Assembly (NCBI GenBank): GCA_004369045.1
Contig: ML213509.1
Span: 812,858-876,857 of the forward strand
DNA length: 64,000 bases
Source: Heliocybe sulcata
Lineage: Eukaryota; Basidiomycota; Agaricomycetes; Gloeophyllales; Gloeophyllaceae
Reading direction: 5' to 3'
The translations under genes and the position numbers were made by a program. This document shows positions 1 to 64,000 of this stretch, piece after piece. The notes under the pieces were generated by a model. That model had not been told where the DNA came from, searched no databases, and saw nothing but the letters and a program-made list of their open reading frames with translations. Positions within the stretch are counted from its first letter, which is position 1; each line of letters starts with the position of its first letter.

Positions 1-2439
1 AAGACTTGTCCGCCGCGACGGGACAGCTCGTTGCTTGCCTTAAGCAAGACCGCGCTCTCATTATCGGAGATGAGAAGGCCGGCGTTTTGGACGAAGGTGC
101 CTGGTCGGAATGGGGCACCTTGTGCGCCCAGACGTTGGCGGTGTGCGATATCGATGACCTGAAGGCATTCTGGGCCCACGTCTCGGAAGTATGCCCGGTC
201 TCCTGGCCTGGAGAGGCACGGGGTCTTGCATGGGAGAACTTCACGAACGAGTGGTTCTCTGATAAGGCGAATACTCGAGAGAGCGCAATGGTCCTGCTGA
301 GTGTACCATTCAGGTAAGAGGCCTTGCTTGCATAGCCGCGAGCATGGTAACTAATGTCAAGATGCAGCTCTTCCACTCCCTGGGACATGAGCGAATCAGA
401 ACTACGCCAGTGGCATCAATGTTGCCTGTCTGGCGCCAGCGACATGGCATACGACGCGGGAGAGGATTACACGGCAGTGCTGAATGATGTGGTCGATGCT
501 ATCTCCAGAGCGCACTGGAGTCTCATGACTTCCGGCACTTCTCCTGCTCGGATTGCCGATATTCTCCTGCAAAGCTTTGGGTCGAGTGATGCCACCTCGA
601 TCCCGCATAGACTATTCGAATTTGTCAACGATACTCTTCTTACCTCCTATCCGCCGGCGCCGCGTAACAAGGTCATATGTACGTGGTTAATCCGGACGTT
701 CGTGCGGTCTGTCGAGGAATGCCAGAGCGACCTCCTAGTCGACATGCTCGAAGCTGTTGCCGAAGGTCTCGCGTTGTGGATTGCAGACGAGCATAAGGTG
801 TTCTCGCAGGACGAATATGCGTTAGATGTACGTGATGAAACACCGCCGAAATATCCCTTAAGCTTATTCGTTTCATCAGCTTCTGCCGCTCTATCAGACT
901 ATCCTGGTCGCCGTCGGCGCTCTCCCGCCTTCGCTAGAAGTGCTGGACAGACTATTGCCTATTATCCACGCACCCTTCCTCGCTAACGCTGATGATATGG
1001 TGGCTACCACAGAGGCTTTCTCGGAGTTCTGGCGGGGCAATTGCTCTCACCTCCCAATCCCCGAGGGTGGTTGGCCCGCGCAACTACAAGAGTGCAGAGT
1101 TGCTGCGCGTCTTCAGACTTCCGAGCCGGCGGTATATATAGGCCAAAGAGTAGGCGATGAGGCGGATGATGGCTACGAGGCCGATACTTCGTTCAATGCG
1201 GAGGTGGAGACATCGTCTAAATCGCAGACAGACGATGCTGATGATGAACTTCTGACGTTCCCCGAAAGTGATGAAGAGAAAGAGGTGCATTCGCTCCTGT
1301 CCGAGGTGCCTGCATCACCAGCACGAAAGCGGCCTTCTACGCGCGCAGTAGGGACTTCACCATCGCGATTAGGGTCTTCGAACCGAGTAGCCATTACTAC
1401 TCCCCCTGCATCGACAGAAGACGGGGATTCTGGACACGAGCGGCCTAGTCCACCATTGACTGCCCTTCGCTCTCGGCAATCCACGGCGGAATCGAAGATG
1501 CTATCTGAGCCGCCCACGACGCCTATAAATGCCAGAACTGCCCAGGAGACGCCCACGCGTGCGGTTTCCGCCATGTCGTTCTATGCTTCCTCGCCGTTCC
1601 AGCGCAAAGCCAACAACGAGAACGTCTCGCCTTCTGCCGCCGTCTCCTCTGGATCTGAGGAGAAGTCGCCTGGCAAACGGCAACGAGCGGAGGACACAGA
1701 GGACCCTAATGAAGTTGACGTAGCTGTGGGATCGATAAAGACGAAGAGAGCCAGATTCTCTGCGACGCCGACTAAGTACCCGCTCACTGCGACTGACAGG
1801 AAAGAACGACGCGCGTACTCTATCCAGTCCAAGTCATCGCCGGGGTCACGTTCTGTGATACCGGTGGTGCTCAAGGACAAGGGTGATCCCTTCACCTCCC
1901 CGAAAAGCAAAGGGAGCGCGGCGAACTCCGAAGTAACCGCATCCTCTATGTCGGCCATTCCTGCCACGCCTTCACGGCTGAGGTCTAACCTTGTCATGGA
2001 AGCTGTGGTGATCCCGCCTTTCCATTGCAACAAAGACCATTGGCTCGATATCAGTCCTCTCTCGAGCGCCAAGAAGAGAAGGGGAGATTTCACCAGATCT
2101 CCCAGTTATGGTGGCGTCGTCAAGTCTGGCGCCAGAGTTAGGGTCGAATCGGCACGAAGCAAAAAAATAAAATCTGTTCGAGTCCAGGCAGCCGATCTTA
2201 CAGCTGTCCCCGATTCCGACGACCTCCCTGCCTTATCCTCGAACATGGGCCAAGTCACTCCTCACCACGTCGTCTCTCCCATCATACGAAGGAAGCAGAT
2301 CTTCATGCTCAACGATGATCTGCCTAGCGATGACTCTGACATGGGAAGCAGCCCAATCAAGGTGCACACTGCTCGCAAGGAGCTCAAACGTAGCTCCAGC
2401 GTGAACGAGGCACGACCATCCTTTCCGGCCATGTCCTGA
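1..2439 (+). CDS. RIF1-like protein A, C-terminal part (5' truncated by window)
   Basis: The visible exons are 1-313, 362-827 and 880-2439, joined by 48- and 52-nt introns; the 5' part lies outside the window. About the first 340 visible residues are helical and HEAT-like. They resemble the middle of the complete gene at 7518-12475, for example ALWIADEHKVFSQDEY here against VRWIQDGSNLISEEDY there, and both introns fall at the same place and phase as in that gene. The remaining 450 residues are low-complexity, rich in Ser, Pro and basic clusters, with many SP/TP sites, which fits a regulated nuclear protein. RIF1 controls telomere length and replication timing by recruiting PP1. I see no clean RVxF site; KRARF near residue 620 is only similar. 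The family call is an inference from the overall build and could be wrong. Confidence 0.55.
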
Positions 2440-3153
2440 ACGTACACATGGTTGCTGCAATATTGCTCTGCTCTTCCGGCTATCTGGTTTTATTTCGTTG
2501 TCATCGTTTTGTCGCTGTCCGGTTTATACGATTTGTATTCACAATAGCTCATGTATCATCACCCCCAATGTGTAATATAGACAGCTGTCCGGATCGCATG
2601 GCAAGATCGACAGCTACACGACTCGCGAGCAGTGCCTAAGATGCACTAAAGACAGGCATGCGAGAGACATGGAGATGCTAGTGCGGCCGATTGACCAATG
2701 ACAGTCCGAGAAAGGCTTGCCCCCGACCATAACATACTATGGATACTGGCGTAGTTTGGGTACTTCATTCATGAACTAGAAGGTCCTTCTGTTCATGGTT
2801 CCTTTCCTTAATGATTCGGTTTGATAGCTATAGGAGAAACTCCTCCTTTGGTCCGTCTGCAGAGGGACCGCTGTCATTCCCCTCTAACTCCCTGCACAGG
2901 CTTGGCATCGTCAGTTCCCAGCCATTTCAGCGCCGCATTCCTGAGTACGCAGCTTTCTCGGCTCCCCGAAGCATCATTACTGACAAGAATGGATTGAACG
3001 CTGTACAGACATCTGAGAAGCTGGGCACCATTACGGAATGCCTGATCTTCTCCCGCCCTTCTGGACTTCAAGCTCTCACCAAAATGCTCTGCACACGCCA
3101 TTCCATCACCCAACACTCACCCTGCTCCCGAATCCCATGCAAGCGCGTCCGCT
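2440..3153. other. intergenic, no gene
   Basis: This stretch holds the 3' end of the RIF1-like gene A and the promoter of the DUF1275 gene. A 171-codon frame across its right half (2811-3326) runs into the DUF1275 coding exon in another frame and has no family resemblance. I see no RNA gene or repeat. Confidence 0.6.
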
Positions 3154-4333
3154 ATGGCTGTAATAGCTCTACCCACACTCCTTATACTGTCTGTCTTTTC
3201 TACCTGTGGTCTGGTCCTCTTGTATTGCCACTACCTGTATTTGACCCTGCAAGCGAGAGAATCTCGCGCGCTCTTGGAAGAAGGAAAGGGGCCGACTATC
3301 CGCATAGAGCCTACTACTGTGCATGATGTGCGAAGATACTTGATGAAGGACGTGCATCCAGAGCAGTCGAAGGTGCTCCTGGCTTGCTACTGTTTTATGA
3401 CTGGATTCATGTAAGTATGACCCATGTTCGGATTACCATAACAACCACCTAATCGATTTTCGTACAGCGACGCAATCAGCTTCAAAGCGATCTATGTCTG
3501 GTGCGGTTTCCAGACAGGCAACGCAGTTCAGGTCCGCACAGTCTTGTTCGACTCGACATTCACCTAACTTATGCCCATCTTTTGATAGCTTGCTTTGGCT
3601 ATAGCGCGTCCTTTCCAAGGGGACCATACATTCTATACGCCTGACCGTCAGGCACTTACGTCTCTGCTTACCTTTATCTTCGGTGCCCTGCTTGCTCGCA
3701 CTGGTGACCGCGTGGGTGCGAAGACTCGTGCCTGGTTCTTCGCCGGCACCTTTGTGCAAGCACTCTTTACGATGGCAGCTGCCATATGCATCTGGAAGAG
3801 CGGCCAAGGAGGGGTTGCCTCAGACCGAGGCAGTCCTGCATGGACGACGCCTCTGACATATGCCGCACTCGGATTTATGAGCGCTAGCTTGGGCCTGCAG
3901 GGAGGCATGGCCAAGCGATTAAATACCCAGTTTGCTGCTACTCGTGAGTGCATCAGTATATCGTTTGAAACGGAGTTGACGGCCGTCTCCTCATACTGCA
4001 GTGGTTATAACCACAATGTGGTGCGAGCTCATGGCAGACCCGAAGCTCCATCACATTCGCAAGTGGGTGTCTAGTCGAGATCATAAACTGGCAACCATCG
4101 GTGCTCTGCTCCTAGGAGGCTTCATGGGCGCCATATCCGTCGAAGCCATGGGACCCGCGGGCACCCTTGGTCTGGGGACTGGGTTGCGGGGTCTGATAGC
4201 CATAGGATGGCTCTTCATTCCTGATGAGAAGAAGAAGAAATATCCCCGACCCGGCTTTCATAGCTTACACCTGCGTCCAGAGGAGATGGCTGCTTTGGAC
4301 AAAGAGACGATATGGTCTGCTAAAATTACATGA
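3154..4333 (+). CDS. DUF1275 (YoaK-like) integral membrane protein
   Basis: Exons are 3154-3410, 3468-3531, 3589-3943 and 4002-4333, giving about 335 residues. The protein starts with a membrane segment (LPTLLILSVFSTCGLVLL), followed by a charged cytosolic stretch and about six further hydrophobic helices. The DUF1275 signature is visible as GFIDAISFKAIYVWCGFQTG followed by N, and later as the ALGFMSASLGLQGGMAKRLN type helix, where family members carry the conserved ALxxGxQNA-like motif. Family members are transporter-like membrane proteins of unknown substrate, usually 220-280 residues long, so this one has an N-terminal extension of about 60 residues. The start chosen is the first ATG before the signal-anchor helix. 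The gene lies between RIF1-like gene A and tRNA-Glu, on the same strand. Confidence 0.8.
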
Positions 4334-4499
4334 GCCTGCCGGTGAATATTATCTTCACCGAAGCCGCTGCAGTTCCTGTATACGTAGGTGGCGAGCTCGA
4401 CTATGTTGTTGACCATGTAACATATTGGTGTGCCTGCTTCGGGCATTAATGTAACTTATGCGATCTAAACATATATAGTTGCAAACATCCGTTCATAAC

Positions 4500-4571
4500 T
4501 CGGATATGGTGTAATGGTTAACATTACCGCCTCTCACGCGGTAGCTCGGGGTTCGATTCCCCGTATCCGAA
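4500..4571 (+). tRNA. tRNA-Glu (CTC), copy 1
   Basis: The cloverleaf folds fully: acceptor TCGGATA with TATCCGA, a 5-bp anticodon stem ACCGC/GCGGT around the 7-nt loop CTCTCAC, which places CTC at positions 34-36, and a T arm GGGG-TTCGATT-CCCC. There is no intron. The gene is identical over all 72 nt to the copies at 25753 and 29522. Confidence 0.97.
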
Positions 4572-4580
4572 TTTTTTTTT
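4572..4580 (+). terminator. RNA polymerase III terminator of tRNA-Glu copy 1
   Basis: A run of nine T residues directly follows the discriminator base of the tRNA gene, the standard pol III stop signal. Confidence 0.9.
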
Positions 4581-4911
4581 CCGGTTCTGACCTCAACAGA
4601 AAGCTGTTGCACTCGGTTGCGTTCGAGGTCCTTGTGACGAAAAACGCCTTGCGACTTGCGGTTTCTTTCGAATAGCCGGCGATATCCACGCGTCCTACAT
4701 CCGATGTGACGGAGTAAATGATCGTCCGTCGTGATCGGTGAGAATTCCGGAAGAAGTCACGATGATGTGCCTCCGAAGCTGGTAGTGATCGGTGTGGTAT
4801 CGTCGCAATGCCAGTTGTCAGACAGCTAATAAGCAATATAGATTGACCATAGGCACGCTGGCCGTGTCTTCTTCTCTTACTTGTATCCCGACTACGACTG
4901 TATACCCTGTC
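4581..4911. other. intergenic: cyclopropane synthase upstream region
   Basis: This gap lies between the tRNA terminator and the start of the cyclopropane synthase gene and presumably holds its promoter. Short open frames on both strands have no family resemblance, and no clear TATA box is seen. Confidence 0.5.
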
Positions 4912-7293
4912 ATGGCGGACCAGCTACTCGCTGCACCTGCAAAATATCCCTTCTCTCTCACGTCACTCGCAGACTCGGCATGGAATTCTTTCCGCGAAGC
5001 AGCCTTCAAGACTGGCTGGAAACCAGTCACTAGGATTGCTGAGGCTGCAGTTGTAGCGTGAGCAGGCGGTTTTGAATTCGACAAGTGACCATCTAATTCT
5101 CTCGCAGCCTGATGAGGAATATAACGCAAGGTCAACTGCGTATCTCAGCATGTGACCAGGTCTACACATTCCCTGCTCCCGGTTCGAAGGAAGAGGCAGA
5201 GAATCCAAGGCCAGATCTCAAGGCGGAATTACGCGTAGTGAACGACGTGTTCTGGGTCAGACTATGCACCATGAGTGATCTTGGTTTCGCGGAAGCATAT
5301 ATGTATGGCGATGCCGAATGCGACGATTTGGTATCCTTGTTTCTGGTGAGTATCTGGATTGTTGGCAGAAGTGGTCGGCCGATTGCGCGAGGCGACATAA
5401 CTGCGTCGCAGAATATACGCTATAGTAGGCCAGCTCGTCTAAATTATCTTCTCTACTTTCCATGTGTGCCTGTTGAGCTCACTGTACCTCTCTTCTATCC
5501 GTACTCTAGGTGTTTATTTACAATCGGGAGAATATCGCTTCCATGAACTCAAGAGCCTCCTACTTCTTCAGCATACCCCAAAAGTTGACATCGTACCGCT
5601 TTGTCAACAGCATCGGGAACTCACGTTCCAACATCTCGGCACATTATGATATCAGCAACGACATGTTTAAGGGTAACTATCTACTACGCATATACATTTG
5701 CACGGCAAAGCTGAATATATTCGCGTTCATAGGCTTTCTGTCCGAAGATATGACCTACTCCTGCGCCATATTCGACGACCTGGACGGTGACCTGGAAGAC
5801 AGGACGACTGTTTACAGTGCACGGAAAAGCGATGAAGGTCTCACGAGTCTAGGTCTCAAACTGAAAAGCTTGAGTCCCGGTTCTTCTGGGGACAATTCCT
5901 ACGCATCGACCCCGACCCTGCCTTCGTCTCCCTTGTCAAAGTCCCAGATGGACTTGAAGCAAGATCCTCTTCACGCTGCCCAGCTGCGCAAGTTGAATCA
6001 CATCATCCAAAAGGCTAATATCCTCCCTGGCCAGACAATCCTCGAGATCGGCAGCGGCTGGGGGTCGATGGCGATTCTGATCGCGCGTGCAGTCCCGGGC
6101 ACCACCGTTCACACATTGACTTTGTCTGTGCAACAGCGTGAGCTGGCTCTCGCCAGGGTGAAAGAGGCAGGTATTGAGGAGGGGAGAGTCCAGGTCCACC
6201 TGCTGGATTACAGGAACGTGAAGAAGCGTGACGAATGGCGCGGTGCTTTTGATAGGGTGATCAGTATCGAGATGGTGGAGGCGGTCGGGGGAGAGTTCTT
6301 GGAGGAGTACTGGAGCGTGATTGATTGGGCGCTGAATCCCAAGACGGGTGCGGGTGTGATACAGGGAATTACTATACCCGAGTCAAGTGCGTGTCTCCGC
6401 AACATTCTCCCTCTACTTTGGCCATGCCGATTTTTTCACCTCGGATTCCTACTAACACGGAGTCAGGGTTCGAAAATTACCAAAAGGAGGTTGACTTCAT
6501 TAGAAAATGGGTGAGTTTTTCGCAGTTATACAGTCAACCAAATAAGAGATTAATTTGTTCTTTAGAGTAAGCGGATATACTTCCCCACTTGTCGCATTTT
6601 GCTGAGGCGCTCTGCTAGTTTTCCCCGGCGGATTCCTCCCTACCATCTCGCTTTTAATAGAGACTATGCAGAAGGGGTCTCAAGGCAGGCTGATCGTAGA
6701 TTCAGTACGTGTGCCTCTATGCCCTCTTAAGTTCATCATCAACTTCCTATTGCCCTATTGTGTTGGTCTCGGGAACGCGCATACAGCCGCTTTAATTGGA
6801 ACGGTACATTGTTAGGAAATATGTTCTGACAACCTTGTTATCCTCCAGGTCTCAAACATCGGTCCGCATTACGCAAGGACACTCCGGGAATGGCGTCGGC
6901 GTTTCCTCGAGCGCTTCGATGACGTGATTGTCCCGGCCCTCATCAGAGAGTACCCTAGTGTCATGGGTGGTAAGCGAGGACGGGAGGAAATCGAGGTCTT
7001 CAAACGCAAGTGGATATGTAAGTGTACTCCTTAGCAGCTTATAAGATCCTCAGAAACTGACTTCTGCGCTGCAGATTATTAGTAAGTCTGTCATCGCTGT
7101 CTGGGACCGTCTGAAGGGTCTGAAGAATGGTCTTAGTTGCTACTCCGAGGTTGGCTTTACGACAAGGACGCTTGGAGGTGGGTATCTATAGTCCTAGTCA
7201 GCATTCTCGTTTCACTGACGTTCTCGATTAGATCATATCATCACCTTCACGAGAGAAGGCTACAAGGGGTATGGTTGCCAGGTCTTCGACTGA
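4912..7293 (+). CDS. cyclopropane-fatty-acyl-phospholipid synthase
   Basis: The SAM-dependent enzyme adds a methylene bridge to, or methylates, unsaturated acyl chains of membrane lipids. Eleven exons close in frame to 536 residues: 4912-5057, 5108-5345, 5510-5672, 5733-6386, 6467-6510, 6566 alone, 6619-6704, 6849-7017, 7075-7081, 7137-7177 and 7232-7293. An N-terminal CFA domain ends in ISAHYDISNDMFKGFLSEDM and TYS. A Ser/Thr-rich insert of about 60 residues follows, then the SAM-binding motif EIGSGWGS near residue 287, then the family landmarks IEMVEAVG, WIFPGG, NIGPHYARTLREW and a terminal Tyr-rich stretch with SEVGF. The 1-nt exon at 6566 and the 7-nt exon at 7075-7081 are both needed to keep WIFPGG and the Tyr-rich motif in frame. 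The closest known relatives are fungal CFA synthases; sphingolipid C9-methyltransferase is a more distant alternative. Confidence 0.9.
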
Positions 7294-7517
7294 ACCGTTC
7301 ATACGGATCATGCTCTCAAGGTCAGCACATCCTTTTGGCAAAACTTTCGAATTTTGCACTGAAGACTAGCAAATAAAGGACCGGTAAATTATTCCTATCA
7401 AGTATTGAGAGCAAGAAGCAAAGCAGGGTGCAGCATATAGCGACGACTGAACGGGATAGATAATAATAAGTTACGCTATGCCCAAGCGGGACGATCGGAT
7501 CCGCTCCAGTAGCCATG

Positions 7518-10500
7518 TTACTCCGAGATGCCACCCAAACGTTTTCCGAGTTCTTCATTCAGCTTCCAGCCCAGTTTGGAGATGAGCCCTTGAGCTTCAA
7601 CCAGGTCTTGTACTGCCATGTCGGAGAGCTTGTCGGACACTTGGAGGTATGTCTCACGTAGAGTCTCCAGGTGCCTGGAGCTTGACAGCGGTGGAGTGGT
7701 GCACGATCTCCGTAAAGGTGGAGGTTCCGCTGGCGCACTATGTGAGGAGTCAGCTGGCGCAGTCTGAGAGCGACGGTTCGGAGGAAGAGAACCCCCCAAG
7801 CTCATAGAATTTGAGTCAAGAACTGGGATCACCGTAAGTCCACTAGAGCACGAAGTCGCGCGGACTGTCGAACTTACCATCTGCGACGTTGGAGGCGTCG
7901 ACCTTGGTGCGGTCCCATATAGTGAGGATCTGATCTTCTGCAGCATCTGTCCCTTGCGTTGGCGGCATTTCGGCCCAACCTGAGAGATGATGGAGTTCAG
8001 TGTCTCGAGTGAAGCGTAATTCAGTAAATATTAGACCTGAAGAGGTCTCGATTGCATCTGATATCTCAGCAGTCTGATCAAGTACCATACTGTCGCCATG
8101 TTTGGAGGTTAAGGACGTGCCGGCTTCAGAATCCTCTTCCATTTTTGACCGCTTGGGTGGCCGCTCTTCGAAAGGGGACGCAAGAGGTAAAGCGCGTTTT
8201 CCAGGGCCTCCAGCTCGAGTCATCCTTCCCGCAAACGAAGCTGGGGAAGTCTGCCGCGGAGTTGGCATGGCCGAGAAGTCAAGCCGATTTCCGGAGAGCC
8301 CTGAACTATTGGCATGAGGACCAGCTTGGTCGTATGAGGAGCACCTACCCAGACGAGCGGCTGAGTCTCGGGGAGCAGGAAAGGCGAAGGATCTCTTGCG
8401 ACCGGTATTGACTGCCTTGAACTGTCCAGCAGCAGTAGAGGATCGAGACGGGGCCTCACTGAAGGAATACCCCTTCCTGGACACACGAGCTGCTAGAGGA
8501 GAGGATGAAGGCGAGGATGACGAATGCGGTACTTCCATGTGTCGGGGAGCTGTGGAGTTCGTGGGCGGTGAGATGCAAGCATCCTCTCTGCAGTTGGACT
8601 TGGAAGAATCCCCGAGAGGGCGGACTTGTTTGAGCGGACTAAGGAAGTGCGCGTGAATAGAGATGGTAGTACCATCATCGATACTATCCTCGGATCTGGA
8701 TGTAACTGGTAGCGAAGGTGACTGGATCTCGCTTGCCACGTTTCCTGCGACTGTGAAGCTCTTGATCAACGAGATCGATTGAGCATATAGTGGGGTTGAC
8801 GTTCCCCGACAGGGTGAGGAGAACGGGGAGTGATGATCGGATCTTTGTATGCTCTAGAAGGAATTATGAGTACGATTAGCATATTGAATATGTACACTGG
8901 TTCGTACAGATAATTGTGAAAACTTGTCAGGAGAGCCAGGGCCGAATAAGACAGCAACGAATGGCTTCAGAGGTTCCGGACATGCCGTCTGGATGTTGTT
9001 GACGTTGCTGTACCTTCCTTGCCAAAATGTGGCGAACGCGGTTGGTCCCAAGGCCGGAGAAGGAACACAGCAGAACCCGGATGCTAGAAATTCTGCCATA
9101 TCGTCGAGGAGGTCCATCGTAGCAGGTAATTCTCCGAGTGCAGCTAGTGCCCGGGTGTAGAGAGAAATTACCTAGAACAATGTGAATACATATACTGAGC
9201 AGTGCATGCTCGCCGGAGACGTACATTTGCGTTGTAGTCCTCTTCCGAGATCAGGTTTGATCCATCCTGGATCCACCGAACCAAGCCCATATGTATCCCG
9301 CCTATGAGTTTGGGCACCAACTCAGGCGGAGTCGAGTCTATGATGCTCCCGACGGCCTGCAGGAGCTCATAGGCATGTTGATGGCCGGGAGAATCAGGTT
9401 CATAGACACTCGCCAACACTCTGTCGACCATGGATAGAAAGGTCGCCGGAAGGGCTCCCGCAGCAGCAAGGTCCGCGTGTTGTAGCAAAGCGCTTACGAC
9501 GCGAGGCATGAACGACTTCCTAATGAACAATTTAGGTGAGAGACAATGCACGGGGTGCACCAACCACACTGACCTCGTGATGTCAGTCACGGTTTCAATA
9601 GTCTTGCATATCTCGTCCAACGCATATAACGACTGCATAGACAATGCCTTGCTTCGCGCCACGATGAGCTGAACCAAAGAATCCCATACAGTCAGGTCAT
9701 CGAGCGTCACTTCCCAGCACCTAGAGGCTGTCAGAAAATGGTACGCATAGGTTGGAGACAGCAATCACCTGAAAGGTAGCACGGCTAAAGCAATCATATC
9801 TTGCACTTCGCAGGAGATGTTGTGCAGTCTCCTCGCAAGGAGCACCCAAGTTTCCCTCCTTTGATATGCGTCTGCCCATATAATACCGTGCTCGGCGATG
9901 GTCTTCATCAGAGGAGGGTCGCCGCAATGCAACAGTGCAGCGCAAAATCCACCCGCAGACTTCTCATCCTCGCTTCCCGAAGCTATCTCGATTTCAAGGA
10001 ATTTAGGCAAGATGTCGCCAGCTATTTGCGGCAGCAATGATGCGGAGAAGACATTCGTAACCATGCCCCAGATCCGGTGCAGGAAGCGCAGTGTCGCTGC
10101 CGTCTTGTCGGGAAGCTTGACTGCGAACCGTAGCAGCCGCGGAAAGACCTGAGAAATACGACTGACCACCTGCGGATCGGTGGTGAGATGGCCGTGTCCT
10201 TGAGTAAGCTGCGACTGTACAAGCAATAGAGACTGCCAGATGAACGCCATATCATCCTATACGAAACCTTAGCGTCGTGCGCTGGAGGAACAAGCACCTG
10301 ACTCACCTCAACTGATGCGCTCAATGTGCCTTGCACGCATGTCTGGACTGCCATATCCCAAATACCAAAGATTTGATCCCAGTGTTCCGCGATGTCGGCT
10401 TCTGAGAATGGCGCAATACTGTCCTTGCTGGCGTCGTTGGTGCGCCTGTCCCTGAGAAATTTCTCGAGTGTATCCTCGTCGGTCATAAGCAACATCGTCG

Positions 10501-12475
10501 CATTCAGGAGACGGCGCTCTACAAGCTTCTGGGCGCTCCACGGTTTCTGTAGGCTGCCAGCCGCAGAGGTATGAGAATAACCAATCGTGCTGACCAGCAC
10601 CTTCAGAGTCGCCAGCGCTTCAGTGGCTAGTGCGGCGTCCTTGCTGTGCACCATGTCTGTAAGGACGATGAGCACTTGAGGGATAGTGCTCTCTGATTCC
10701 GGATCCTGTGCGGTCGCTACCGAAGTCTCAGCAAGTGAATCTTGAGCCAGTTTTGTTGAACGCGCTCTGAGATATGCGATGAGATCGCTGCCCATATATG
10801 CGCGGAGGTCCGCCTTCATCTCCATGAACACGCTTTCGCCAAGCTGATCGCACTCCTTATTCTCCTCCGTCTGCTCGGGCGGATCCGTACCGATTCTTGA
10901 AAATGCCCATGTAATGCACTTCCAGACGAGCGGATGCAGGTTCTTCATCACGGGGTCGTCACGCACGATCATAGGACTTATGCACTCCCAGGCCATCTCC
11001 AGAACACCCGAACGACGAAATAGATGCGTGTCGACAAGTAGAATCAGCGAGCAGACCACAGAAGCTGCCCAGACAGGTCGCATATAGAGGTCGCAGCCGG
11101 AATCGGGGTCATCACTCGATGATGTACACAGGATCAGGCCTGGGAGGCTCACTTCGGACGCAAATCGTTCTCTTTGGCTTCCCTTTGCACGCTTGGAGTA
11201 CTGCCGCCACTGACTGGCCATGTAAGTGCCGGCGATGTGAGAGAGGCGGCGGCGGTGTTGAGCGGTGAACTGTGAGGCGGATATCGGAAGGTCGACGACG
11301 GAGATGGCATATCTTCCAAGGGTCATTGCGGCTTGATGTCTCACTTTATGGGACGTCGAGCATAAGCAGGAGAGCAAAGTTGGAACCAGGTCCACGAAAG
11401 GGCCTAGAAATCCTGCCGGGTGACGGATTAGTAGTTCTTGCACGACCTAACGAGAATTTCGCTCAGCCTGTCTCTTCGGTAGAGTTCACAACATTCATGT
11501 ACCTTGAGGCATTGGCAGACTATGGCCGTCCCAACGTCGTCTACTACCTTCACGTTCCGAAGAGTCGCCCTCAAAGCGTCGGATATGCGTTGCGCCTTGC
11601 CAGCCAGGATATCCGGCGGAAGTCCCAACCTCTGAAGCGTCCACATAATCAAGACGAAAGTCTTCTGCGCGTTTACTGTCGGCATCTGTACCTCCGCGAG
11701 CACGTCGACAAGGACGTCCAGGAGGCTACCTAGATTATTGGCTACAAATAGGTGGCATACCAGGTTGAGCAGGGATTCGGCCAAGTGATTGGGTGGAGTA
11801 CGCACCAGCGAATATAGAGTGCAACATAGGCAGCGCGAAAACGACGGATAGGAATTTAATTCCGGAATGGAGGCAAGCTACCGAATCTGATGCTTCATCA
11901 ACTTCCTTTGAGCTATATGCGCTCTTGTCGTGTGGCGTCGACGATACTTGCTGCTGGGGCCGTCCGCCAGTAGAGACCTGTTTGCCGCGACTGATATCTC
12001 TTCGCAGGCAACCGACGATGGCAAGCCGATTAGCTTCCAGCGGTTTGAGAAAAGACTTTACGGACGCTGGATCCTTGCGCGCCAAAGGGATGTTCCGTAT
12101 GCGAACCACGAGGGTATCGTATGCATCCGCAATGTCGCAGACTGTGGGGCTTTCCTTGGACTTATTTCGTTGGGACAGGAGGAGTACTTCCACCGGGGAC
12201 TCTAGAGTATGCGCCGTGGCGTCATCCGGTCGCTGCGGACTTGACGTTGGGGTCGGTAGATTCTGGGGTGGCATGGCGCCCGGCGGCTTGGGACGTAAAG
12301 TGGCCTTCTCAGACTTCGACATGGTAGGGTTGATGGACGGTTTGAGTGGGGACGATGAGCTTGAAGCGGCGATGGGTGGACGCTTTGAAGGAGGCCGAGC
12401 TTGAGCGACGTGCTTCGGATTGCAATCGAGAGGTTCGTTCTCTTTCTGGCTCTCGTGATGGTGAGAAGGTTTCAT
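7518..12475 (-). CDS. RIF1-like protein B (HEAT-repeat, complete)
   Basis: Nine exons (12475-11948, 11877-11503, 11446-10307, 10256-9769, 9720-9574, 9519-9225, 9171-8908, 8853-7878, 7822-7518) close in frame to 1505 residues. The first 140 residues are Ser/Pro-rich. Residues of about 170-1000 form helical HEAT-like repeats (for example TSHKVRHQAAMTLGRYAIS). The last 400 are disordered with basic clusters such as GRKRS and PPKRSK, ending in a short predicted coiled coil. This is the build of fungal RIF1, which acts at telomeres and on replication timing with PP1. The first intron (11878-11947) rests on a weak GTATCG donor and is the least certain. The gene is convergent with RIF1-like gene A, to which it is related. 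Another large HEAT-repeat nuclear scaffold is the main alternative. Confidence 0.6.
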
Positions 12476-13145
12476 TGCTCTGCCACACCGGGGCGCATGG
12501 GTCGCTTATTGTGGTTTTGTGGCTAGTTACAGTGTGGGAATGTACAACACGGGTGCGCCAGCAAGCCCCTATATCACAACCGAGTCAGTTATAAGGGTAC
12601 CCGTCTCTGGTTTTCTCCCGAAGGTTATATCTCACTTACCAATGTCTAACAGTCTGATGAGCACCTATGGGGGAAGACCTCTGGTAAGTGTGCAAAGGAA
12701 CCTAAAGGAACTCCAGCCGTTCAACTGGGATCGTGTGAAGAAACGCGTTCATCACGGGACTCCTCGTCACATGACATCCCCATGTCAGTCTCGCTTTGCA
12801 GCCTTGGCTTCTTCCTCCGAAATCTTAAGGTGCATAAGATCTCTCATCTTGACTTTGACACTCTAGTCTATCTTCAGCTCTGCGAGCTCCTAATATCTGT
12901 CTGCCTGGGCGAGACCTGCAATTTCATCTCAAACTGCTGGGCGGTTGTCTTGGACTGAAGACTGCACTCCGACGGCCATCGTTCGGATACTGTCAACCTT
13001 CTGGTCATTTTTGCGACACTGGGTTTTCGGCAAAGCATCCGCTCAACTGGAACTGTCAGCCGCTCTTAGCTCCTCCGTATATCCTGATCGACGACCTCTG
13101 TCCGTATCTATCGCACTCCAGGACTTCTGTGAATCCCTCTCCGAG
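12476..13145. other. divergent promoter region between RIF1-like B and KNH-A
   Basis: These 670 bp separate two divergently transcribed genes. Open frames here have no family resemblance. A single ACGCGT (MluI-box-like) hexamer lies at 12743-12748, about 270 bp upstream of the RIF1-like start; one copy is weak evidence. Confidence 0.5.
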
Positions 13146-13818
13146 ATGCTCTACACTCAGGCACTTTTCTCCACGCTTCTTTGCTGCACCGCCGCAATTC
13201 AAGGCGTTCTCGCTCTGGGAACTTCGTCGCCTCCGGATGTGGCTATAGTAAACACGCTCTTCACGCGGCAAACGGATCTTAATCAAACTATGGCCGGGCA
13301 TCGCTGGAATTCGACCGTTCGAGAGGTGTACGATCCCAGAATTACCAATCCACAGGCTTCTACGGTCTGGGTGGCTCAACACTATGCCGAGGCTACGTGG
13401 TAAGCTCTTTCATTGCTTGATTGTATCTGTGCGCTGACGTTTACGGGCTTTACTGGTTCCTATGTCCTCAGGGATACGTCCGACATGCCTCAGCATGTCA
13501 CGAACCCCAAGGGAAAACTGGTCCTCGGATATGTCGAAGATGGCGATGATAATGAGCACCTTGATATGAGTGTGTGATCTGATCCTGTCCCGTTCATCTG
13601 CGCTGAACCCGGATGCGTCAGATCATCCCCTGGCGGACGGTTTTGATATATCCATAGGCCATATCAAGTTCAAGGTCCCCAGGGTCGAATCTCGAAACGA
13701 TTACATGGTTGTGCGTAAGTAAAGTAGTTTTCGGCCTCGTGTCTGAAGTGATCGCTTATGCTCCCGCCCAGTATTCGGTGACTCGGGAAATAGGAGCCCA
13801 ACCTTCACTATCAATTGA
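13146..13818 (+). CDS. secreted KRE9/KNH1-type (Ser-Thr-rich GPI-anchor family) protein A
   Basis: Exons 13146-13399, 13472-13569, 13622-13714 and 13772-13818 give 163 residues. A signal peptide (MLYTQALFSTLLCCTAAIQG) opens the protein. The single domain then follows: VYDPRITNPQASTVW, the AEATWDTSDMP motif, LVLGYVED, HPLADGF and the closing LFGDSGNRSPTF. These are the landmarks of the KRE9/KNH1-like N-terminal domain found in many basidiomycete cell-wall proteins. The protein stops right after the domain, so it lacks the Ser/Thr-rich tail and GPI signal of longer members and is probably released. It is the diverged partner of the gene at 14648. The start was chosen for the signal peptide; a longer in-frame extension upstream has no support. 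Confidence 0.82.
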
Positions 13819-14647
13819 CAGTGGCGTGTCAGACGTCAGTCCTTGTATTGAAGTGGACAACAGCTAATACATTATAATGCGTAACGGGATATTTGAGTCC
13901 CCCGTCAAACTCGCGCCTCTTACTTACGCGTAAAGGTTGCAAATCACGTAAAGGCACGAGTTGTAGGAGCCTCATTTATCAGGTACAAAACACCGGGCTC
14001 ATGCATGCAGGTATCACGTCTGGCACTGAAGCAGAAGCCCGCTTGGCGCGTTGGCACTGTAGATGCCACATGGTGGCCACCCGCGCCCGCCACAGATCCG
14101 ACTGCCAGCGGTATTCGGAGCAGAGAGCTTCCCCGGAGGCGGCCGACCCGTTTCTCCAAATTGGGTTACACGACTTCCTTTTGTGATGGAAGAAGCTTCA
14201 TGTATGCTTCTTCCGCTACCCGTCGGGTGCAGGTCATTTACCCCTCCTTGTCACTGGCAACTCGGTCTCCTCATACGAACGCAGGTGAACTGGCTGGCGA
14301 ACACGCGGATTAATTGCCATGTCGCGCCGGAGAGCAGCTCGGGCGGGGCGGGTGAAGGGAGGTTTAGTCTGCTGATGCACCCTCGAAAAGGATGCTCCGA
14401 AGGTGCTGAGTTTTGAAGACGCCGTTGTCAAGGACCCCAGATCACGAATATGTTCAAAGCGCGCACCGGACCACTTGGCAGTTTGGTTCACCTTTCAATA
14501 ACGTATATAATGAATGTTTCACGTTATCGAACCACATCTTCCTCCCTCTCCTCATACCCCGTCGTACCCCCTCCATTCTTTACAGCTTCCCCTTCGTAAA
14601 GGCCGTACGACTCCCCCCTCAATCAAATACCCCACGCAGTATTCAAG
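13819..14647. other. intergenic between the two KNH-like genes
   Basis: 829 bp without a supported gene. Frames of up to 117 codons occur but look random. The right end holds the core promoter of KNH-B, listed separately. Confidence 0.6.
14504..14510 (+). promoter_or_regulatory. TATA box of KNH-like gene B
   Basis: TATATAA lies 138 bp upstream of the start codon and is followed at about 14530-14600 by a pyrimidine-rich stretch, the arrangement of strongly expressed fungal genes. Confidence 0.6.
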
Positions 14648-15186
14648 ATGATGACTTCCTTCACTACCCTCTTCTCGGCCCTGCTCATCGCTGCCTCCTC
14701 CGTGGTCGCAGCGCCCGCTCAGCCCATCGAGCTGATCGTCTACAGCCCCACCATCACTAGCCCCAAGGCCGGTGCCATCTGGACGGCGAACACGACCGAG
14801 ACCGTCAAGTGGGACGTCTCTGACATCCCTGCGGAGAAGGAGAACTCCACCGGTCTCCTTCTCTTGGGCTACCTCGAAAACAACAGTGAGAACCTTGACA
14901 TTGGTATGTATTCCTCGTGCTTCTTGCGTTGCGCGTACCAATCATACCTGAACCAGCTCACCCCCTTGCTACCGACTTCCCTATCAAATCCGGCACTGTC
15001 AACTTCACCGTGCCCGCTAACTTGGCCAAGCGTGATGACTACATCGTCGTCTGTAAGTACAGGTGCATCCTTTCTTCTGCGCAGAGCATTGATCTTTCGT
15101 CAGTGTTCGGCGACTCTGGCAACAAGTCCCCGTCGTTCACCATCAAGGGCGGCAACGGCAACGCTGCGTCTACAGCATGGTTCTGA
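14648..15186 (+). CDS. secreted KRE9/KNH1-type protein B
   Basis: Exons 14648-14903, 14957-15052 and 15104-15186 give 144 residues. An N-terminal signal peptide (FTTLFSALLIAASSVVA, cleaved near APAQ) precedes the same domain as in the neighbour at 13146: ITSPKAGAIWTANTTETVKW, LLLGYLEN, AHPLATDF, DDYIVV and LFGDSGNKSPSF. The exon junctions after LD(I/M) and after VV fall at the same places as in gene A, so the two are tandem paralogues. The tail after the domain is only about 15 residues (GGNGNAASTAWF) and shows no GPI-anchor signal. The strong core promoter and frequent C-ending codons suggest high expression. A role in the cell wall is inferred from the family. Confidence 0.85.
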
Positions 15187-15553
15187 TCGCTGCCTTCAGG
15201 GAGTTAAACCCTGGGACAATGGACGCTTGACTTATTCTCACGAACCATGAAGGACTTCATCTTGGAACTCGTATTACTTTACTACTAGTTGTCCGTCGCA
15301 GCACTACGCTCTCGTTTTGCAATCTCAGCACTTTCCGAGCCGTCTGCTTCCGTGGACTGATGAGATCTTATGAAGGCGACCGACCAATAACAACACGGTT
15401 TTGGACAGTTGACGTCACCTGTCTGGTTTGACATGTCCCACCCGTTTAGACAACGTCCCTGGACTCCACATCGTTCGACTACAAAATGGACATTCCCCGC
15501 TTTCAAGTTGCCCATATCTCTTTTGCGCCGATACCTTGAGCAATTCTGTAACA
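15187..15553. other. intergenic
   Basis: 367 bp between KNH-like gene B and the LEA-like gene on the same strand. I see no gene here; it presumably holds the terminator of one and the promoter of the other. Confidence 0.5.
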
Positions 15554-16303
15554 ATGTCTACCCCACAACTCGATGTCCAGCCAGGAACTCCCGCTCGTGA
15601 ATGGGCTAACGACACTATCCTGACTACCTCGGCCGTCAACCCCGACCCATATTCGACTCCTAACTTGGAGATCCCGGGTGCATACCCACTTACTAAAGAC
15701 GATCAAGACCCAAATGCGCAGGCTGACCCGACTAAACTTGTTGATCGTGCAAAGGATTATCTCCCGAGCCAGGACGATGTAGTTGGCCGCGCAAAGCAGT
15801 ACCTTCCGGCTCAGGAGAACGTTGATCAAGCCTTGATCAACGCTGGGGAACTTGCGAGCGCCACTCTGCAATCGGCTGCGGATACAGCACGGCAGTACCT
15901 CCCGAACGGTGTCGCGACGTATTTGCGTGAGTGGCCCTTGTATTCATACCATTATGCATTCTGACAGGGACATACATCAGCTGGGGTTGGTGCCTCTGGG
16001 GGAGTCTCTCTGCCCTCCACAGAAGTTAACGGGGCACGTCCGTCCGAGCACGTTGATGGGGTAGGCGCGCTGCCGGGCAGAGTCAACGAGGCCGGCGTAG
16101 CAAAATTGCTTGACGAGAGGGCGCCGGAAGAGAAGCAGAGCACGTTGGCTGGTGTTGCTGTCACGGCGGGCGAGAAGGCCGCAGCAGCCCAGCGGAGTTT
16201 CAGTCAAACCTTTGTCGGTGTGCAGGAAAGCGTCAAGTCTGTGAAGGACGCTGCTGGAGAGCGTGCGCAGGAGACCGTTAAAGAGGTCAACGGCACGACT
16301 TAG
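15554..16303 (+). CDS. LEA-like amphipathic-helix protein of unknown function
   Basis: Two exons, 15554-15926 and 15981-16303, give 231 residues. I do not recognise a defined family. The first 60 residues are hydrophilic and Pro-rich. Residues of about 60-125 carry three copies of a short motif, RAKDYLP, RAKQYLP and TARQYLP, set in Ala-rich amphipathic helices. The C-terminal third is again Ala/Glu/Lys-rich helix (for example GVAVTAGEKAAAAQRSF). There is no signal peptide or membrane segment. This composition resembles late-embryogenesis-abundant and lipid-droplet surface proteins, which bind membranes or protect proteins in dry cells, but that is a guess from composition only. Confidence 0.75.
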
Positions 16304-16642
16304 AGCAATGTGAGTGTGCGTGCAGCTGCTTAGCATATGGCTGAACTCCCTCCGCTGTATAGGAGCCCGGTGGTCAGAACTGCCGCCTAAAGGCTATGGT
16401 TGATATTCGGCGCCTAGCGCATGCTTACCAGTCTTATGAAATTACCATACCCAGCTTCGTAGCTTAATGTAGACCCAGTATCATTGTATAACACACAAGT
16501 TCACACCAAATTCAAGAAGGTAGACACGTAATGCTATCCAAAGTGCGCCAGCGATTGAGATAATTGCTATCTCCGGTTTGCGGCAGAATTTTCAGCGCGT
16601 CTTCATAGCGTAGCACGGATCATGACCTTGGAGGACTACTAT
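16304..16642. other. intergenic between convergent genes
   Basis: 339 bp between the 3' ends of the LEA-like gene and the EBP-like gene. I see nothing beyond the expected 3' untranslated regions. Confidence 0.5.
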
Positions 16643-17595
<953 letters not shown>

Positions 17596-17949
17596 GGCTC
17601 TTAGTATGCAGACCGAAATGTGCGGTAGCAAGTTGAGAGCAGAAGGGGACCGTGAGCGTCGCCATGATCGTACGAGTTTATAGACTTGCAAGATGCGGGG
17701 AAGTGGCGGGTGTGGGGAAAGCTTCCACACGTGCGCGGATTTCATATTGTTACTGTACTACCAGACAGTATATATAGATAGGCTCCCGTCCTGAAGATGT
17801 ACGTATATATTTACAGAGTACTTCTGAGCGTGGACCAGGTTCGCCTAGAGTGTCCAGTAAAATCTCAATTCTGCAGAAAAGGAGACAACATGATTACAAA
17901 CCCATTCGCATCGGCCATGACGATCCTCGGAGGAAACAGGATCATCATC
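17596..17949. other. upstream region of the EBP-like gene
   Basis: 354 bp between the EBP-like start and the 3' end of the EMC8/9 gene. It contains an alternating TATATATA at 17769-17776, about 175 bp upstream of the EBP start codon, which may serve as its TATA element. Confidence 0.45.
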
Positions 17950-18737
17950 TCATGGACTAGGATCCATAGACGCTTCATTTCGTAGCCAGTCGATGCTGAC
18001 ATCCTCCAGGTGATCGTCAAAGTCGCCAAACTTCTCGTGTAGACGCGTTTCCCGAATAAGCGTGAGGACACGCGAAGGGGAAGCGTCTGAGGCTAAGGCG
18101 AATGAAGACCCCGCGGTGAAGGGTGCCGATGAAGATGAAGCAGGGCGCCAGGACGTGCCCGACGACAACACGAAGGGCTATAATTGTGGATGTTAGCACT
18201 ACCGAGTACGCTGACTCGCTTGTACAAAAGGAACACGTACCATCAAAGCAGCAGACTCTGACCCGACCTGCTTTCCGTCGATCTGAGGGCATGATACTTT
18301 TTGAGACTTCTATTCTTCAAGCGTTATTCACGTACTCACCACCAAAGCGATAGCATCAGGGAACGACTCCCGGATCTTGCTACATATCTTTTCGCCGACA
18401 GGAGCCAGGGAGACCTCATCTACCCGCTCGCTTGCTTGATAGTATCCGACAAGCTGCTGGCCTTTCGATGCGGCATAGTTGCCAGCCTTGGCTTACGCGT
18501 CGATTCGGTGGTGTTCTCGGAGTTCAGAATGAGAGCTCTCACAAGGTCAAGGCCGATCTCCATCATAGGACTGAGACTTGTCCAATTGTGGAGGAGAGGT
18601 ACGGCGTCCTCGATAGTAACTTGCCCGGAACCATCTTGTTTGCCGAGTAGGACTCCATTCACGGGCTTATGAGGGTACTTCGCGCTATGGAGTATCATCT
18701 TCACATAGGCTTGATGTGAGACGGTATAAGAGACCAT
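17950..18737 (-). CDS. ER membrane protein complex subunit 8/9 (EMC8/9)
   Basis: Exons 18737-18543, 18486-18340, 18282-18241 and 18177-17950 give 203 residues, the usual length. The start YTVSHQAYVKMILHSAKYPH, then VNGVLLGK, is the hallmark of this MPN-like family. Further landmarks are QLVGYYQASE, a short D-G-K exon, and the C-terminal KFGDFDDHLEDVSIDWL. The MPN fold lacks the metal-binding JAMM residues, as in known EMC8/9, so it is structural. It is the soluble cytosolic subunit of the EMC, which inserts tail-anchored and multi-pass proteins into the ER membrane. The gene shares a 188-bp divergent promoter with guanine deaminase. Confidence 0.92.
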
Positions 18738-18925
18738 TATGATGGTGTTCTCTCAAATCTAAAGAGCAAAGAGGGAGTCGAGGCTCGAGCCAAGGTGTGG
18801 CGCGTTTTAAGCGCGCGATCGTGACTTCCGGAGATTGACAGGCTTGTTCACCTAGATTGCACCAATATGACAGCCCATAAATATGCGCATATCTTGGTAT
18901 CTCGGGGGAGTCGTAACTTGAAGAT
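18738..18925. promoter_or_regulatory. bidirectional promoter of EMC8/9 and guanine deaminase
   Basis: Only 188 bp separate the two divergent start codons. The interval must hold both promoters and both 5' untranslated regions. I see no canonical TATA box for either gene. Confidence 0.6.
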
Positions 18926-20580
18926 ATGCTGCTCAAAGGCACACTAGTGCACTGTCCCCGTGTAGGGAAGGTGGAAATACTGGAGAATCACCTTCTAGGT
19001 AAGCCGGCACTCAATCCTGCCCATTCGTCGAATCGCTTCACTGACCGAGACTTCCAGCCGTGAACCACGAAGGATTCATAACCCACGTAGGCCCCTTGGC
19101 GTCTGAAGAATCTACCCATATCCTACGCAGTAAAGGAGATTATGAAACCCTGATAACCATCCCCGACGGCAGCTTTCTTCTTCCAACATTTTGCGATCTG
19201 CACCTCCATGCACCGCAATACCTTTATCAAGGGACTGGTCTCCACTTACCCTTAATGCAGTGGTTGGACGAATATGCGTACAAAGCCGAAGAGAAACTGG
19301 ACGCGGACCTGGACCTTGCGAAGCAGGTCTACACAAAACTCGCTCAGAGGCTCATCGAGCACGGCACTGGCGCAGTACTCCTCTTTGGCACTATCAGAGA
19401 GGAAACAAAGTATGTTGGCCATTCGTCATGATGTCCTGTATATAATGCCGCCCGTTATGACTGCCAACAGCTTAGCTCTAGCGGAGGTCATGCAAGCGGC
19501 GGGTATACGGGCATTCGTCGGCAAACTCTCCATGGATATCTCATCGCGGCCCACTTATCGCGAAGCCTCGACACAGTCTGCTCTGAGTTCGGCTCGTTCC
19601 TTTGTTCATCGGTGCAAGGAGTTGACCTCCAGTCTCCCTGCACATGAGCGGCTGGTGCAGCCGGTCGTGACGCCTCGCTTCGTTCCCACATGCACCAATG
19701 AGTTGCTCGCGGGTCTTGGGCAGCTTGCTCAGGAGCAGGGCGTTATGATTCAAAGCCATATGGCAGAGGCGCATGATCAGGTCGAATGGGTCAAGAATGA
19801 AAGGGGGGCGCAGGACACGGAGATATTAGAAAAGGTGGGCGGCTATTCAACTTGTTATCACACTCAGGCTAATTTACTCTACAGAGTAATCTGATAACAC
19901 CCCGTGCAATCTTCGCGCATTGCACCTTTCTCGACCCACTGCAACTATCCCGTCTTGCGGGCAAAGGAACGTCTGTCGCCCACTGTCCCCTATCGAACTC
20001 ATACTTCTCCGAAAAGCCATTTGAACTAGCCTCAGCTATCTCGTCTCAAATAAAAGTGGGTCTCGGGTCAGACATCGCGGGCGGTTACACGGTCGACATC
20101 ATGCACGCGATGCGGCAAGCCGTGGTGGTCTCGAGGATGAAAGCGGGTCTTGCCAGGGCAGCGTGGTTCGAAGCTCGGCAACTCGTTGAGCAAAGCTCGT
20201 CCTGTCCGCATAGCGGGGACGAGTTGGAACCAAGGACTCAAACTGTCGATTGGACTGAGACGCTGTATCTTAGTACCAGGGGCGGCGCAGAGGCCCTGGG
20301 TCTGCAAGGTGGGGTCTTCGCAGTTGGAGGGTCATTCGATGCGCAGCAAAGTAAGTCAGCCTCAACTTACAATGTTAATTGCCTTACACCGTGTCATGTA
20401 GTCCGAATCTTCGACCAGGCTACTGAATATGGCGTTGGACCCATTGACTTCTTCCGTGAAGCTGAGGAAGGAGAGAGGAAAATTGACTTGGGTGTTCTAG
20501 AGAAGTGGTGGTGCATAGGTGATAGTCGCAATCGAACGGCGATGTGGGTCCAGGGCAAGCAGCTACTGCCCACTGCTTAA
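18926..20580 (+). CDS. guanine deaminase
   Basis: The enzyme hydrolyses guanine to xanthine and ammonia in purine salvage and breakdown. Exons 18926-18998, 19058-19409, 19471-19834, 19885-20350 and 20402-20580 give 477 residues, matching the family. The amidohydrolase metal site is clear: DLHLHAPQY near residue 72, HMAEAHDQVEWV (the family's SHxxE-type site) near 235, FAHCTFL near 275 and GLGSDIAGGY near 323, the last carrying the catalytic Asp. The loop after the HxH site, GTGLHLPLMQWL, is specific for guanine deaminases among amidohydrolases. All introns are 50-61 nt. Confidence 0.93.
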
Positions 20581-20743
20581 CATCCTCATCGTCCGATGAC
20601 GGTTGATGAACTCGACCCCTGAGATATATTTCGGCTTCCTATGACACCTAAGGACCCCTATACGAAAATAAAGATATAAAGTAAGCCTTCATCGAATACC
20701 ACCGTGAGAAGTAAGAAGAGAAGAATCCAGGCGGCAGGAATGG

Positions 20744-21893
20744 TTATGATGGCAGGTCCGAAGCAATTAACTCATCCCAGCTCGGTAACCCGATCACGCC
20801 GGGCAGCTCATCCCAGGTTCTCTGTCTGAAGGCCATAGCCTCGGCTTTGAACATCTTCCGGCAGGGCTTGCAAACTGTGTTGTTCTCCTTCAACTCCATG
20901 ATAGCTTGCACCACGAAATGCATCGGGCCAATGCGGACTCTCCATGACTGGCTGAGACGGCTCGTGAGCTTCTGGAAGCCACGCTCGCATGGCGCCTGGC
21001 CGTACTCGCACTGCGGGGACGGACTATAGTTGGCGCAGAGGTTGTAGATGAAGTCGGTGATATTCCTCAGGCGATACTGGTGCATGAGGGTGTACGGACG
21101 CGTGTCGTGAAGGCTTAGCTCCGAAGAGGGCTTTGAGGGATGGGCGAGGTGGAACTTGGGATGCTCAGCGTTGATGATGTCGCATAGGTCGTAGAGGGAA
21201 AGGAAATAGAACGCGCTCGGAAGCACGACTGAGACATTAGTTTCTCGGGCGAGGTTGACGACATGGAGAGGATGCACGTAGGGGTAGCTGATCTTGGCTG
21301 TCGGAGGGTCGGAGGTCTTGTCAGCATCTGGACGTGGAACGGTGGGATGCGGCAGGGCAGGCAATGATAAGGCGTTGTCAACCATCTCATCATGACCGCG
21401 CAGCGTGTAAGACCAAACAGTTGTCAGATGTCTGATGGCCTGGAGACGGAGATGCGAGATGAAGTATTTGCTGGAAAGACGAAGGATGCCAGCCAAGTAG
21501 AAGAAGTCGTCTGCGTTGCGGTACTGGAAGGAGCTGGTCTCGCAGTAGCAGTGTAGCGAGGACAGTAAAGCGAGTACAATCATTTGGTCAATCAGGAAAA
21601 GGACATACGTACATATATACAGTGCGGACTCACACCCCGTCGTACAGCGTCTTGATGAGGTTGGAGAGTTCGACAGGAAGATCGTACATCCTCACAACTT
21701 GGCATCCATCGAGCGTCTCCATTAACGGTAGGTCTGAGGGTTGAGGTATTTGGAACATGGATTGAAAGATTTCGGAATGACGAGAGAGAACGCCGCGGTG
21801 GACCTTGAATGCGATGCCATCTGGGTCCGTCAGGAGGACAATATTGCCATCATCAAACCAGGGCTCCCCTTGCTTGTCAATGGGGACCTGCAT
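20744..21893 (-). CDS. BTB/POZ-domain protein (basidiomycete family)
   Basis: Exons 21893-21634 and 21533-20744 give 349 residues. A BTB/POZ fold covers residues of about 10-115: WFDDGNIVLLTDPDG, FKVHRGVLSRHSEIFQSMF and DLPVELSNLIKTLYDGVSF, then RNADDFFYLAGILRLSSKYF. The rest is the conserved tail seen in the large BTB family of Agaricomycetes, with YPYVHPLHVVNLARE, TLMHQYRLRN, a Cys-containing stretch CxxCRKMF and a closing GLPSWDEL. Members are thought to be protein-interaction adaptors, some for Cul3 ligases; the partner cannot be read from the sequence. The gene shares a 150-bp divergent promoter with MON1. Confidence 0.88.
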
Positions 21894-22043
21894 GCTGCAG
21901 TCAAGGAAGATCGACGGTCGAGGCTAGCAAGGCATAAGACGGTCGACGTGTGGCGTCGCGCAGGAGACGCTGCAGCCCAACAGGGACAAATAACGCGATG
22001 TCCCCTCTCCCGCCACATCGTCTAATTAACGACCTCTTTAGCC
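21894..22043. promoter_or_regulatory. bidirectional promoter of the BTB gene and MON1
   Basis: 150 bp separate the two divergent start codons, so the two promoters must overlap. No TATA box is evident. Confidence 0.55.
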
Positions 22044-24521
22044 ATGTCAATGACCCCGCGCTCGAGGGCGCCATCGCGCGTCGGCACTCCTGCTCCCGGA
22101 GCTGGTCCGTCTCGCCTGGTCCTACCACCACCGCTTCGACCGACCCATTCTCTCTCTAACCTCCAAGTCTATTCCCAGTCCGGCGGCGGCACCCCTTCTT
22201 CATCCTCGCATTCCACTTCCCCGACGGGCGTCACCCCCACTGCGATATTGGCTGTTAGCTCCCCGCCGGCTATTGATGTGGAGGGCATTCTGATACCAGA
22301 CGCGGACACTGAACCAGACGTCGAGGAGAGTGATGCAGTAGGTATCGGTAGGGCAGCAAGTCCGGCTGGGGATGAGGCGTCAAAGAAGAACCTTCGAGAG
22401 CAACTGAGGAAGACGTTGAACTATCGGCAGAGCGCTGCGGGTGAGTCGCCGTGCTTGGGATTCGGCGGGAATGGCAGGTGTGAAGGTGGCTGAAGTGCGT
22501 ATCTCACGTGCTCAGACTTGGCTTCGAGACCGCCAAAGAAGAAGTCCAAGACTGTTAACTTGAACGAGCTACCACATGAACTAGGTATGAGCCCAAAAAC
22601 GCTGGAAAGTATGGCCAGCTGATGTTTCCATGGGCAGTTGACACCTTTACTCCACGTCAATACTTTGTTCTTACAGACTCTGGCAAGCCGGTATTCACAA
22701 GGTCTAATATCTTCTGTTCTTGCGTATGTCACGCGGCTGAGTAGTGCTCTCCTTGTGGTTTAAGCCGTCCAGACGACTCCAATTCACAGGACCTGGCGTC
22801 TGCCTATGCTCTCATACAAGCACTCATCTCCATCTTCCTGGACGATAACAATGACAAACTGAGATGTATCAACGCTGGCCTTACTCGTATCACGTTCCTG
22901 CTCCGACCTCCGCTGTATTATGTCTGTGTCTCAGACTGGGGTGAACCAGAGAGTGTGGTGAGTTTGTAGTTCTGTCTGAGAACCTGTATTGCTTATGCGG
23001 CTCGGAAGAACAGACACGAAATCATCTTGAATATCTACACCTACAGATCTTAAGCGTGGTTACTGCGAGTCATCTACGTAAGATGTTCGAGCGGAGGCGG
23101 AACTCCGATCTGGGGAGACTGCTAGGAGGTACGCCTCTTGTTGGATCTCTGACATGTCGGCCACATTCACATTGACATCAGGTGCCGAGAATATTCTAAA
23201 CTCTCTCCTGCAAAGGCTAGAGTGGGACCCTGCACTCTCAACATCATCATTGCAGTGTCTGAAGTTGGATACCGGATTGCGCGCACGACTGGCAGATGCC
23301 TTGGTGCCTTCCGCCAAGACCAAAGTAAGCCAGAGCCCTTGGATCCTCATATTAGGCTCATGTTCTTGGTCTCGCAGGACGTCCTATACGTGATACTAGT
23401 AGCGAATGGTCAAGCTGTCACACTTGTCCGGCCGAAGAAGCACTCTATCCACCCAGCTGGTCCGTATCCGTTTCCAAACTTCTTGCCGCTGTTATTCAAT
23501 AAACTTCCCGTGCAGACCTCCACCTCCTCATCAATATGATCTACGCTCCTTCCATCCTCAAATCGCCTGCAGCTGTGTCGTGGCTCCCGATCTGTTTGCC
23601 AAAGTTCAACTCAAACGGATTCGTGAACGCGTATGTGAACTTCTTAGTCCGGGGACAGGGCGAAGATGATTCTACGCCTAAGAAAGACAAAGGCACCGAG
23701 CAACCAGAGATTTTGACGCCAAAAACGGAGGCAAGTGAAGAAGAGTCGAGAAGCCCGTCTGCGTCCGCTACCTCTGCGGCAGGTTCGGAACAGCCTCCTT
23801 CGGACAAACCGAAGGACCGGAAGGACGTTGACGTAGGGCTGATTTGTATCAGCGGCGGACCCGACTTCGAGACTGTTCGCACGTGGTGCGACGCTGCGAT
23901 CGAGGTGAGGCGCCTCTCCTGCTCCTATACCCTAGAACTCACAATTTCTCGTGCAATAGAGAATGACCTCGGAGGGCGCTCTGGACTCTCTCATCTCTGC
24001 CGTGAGAGGTGGCTCGACGGTCTATTCCGTAGCCGAGCTGGGTATACCGGGCCTGCGCCATTTTGTATACAAGTCGCGGGCGCATGTGCAGATTACAGCG
24101 CCCGTTTTCGAGGACCCGTATGATGTGAAGAGGGAGCGACAAAGGTGGGTTACCGCTCCTCCACTGTTATCTACATTTGTGATGGTAAATGCTGACCGGT
24201 GTGCGTAGACTGATTACGTTGTATCAAACTCTTCACGACGCTATCCACGCGAGATCTGGTCAGGGAGGGAACTTGAAGTTGCAATACATCAAGACGGACA
24301 AGGAGAGCGTGATGGGATGGGTAAATAGGACTGCTCTGTCACATGGATCGGCCTTGACGATGCTGATGCGGTTTTGCTAGATCACTCAGCCGTTCGAGCT
24401 GTATGTCACACTCTCATCAAGGCTACCCAAGAGCGCAGTTGTAGGCGCGGCGAACGCGGTCGCGCGATGGGTAAAGAAGGAAGAAGGGCGGCTGTTTCTG
24501 ACTAATGCACCTGTGTTTTGA
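22044..24521 (+). CDS. MON1: MON1, subunit of the Mon1-Ccz1 Rab7 exchange factor
   Basis: Mon1-Ccz1 activates Ypt7/Rab7 on late endosomes and vacuoles before fusion. Eleven exons (22044-22440, 22516-22584, 22677-22701, 22765-22957, 23014-23128, 23182-23324, 23378-23459, 23516-23904, 23960-24144, 24209-24320, 24381-24521) close in frame to 616 residues. The first 150 residues are disordered and Ser/Pro-rich. Three longin-like modules follow, with landmarks DSGKPVFT, SAYALIQALISIF, RITFLLRPPLYYVCVSDWGE, HLQILSVV, DVLYVILVANGQAVTLVRPK, WLPICLPKFN, LICISGG, GLRHFVYKSR and the closing ELYVTLSS. An acidic, Ser-rich loop of about 70 residues interrupts the third module. The splice after VFT (22702-22764) is the least certain junction. 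Exon 3 is only 25 nt. Confidence 0.94.
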
Positions 24522-24787
24522 GGTACTTCCTTCAGCTCCCAGAGTAGCGCCAGCGGTGCGCACATGAACATGGTGCAGGTGATATTATTCGTACGCCGTG
24601 TCGGTCCTCACCAGAACGGTGTATATTAGGATTACATAGTATGACACGCACGAACTTTTCGACCGAAGCGTCAACGGTAACGTTGCGGACTCACAGGTCC
24701 GAGCACCTCTGCTCCCGGCCGGCTCTCCTCCTGCGACAGCGCTGGAGGAGCATAAGTGGATCGCGTAACTCTCACAAGCATAAGTGG

Positions 24788-25614
24788 TCATCGATCTCTC
24801 CTCGACCTGATCCTCTTCCCGAATTGGACCGACGGACCGCGTCTAAAAGAAAATACAGTGAGCACCGTAGAGCTACAGCACAGGCGATGGCGGGCCGAAT
24901 GAAGGACGGCAAGCCGAGCATAAAAGGCTCCCACTCTGGCCAGCATCGGTGTAGAGCGAAGTGTGCACTCACCCGCGTATCTTCTTCTTGGGCTTGGGCT
25001 CATGGGCGAAATCTTTGATCGCCCAACCCAGACGATATTTCTCCATGGACCATAAGATATATCTAACTTAAAATGTCAGCGGGTGGGCAGGCCGAATGTT
25101 TTGAGCGTGAACAGTAGGAGCATCTCAAGCAATCGACTGTTAATTGCAAGGGAAGATAGGAGGATAGTCCGGAGACTGATTTCTGCACGTCAACATCCCT
25201 GGGGCACGGTAACCAGTAAATCCAAACCCCACGCATAGACCCAGTGCCACTCTAGGATTGCAATAGAAAGCTCCAGAGAAGAAAGTTGGTCTAGATGGAC
25301 GACTCAAGCTCACCTGCGGTCTTTAACCGGTACCCCGGCCTTCTTCATCTCAGACCCATGGAGCGTCCAAAAGCTATTCCATTCCGCCAGGGCGTCTTGC
25401 AGTGAAGACAGCTTCGTGTCAGATGAGCGGCCAATTGCTTTCAGGAACGCTTCGGGCGTTTCAATCCCGACTTCTCTTGCATAAATGAGAGGAAACCGAG
25501 AAGGATGTACGATGATCACTCACCTCTCTTGCTTGGGACAGGCTTTGTAGAAGCGCTGGTCGATAGTGACCTAGCCAAGGGCCTCCAAAGTAAGCGCGCA
25601 CGACAGCCAAGCAT
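24788..25614 (-). CDS. mitochondrial small ribosomal subunit protein mS41 (IGR motif, FYV4-like)
   Basis: Exons 25614-25524, 25473-25314, 25062-24973 and 24842-24788 give 131 residues. The first 30 are Arg/Ser-rich without acidic residues (MLGCRARLLWRPLARSLS), a mitochondrial import signal. The IGR domain follows: ETPEAFLKAIGR, then EMKKAGVPVKDRRYILWSMEKYRLG. The tail KPKKKIRGRG with VQFGKRIR is kept in fungal mS41 and lies on the last exon, which supports that splice. The protein is part of the mitoribosomal small subunit. Its third intron from the end (25063-25313) is 251 nt, about five times the local norm. tRNA-Glu copy 2 lies 139 bp upstream on the same strand. Confidence 0.9.
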
Positions 25615-25752
25615 GAGACGTTGAACAGCGGAAGACATTGAATTGTCCCTGAAATGATGACGGTGAGAAGTATGAGGTGTGGCAAATGATGCAAGCTGAG
25701 TCGTGGCCCATACAGGTCCAGCAAAAGAACATGCATTGGCTTCTCAAGGCAA

Positions 25753-25824
25753 TTCGGATACGGGGAATCGAACCCCGAGCTACCGCGTGAGAGGCGGTAA
25801 TGTTAACCATTACACCATATCCGA
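25753..25824 (-). tRNA. tRNA-Glu (CTC), copy 2
   Basis: Reverse-strand copy, identical over 72 nt to the genes at 4500 and 29522, with anticodon CTC and no intron. Its 3' flank has no long T run; the first T4 stretch (TTCTTTT) lies about 25 nt beyond the gene. Confidence 0.97.
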
Positions 25825-26447
25825 TAAAGTCAACTAGACCTAAAAGCTTATAGACCTAAAAACTCTAAATGATCACAGACTCTAGTCCCTTTAATACGAT
25901 ACTCGCGTTTACACACCAAGTTCATCAGGACCACATTACAATTGTCCAATATGAACTATGAACTCAGCTGTTGTTTACTCTGCCCTGTCTTGGAGACGAT
26001 ACTCCCCTTGGCGCCAAGCTTCCATTGTGCAGCGGTTTGACCAGTGGCCTGCGCTTTGGCCAGAGGGACGTCAGTGAATGTTGTCAGCACGCCCTTTGTC
26101 CTTCAAGGATCAGCGTCGGCTCCTGCGACTAGACCATATACGGTGCAGCATATGATATCGACCTTTGTTCCGTATGCCGACGAGGGTCGGCGAAGCATCG
26201 AAGGGCAATGCGTGGGACCTTAACCCTTCCCTATAATCACTTTTCCCCCGACAGTTGATTATACGAAAGGGTCAAGTTCCCACGATGCTACTGCTTCAGG
26301 CCAGTTCTGAACAAAAGCGGTAAGACATGGCTACCGACCTTTGGCCCTCCCCACCATGCCTCGCTCTATAAAAGCCATGAACAATGCGCCCTTCTCCATA
26401 TCAGCAAGCCCGCCTCCTCCCCCTCCTCTCCCGAATTACTACCCATA
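25825..26447. other. upstream region of the zinc-finger gene
   Basis: 623 bp without a gene. Near 25835-25865 the decamer AGACCTAAAA occurs twice, 19 bp apart. The right end carries a TATA box and CT-rich leader (listed separately). Confidence 0.5.
26367..26373 (+). promoter_or_regulatory. TATA box of the zinc-finger gene
   Basis: TATAAAA lies 81 bp upstream of the start codon and is followed by a CT-rich leader at about 26390-26430, a typical strong fungal core promoter. Confidence 0.65.
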
Positions 26448-27457
26448 ATGCCTTTCCACCTCGAACGCAACGATCCTTTGTCCGACGACGGCATCAACGG
26501 ACTCGATGATCACGGCCACTGGTACTCGGACAAAGTACCCCAAGCAAGGCTCCAGTCATTCGATGGGGTTATGAGTGACAATCACATCTCTGATGCCGAA
26601 TCCGACGATTGTTCCTCCGACTCCCACTCAGAGGTCGGTCCGTATGACGATCCTCACCCACCGTATGTATTCAAATATCTCTGGCTTAACATTTGATCTG
26701 ACTTTACTCCGCAAGTAGGCGTTACTATCAGCGCGCCCCGTCCATCGAATCCTTTGTCTCGCATGCTGATGGCGTGCCCGCGTCTTATTCCCCCGCACCG
26801 CCTTCACCCACCTTGCTCGCCTCCGATCCCCCCCTCGAAGTTCGCACTCTTTCCGAGAGCCGCCGCACAACAAAGACTAAAGTCAGCTACCTCGAACTGG
26901 AGTCGGACGCAGATAGCAGTGGGAACGATACGGATGATGAGTATCAGCCATCCCCTCCTCCGAAGCGCAGGGGTGCTTCAGCAGCTAGTCGGAGACAAAG
27001 GAGGTCTCGTCATGCACCGTACCCACCTTCCTCCGCGAGCTCTTCTGCGTCCTCGTCCCCCTCCTCGTCTTCATCGGTTCTTCCGCATGACGCTCGTCCC
27101 ACCACTCGCTCTGCTTCGAGGAATGTCCGCGCCACCGGACCTATGCCCACTAAAGAGGCGGTATATCTCATGATGTGCTGCCCAGTTTGTGCACACGCTC
27201 CGAGCAATAATCGCAAACCGGACCTTTGGCGCCATGTCAAGACTCATTTCGACGGGAAAATCCTTTGCTGCGGATATCCCGAGGAAGTTGCGGACAAAAT
27301 CGGCGTGCGAGGACTTCTGATACTTCATGTCAACGGCGAGCCATATCGTGGAGGGTGCGGCCGGTTGTTCAAGAGATCCGATTCCTTGAAGAGGCACTGC
27401 GACAATGTCAACGTTCCCTGCAGTGGCAAAGGACTGCGTCTGAAGGCCAGAGATTAG
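26448..27457 (+). CDS. C2H2/C2HC zinc-finger protein
   Basis: Exons 26448-26662 and 26719-27457 give 317 residues. The first 210 are disordered: an acidic Asp/Ser stretch, Pro/Ser blocks and a basic patch (PPKRRGASAASRRQRRSR) that could be a nuclear signal. The C-terminal 100 carry two metal sites: CCPVCAHAP with RHVKTHF, and CGRLFKRSDSLKRHCDNVNV followed by PC. The FKRSDSLKRH helix reads as a DNA-contacting C2H2 finger. Basidiomycetes have many such proteins of unknown target. The gene is well separated from its neighbours and has a strong TATA promoter. Confidence 0.85.
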
Positions 27458-28233
27458 AACTATCCTAAGAGGATCTGTTTGTCATGACAGTTAATGATTT
27501 TTAAGTGAGTGGCTTCCGTTCAGAGTTAGCAAGTCCTGTACTGATGAGAACCCCAACAGCGCCCCATAATGAAAGCGCCGTGCATTCGGCTCCAGGATCA
27601 TTTCCATCTACTCTTCACTATGTCTCATCTTCCGCCTTTCTCATTCCATGCTATGCTTGCTTCTGGTAATATCCTTATTTCTAACTACCATGTCGCTCGC
27701 GCTAGGCGACCGATACCTTCCCCCTATCTTTAGAACACCGTCCCTACCGTTGTGTCCCTCCTTTATTCCATGTATCATGACATTGCTCGTGCCTCTGATC
27801 TATCCGTTTTGAGAACACTGGGGGTTCGTCCGGAACTTATCGAAGCACGATTTTGGCCGCTGGAAGTGGGTCCAGGGACTATGCTCGTCTTGAAGACAAC
27901 GTTGCCAGGCACGAAGCCGACAAAGAGCGGTGCTCTTTGTATGCTGACGACTACCAGCCCTTGTCAGAGGCGGCATATTGATTTCCTGGCCCAGCCGTAG
28001 GGCCGTCGCTTATGGCTGCGGAAGCCAGCACAATACCGTGTATTGTTCAAAACGATGGGACGGGACATGATCTCATACTATCGTTCCTAAAGCCATTTGA
28101 ATGGACTTCAGTATGATCCTACCCACCATGGCGAAATGTTAACGACAGGAATCTCGAGCTCCTCTGACGTGAAGTTTACTTCCGTTATCAATCGTGAAGT
28201 GGTGGTCACCGTCAACGCCGGCGTAGGCGGCGC
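27458..28233. other. intergenic between convergent genes
   Basis: 776 bp between the zinc-finger gene and the SNIP1/Pml1 gene, tail to tail. One frame of 82 codons (27752-28000) has no family resemblance and unlike codon use. No RNA gene was recognised. Confidence 0.55.
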
Positions 28234-29419
28234 CTAGGCTGCTTCGTCGTGCAGAAGCACGTATTCCCGTAAGGAGTCACCAAACTTGATGACTGTGGTT
28301 CGGAGTGCGATTGACACGATACAGGAGGAATTTCGGATAACATCAATCACTGGAAGACGGAAGAATCTGGTTAGGACGTACCGTCGCTAGCTTGCAGCTC
28401 ATAATATCTCGAGGTCGGAATCTGTTCGTCATTAACGGCTGTACCATTTGTTGACTCGAGATCAATGATGAATGGCCTATGAGTCATAGTATGGGGAGCC
28501 GTGAGCACGAAAAGGAAGGCAGGAGCGGAAGACCGATAGTTGAAGGCGCACGACAACGCAGACTCACTTGATGACCTGCTTAGACTCTCCGAATTCGTTC
28601 TTCTCCATCACTTGACGGACTGTTCAATGTATACTAAACATCAGCGGCGTAACGAATAGGTGGCAGATGTCCGATATGGGAACAGCAGAGATGGTACGTA
28701 CACTGGATGACTGCATGCTGCTTGGAGCAAGAGGGATGTTCCACCGGGATATCTGCCACGGAGCGATCTCTGCCTACTAGATACGCGCTCTGGCGATGAA
28801 TATGTAGCACGTCTAGGGAGGCGCCATCAGCACTTTTTAATCCACTTGAAAGCATGCTGACTAAGGCACCTGTTTGTTCCTTCCCTTTAAACACGTAGAG
28901 TCTCCATCCCAAAAGGGGCTTGCGTGCTTCGGGGGGCTCATGGTACTTTAGCACGGTCTTTGTGCCGTCGCCGTGTTCAACAGTCTTGGTAGCAGCAGCA
29001 AGTAAGCCAGACGGGTTGAAGTTGGGTTTCGCTTTGTCCTTCTCTTTGTCGGCTACTGAGCGCGACCGAGACCTTGAACCAGATTCCCGAGGTTTGGACG
29101 AATGCGAGGGAGGAGATGCTGAGCGGCGAGATGGCTTTCTCTCCTGATCTCTACGCTCGCTTCCTCGCCTACCGTCTCTAGTGTGTCCTCTGTCTCGGCC
29201 ATAGTCTTCTTGCCTGTCTCTGTCCCGTCTTTCTCCATCCTCGTACCCTCGAGAACGATCATTTCGTCCGTAGTCCCTTCTAGGAGCATAGTCACGATCG
29301 TGGCGCCTGCTGTCGTATTCAGAGTGTCCGGAACTGCGATGCCGTCTTGAACTGCTTCTACCGGGATCGTCAGCACGCTCACTTCGCCCGTAATCTCGAC
29401 TTGAACCTGCAGGTGCCAT
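28234..29419 (-). CDS. FHA-domain splicing factor, SNIP1/Pml1-like
   Basis: Exons 29419-28702, 28619-28568, 28476-28382 and 28292-28234 give 307 residues. The first 125 residues are extremely rich in Arg, Asp, Ser and Tyr (RS/RD dipeptides). Residues of about 150-305 form an FHA domain: GWRLYVFKG, the phosphate-binding loop YLVGRDRSVADIPVEHPSCS followed by KQHAVIQ, then PFIIDLESTNGTAVN and VIKFGDSLREYVLL. This order is that of human SNIP1 and yeast Pml1, the FHA subunit of the RES complex that aids splicing and retains unspliced mRNA in the nucleus. The ATG chosen is the first in frame. The start lies 102 bp from the divergent tRNA-Glu copy 3. Confidence 0.92.
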
Positions 29420-29521
29420 GTTGCGCAACAGATGGAATGGTTCTAGAGAAACTTGGTCCTCGCTTGTGGGTAGGGTGGGCTTTGTTAAAAACCAATAATT
29501 TCTATGGCGCTCCCCAAAGCA

Positions 29522-29593
29522 TCGGATATGGTGTAATGGTTAACATTACCGCCTCTCACGCGGTAGCTCGGGGTTCGATTCCCCGTATCCGAA
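29522..29593 (+). tRNA. tRNA-Glu (CTC), copy 3
   Basis: Identical over 72 nt to the other two copies, with anticodon CTC. It is followed about 18 nt downstream by TTTGTTTTTGTTTT, which can end pol III transcription. It is in inverted orientation to copy 2, 3.7 kb away. Confidence 0.97.
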
Positions 29594-29816
29594 TCTGTGG
29601 CACTGTATTTGTTTTTGTTTTCTGAAGCTTTCGCCATGATCGCTTCAGTTCTGAGTGTATATCGGTAACTACACTCGGTCAGGTAACAAACGACGCGGAT
29701 GCCAATTATTGTCTCTACAATATGTTATGGAACTCTCAGATACAACGGGTAGTCTGTCATAATATAAATTGAACAGTGGGGTGTAGATGTCCTCTGTTAA
29801 CAACTTCGGTTCTCTT

Positions 29817-30668
29817 TCAACAACGAGTTCTTGCACCCCGACACTTAGCAATTGTCGTCTGCCCTCCATAAGACGAAGCCGAAACCTGGGTGGGCTTGAG
29901 ATGAACTTTCAAGGCATATGGTTTGCCATTGGTGTCGTAGCCTTGCAGATCGCCAAAGAGTCGCTCTTGCAAGTCGAAGGGATCGTAGCGAGGGTCATAG
30001 AAGGGTGCCACAGGAGACGCAAGCTTATAGTCAGAGTCCGGTGTTGCACTAGGTGTGGGAGCGGGCAGATTGTATTCCGGTTGAAGATAGAGGGAGCTGG
30101 TGGTTTGAGGACGACGTGCATAATGCTCCGGAAGTATGTTGTAGTCTCCTTGCCAGTCGACCATAATCGCGCGAGAGTTTCCTTTGCCAGAGGAGGGACG
30201 GTGCCGAGAGTCCAGAGTCTGATGATCGACGTGGGATGAAGGGCTAGCATGGGTGTCGTCGTCGGGCGAGCCGAAACCAGCCAGAGCGCGGAACAGCCAC
30301 AAGACACTGGCCCAGAAGAGGACAAATACTATCCAGTCCCATAGTGTTATCTTAATGCTTGTGAAGCTAGGGACATTCTTCGATGACGCCTTTTGGTCTT
30401 GTCCACACTGAGATTTCGTACGATGATGCTTTCGAGTGGGACGCCCGGAGGATAGCGTCGGTGAGCGTAGACCTTGCTGCACATCTGCTACGCCTTGTAA
30501 GGTACCTGGTGCGTCGCTTGTCTCCAGTTCCTTCTCGTTCTCGTTCTCGTTCTTCTTCGGCCTGGCGACCTTCTGACTGGAAAGCGGGGATGGTAGGTCG
30601 CGAAGGAAACCAGTCGTATGATTCGATACTCGTCCAGGGGTCCAACGGTTGTAAGGGCCGAGCGGCAT
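29817..30668 (-). CDS. single-pass membrane protein of unknown function
   Basis: One uninterrupted exon of 283 residues; I do not recognise the family. The first 100 residues are basic and disordered (many Arg, Ser and a KKNENENEKE block). One membrane helix follows at about residues 114-134 (WDWIVFVLFWASVLWLFRAL). The last 140 residues are Pro/Tyr/Asp-rich, with PFYDPRYDPFD and GKPYALKVHLKP near the end, and carry no Cys pairs or obvious domain. The lack of introns is unusual for this window. The ATG follows a TATATAT element on the same strand at about 30771-30777. A C-terminal intron cannot be ruled out, so the last 30 residues are less sure. Confidence 0.65.
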   Translation of the reverse strand: MPLGPYNRWTPGRVSNHTTGFLRDLPSPLSSQKVARPKKNENENEKELETSDAPGTLQGVADVQQGLRSPTLSSGRPTRKHHRTKSQCGQDQKASSKNVPSFTSIKITLWDWIVFVLFWASVLWLFRALAGFGSPDDDTHASPSSHVDHQTLDSRHRPSSGKGNSRAIMVDWQGDYNILPEHYARRPQTTSSLYLQPEYNLPAPTPSATPDSDYKLASPVAPFYDPRYDPFDLQERLFGDLQGYDTNGKPYALKVHLKPTQVSASSYGGQTTIAKCRGARTRC

Positions 30669-31043
30669 AATGGCTTGTAAAACTTTGAAACAAGACAAGC
30701 TTTGGAGAGGTAGATTGGTGAAAGTAAAGAGAAAGGATGAATCTGAACGTCTGACCACGAACCGGCCATCATATATAGCGGTCCGGTATTGCCGACAGCC
30801 GACAGGCCTGACTGCCGCACGTACGGAAGCAAATTCGATGGCCTCACGTCCGTGCTAATAAGCGTAACTTCCCGTGCAATCGTACAAATGTACATCTTAG
30901 ATTGTGCTAACCACCAGAAACCCGTCTACGAAGTTCTACCAATGCATTCCACCACCAGGCGGAAGAGCAAGAGCATCAGCGGCGCCTCACACACCAAAGG
31001 ACCCAAAAGCGTTAAGGAGCTTAACCCATCCGCGCTCTTCATT
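30669..31043. other. upstream region of the membrane-protein gene
   Basis: 375 bp between the 3' end of the VAO-like gene and the start of the membrane-protein gene, same strand. It contains TATATAT (30771-30777) about 105 bp upstream of the start codon. No further gene is seen. Confidence 0.5.
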
Positions 31044-33591
<2,548 letters not shown>

Positions 33592-36500
33592 GGATTGAGA
33601 GTGACTGAGAGGAGAGCTTGAGATACTGCTGAACGGTCACCTGTTCAAATAGTATTCCGGTCCGGCCTGTCGGCGCTATGAGTGGAACAAAATCGGAGCA
33701 GGTTAGCTTTAGGCGCACATTCATGCAGACTGTGAGACCAGGTAAATCAACCTGCGTGTTAGAAGAGGCCTGCTGTCTGCGTTAGTCTGTACAGCAAAGA
33801 ACAGCGCTATGTGATATGGTGCGGTTTTAGTGCGGCCCGAGCTTCTTTAGAAGTCTCACAGCCCGCCAAGTACCGCGTCGAATGCAACAAGAGCAAAGAG
33901 TCCTGAAGGAAGCGGGAATATAAGCTAGGGACTCCCGCTATCATCCAGTATTCGTCTGCGATAGTGTTATCAAAGAGATGCCCGCTTGATGTGCGGTATT
34001 AGCTTTTGGCGGACACGTTAGCGTCATGACCAAATATCATAAGCCAGGCGCCGACCCGAGTACATGGGGGCAAAAAAGTTGCGATATGCTTGACCTCAGA
34101 GTCTTAGTTAGTGCCAGGTTGACTCAGTATGTTAAAGCGAGCTCACTATGGCAAGGAACCTATATGAGTTGCAGTCGGAAAGCCACAGTCAAGCCCGCAG
34201 TAAAATGCGATGAACTTGAAGGTCACGTAACGCAATTCGAAAGTCACCGAGAGCTGAATGACCAGTGGAGCCCAGTCGATAAGAAAATGGCTTGTTGATC
34301 CCAGAACGGATGCCCTTTCGCAGGTGTAAAAGAAACAGGACATAACCCGTATTACAGCTGTTCGGCGCCGAGAAGTGCCTCGCGGATCATCGTTGGCGTC
34401 TGGATACCTGCGCAACTGAACGGACGATAAGTGCACTCGTATTGAGGAGGAAGAGGCGAGATACGACACAACTCGTGCTCCCCAAGGAGTAATGTATGGG
34501 CGCTTGGTTCCAGAAGCCGATATCAATGAGGCAGCCGTCCTACTAGTCTGCACGTCAGATACATGTGTCCAGGGCCCCTGTCTCGAAAGCTACACCTCCT
34601 GCATGTATAGATGACCGGACCCGGACATTCGTCAATACTGGAGCCCGAAATCCTTTCAGGAGGTCGTGCATGAACGAAGATGCTAGCTGATCCTGGCTAG
34701 CAAGACTAAGGTCTGGGCACAGAAGAAATCAGAAGGTGAGTTGGCCTCAAAATTAGAATGGTGGGTGGAAGCCCGCAGGCGCGGGCAACACTCAGAACGC
34801 GCACAAACGAACAAGACCTCGTGTTGGATTGCAAGACACGAGAGAGCGGGGAGAAAAGAATATCGTACAAAACCGGAGACTCGTCAGCTTATAAGCGTGA
34901 ACGAGTGACAGCGAGCATGAAGTATAGGAAGGGAACTAGCTACGGGAGAAGCAACTGTGAAATCGAAGCAGGTGTGGCGTGTGACGGGGAGATGAGAAGG
35001 GAAATGGGAAAGCCATAACTGGATGCGTAGCACGTGCGTGGTGGCGGTTGTGATCGACAGGATTACAGTGGGCGACGAAACCCCGAATGCATGCGAGAGA
35101 GCCGGCTATGCCAGAATAGTAGTCTTCTGGATGGTGTCAGGATTTGGATGCTTTGAGCACCTCTGCTTCAATTCGAGAATTGAGTACGGTTGTCTCTGTG
35201 ATTGCGGTATTAATTCCAGGATTAGAACTTTCCATTGTACTGCGTGCGCCACTTACCGGGTTGCCACTACTATATCACAGTACTTCCGACTGCGCAGAGG
35301 TGGCCTCTGGTCGATCCTTGCTTGAGCTATCAATCATTAGGTCCTGTAATAGTTCGCGGAGTGGTTCGATTACCCCTTCCCGGAAATGATGTTTCAGGCT
35401 AAGCGATCCATCGCTAAGACATAGCCTTAGGCAGAACATAGCGCGATATTGATAACTGTGGATATATTTACTGCTGCATACGCGTCAGACGTAACCACTA
35501 GGTCGTCATTCACGACTGCTGATCGCTCTCACCGTTGTATATAACAAGGCACAAGGAGATAGTTTTGAGCCCGGATATAATCAGCTGCCGTAGACCGGGT
35601 GCTTAACTATGCATGGACATGAGGACTTGGGTCCACGTACTTCAATGTCATGAATGAGGCCTAATGCCTAAGGGACGGGCGCTGCCCAGGTACGCCGTTT
35701 GATTCGAACATTGGCGCATTAGACCTGTGTCATCCTCAGATGGTTTGTGACATCATACTTCACCCGCTTAATCATGATGGATTAGTGACTGAACCGTGGA
35801 TTCACTGTCCGCCTGGATTTGATTTCGGCGTGTGATGCACTTCGCCTTTGAGTTCGCGAGCCAGCCAGTTCGTGGCACGTCCATCAGTCGAGGAACTGAG
35901 TGAATCCGTCGCCGTGTAGGAAACACAAACCAACCGCTTGGACTGCGTCCTCATGGCTGGGCTTCTCCCGTGCGGATGGCTCGGGCGGAAGCTCCTGATC
36001 CTCCCAGCGGCTCCGGTCGCGAGTAGGCCTCGGTATCAGTGGAACTGGCTTCGACCTACTGGCCTTGGTATCGTAAGCACCCCTCGGACATCCAGGCGGA
36101 AAAGACATCATGTCCGATGTGTATTAAGAAATGCTCTGCAGTTGGCATGTGCATGGCACCCACACTGCGACGCATGATGTTCGGACGAGTTCCCCCTGTC
36201 CGGAGCAGTAGCTTGGCTAGCAATACCTTGTGTGTCGGAGCTGGGGGCCCTCAGATCCGATATTTGACGTGGATGTCAGTGATAGAGGTTATTCGCAAGG
36301 CTCGCCCAAGTCAGACATTCACTATGCCTTTATAACACCTCCGGCCACTTAATTGTGGTTACCAGATGACGACGTGAACGCTGGGAAACCGTGGACCAAG
36401 GTACCAAAGTAATATCGAATAATCTGGAACAATCCGTAGTTAAACTTGGGTACTATGCGTATAAATGCGCAGCACTTTACGGCATAATGATTGCATTCTT

Positions 36501-36905
36501 GCCCTGTCGGGATGCGCGACCGCTGACGCGGTGAGCAAGGAGGTTACGACTCGAGTTACGGAAAATGAATTTGGTCTTTACCTGAATTGATTTTGAATAA
36601 TGCCGTAATAGGGGCCGCCGGCACTCTCCATTGCGCCTTCTCGTGGACTTCGTCCATGCAACTGACAGATTGGAGCTTATTCGTCCCGCGGTGTGAGCCC
36701 TGGAATAGGTCTACTGCGCGATTCCTCCCCCCTTCCTGTTCGTTCGGCGGTATATGAACACTCCTCGGTGGTACTAGACAATCGCGTCGCAGTGGTAGTC
36801 CAACTCAGAGCACGCCAGCTTCCTGCGACTTCGGTTCACTGCCCTGTCTTGTGTGAGCTATCTTATAAATACTGTCCAGACCCGTAAGTCACTCAGCTAC
36901 GAATC
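33592..36905. other. 3.3-kb gene-free interval
   Basis: No supported gene in 3.3 kb, in a window where gaps are usually under 0.8 kb. Its left edge must hold the VAO-like promoter and its right edge that of the Zn2Cys6 gene. A 54-codon frame on the minus strand (35275-35439) reads like a helical segment (HHFREGVIEPLRELLQDL) and may be a gene relic. A 75-codon minus frame at 35884-36111 has no family resemblance. I found no terminal repeats, tRNA-like fold or coding motif of a transposon. Confidence 0.5.
36864..36870 (+). promoter_or_regulatory. TATA box of the Zn2Cys6 gene
   Basis: TATAAAT lies 42 bp upstream of the chosen start codon. The short distance supports this start rather than one further downstream. 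Confidence 0.5.
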
Positions 36906-39900
36906 ATGTCGCTCGATTTCGACCTCTCATATGACTCTCTCTTGCGCTATGTAGAAGATCCTCCTAGAGCAGATCATCTGGCCTCTTTGACGGGGAATGG
37001 CTCTTTGACGAACGGCCGCCACAAAGCTACGCTCATCCCAGAGCTTCGTACTCTATCGGATTTCGGGGAGGTCTATCCTTACACGTGTCGCTCGACCTAC
37101 TATATTCCTCGCACGCTGCCTCCAGCCCCAGACACCTCAACTCTTGTGCAACTTCCCTTTAATCCCCAAAGCTACCGATCTAACATGTCCGAGTCCACCA
37201 ATTCTCCGGTTATGACTGGTTACCCGGCCGGAGATGAGCGGCTTCGTTCTGAACCCGGCGCCATACCGTCATCGTCGCGCGTGGTAGGCAGTCTGGAAGA
37301 TATCGGCTGTCAAGCCAGCGCTCCTGGGAAGCCAAAGAAGACAAGAAGGGAGAAACCCCATATCGATTTGGCCCCAGGGCAGCCGCCGACAACACAAGGG
37401 AAAGCTCGTCAGCGGGTTTTTGTAGCGTGCTTACAATGGTAAGTCATAGCTTATCCGAAGCAACCCCTCAGCTCTCCTAACGGTGATTACCCTACTCCAA
37501 TGGCCGCCGACTCTTTTCGTTCATAAAACAGTCGTAATCGTAAGATACGGTGCGATGGTGGGAAGCCCATCTGCTTCAACTGCAATCGTCGACCAGATTC
37601 TTTCCTCTGTTCATATGATGCTACCCCAAAACGCCGTGGTCCAGATCGATTGCAAGGTGCACGCCAGAGATCCGCGAAAGATTCATCCGATGGAGATATA
37701 CCCGCTGCTACTCGTAACCGTCGTCGACGAGTTCGACCCGATGCAGCTCCTTATAATGCTGCTGAACCCCGCGGTACTGTAGAAGATGTTGTCTCTACTG
37801 CAACCGAGTTTCACCTTGCAGAAGATTATGGCGCTATTGATCCAGGAGGCTCTCAGGGTTGGGATTCCCAGACGGCCTCCCTATCGTTCGTAGGCGGCAC
37901 GTCGTACTCGCCTTATCCAGTGTTGAGCAATATGCGATCCCCGTCGTCTAGCGATCCTTCTGGCACGCCGCAGATCATAGCGGAATATAAAACGTCTCAG
38001 CTCGTAAGTTCGAACGTAATTCGGCGGAAGCCAACTTCCCGCTTACTGCTTCTTAGGATTCTGCAGGCTACAGCGAGCCTGGTTTTCCGGCTGTCGGTCT
38101 CGAAGACATCATTTCCAGCAGCGCACCTTCACTTGTTCGCCAACTGAGGGGCACGAGTGATGGTTCTGAACACAGTGATGAGTCGAATTCTGTCGGTATA
38201 GTGGCTGAACCATCCTTGTGTTTCACCCGCAAGACGTGGTGGGACTCTTTGTTGACGTTCTACTCCGACATTGATTACGGATCCGGTATCCGCTCTCTGG
38301 CCCTCACTGCGAGCCAACGGGAGTCTGGTATGCGCCGAATCACGTCAGACCTGCGAACGCTTTTCCGCACTTCGAATTACTGGTTTTCATTCTTTAACGT
38401 TCCTCGTTTCCTCAACGACTTCTTCGATACTCGTCGGAGAGAAACTATGCAACCTAGTTTGGTACTGGCGGCCTTAGCGGTGGCTACTTTCCTGCACAGC
38501 TCGGAATTGGACCAAGCGGAAGCAGGGCGGACGAGAGCTATGCGCCTGAGGGATGAGGCGCAAGCGTGTCTGGAAGCAAGTCTGAACGGGCAGTGGATTG
38601 ACAGCTCTCTGGCCCAAGCAGCCTGGGTAGGTCCTGCGTCCTTGGACTCAGTCTTGCGTTTCTGACCATTCCGGCTTTATCCATTGCTGTCCCTAGCTAC
38701 TGGCCTTCTTCGAAGTCTGCGGCCACCAGTACCACTCCAGTGCTCGCGTCGCTTCGTCTCTGTTTCTACTGGATGGTATCATCCGAAGTCTGTCTCTAAC
38801 GCTTATCGACGCGGGTGACCCCCGCGCGTCACACCTGCGTGCAACTACTCTACCTGGCGAAAGTGGCCTCGGATTGAGCCAGCCCATGTGGTCGGGGGCT
38901 GATACTCCTGTTGAAGCTATCCATCATCCAGTACCACATGAAGTTATGTCGTACCGTTCCCTCCAAGACCCGGTGACTTCCGGATGTTCTTGCGCTTCCA
39001 TCAGTCTAGGAGCGACCTGGTCTGCTGCCAGGGAATACACGCCGCTCTGGCTGTCAACACCTGGTTGGGACGAAGGCTGGACGGAGGCAGAGGTTAGGAA
39101 GGAAGAATGCCGTCGTCTGTGCTGGAGCACCTTGTTCCTGGCTTGTGGGCACAGCAGCTATGTATGGGCTCACAAGCGCCGAGGGTTAGACCTATTCGTC
39201 GTTGATCCCGCGAACGCAAGTACAATCCTGTTAACACTTGTAGTCACGGACACTGATGGTACCCGACATGTAGTATGCGTTACTCGCACCCGGCGAATCC
39301 CTTGCCCTTTCCCCGTGCTTCGCACCCTTTCACCCGGGCAACGAGTCGATATGGGCGCTGTATTCTCGCATCATGCTTTTATGGAGTACTTGCCTCCGTA
39401 TGCGGTGCGACAATACTGCGAGTTACGGGCAGAAGGCCCAATTTGCTATGAGAGCCTGGCTCTTTGCGGACGCTATCGAGGACGCCCTGAATCGGCACAC
39501 GTGTGATATGGAGAAGGCTTTTTTGTACGCTGGACGGGAATATCTTTTCAAGTGAGATTTCTAGCATGATGAATTGATTAGGAGCTGAGCTTGATATTCA
39601 GTATACGAATGTGCATCTCGCACGAATATCAGCGATACATTCCACAGGCCGCTGCGTAAGTGCCACGCTTTTAGTTTATTAGCACTTACACTGACCCGAT
39701 GCACGATAGCGACTTCAATGGAATCTTCCATAGGCGCAAAGCTGATGAGTGGTGTGAGTCGACTTGCATTGGTCCCGTGCTGGCTCATCTCACATGGAGG
39801 GTACTAGTGAGATATCAGACGTCCGTCGCTCAGCGTGTGATGCATGGGCTTTACAAAGTCACTGGTCAAGCCGCGAACGTACTCGCTAAGCGCCCGCTGT

Positions 39901-40284
39901 TCGTCTTTCACTTCATGGCCCAAGTGTCGAGGTTTGTGATTTCAGCTGCTTCATGTCCCAGTGCTGATTGTGGTTGCATTGCCCCGCAGAACTCTCTCTC
40001 TGTGGCAGAGAGATAATACATATACGCAGGCACTTGAGGTCTCAAAGGCCCTCCTGCCTCCCATTGACTATTTATCCGCTCTGTGGCCATGTCATGGTAA
40101 GCCTTCATGCTTTCCTTGCTATCCAGTCGACGACGGCTGATGTTCTTTGGTTCCAGAACAAAGGATACGTTATGATAAGCTGCGAGCTGAGCTTACAGAA
40201 GCCTGTTACATGGCAGGCATTGCACCACCACCACCGCCTAACTTCCGTCTTCCTTCATTAGAAGATCCCGCTGCTATCATATGA
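36906..40284 (+). CDS. Zn2Cys6 fungal-specific transcription factor
   Basis: Nine exons (36906-37438, 37532-38003, 38057-38626, 38697-39215, 39274-39551, 39602-39655, 39710-39931, 39990-40096, 40157-40284) close in frame to 960 residues. The zinc cluster, C-x2-C-x6-C-x6-C-x2-C-x8-C, spans residues 175-204 and is split by the first intron; SYDATPKRRGPDR follows, typical of the basidiomycete subfamily. Residues of about 360-960 form the helical middle-homology region, with FTRKTWWDSLLTFY, WFSFFNVPRF, LFEVCGHQYH-like FFEVCGHQYH, GREYLFN and RMCISHEYQRYIP. Intron 4 (39216-39273) begins GCAAGT, a GC-AG intron; only this splice restores the conserved YALLAPGES. About 174 residues precede the zinc cluster, an unusually long N-terminus. 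The target genes are unknown. Confidence 0.9.
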
Positions 40285-40674
40285 CTCCCGGACATTGGAC
40301 GTTCTTGAGCAGGAGTAATTTTGCCTTCGCCTTGCGCGCACATATTATGTATTGATATCTAGTGAATAACTGTATTAAGTACTTTCGCATCGGCAGTTCC
40401 GTATGTACTCTCGACTGTATGTGTTTACCGAGTCTGTCTCGCTGTGCGGGTCCGACGTATCGTCCAATTCAGGCATTGTGGCGGGTTGTTGTGGCTCGGC
40501 CGCGTGCCAGAAGCACATTAGTTGCTGCATCTCATCAGCATTGTGCTCTACCGCTGCGCTTACTTCTGCAAGCCTTCCGCTATGTCTCAGGATCTCCCAC
40601 TTTGCGCGTTCATTGACTTGAGTTCCACGTCGAGGTTAACAGTGGAGAGCACCAGGGATCCTGACTGTGCCACC
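40285..40674. other. intergenic / CHFR-like upstream region
   Basis: 390 bp between the Zn2Cys6 gene and the CHFR-like start, same strand. An ATG at 40579 is in frame with the CHFR-like gene and would add 32 residues. Confidence 0.5.
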
Positions 40675-42473
40675 ATGAAACGCAGAGCTTCTGCTTCCTT
40701 TGAACATCGGGAGGAAGGCTCAAGCAAGAGGCTGAAGGATGCTACACGACAAGATGAGGCGGCCCTGAAAGAGCCTGACCTTCGAATGGATGGATCACAA
40801 GTGGTCGATGAATTGGAGCAGGAGCTGCAGTGCGGATGCTGCTCTGCTCTGGTGTACCGACCAGTTATCGTAAACCCTTGCCAACATTTCTTCTGCGGGA
40901 GGTACGTGTTTCCAAGGATATCGCTTACTATTGCGAGACTCAGCAGCTATGCCACAGCTGCTGTATGCTCTGGATTAAGGTGCGGCGTCAGTCTATTGGG
41001 CGGAACTTTGCCTCAGTGCTGACCGACCATTCATTGCTCGGTTAGAATGGTGGAACCAATTGCCCGGCTTGTCGTGGCGTATCTGGATCTGTGATTCCCT
41101 CAAGAGCTATCCAGAGAATGGTTGATCTCCTGTTGCGCGCTGCGCCACACAAAGCTCGACCGGAAGGAGAGCGTCAACAAGCAGATGCCATATACACCGC
41201 TGGCTGCATAAGAGTGCGTACAAACCGCATTCAGTATTGTCAAGTATTTGGCTTACCTAGCTTAGATCCCTCTTCCCCGAGAACCTTCTCCGGAACCCGC
41301 GATTCACCAGAATACCGACCTGGCACGTCCCTGCCCGCACTGCGATCCAGGAAATCCTTGGGGGTGGAGGTGTCCTCAAGCCATTCCTGACCCAACTCTG
41401 GATGCGGAACATGCATGGCATCTAGACGATGGCTCTCCTCCGGGCCATGGATACTGTGGTAACTGGTACGCTGCACTCTCATCAGTCCATAGATGGCGCA
41501 TATTCAGATAGTATCGCCAGTGAGAACCTTCTGGCGCTTAACGCCCCTACAACGACCAAGTGCGACATGTGCCAAGTTTCGTTCTGTGGCATCGGCATTC
41601 AAGGCCGCTGTGTAGCAGCACCCTTGTTATCCCAACATCCACACAATATGTCAGATGTCGGCGATCTCATCACCTCCTCCGACGTATATGACTGCTTTGA
41701 CAGCAATACTGTCGAGGTCGACATCATGATCGACTATCTTGCTGCGCAGAGACTGTCTCCGCGCCACATCTATCGGGAGGTATGGAAGACACTGTAACCC
41801 TCTCCCCAGACGTCCCTGATTGAGCCCTTATAGATTGTGGCTCATTTACAGAGCCAACCTAGAGGGTTTGCACCGCTCATAGAGCTCGAACTCTTTGCGG
41901 ACGTACACGGTGTCGCCTCTGGGACCGACCCTGACCCCAATGCGCAGCGGAATCGCATTTGTAGAATATGCGCGACTGAGGTCTTGCTATGGGGCCTACG
42001 TGACTGGTGGGTCCGCGAGAGGCAGAAAGGTTTCTTAGAAGAACACATCCTGCGCAGGAAAGACTGTCCCGACGGCAGCGGATGCCAGAGGCAGAAAGAT
42101 CTCGGTGCGTGCCCAGGTCCCTTTCTCTCTAGACCGGCAGAGAGACCCTTGCTCACTACGTTCGTCCGCAGGGCATGCTAAAGAATGTGAGTAATCAGTC
42201 GGTCCTGGAAGTGACAGATGATCTTTTAATGAGGTTGCCTTCGTAGACAATCACATCATCGCAAACAGTGATTTTGTTCCTGATGCAGCGCTTGAAGAGC
42301 GGGCAAGTACGCTGGCCAATGCACACATTCAATTGACCTCCCACGTCGGGGGCGAGCTCACATGTCCATCGTCAAGTCCTGGTCTGGGAGCATCCAACAT
42401 CCATATCCAGTCCAGCGAGTCCTCGGGAGATAACATTCGGGTGGCGAGCGAAGTGACTGCGAGCTCGGTCTAA
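40675..42473 (+). CDS. CHFR-like RING E3 ubiquitin ligase
   Basis: Eight exons (40675-40901, 40958-40979, 41046-41213, 41266-41465, 41521-41779, 41834-42104, 42172-42186, 42247-42473) close in frame to 462 residues. A RING domain lies at residues of about 50-95 (LQCGCCSALVYRPVIVNPCQ, HFFCGSCC, NCPACRG). The CHFR-type Cys-rich region follows: RPCPHCDPGNPWGWRCP, GHGYCGNCENLLAL, KCDMCQVSFCGIGIQGRC, then RICRICATEVLLWGLRDWW. The FHA domain of animal CHFR is missing, as is usual in fungi. CHFR marks mitotic regulators for degradation at an early mitotic checkpoint; that role here is inferred. Exons of 22 and 15 nt were needed to keep the RING and the tail in frame. The start was chosen for its CACCATG context; an ATG at 40579 is possible. 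Confidence 0.9.
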
Positions 42474-42839
42474 CTTTGGCATATTGTCGTTTACACATCT
42501 TCGCTTCTTTCACGTAACCTCATCAGTGTAGTTTTAGTATATGTATCCTATCATCGAGGGCCTTTCTCTCACAGGCGGCTCCCCTCTTAGACCTTAAGTC
42601 TGGTAGTTGTCCTCTGAAGAGATCGTCTTATGAATAGCGCAGGTTGCAATGGTATACTAGGGCAGTGGGTAGTACGAACGGTCGCCATAAATCGCTCCGA
42701 TACATAGTAAAACATAATGTAGTAATGCAGCAACGAAGAATATGTAGCAGAAAGGAGTGTGAAGAGGTAATGAGCAAGGGGTAAAGCGAGGGAAGTATCG
42801 ATACCATACACACATATAGCCATAGATCTGCAGTAGACT
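42474..42839. other. intergenic between convergent genes
   Basis: 366 bp between the 3' ends of the CHFR-like and kelch-BTB genes. I see only the expected 3' untranslated sequence. Confidence 0.5.
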
Positions 42840-45800
42840 CTACATCCATACCATGCCGCCGTACATGACAGCATCCTTCTTGTCGCGACCTTGCCCAGAG
42901 TTCAAGGACTGTCTCTCAGCGTCTGCCTTCCTTTCAACGGCACGCTGCTTGAGCTGGAGAGCTAGTTGCTCCGTTCGCGCCTTCGACTCTTCCTTCTTCC
43001 TCCTCTTCTCCTCCGCCTTGCGCGCTTTGGCATCATTGAGGTGGTCCTTCGTGATAGCCTGCTTCCCGCCAGGGATGATCGACCGCGCACTGGACGTCTC
43101 CTTCTCGCTCTTCGCTGACAAAGAGAAGAAACGCAAACTGCCAGCCCCCGACCGTCGAGGCGTAGGTGAGTCTATGCGAGAGGACGTAGACGGCGTAGGA
43201 GAACGCCGCCATCGAGCAACACTTTCTGCCTGAGCTGGCCTGAAACTATCCATGCTGAGTATGCTCTGCTTATGTCTAGGCTCCATTTGAATATCTGAGA
43301 CGGGACTCCCCATGAAGGTTGTCTCCGACCTCCCAGACACGGGAGTGGAAATATCCAAAGTCAGCGCCCGTCTTTGCGAAGGTTCGACAGGGGCAAAGGA
43401 TATGGCTGTAAGACTTTCTTCAGAATCGCTTGACAGCCTATGCTGATCATCGTCTTCGACAGTCTTCTCGGGTATGACCGCAAGCTGCGCCTCGACTGAT
43501 GGAATAGGCAAGGGGCTTGCCGGTGGGGAATGGATATGTAACGAGGAGCTCAACGACAAGGACGGGTAACTGGGAGTACCAGGAAGGCTGCTTGTCGTAG
43601 AGCTGATAGACGTCCTGGTAGTCAGCGAAGGAAGGTCGCTCTCACTCGTGGTATAGTTGCGGCGAGGACGGGGCAGGTGGAAGACAGGATAAGCACTGTG
43701 GGCCGCGGCCAAGTGAGCACGTTCCCCGAACTCATCCGTTGGTTCACCATCCATGTCGCCCCCTGATTCCAGAGAGTAGATAGACGTGCCCCGTGACGAT
43801 GGTCTGACAGCGGACAGCGCGGCCTTCATTGACAAGGACGATAATCGTCGGCTCCTATCCTGATCCCCTGGCAGGGGCGTATCAATCTCTGAATCCGTGG
43901 AATCTTCGAAGACAGTGGGGAGATCATGAGGCTCCTGGATGAAACTAGCCCGTTTATCCGACACTGCCGGCGACATCAGCTCCGCTACAGCGCAGAGCTC
44001 ATTCTCAGTCGTCATCGAGACCCAACTGTTCGATCTGGAGTGGCCATTCTCGAGGGTCCTGGCGATGAGCAGGGGTGACGGGGTCGTCTTCTTATCAGGA
44101 CCACGTCGGCGCGGCGGGCGCAAAATGTACTCCTCAATGACAGACTCAGGCCTATCCCGGGCGGACACATCTTCCATTTACTCCTTAGTTCGTCTACTCC
44201 GATGTGATAGCGAAATGGACGTACCACTGGGGCCATCAGAAGACCTAAGCATACCAGAGGCGGAGCCACCAGAAGAGATGCTGCGTGAAAATGCGTCGGA
44301 CATCCCTCTCGGTCGGGCGGCAGAGGAGCTATCGCCCCCGCTCGGTCCAGGCGGTGGTGTCCCGTCAGACCGTGGCGCACCTCCCCCACCTCCACCTGGT
44401 CCACGACCGCTTGGCCCATCGCCACCTCCACCTCCGTCCTTCTCCGGTCGGGACTTTCCGACAGGACGCTTCTGGCTGTACGACTAGAAGGTTTTATTAG
44501 TCAGGAGGAGAACTGTTACTCTATCGCGCTACACTCACCATGACAGTTTTCAGGGCCCTAGGAAGAACAGTGATGTTAGTAGCGCAACCGACGCGATTAC
44601 TCGCTAACTCACCGTATCTGTAAACTTCTGCAGCTGCAAAGAGTAGCCACCTCGTAAACGCCGACGGAAGTGGAGTTCGACAAAGCTCCATGCATAGCGT
44701 GCTTGACAAGGTCTTCCAGATGGTAGAGCTTGTAGGTGCTCGCTAGCACTAACAGCTGACTCAGGACGGCCGGTGCATGCTGCAGCGGAGTAATCAAGGC
44801 CAGGGCGTAAAAGTACTGCACAAAAGCAAGCGCGATGGGATACGGTTCGGACAGATTGAAAGTGCGAGGCGTCAAACGCGGATCGGACTTGGATCCCTCT
44901 GCATCCGACGAACCCGAGATATCAGGGAGAGCAACATGCTGCGAATTCTGAGGAAGCGTGTCCAACGCCCGCTGAGCGCCTGCAACAAACTTCCTTCGCT
45001 GGTCCTTAAGCCACGGCCAGCGCTCCTCCAGCAACTTGCGGGAGCACTCGATCCGTCGCCCATCGTCACAGATGATCTCAAAGTCAGCTAGGACTCCCTC
45101 CTCCAGTGCTGCGAGCCCCAGCTCCTGTTGTTGAACGTCGATGATGAGCCTCGGGGGTTGGTAGATGCCGAACGCCTCGAGATCAATGCAAGCGACGTGG
45201 TCCCAGCTTAGGAGTCGTCTGTTGTAATCCTCAACGAGGTTCCCGTACCGATTGCCGAAGATCAAGAATTTGCTTGCCTCCGGCCACAGGCACCCTCGGA
45301 ACCAAGAGCCAGTAGCCAGGGCGCTTCCGGGATCTATACGCGACCAAACCATGGTCTGTAAGTCCAGAGCCCAAACGGAGAAGGACTGGTAAGTATGCGC
45401 CAGGTAGGTACCGGCTATGATAAGGTGGGTGCCGAGAATAGCGCCGGTAGGAAAACGCAGGCCAGGAGGGAATGAGGAGCCCTGCATAGCATTCGAGCGG
45501 TCCGTGATATTAAAGTCCTGACCGGATTGAGGCGAAAATACTTCGAGTTCACGTTTTACATCCGTAAACTAGGCGGCAAACGAGCTGTCAGCATTGCAAG
45601 GAAACAGGCGAAATAACGAAGCAGCGCACATTATAGTTACTGTACAGATAGACGTCGCTGGGGTATTCTTCAGTGGGCACTGCAGAATACGGGAGGTGGT
45701 GCAGTGATTCGGAAGGAGTGAACTTGTCAGGTGTGGGCGGCATTTTTTCGTATTGGAATCTGCTACCGGGGGCCGCCGAAGATGATTTGCCTCGCAATTC

Positions 45801-46589
45801 TTCTTGGGGAAAACGGACACGGTAATTGGAGGATACAGCTACACTGCGATATGTACCACAATGGCGAGGATAATCCCGGCGCTGGATCCATGCTCGGGTC
45901 TTGAGGTCGTAGATATGAACATCGTCCAGCCAGACGTTTGCCAAGTCCTGGCCCCCAATAACGAAGAGCCGGTCAGAGGTAATGGATGAGAGATGCGCGT
46001 AGCGGGCCTTGGGGATGAGATTCTCGGAGGCAGCAGACGATGACCACGACATCCAACGTCTCGAGGAGAGGTCGAAGAACCGGACATCATTCAGAACGCA
46101 GAGATCCTCAGGATTGTCCGAGTCAGGGCTGATTCCCATACCACCGAAGATAATCAAAATGTTGTTCCCTAAATACTGCAGATCAGGCCACAAGGCAATC
46201 GACGGCATGGAAGCAGGTACGCACAAGCATCAGCACTGTGGAAGTATCGCGCGGGAGGCATTTCGTCGTCTGGAAATGGTAGTATCCTCTCCCAAACGAA
46301 GGACTCCAGATCGAACGCGTATAGGTCGGACACCATCCTACGTTCCGTGACCAGTCGACCGCCCTGCATGATCCATCTCAGCCTTGACGATCCTCGGTAA
46401 TAGCGACAGCATGCTGCTTACAAAAAGATACATCTTGGAGCCCACAACAGTCGTGGATGCGCCCTGCAGTGAACCGACTGAGTCCATGATTCATTTCATC
46501 GGTATATGAAGCGGACGCACCACAAGCTTCGGGGGAACATCGCCCGTAGTCTTGCGACAGAAAGTCGTCAGGTCGGATATTGAGTGCAT
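42840..46589 (-). CDS. kelch-repeat and BTB protein with long C-terminal tail (Ral2-like)
   Basis: Eight exons (46589-46521, 46463-46422, 46363-46225, 46168-45630, 45568-44613, 44557-44539, 44483-44225, 44170-42840) close in frame to 1117 residues. Kelch repeats cover residues of about 25-420: VVGSKMYLFGGRL, ILIIFGGMG, RLFVIGGQDL and HLIIAGTYL. A BTB-like domain follows at about 430-590 (ADFEIICDDGRRIECSRKLL, FVQYFYALAL, LLVLASTYKLYHLEDLVKHA). A Gly/Pro-rich linker leads to a 440-residue Ser/Pro-rich tail ending in a Lys/Glu-rich coiled coil (KARKAEEKRRKKEES) and YGGMVWM. The kelch-BTB order is that of fission yeast Ral2, which acts upstream of Ras; that role is inferred. One exon is 19 nt. 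The last exon could pass for a separate gene because it contains an ATG-like start, but the 54-nt intron joining it is well formed. Confidence 0.82.
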
Positions 46590-49500
46590 GGCGTCGAATG
46601 CACGCACGGCGGCGGCGACAGCGAAGGAGGGGAGACGTAGGGTAAGGAATGGGTGGGACGCCGAGCAGACGAGATGGTCTAGCGTATCGCCCAGAGGCCG
46701 TGGTATATTTCGGAGTTTCAATTCACATCTCGAGAAGCAAGATCTCGTATATGCGATCTTCAGCAGCTAAACGCTTTTGCAAATTACTACTTCCGCCAGA
46801 TATCAGTGCCTCTGCACCTCTGCATCCGGATTCCACGTATGACAAGCTTTCTAGCCTGCATTGTAGCATTTGCTGCAGTAAGACTCGTCGTGCTATATCC
46901 CTGACTTGCGATAACTGAAGCTTGATTCATTATGCCCTGGCTCCCATCAGCGGTCTGCGGCCGATATCATTTCCCACCCTCTCGCGAGCGTCGCGAAGTC
47001 CCCCGGTACTTTCCAATTCTCGAATCATGCGAAGTACATCCAGTTCTAACCTTGGGAGGATCATACCGCGAGACGGATGCTGAGCTGGCGTAATCGGGGT
47101 ATACTCTGGTATGCTTATCAGTCACCTTCCAGCTCGAGCTTTGCCAGAAAATCAGAGGCGCCACTCTCTGATGCCTGCTTCACATGCGACAGCACCCGGC
47201 GCATGGCAGAGAAACCCCAAGACAGTCCCCGGACGTTGTGATCCTCATGCTCGCGAACACGTCTCCTTGCTTCTGAGCTGACTTACCGGCAGAAGCTCTA
47301 AAGCAGTGCTACCGTCGCTCTTACATCATGCTCGTAAGCAGAATGCATACAGTAGGATTCCCCGCGGCGCCGACCCGCACCCTGCAGAATAATTACTAAC
47401 CCAGTAGGAAGCGAAGAAGCCCCTGCAATAGCCTGCAATCCAGCCACATCTCCAGCGTCATGGGCGCCCTAGGTTCGTGGTCCTGGCAGATGAATCACCG
47501 TACTAACAGCAGCCGTAACCTGCAGAACTATCCCCTCCGGATAGCCGTGACAGCCTGCGGAGCGTTCAGCAAGTCAGAACTTGCGCAGAGAAGCAAGTCG
47601 GTGACGCAATTCCGAGCGCTCGCTGCGAGGTGGGTCAGGCATTACTTAGGCAAGTCGTTGAAACACTCTGACCGACACCGACGTCGATCGATGGAAGCCT
47701 AGCGTGCGGTGTGGGAAGCAGCAGCGGAACTTTTGCGGGGTGAAGCGCTATGCAAGGCGGCGCATTAATATAGCGTAGGGAAGTGAGGATAGCAGCCAGC
47801 CAAAATATGGCGACGGGTGAAGAGCGGACGAGCGCCGACGGTAGACGAGCCGAGCTTCTTGCAAAGGGTCCTGCGCAAGCGGTTGAACGGTATAACCGAG
47901 ACTGAAACCCGAGTGGCGCGGAAAGCGCGACTGCGCATTGAATATTAATCGTGCGTTCGTGCGTCCACAAGCCATAAGAAGTCTTCGAACTGTGAACCAG
48001 ATGCACTATGATAAGAGGGAATTCAGGGCCAGGTCAGCAAGTATTCCAAGGTAGATGACTAGCGAAGCTGAAAATTTGGACGTAGGAACAACGTCCTGCG
48101 CGATACACCTGTCACAGACCGATCACAACCTGTCAAGGTCAGCATCAGTGGATCGCACACACACCGGCGTCTTAGCCGGCAATAATCTTTGCCAGCCTGA
48201 TGTCTGTTAAAGGCAATATGTTAACGGAACGGTTACGATAGTCGAGCAAGTACTGGACCGGCGATTACAGTGGGCAAAGACAAACATACCGTTGCCGAGC
48301 AGGACCAGGTCGAGTTAGGCAAGTGATGCTGACAAAGCGTAGGGAGACGCGGGGTCCTGGCACCCTTGCCTGTCACAGCACGTTATCGAAATGCGACTGA
48401 TCCCGATATATGTAAGCATTGCCAGCGACTATATTGTAGCTACCTAGTGAGCGGTGAGGCAGTTAGGTCTAGGAGTAATAGATGCTAAGGTCATTTCCTT
48501 ATGAGTGGAATAAACAACTGGCTGTATATAAGTAATGTTGATTATGAGATCTCTGCTTATTAGTACTGATAGTTAGTTATTATGCACCGTAGAGCGTCAT
48601 TTTCTCAGGGATCCAACTGTGTAAAATAGATACAAAAATGCGATTAAATATTTAGAGTTGCTCACTGGCACTGGCCGCGGCCTAAGGCCAGCCAGTCTGA
48701 GTCTCGAAAGCAAATGCGTTCACAGAATTTGTTACGCTTCCAATCGAGGACGGTCCCACTGGTCGGAGATAACCGTGTTCATATCCCACGGTCCTTTGAG
48801 CCACAGGCGGGTGCACACGTATTAGATAAGGTTATGTGTGCTGTTCTGGCGCTCTTCTCAATTGCCTTATGCTTACTACCTAGTACATAATGCGACGCCT
48901 GGCGGGGACGGAGGCCACATCGGCAAGCGTTGGCAATTTGGCATCAGGTTTTTGTCTTGTGGCGGGGCGCTGGGGACGCGTCTGTGGCTGACATCAAAAT
49001 ATGGACAAATACTGAATAATTTCTCGGACATTTGTTGGACCTGCACCGCGTTGTCGAGTTGCCTCTTCATACGAGCCAGAGTTCATTTTCAAATCATATC
49101 TAAATGCCGGGCTGATAGTAAAGTATCAGAGAAAAGTACTCTATGAACGGGTCCATGTGTAATCCTGTGTAGGATGATGCCTACATCAAGATAACTCGAA
49201 AACTGTGACTAACCGTAACGTGAGAACCTTCACTCGGACCCCATCAGCTCTGATGCAAGATTGAGCGCGCAAAATCGACCTGGCCCTGCTCGGCAACGGT
49301 ACAAACAGCGAGATCAGGTAAGTACCATAATATACGCCAGAAAGGCGTGCTTCTGCAAAAGACTGGCCTACGTAAGGCACGATGTACCAGCTGCACTTTT
49401 CTGATACAACGTCCAGAAGAGGCGGGATAAACCCTATCGGAATGTAAGATGGTACTAGTCCTAAGAGATTGGCATATGGGTACCTGCGTGCCTTGCGTTC

Positions 49501-49916
49501 CCTCGTTAAACGCCGGTGTTCGGGAAAGCTCTGCGGCATGGAAAGACTGGTCGAGACATGGCCAGGGCACGCGCACTGTTGTGCGAAAGTCCCTGTTTCC
49601 GGTCGTTTCGAGGTCCACGAGCACACGGCCGGGGGATACTCAGCAGCCAAGGGAACAATACTCTCCTAGCCGGGTAAGATGAGTAATGAAGGCAACTTGA
49701 GCAAAGTGCTCGGAAATATCAGCAGGCCCATCCATGGCGTTTACATTCAAGATGGCCGTCCCGCGGATGAGTGCAGGTTCGAGCGCAGAGCGCAATACTA
49801 TGCCTCGGGAAGGCACGTGGCATGCCCGAGGTGGCACTTCTCCCGGTTCATCTGAACATAAAGCTTAAAGCTCAAAGAGTTGGGCAGGCTCGCACTACCT
49901 AGCAGAGGCCGACACA
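46590..49916. other. 3.3-kb gene-free interval
   Basis: No supported gene in this interval, the second of its size in the window. The kelch-BTB promoter lies at its left edge and the F-box promoter at its right. Minus-strand frames of 123, 126 and 154 codons occur (47635-48006, 49244-49624, 49186-49650), but none shows a family motif and none joins to another by good splice sites. The part at 48400-48650 is AT-rich compared with the rest. No terminal repeats were recognised. Confidence 0.5.
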
Positions 49917-51753
49917 ATGGTTTTGACGGAACTACCGTCTGAACTCATCCAGAATGTTTTCGCCTGGCTCACCTGGAAGGAACTTCTCGCATGCCAAAAG
50001 GTTAAGAGGTACAACGCAAGTTGCCGTTCTATCGTCTAACCATGCACGCACGACTAGGTATGCAAGCTATTCTGCACGATAGTGCAGTCAACAACGCATC
50101 TGCAATACACCATCGAGTTGGCCGTTTCTGGCTATGTCCACGGCGCACCGGACGGACATGCATCTGCTGCAGAACTCCTGGCAAATCTCAGGCGACATCA
50201 GGATGCATGGAAGGACCCAGCCATTGACCGCGCAGAAATAATCGAGGTGGAGTACGACAGCGGTCGACCGTCCTCTGGCCCATTTACACGCTATGAGATT
50301 CACGATGATGTCCTCGTCGTGCTGCGCCGTAAAGGTCAATTGCAGCACACGCATACTTTCAACTCTCTCGACGTGATGCTACTCAACTGCAAAAACCGGT
50401 CCTTCCCATCATGGACTCTTGATTTTGATCGCGAATATACAGGACTAGCCTTTGACCCTGCGCAAGATCTGTTGATCTTGCGAGATGAGGGCGTGGAGCA
50501 ACAGGGGTAAGAGATTTTGTTGTTTTTTCTTGCGCCAATAATGAGGGAGGATTATCAGGTCATCCAACACTCATGTTGTCTATACGCGTTTCCAGCCCTT
50601 GTCTCTCAAGGATGGTACTCCGCATCCTCGTGTCCAAGTTAGTGATATCCGGATCACCCAGCCAGTCTTTCTGTCAATGATACTACTGGGGGACTTCATC
50701 GCATTGCCCATTATCCATGATCTGCGGTCCATTCACTCAGTTATCCTTATAAACTGGACCACAGGGGAATCTAGACTAGTACGTATTATCTACATGTCGC
50801 TACACTTAGTAATGGCTGCTCTGTCACAGATACGACCGGCATCGGGACTGGGCAGAAGTGTCAGGACTGCCCACATATGCTTCTTATCAGGACGCAGGTT
50901 GATGACAGTTGACGATCGGAGGCCCGCTTTGGATCTGTACGGCTGCGATAACGACACCTGGGATAACGTGCAACATATTGCCGTCCTGGATTTGCCACAC
51001 TATCGGCACTACTCTATTTCAGCTGCGATCCTCACTTCGTCTATCAACAGCGATACAAAGTGTGTCTATCCTTCTCTAAGAGGATTCTCTCCAGGATTCT
51101 ACCCCGCACCGCATAGAGCAGCTCTAGTTGCTCTTCAATTGCGCTTCATGCCCCACGCCTACAACTTGGACCAGGATACCAAGAACTACACGATCATAAT
51201 ATGCGTACCGGCGATGCTCGACATAATACACCAAGTTCGAGGTGAGACAGACGTCAGGATTCCTACTACAATCCAGTGGGAAACATGGGGCGCCTCCTGC
51301 ACTCGCTGGTTCGGCCATCTCGCCCCTCTCCATCAATTACGGATGTACGGATACCGTGTTGTGCTCCCAAATCGTATTCTGGACTTCAATCCGCTCGACA
51401 TTGCTATAGATCTAGCTATCGACGAAGCAACATGGTCGGCGCAATCCTCGGCCCCGGGACTAGGACGCGGAAGACCCAATTCTACGCGCTCGGGCGACGC
51501 AAGTGAGAATATCGTCACCGAGTCCTCCGTTATTCCGCAGATGAATTTGTTCTACCAGAACATCAGCACGCGCCTGCTATACCGCGAGACTGTGCTGGAA
51601 AGGTCTCTACCCTTCGCCGATCTGTATCCGAACCACGGTATTGTAGGACTAGAGGTCAGTAAAACGATTTATCTTGGTACTTTTGATTTGAATGCATTCG
51701 CACAGACCGACCGCATGCGGCATATCAATGCTCTCCATTTCTTGACTGTATAA
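49917..51753 (+). CDS. F-box protein
   Basis: Proposed exons are 49917-49988 (possibly a few bases longer), 50088-50506, 50559-50778 and 50830-51753, about 544 residues. The F-box is at the N-terminus: LTELPSELIQNVFAWLTWKE, then LLACQK. The second exon opens with THLQYTIELAVSGY, the usual next segment of the Agaricomycete F-box family. The rest is a long WD- or propeller-like region without a clear motif, containing YTRFQPLS, FIALPIIHDL and FADLYPNHG. F-box proteins bring substrates to SCF ubiquitin ligases; the substrate is unknown. The first junction is uncertain because the F-box loop after CQK is shorter than normal. The intron 50779-50829 is 51 nt, in frame and stop-free, so it may be spliced or retained. 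Confidence 0.78.
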
Positions 51754-51907
51754 TAAATTGTAGCGCTCCTAGAGCGGCGGGGATAGACAGCTCAACTATG
51801 ACATTGCACTCATTATTATCTACTCTGAAGTTAGTGTGACGTCATGATCACGTGGTAGTATCGCTGCTTCAGATCTGGACTTGGATCGAGTCAAGATCGC
51901 TTCTTGC

Positions 51908-52731
51908 ATGCTCAGACAAGGCCTTCGCCGTCTCGTCCGCCACAAGTCTCCCATTATCCGGCTGTCTATACACATGTCTGCTCCCGCCACAGTTGCCCAA
52001 GTGTCTGCCGACAAAATCTCCATCTTGAACCACCAGCAGTACGACGCCCCCGACACCCTCTCTCCGTCCACCGTCCTCCCCTCGCCGCTCGACCAGTTCC
52101 GCGCATGGTTCACCTCTGTGCAAGGCCATGTCCACGAGCCAGAGGCAATGGCGGTCTCGACCGCGACACCCGATGGCCTGCCTTCGACCCGCATCGTTCT
52201 CTTTAAACAGCTTGACTCGCGCGGCTTCGTCTTCTACACCAACTACACGTCCCGCAAGTCCAAGGAGCTAGAAGCTAATCCTCGCGCATCGCTCGCCTTT
52301 TACTGGCGGGAGGTGCATCGGAGCGTGAGGGTCGTCGGTCGGGCGGAGAAGGTGAGTAAGGAGGAGAGCGAGGAGTACTTCAGGAGCAGACCCTTGGGGA
52401 GCCGCTTGAGTGCGTGGGCGAGCAGGCAGAGCAGTGTCATCCAGGATGGGGATGTACAGAAGAAGATGAAAGAGCTTGAGCAGAAGTTTGGCATAAAGGA
52501 GGGTCAGCAAGATGCCGACATCCCATTGCCCGATTTCTGGGGAGGCTGGAGGATCCTACCCGAGTAAGCGTATAATTTACCATAATTACTGCTTGCGCTG
52601 AGACTGGCTATAGCGAAGTAGAGTTCTGGGGCGGCAAGCCATCGCGGGCTCACGATCGCGTACGGTATTTACGGGTAGAAGGGTCGTCGGATGATACACC
52701 CGAATGGAAGATAGACAGGCTATCCCCATGA
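51908..52731 (+). CDS. pyridoxamine 5'-phosphate oxidase
   Basis: The FMN enzyme oxidises pyridoxine- or pyridoxamine-phosphate to pyridoxal phosphate, the last step of vitamin B6 salvage. Exons 51908-52563 and 52614-52731 give 257 residues. Family landmarks are EPEAMAVSTATPDGLPSTRI, VLFKQLDSRGFVFYTNYTSR, KSKELEANPRASLAFYW, RSVRVVGRAEKV and the C-terminal VEFWGGKPSRAHDRVRY, which carries the substrate-binding Arg and His residues. The first 22 residues (MLRQGLRRLVRHKSPIIRLS) are basic and look like a mitochondrial signal. A second in-frame ATG at 51974 would give a cytosolic form (MSAPATV). The gene is convergent with MDN1, 147 bp away. Confidence 0.93.
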
Positions 52732-52878
52732 GTAAGATGGGTCCGCTGTGCATGGTTTCTTCGGGTTATTGGAACAATAGATCCTGTGGTAGACAAAATG
52801 GAAATGTACGCAATACACTGATGATAGCCAAAAGGACAAGAAATCTACGCTATATTACTTTTGTCCATTCGTACTGGC

Positions 52879-55800
52879 CTACTCCTCCGACACCCTCTCA
52901 AAGAACTGCTTCAAGGTCCCGCTCAGCACCTCCGGCAAAGCCTCCACATCCCTAAGCACCACATAATACTCGAACGGGAACGAATCCAGGTACCTCTCCA
53001 TCTGCAACTCCATCCGCCCGTCCTCCGTCGTCTTATACGACACCTGGTTCATCGACAAGATCGAACTCGAATTGGCATCGCCAGCCCCCGCGCTCGTCTG
53101 CGTATGCAAGGAATCCAGCACGACGAACACGATCATCACCTTCCTCTCCTCCGCCTTCCTAAGCACTCGCCGCAGCTTCTCGTGGTCCTGGCATATCCCA
53201 TCAGAAATGATAATCTCCAGCTGCCACAGCTCGCTCCCGGACGCGCTCATCTTCCGCTCTCGCGCCTCCTCGAGGACCTTCAAGCTGGTCTCTACCAGTT
53301 TAAGCACATCGGTCGCCTTCTGCGCAAACGTGAACGCCTCCACGACGTTCGCACCGGCGTTGTCGTTGAATGCACCCTGACCGCTGAAGCCATGTAGCAC
53401 CTCCACGCCCTCGCCAAACTTCGCGATCCCAACCTCGCCCACTTCGAGCTTGCCCAGGGCCTTCGCGACAAGCGCAAGCGTCTTAAACGCGAGCCCCACA
53501 CTCCGGCTCTCGCGCATACTGCGACTGTCGTCCAGCGCAAGCAGCACCTGGTACTCCCGCTCGCTCGGTCTTGTGCGCCGGAGCCAGATCTTATCCTTCG
53601 TGTACTCGCTCGCGATGTAGGGAATGATCTTCTTCATGTTCAGCCGCTTGCCCGTGCGGTAATCGCCCTTGAGCCGCGTCGCCCGCGTCGGCTCGAGGAT
53701 GAGACGCAACTGCTCGCAGAGGATGGAGGAGAGATGCGACGTCAGGTGAGAGTAATGTGACCAGAGGGATTGAGCGGTTTCTTGGCCATGCTCGGGCGAG
53801 GATAGGTAAGCTTGGAGCAGGGAGTCGGTATGCGTGGACAGCTCTTCTTCCTCCGCTAGAGTGATGTCCTCGTCTGGCTCATCAGTCGCTTTAGGGCCTG
53901 AGAGACCGCTGGGAGGTTGAGGGACTCCGGATGCATCCGGACGGTGGACCTGATTGCTCGTGAGAGCACTCTCGAGGTCGTGTTTCATCGCCTCACCAGT
54001 CGGTTCGGCATGCAAGTCCATTCTATCCGTGGCGGTCTCCCGAGGTTGCTCTGCGACAGGTTCGTCGACGTCCATAGGCACGTCTGCAATCTCCCTGTTC
54101 TGTTCCTGGTCGACGATATTGAGTTGACTCAGTCTGGCTGCTTCTTCGCCCGCAGCTGGACCAAGGGCTTGCATATCCTGATCCATATCATCAGGTCGAA
54201 GGTACTCGACTTCAGAGGTTCGAGCAGCGTCTCCTGGTTTCTCGACAGGCTGGTCAGGGCCGTTAGTGCTCTCCTGAATGTCGGCAAAGCGTCGCTGTAT
54301 CTCTTTGAGAGCCTCGCCAAGGTTGCGTAGAGGATTGGTCGCAATGGCTGCGGAGGGTTCCGAAGGAGCAGTACCTTGCCGTCTGACGCCGGTAGAAGAA
54401 ACGGCATTATCTTTGCTTTCTTCAGTGTCCTTGGCGTCCTTAGCCTCGCTCCCATCTGCCGTAGTCTGGTCTGCGGCGTTGTCAGCTGCTTCGAGCGACC
54501 TATGCAAGACGTCAGTGAACAGGTAGGTAGGAATGCTGCTGAGGCTCGCTTACTCTTGCTCAGAACCTGTCTCTCGCCCGACTGACCCTTGAGCACCAGC
54601 ACCTCCGCTCTGGTCTTCAGACTCGCCTGCTGGTGCCTCACCCTGCTGAGTTGGACCACGGACATCATTTTGGGCGTGCCCATCCCCGGCATGGAGGTCG
54701 GGCTGCGCGACAGCATCATCCTGCTGCTCTCCCGTGGCTTGGGGTTCGTCATCATGTCGATCCGTCTCCAGTGGAGGTGAGGCGGGAGCGTCATTCTCAT
54801 TCGCGTCAGGCGAGCTAGACCTATCCTCCACAGTGTCCATAGGATCGTCCTGTCCAGGCTCATCTCCTTCATCAGAAAGCATGTCGTCCTCATTGACCAT
54901 TGTGTCCGGCTTCTCTTCCGGGCCCAGATCAAGATCGTCAGGCAAGTCTAAGGCTTCGCCTTCTGGTACATGTTCATCCATAGGAGCACCGCTCGCGTCG
55001 GGATGGCTCTCGTCTGGCAGTTCCTCATCATTTTCCGGCTTAAGCTGCTCTTCAGGCGCATCAGACATGGGGTCTTGATCATCCTCCTTCCGAGGTGGGT
55101 TCTTCTTGGGTCTAGGGTTCTTGCCGTCTTGTTTGGCCGCCATGTCTTCCTGTCCTTCTTGTTCCGGTTGGGCATGGTCAGTCTGGTCGGCTTGCGACTC
55201 GTCTTTCCGTCCCTCGTCGCCCCACAACTTCTCGTCAACAGCAGAGGGATCGGATGAATCCAAGTCGCCCGTCTGTTCCTCCAGATCTTGTTCTTCATTC
55301 TCGTCCTCATCTTCGCCTTCTTCACTACGATCTGGCACATCCTCCAATTCCCCTCCAATGTCATCTTCCATCTCCATCCCTTCCGCCTTCTCCCCACTCT
55401 CCTCGGTCTCCTCCTCTTGGGGTTCCTCTCCCCGAAGACCTTCGACCTGACTCTCGTCCTCAATCTGATCACTCACATCCTTGGCTCCACTACCCTGACC
55501 CAAGCCAACACCTGATTCATCCATCTCCGCGCCTTCGCCTTGCGCGTCCTCCTCTGACTCTGGAGGCTGACAAAATCCTTGAGTCGCTAGAGCGTATATG
55601 ACGTTGCACAGGACGAAACTGAACTTTAGCAGCGCCTTGGCCCAGTAGCCATGATTGATGAGTTGTTCCCGGACAAGCAGCATATATCGATCCATGAAGG
55701 GCAGGAGTCGTGATACCTCCGCCTCGGACTCTTCCTTGGAAGCCGAGCCCAGGTGAGATAGCATGTCGCCCAAGTTCTGGACGAGACTATCCAGCTTCAG

Positions 55801-58800
55801 TGAACTTGTGATGTTACAAACAGAGCGGCATCTATCATAGATTGTTTCGTCATCCTCCGTTTGTGTTGTCTCTGGACACAATCGCAACAGATCTTGGACT
55901 CTGACAAGGAGAGTTTCGACAATGGAATCGGGAGAATAGTCTCTGTCCGCGAGTCCACCTGAGCCAAATGCGACAGTCGAGGGCAGTGCTTGCAAGGTAA
56001 GCCAATCAGTTACGCCTGCGAGGAGGTAATGCAGATGAGGCGTGTCCCGGCTCCAGACTTCGAGAGATCTCTTCAACTGGCGCAGATGTACCAAACTACT
56101 CTCCAAGACGTGCTTCTCCTCTGAAGGCAAGACTCAGTAAGGCTAAACAACTTGCGAGATATCAATATGACGCACCTGGCAGTAGCAACGCAGGTGACGT
56201 CAACCGTATATTGACTAGTACGCGGCTCACACTCTTCTGCCAAGTTTCCGTTGATTCTATGGCACGTTCCACTTGAGAGGCAAGAGAGGCCGTGATAGCT
56301 TCAGAAACAGCATTCGGCTCAGAGGCTCGCACTTCTCTCGAGAGTTCATCAAGGGCATTGACAGCTTTTGTGAGGACAGTCTTCAGCTGTGCTGCAGCTG
56401 TAACGACCTCTACACCTGCTGTTTCTGCCCTAGTAGTCGGTTCGAGCATGCGCAGACGCTCGGATATGTTGACGAGACTCTGGTAATGGGGCAATGCCCG
56501 TGCCAAACTAGATAATCTTACTCAAATACCGTCGTATCGTAAGGCTAGAACTAGTACTCACCTGCTCCTTGTATATAAAGATAACGACAGCGCAGACTCC
56601 AGGAAGCCAATACCTCTCTGAAGGTCCCGCGTTGTCACATCTGTACTGTGATTGGACGGGCTATCTCGCAGCTCTGGCAGCAAGCTATTCAGACGATCGA
56701 TATAACCGTCAATTTTCTTGGCAGAGAAACATTCCGCCACGACGCTGAAGACAGGTTGCTCTCGCGTCCACCGGGGGTCCCTCTGCCGACTCAATACCTC
56801 GGGCTTCACGTTCGCATTGAACCCTATCCGCTTGAGCTCCTTGAGGAGGTCACTCCATGCTCTGCGCTTGCGGACGAGAAGAGCCTTCAGCTGTCCGACG
56901 CGTTTCTCGGAGGCAAGGGCTTTAGGGATGGATAAAGCCGCTAGCTTCTGAGATGTCAGTATAATGTCCGTCGTTAAGTCCTCGAGAGACTGTGCGTGCT
57001 GAGATTGCAGACAGGGACGTATGTGGGACTCGACCATGCTGCTGAATTTCTGGAACGTACGACCCAGGTTAGCAAGGTGGTCTGTCGCTCCTGGCCTACT
57101 CCCATGACTGGCAATCTGGTTTATGGAGGGGGGAGAATCCCAGGTCGTGACCCAGTCGTCGGTCGCCATATCCTCCGAACTAATTCTTGCGGACTGGAGA
57201 AGCGGCATTATTGGTTGACGGAGGATGTCCTTGAACTTGCGTATTGTCTTGTATAGCTGATGATGCGTCCTTTTCGCACTTGCCTTTAGGGCCTGCACAT
57301 TGATGTCTTTCCAGCTTGCGAGTTTGATGAACTCGTTTATATCCTTCTCGAGGGTGCTTCTCTGCTGAAGCAACGACGACTGAATCGCATCCGAAAACCG
57401 TGAGAAATATCTCAAAGTATTCGACAGGAGGACATGAGAGCGAGATAGCGCGATCTTCATCTGGCCTTCATGGGACGAAGTCAGGAGACCTGCGAAGGAA
57501 ACGAAGGATCCGAGCAACTGCATCCGCTTCTCGAATTGACCAAGCGGGCTAGACTTGACATACTCATCGAGAAGAGGTACAAGGGATTGCAAGTAGTCAT
57601 CTAGCCCGTCCGGCTCATCAGCAAGGGATAACACCCCTTTGATGGCAGCCTCGTACAAGCGGAACCACCATTGCGAGACTTCCTCTCCGAACGCGGCAGT
57701 CTGGGCTTCCAGTAGCCTCCGCCAGCCCGAAAGCTCGTAACGCCTCCACTCGACAATCTGAGACGAGAGCGCCGACCGGTGGGCTTTCAACGTATTCTCA
57801 CGGTTTGCGAACATTTCCCAGTCGTCCGTTTGCACCAGCAATTGCTCTAGAGCCGACAGGATCTTCGCCACAGGGCTTTCTAGGTCTAGACTGAGCACGA
57901 AGTCGCAGCGAGCCTTCAAATGCTGCAAGACCATCTGATCTGGCCAGTCCTCGATCAGTTCATCCAGCCTAACTCTGAGAGAAGAGAGAATGTCGAAGGC
58001 CTTCTTAACCTCCGGAATATTCGGATCCCTGTAGAAATCAGGACTCCTGTTCTGAACAGTGGTCGTGGTGAACGCAAGCAGCTGATCCTGAAGAAGAGCC
58101 AGCTGGTAATACATACTGTCGGCGTCGAGTGTCTCGGGAAGTCGGTAGTAATTGCACGACACCAGGCCATCCAGAGTATGTCTCCTGACTTGACGGAACA
58201 AGGTCGGGACGTTCTCCATCGTCGCGGACGTAGTGGAGAACAGCAGGGCATGGGCTTTCAGCAGAATATGCGTGCGCAGTAGATCGACGGCCGGCAAGGT
58301 GACACGGCCTCCGGAGCTCTGAGGTGAGGACTCCATTTCGAAGATATCATCGAAGTCCGGGAACAAGGCTCGGAACTCGGCTTCTTGTAGCTCTGCCTCG
58401 CCGGCAAAGTCACCCTGGCCATCCTTGCGTTTGTACAGAGAGTCAGATGCTTGTTCTGCCTCTTGCTCCTTGGCTCGGTCAATCAACCAGAGTCTGCATA
58501 CCTGATCATATAAGGAGACGACCAGAGGCAGGTGGCTAGATATGTCTGCACCAGCAGAGATGTCATGGACAGCGGCAACCAGTTTCAGCAACGGTGACTT
58601 GAGTCCCTCGAGTCCAGCTAGTAGTGGATGAGCTGACTGGAGGACCCGCTCACTGCTGTGAACCGAAGGAAATGCGACTAAAGCCGACGCGATACTGTAC
58701 ACATCGTCCGAAATCTCCCGCGAAAGTTCAGCCATGAGACGCAGACCAAGCCTCATATACAGAAGAGCCAATTGGATTGGACGGGCTATATCAATCAAGT

Positions 58801-61800
58801 CTGGATATGCGGTCTCCAACCTCTGATAGAAACCTATGATTGATTCTTGAAGCACTCCTTCACGTAGGTGTGCGCCAGGATCTAGTGCTTTGATGGCATG
58901 GAGTAATGCGTCGACTTTCTGCCAAGGGAGGACCTGCGTCTGGAACTGCCGAACTTCAGACCAGAAACCATGCACCCGTGGTACATTATAGACGTCCCTG
59001 AGCAACGCTGGCCTTTCTTGAACCATGCGAGCGGTTGTGCTTTCGAGGAAGGACTTCAAAATGGCTATCACACTATTCGAAGTCTGACCAGTAAAACGGT
59101 CTTCAAGACTCGCTTGCAGGTCTATGTGCTCCAAAATAGTCTTGCGCCTATCCTGTAGAAGCTCGATCGTGCATGCTTTGATCGCAGCTGGATCGATTGG
59201 AACGTCGGGCACATAGAGATCTAAGAGCAGTCTAGACAGGCCAATCCAGCCTCGTCCTAGGGCTTCGAGAGTATCAGACCTGCATTGCGGCTGGTCGGAC
59301 AGTGATAAGACTGCACGACGAAGGTGGCGATCGAAGCAATTTTTGAGTTCGGTATGACCGCTAGTGTCAAGGAAGGAGATGAAACGTCGTGCAAAATCGG
59401 GGCTCCTGAGGTCAAGGGTCCTCTGCAGTGCGAGGAGAGTATGTTGATGCGATGCATTATCCGCATTAGACAAAAGGGAAGAGATGACCTTGATGAGAGC
59501 GAGTCAAACTAAGTCTGAAGGGACGTGTGCAATCTACAACGCACCAATAACACTGATTGAAACTGGATAGTGACCAACTGAGAAAGACGTGGCATAGCAT
59601 TAGAGCGATGTGAGTGCACTGCTCTTCTGTGCCTGCGAATGGACGCTTCATACGTGTTGATGCAGGATAAAGGTCGACGTCTTCCATCGCTACGTAATCG
59701 TCTGCATGTTAAACAAGCCAAGTGGAGAATTACTAGCCAATACTGACCTCTTCAGGATGCTACAATATAGTTCCACCGGTCGGAGCAGGATTGACGGGCC
59801 ATCGAAGTTCTAGCGATGCATTAATAAAGGGAGATCCGGGTTTTCAGTCCACTGACATGGTCCTCAAAGGAGGTGCGCCACAGTGCCTGGAGCCACTCCA
59901 TTTGCGCAGCGGCCAGAATGAATGGTCGAGCTGCGGAGGTTCACGGCATTAACTGATAGCGCATATGATCTGATGAGTGTGACGCACAAATGCCCGCGTC
60001 TATGGTCCAAATGGCGTGCTGATAGGGCAGTATCCGAAGGAGTGACTGGTCAGGATAGACGCAAACCATATCGATCGCCTGCTGCACATCATGCAGTCCA
60101 TCCACCCTCGAGAAGTCTCCTATTGCGACAAGAGCACCCAATTCCATCATAAGCAAAGAAGGATCTGCAGGCTGTTGCCTTATTCCATTCTTTCCGCTAT
60201 TCCCATCAGGCAGACACTGATGATATCTCAGTATCTTGTCTAATAACAGGAGGTGGAATTCTCACCTTCTTCAACTGTTCAAAAACCGATGTCGATATCT
60301 TATCAGGCATCATAGAAGGATCAGCATCTAGTGTGTATAGAGCCAACGCTGGGAATACGCTGACACGTTCTGTGACATTTTAGCCTCAGGTCCAGGTAAC
60401 AATGCATGTGAAGCCAACCTTCCACGAGATTAATTCGCCCTGAGTCGCACATTACTTCATTCACTCTAGCAATATCCTCTGGGGCTGCTCTGATACCCAA
60501 CAGGTATGACCAGATGCGGGTAAGCCCGAGACCCGCTTCCATAGCAGTAGCATTCTCAAGGGCCCTTGCCGCTTCCATGACATCTACAAAGGCTGGTGAG
60601 GTGATGTGCACAGCATCCTTGACCCATTGCACGACAGCACAGGCGCTGGAATAGTCAAAGTGACCGTCGCTAGTAATTCTGGAAAGGTACCATGCTATCT
60701 CCTGAAGTTGAGCCGCGATCTCGATGTGGTCCTGTGACGATGCGTCAATATAACTGCGAGTAAAACTAGCATCACTTCAGCACACCGTTGCTTCCTGCCA
60801 CAGGGAGGGCTTGAATGTCTCGAAGATGCGATATGCGAGTGTACGTATTGCCAGCATCAGCTGATTCAGTTCTTGCAGCCCACGGGGTGCATTGTGTCCC
60901 GAGGCCAACTCCAACGTTGATATTGATACTTTCTGGGACTCTGCAGTCATCAGATTCGGATTTGCGAATAAAGCATCGTACTGGAGTGCGCCCATCAGAT
61001 TGAGTACATGGACGGTCGTCTCTCGCTCAAGACGTTCTCCGTCGTCCTTCGTCATGGACTCCACGCTATGATTGAGAAACATGTCTATAGACTGAAACGG
61101 AAGTCAGCCAGCCGTCACATTCCTAGAATACGGGGAAAATCGCACCTGAGTCAACAGCAACGCCCGGGGAGACTTCCAGTCAAGATGATATCTGTCAATG
61201 AAATGTGAATGCAGCTGTTGAAGAAGGCCGGAAGCGGATTGCTCCAACAAAGCCGCAATCCATCTAGGCTTCTGAATTTGAGAGTCAGGGACAAAAGAGG
61301 CCAACACGCGTAAGTATTGCCGTCCACGGGTCGGCGCGAACGTGTAGCCGAAGAAGCAGGTCAATGCTTTGCTTGTAGCTGGTTGCAGTTGGGAGGATAG
61401 AGGCGACAACGGCGCATCACGCATAACAGATGTAAGGCGAGAGTCAGATTGCACCAAAGAAAGCGACGACGCATTGGCTCTGAACTGTCCTGTGTTGTCA
61501 ACTTGATGGATGCCTCGCCGATGAGATTCATGCGAAGCATGGTCGCATTGCAAGTCTCCTTCAGTAGAGTGGAGGGACTCCGGAATCCGGAAGTATGAGC
61601 CTAATCCACGTTGGTCCTTCCCCTTGGCGTGCGGAGACAAAGATATCTCCACACCACGGTTGCGCATGGCGCGGGATAGCTCACCATTCTGGGGATCAAC
61701 GGACATGAATAGTCGAAAGGAGGGATGAGGGACTATAATCTCGAGTTCACCGGCCACTTGCCCCTTCTCGTTCAGCGTCAATACACCGCCAGGTTCGCAT

Positions 61801-64000
61801 AACGAGTTCAAGCGGTCCAATACAGAAGGATTGCAAAGATTGGCACCGTCTAGGAGTAGCCACTGTCCGGACTTCATGGCTTGCACCAGGGGTCCGTCCA
61901 CCCAGATGAAGCGGCCATTCGTGTGTCCAGCTCCGAGGAAGTCGTCAACAGCATCACCAAGAAAAGACGCTTCACGGCTGAGTTCCTGATCACCAATATT
62001 GCGGACAGCTTCCAGAAGACTGCGCGACGATTGAAGAGCCGAAGCCAGTGCTCGGGGGGAAGATGTCTCCCGGAGTGCCCTGTTCACCGACTGAATCGCA
62101 CCGGTTAAGGAAAGGGCAGAACCTAGAGATATACTAGCGACGCGGGAAAAGAGCCCTACGATCTGGGCAACGATTGCCCTGGCACGGGATTCCTGATCGT
62201 CTTGCTCGAAAGCGCCCAGAATGTCAGAGATGTCTGTGGCGCTGTTGACGGCTACTTCATGGAGCTGATTACCAGTCAAACTGGACAACAATCTGACCAT
62301 AGTTGATTTACCAGCATCGCGCAGTCCCGTCAAAATGACTAACCAACCGAGGTCTACGCAACTTCCGATAGTCTCCAAAGCGTCCATGCTCGTTGGAACA
62401 ACCGCCGGAGTGCGAGGGTTCAACAGGGGTTTGCGCCGAGGTAAGATAGCATGACCGATCTGAAGATACTCCGGAGTGAGCGACCAGCGAGGAACTCTGT
62501 CTGCTCGAACGTGCATTTGGAAGACTGTCTCAAACAGGGCGGAAGCTGCATCCCTATCGCTCTCAGACCTGAACCTCTGCAAATATACGGTGCGAAGATG
62601 CTCCATGGGGTGTAAGGATCGCTCGCTGCCTCGGAGCAAATCGCCCCATCGAATCACATCTCTCAGATTGAACTCCCAAGGCGCTCCAGCCGCAGCGAAG
62701 GAACGGCGAAGAGAAACCTCCTCGTTCATCCGAGTATTGTAAGTGATCATGGCTTGCAGCATGTCACAGTCATAACCAGGGAACATATGCTTGCAGACAA
62801 GTAGAAGATCTTGGCGTGACAATTCTTCGATGTAGACCTTGGTGAACCTGTTTAGGAAGGACTTGGGCAAGCCCTTTCTACCACCACCCTGATGCACAGG
62901 ATTCTGTGCAGCAAAAATGCGGAAATGAGGATGCCGAGAAAAGCTCCGTCCAAGCTCTGGTATGTAGACAGTGCCGCGATGATCAAGGACGGCATTCAGA
63001 CCTTCTAACACGGCTTGAGGAGCGAGATTCATCTCGTCTAAGAGAACCCAAGAGCCTTCCTGCATTGCCTTGAGAAAGTCGGCCTCCTTCCATGTGAATT
63101 CTCCGGGTCGGCCTCCTTCCACAGGGAGATCAGAGCCGAACAAGTCAATTAAATCACTTTGATCGCTGAAATTTATACGATACAGCTTGAATCCGCAGAT
63201 ATTGGCCAATGCAGTAACGAGACTAGTCTTGCCTACACCGGGGCTGCCTTCGAGGAGGACAGATTTCGGCAACTGGCAAGCGCGGACTACTCTCATAGCG
63301 TTGTACAAGGTAGTTGGGGCCTGTAGGTTGAAACCATGTCTTCGGACTGGAAGCGGCCCCTTCTGAATGGCGAAGGATCCAAGCTGGACGAACTGAGAAG
63401 CGTCATATGCTGGAACTTGCGCCAGCGATGGATCGCTGGGCAACATTACAAGACTCCGCAGCTTGACTATAGCTTCTTCCTTCAACCGTTGGATGGCTTG
63501 TACTGACTGTGAAGCAATTTGCGGAAGTGAAGCCAATCCATCAAGTACCGTCATATGGGCTGCATGATGCTAAGAGACGTCAGCTCCAATCTAGTGCTAT
63601 CGCGGCACCACTCACGAAAAGTTCTGCAGATGATACGGATGCTTCATCATTGTGCCGATAAGTGGAATTCAAGAAGGAAGTCCAAGCCTAGAGAACGATA
63701 TTAGCATAGGCCGCAGTCACGAACATGGGCCGCACCAATAGATCCCGCAAACCAAGTAAAGCACTATCACCGACTCTGTCTGCAATCCATGCGGCAAAGT
63801 CAAGCAAAGGGCCCGTATACGCTTGCAGGTGCTCATCTTGCCAAAGATTATGGACGATTTGTTCCAGGTCACGACGGTCCACAATAGGCGGCACCCATAT
63901 CTCGGTAAACCTATTTCGTAGAGCCGGTGAGAGCTCTTTTTTTCCATAGTCTCCCCCAGGGTTCATCGTCGCAACTAGCTGGAAATCAGGCACGGCTTTG
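52879..64000 (-). CDS. MDN1: midasin (MDN1/REA1), C-terminal two-thirds; 5' end beyond window
   Basis: MDN1 is the giant AAA ATPase that strips assembly factors from pre-60S ribosomes. About 3450 residues lie in the window. Exons: 64000-63736, 63687-63616, 63569-61146, 61091-60786, 60731-60419, 60369-60266, 60216-59988, 59930-59857, about 59809-59720, 59488-56562, 56507-56176, 56120-54554 and 54499-52879. The end of one AAA module (FQLVATMNPGGDYGKKELSP, then ALRNRF) opens the stretch. The next module has Walker A GSPGVGKTS and Walker B WVLLDEMNLAP, the last GLRDAGKST and WLLLDGANL. A long helical linker follows (YVPDVPIDP marks it), then a 350-residue Asp/Glu/Gln-rich region, then the MIDAS domain with its DDSRS metal site and IISDG. 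The splicing at 59490-59810 is not settled. Confidence 0.95.

Follow-up and report, generated by a model that had tools for sequence, protein, structure and literature searches.

A probable single-nucleotide exon in a cyclopropane-fatty-acid synthase-like gene of the basidiomycete Heliocybe sulcata

Exons of a single nucleotide have been published for two plant genes, APC11 and VPS55 (PMC8831610). The APC11 exon is an A that is needed for the reading frame, and its authors prefer an account by intron definition in which the two neighbouring introns leave in turn (PMC4674806). The VPS55 exon is reported to occur throughout the land plants, with support from RNA-seq and RT-PCR, and transcripts without it are described for some lineages (PMC8831610). 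In fungi, a 1-nt exon in the Fusarium gene CYP621A, present in 20 orthologues and covered by 18 SRA reads, was reported in February 2026 and called the first in a fungal gene (PMC12940212). Annotated 1-bp exons without experimental confirmation have been remarked on (PMC3064661), and the annotation of micro-exons is treated in PMC8056616. Single-base exons are also reported from mitochondrial genomes, with examples in placozoan cox1 and in fungal mitogenomes. Among open-licence PMC papers, we found none describing a nuclear 1-nt exon in a basidiomycete.

Here we describe a candidate for such an exon, the base A6566, in a 64,000-nt stretch of H. sulcata DNA (contig ML213509.1; the window hereafter, to which all positions refer unless another contig is named). 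It shares with Fusarium CYP621A, as that case is described, its place in a nuclear fungal gene, the arrangement AG-N-GT and a gap of roughly two usual intron lengths; in both, the base completes a codon of a conserved motif and was detected by a frame mismatch (PMC12940212). In CYP621A the base is the middle G of a Gly codon; A6566 opens an Ile codon, and the two genes are unrelated. The Fusarium exon is backed by orthologues and reads (PMC12940212), whereas A6566 is deduced from the letters of the genome and from the spacing in homologues. The APC11 base is likewise an A required for frame, but 333 nt separate it from the upstream exon, against the 55-nt intron found here, and it was demonstrated with cDNA and with mutated constructs in protoplasts, whereas our case is argued from sequence (PMC4674806). 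The VPS55 exon resembles A6566 in that it is followed by a GTRAGT donor and was overlooked by annotation (PMC8831610). Fungal stwintrons similarly place two short introns in one gap and are removed sequentially; there, however, one of the two introns splits a splice signal of the other and no base between the exons survives, whereas here one base would be retained (PMC9024468, PMC6616335).

The gene, at 4912-7293 on the forward strand, is predicted to encode a cyclopropane-fatty-acid synthase-like enzyme. Our model has 11 coding exons including the stop codon (4912-5057, 5108-5345, 5510-5672, 5733-6386, 6467-6510, 6566, 6619-6704, 6849-7017, 7075-7081, 7137-7177 and 7232-7293), with GT-AG boundaries at all ten introns and a product of 536 amino acids that contains no internal stop. 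The introns range from 50 to 164 nt, the longest being 144 and 164 nt. The protein scores 188.5 bits against the Pfam family CMAS (PF02353; cut-off 27), and solved cyclopropane synthases match it (top match 6bqc, E 8.1e-31). FIRKWIFPGG aligns without gaps in all five of the structure alignments shown (WINKYIFPNG in 6bqc), and the family blocks EIGSGWG, SIEMVEAVG and IFPGG line up when the model is aligned with 10 bacterial proteins. Elsewhere in the window, three genes for tRNA-Glu(CTC), equal in score, lie within 25 kb (4500-4571, 25753-25824 and 29522-29593), the first about 340 nt 5´ of the synthase start codon, and a long open frame on the reverse strand at 61107-63569 carries AAA_5 and midasin AAA lid domains and is part of a midasin-like gene. 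Gene structure marks the genome as fungal, and 28 matches to DUF6533, a family typical of Agaricomycetes, suggest that class. The class II peroxidase extension domain was sought and not found, the controls likewise giving no match, and Pfam searches of 18 ORFs of the window brought up no phylum marker.

Exon 5 of the synthase gene (44 nt, 6467-6510), whose frame is set by the exon upstream of it (TCA-A|GG-TTC), ends on a complete TGG codon for Trp. Exon 7 (86 nt, 6619-6704) opens with TTTTCCCCGGCGGA and needs one base in front of it to be read as (N)TT-TTC-CCC-GGC-GGA, or (I)FPGG. Within the 108-nt gap between these exons (6511-6618), TTCTTTAG-A-GTAAGC occupies 6558-6572, and A6566 is bounded on one side by the AG of a 3´ splice site and on the other by the GT of a 5´ splice site. 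Read as exon 6 (6566-6566), it would be the first base of the ATT codon for the Ile of IFPGG, and would divide the gap into an upstream intron of 55 nt (6511-6565; GTGAGT...TTAAT...TTCTTTAG) and a downstream intron of 52 nt (6567-6618; GTAAGC...CTGAG...CTGCTAG). Both introns are of viable size and have recognisable splice sites, the acceptor at 6618 standing at the 14th percentile of our reference set. Joining 6510 directly to 6619 adds 12 residues and then a stop; A6566 is needed both for the reading frame and for the conserved motif RKWIFPGG. The letters and coordinates of the preliminary description (TGG ending at 6510, GTGAGT at 6511, A6566, GTAAGC at 6567 and CTAG running to 6618) proved right, and so did its argument that W-I-F-P-G-G requires an extra base before 6619, which A6566 supplies as ATT. 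We consider A6566 very likely to be a real single-nucleotide exon, most likely a constitutive one. We strongly infer its status as an exon because the reading frame, the protein family, paralogues, the strength of the splice sites, the lengths of the introns and an ab initio gene model agree.

The spacing of the protein family constrains the junction closely. We examined 94 homologous loci (L010-L103, with L104 left out) from 12 plasmid records, 80 GTDB genomes and two IMG/VR contigs; one had no reading frame and five were blank across the motif, leaving 88. In all 88, exactly 12 residues run from the V of VDFIRKWIFPGG to its final G, a length that the gene attains only with A6566 as an exon. 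At the junction, 77 of the 88 have Ile and the other 11 have Val. An NTT codon can specify Phe, Leu, Ile or Val, and A or G is thus wanted at 6566 because Ile or Val is needed there; A gives Ile. One of the two patterns used for scanning contained IFPGG, which biases the Ile/Val and FPGG frequencies upward and leaves the spacing that precedes them unaffected. Identity between the homologues and the model is low, at 24-39% (median 33). The plasmid loci came from a tblastn search with 224 matching records, of which 12 were taken and 10 aligned (L011 and L020 left out), and in these 10 proteins the junction region is free of gaps. With an alignment as query, the 80 GTDB loci are the best 80 of 587 encoded relatives, and three loci came from viral contigs; with the single model protein as query, we found no match in GTDB genome contigs or IMG/VR viral contigs. 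A profile of the homologues scores the product of the 1-nt exon at 385.0 bits, compared with 380.9 with Phe at the junction, 378.3 with an extra Val, 373.9 with one residue fewer and 294.3 for the skipped form. The differences of 4 to 11 bits among the intact products are modest, and count as support rather than proof. Ten of the 12 plasmid loci are annotated (L010, L012-L019 and L021), and in each of them a DUF1365 gene immediately precedes the homologue.

This spacing recurs in paralogues within the H. sulcata genome. A PF02353 search of the assembly gave eight matches, one of them the window gene; cfs1-cfs3 of Coprinopsis cinerea (PMC8805025) are likely of the same family, and at least three relatives are present in H. 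sulcata. We used as length markers L003 (contig C5, minus strand) and L004/L006 (contig C2), which are closer to the window gene than L001/L005 (C22). L003 reads DVDFIRKYIFP within a single unbroken exon, its own 57-nt intron (GTGCGT...TTTACAG) falling in the Pro codon after IF and giving DVDFIRKYIFPGG, and L004 reads DFMRRYMWPNS unbroken, with Met at the junction. Both have the spacing of the 1-nt-exon product, with no intron at the junction codon and no extra residue, and they take here the role that the intronless CYP621B1 has in the Fusarium study (PMC12940212). This agreement slightly raised our already high confidence in the 1-nt exon and slightly lowered the small chance that we gave to an assembly error. 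Intron positions near FPGG differ between L003 and L004/L006. In L001/L005, presumably a sphingolipid C9-methyltransferase-type gene judging by its letters, an intron is placed further upstream of KYVFPG. IFPG or VFPG was sought in L007 and L008 and found in neither.

We trained a simple gene HMM on 264 kb of the genome, namely the window and L105-L124. It was seeded with consensus introns, by which rare donors are somewhat under-counted, and it predicts 462 introns with a median of 56 nt (first to ninth decile 50-73), 35 of them of at least 100 nt. The sizes of 55 and 52 nt given in the preliminary description are correct, and calling them exactly the local norm holds for the genome, but not for every intron of the gene, given the range of 50 to 164 nt. 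Splice sites were ranked against 353 introns of 40-120 nt with flanking exons of at least 30 nt, a definition that leaves out the introns beside A6566. The donor at 6511 scores 8.46 bits (74th percentile), the acceptor at 6565 7.7 bits (95th), the donor at 6567 6.42 bits (30th) and the acceptor at 6618, which is weak, 3.6 bits. A possible branch site, TTAAT, lies 12 nt before the 3´ end of intron 6511-6565, and CTGAG lies 13 nt before that of intron 6567-6618; the CTRAY branch motif, present in 37% of reference introns, is absent from both.

With no protein evidence to guide it, the HMM chose both introns, 6511-6565 and 6567-6618, under three of the four settings and once more after retraining; in the remaining setting (-4/-8) it gave no accepted plus-strand gene over the locus. 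The settings used fixed penalties and yielded 189 to 638 introns. Elsewhere in the gene the retrained HMM departs from our model, in that it splits intron 5346-5509, reads through 6705-6803 and stops at 7082; it thus backs the junction at A6566 and not the whole gene model. In the final run A6566 is the sole 1-nt exon among 389 internal exons. The HMM is not enough by itself, because it also calls eight further exons of 8 nt or less in the 264 kb, which are probably mostly false. In one gene, which we take to be TAM41-like (L105:9105-10000 and L106:1-991, or C7:709105-710991), it proposes a 2-nt exon near the 3´ end after a 258-nt intron, a prediction that is probably false as well.

Could a single intron do the same work? 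We enumerated GT-AG, GC-AG and AT-AC introns of at least 30 nt with donors in 6470-6609 and acceptors up to 6639, and found six that stay in the FPGG frame while leaving out base 6566, formed by the donors 6515, 6533 and 6557 with the acceptors 6606 and 6618. All six add 1 to 19 residues, have donors of 0.0 bits or less and miss the family spacing, and were rejected. The one that deserves most thought is a 104-nt intron, 6515-6618, whose donor (GTTTTT, 6515-6520) begins at the second GT of GTGAGT and whose product reads KWVIFPGG. It keeps frame and motif with no 1-nt exon at all, at the cost of an added Val; the claim of the preliminary description that without 6566 the frame breaks or the motif is lost is therefore true of the direct join and too broad in the face of this donor. 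Donors in tandem at a distance of 4 nt are a familiar class, and our model of this gene has introns of 144 and 164 nt elsewhere. The donor itself (TGA|GTTTTT), on the other hand, scores -2.87 bits, under all 353 reference donors (35 of which have no G at +5 and 21 of which start with GTT, with GTTTTT in none), while an 8.46-bit donor stands 4 nt upstream. The extra Val occurs in none of the 88 homologues and in neither paralogue, and the strong AG-A-GT would be left without explanation. We regard this intron as disfavoured, although not impossible, and give it only a very slight chance of being the one used.

The same comparisons bear on an error in the assembly, or a true 1-base deletion in an adjoining exon, with either a single 108-nt intron (6511-6618) or a pseudogene allele as the consequence. 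The homopolymers TTTTCCCC stand at the start of exon 7, one base error there would likewise create a frame gap, and the DNA stretch is present only once in the 31.6-Mb assembly and so offers no internal check on the letters. Restoring a missing T, however, gives Phe where every homologue has Ile or Val; the model's eight remaining exon joints need no correction; and introns of 100 nt or more are a small minority of those predicted. An AG-A-GT of such strength would moreover have to be a coincidence. When the interior of the gap was shuffled 40,000 times, no shuffle yielded a 1-nt exon near the observed strength (acceptor at least 7.5 bits, donor at least 6.2 bits); at 10th-percentile strength, 203 shuffles yielded a 1-nt exon, and 915 yielded an exon of any length up to 28 nt that restores the frame. 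Over both strands of the 264 kb (527,820 positions), AG-N-GT at the observed strength occurs once, at 6566, and 77 times at 10th-percentile strength. We put an error or deletion at a small probability, only marginally above that of the 6515-6618 intron.

More complex routes seem hardly credible. Two-step removal of nested introns is described in fungi and the gap spans roughly two introns of the usual length, as a stwintron would have it, but complete removal of 6511-6618 with no base kept breaks the frame. We also enumerated the products of a single GT-AG excision or of two in succession (35-240 nt, within 6447-6704), nesting allowed, and ranked them by donor, acceptor and length scores with a fixed cost per intron. 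Among the 19 in-frame FPGG products, the 1-nt exon has the best score, +4.0 bits, followed at -5.7 bits by the same 1-nt exon with the weak acceptor at 6606 and inserted residues, and then by products at -9.4 bits and lower; the 6515-6618 intron stands at -19.4 bits, 23 bits below the 1-nt exon, which also outranks every nested two-step product. To a stwintron we give next to no probability, and the same holds for out-of-frame splicing followed by ribosomal frameshifting or RNA editing, which is formally possible and, with a good exon at hand, needless. A recursive splice site, that is, a zero-nucleotide exon, was rejected as a candidate, as one base stands between AG and GT.

A second very small exon is found in the same gene. 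Exon 9 (7075-7081, forward strand) is a 7-nt micro-exon, ATTATTA, flanked by introns of 57 and 55 nt. It is needed for KWIYYYCYSEVGF, which aligns with homologues without gaps, and so for the conserved W-x-Y-Y-x-x-Y-x-E. Omitting it frameshifts the C-terminus and lowers the family profile score from 385.0 to 360.5 bits, a loss of 24.5 bits.

With A6566 as an exon, the gap would hold a pair of short, ordinary introns of the U2 type (GT-AG), both recognised through intron definition. The two would most likely be removed one after the other, since a lone nucleotide leaves no room for the machineries of the 3´ and 5´ splice sites at the same time. Intron 6511-6565 would probably leave first, its two sites being the stronger pair, and this would produce TGG-A|GTAAGC, an intact donor that could then be joined with the acceptor at 6618. 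The reverse order would work too, and by either order the mRNA would read TGG-A-TT-TTC-CCC, W-I-F-P, with the conserved enzyme motif restored. Skipping A6566 gives WFSPADSSLPSRF followed by a stop, a product of 427 of the 536 residues, and the skipped mRNA would probably be a substrate of nonsense-mediated decay. The letters themselves, the logic of the frame, the spacing in the family and the strengths of the sites are shown by the data; what we infer takes in use of the exon in vivo, the order of splicing, constitutive use and the fate of the skipped form. One could imagine the 1-nt exon as a splicing checkpoint, whose inclusion hinges on the orderly removal of both introns and decides between the full enzyme and a truncated, decay-prone mRNA, so that the efficiency of stepwise splicing would tune membrane-lipid cyclopropanation in development; cfs1 of Coprinopsis is reported to restore fruiting-body initiation (PMC8805025). 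We think such a checkpoint improbable.

The preliminary description had held one-nucleotide exons to be known in very few genes, with a plant APC11 case as its example, and a fungal one to be notable. The novelty is smaller than this suggests: Fusarium CYP621A, with its transcript reads, was published in February 2026 (PMC12940212), and plants have VPS55 besides APC11. Judged from its sequence context, A6566 is very probably a further case of a very rare known kind, not the first in fungi, and perhaps the first in Basidiomycota. If it is real, single-nucleotide exons extend beyond APC11 and VPS55 of land plants and one ascomycete P450 family, and would have arisen independently in another gene and probably in another fungal phylum. 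Pipelines for annotation that impose a lower limit on exon length will cut such genes short or shift their frame, and a screen for AG-N-GT in gaps of about two intron lengths between phase-incompatible exons is expected to reveal more of them. A confirmed case would also lend weight to the view that exons too small for exon definition can be spliced in genomes with short introns and intron definition.
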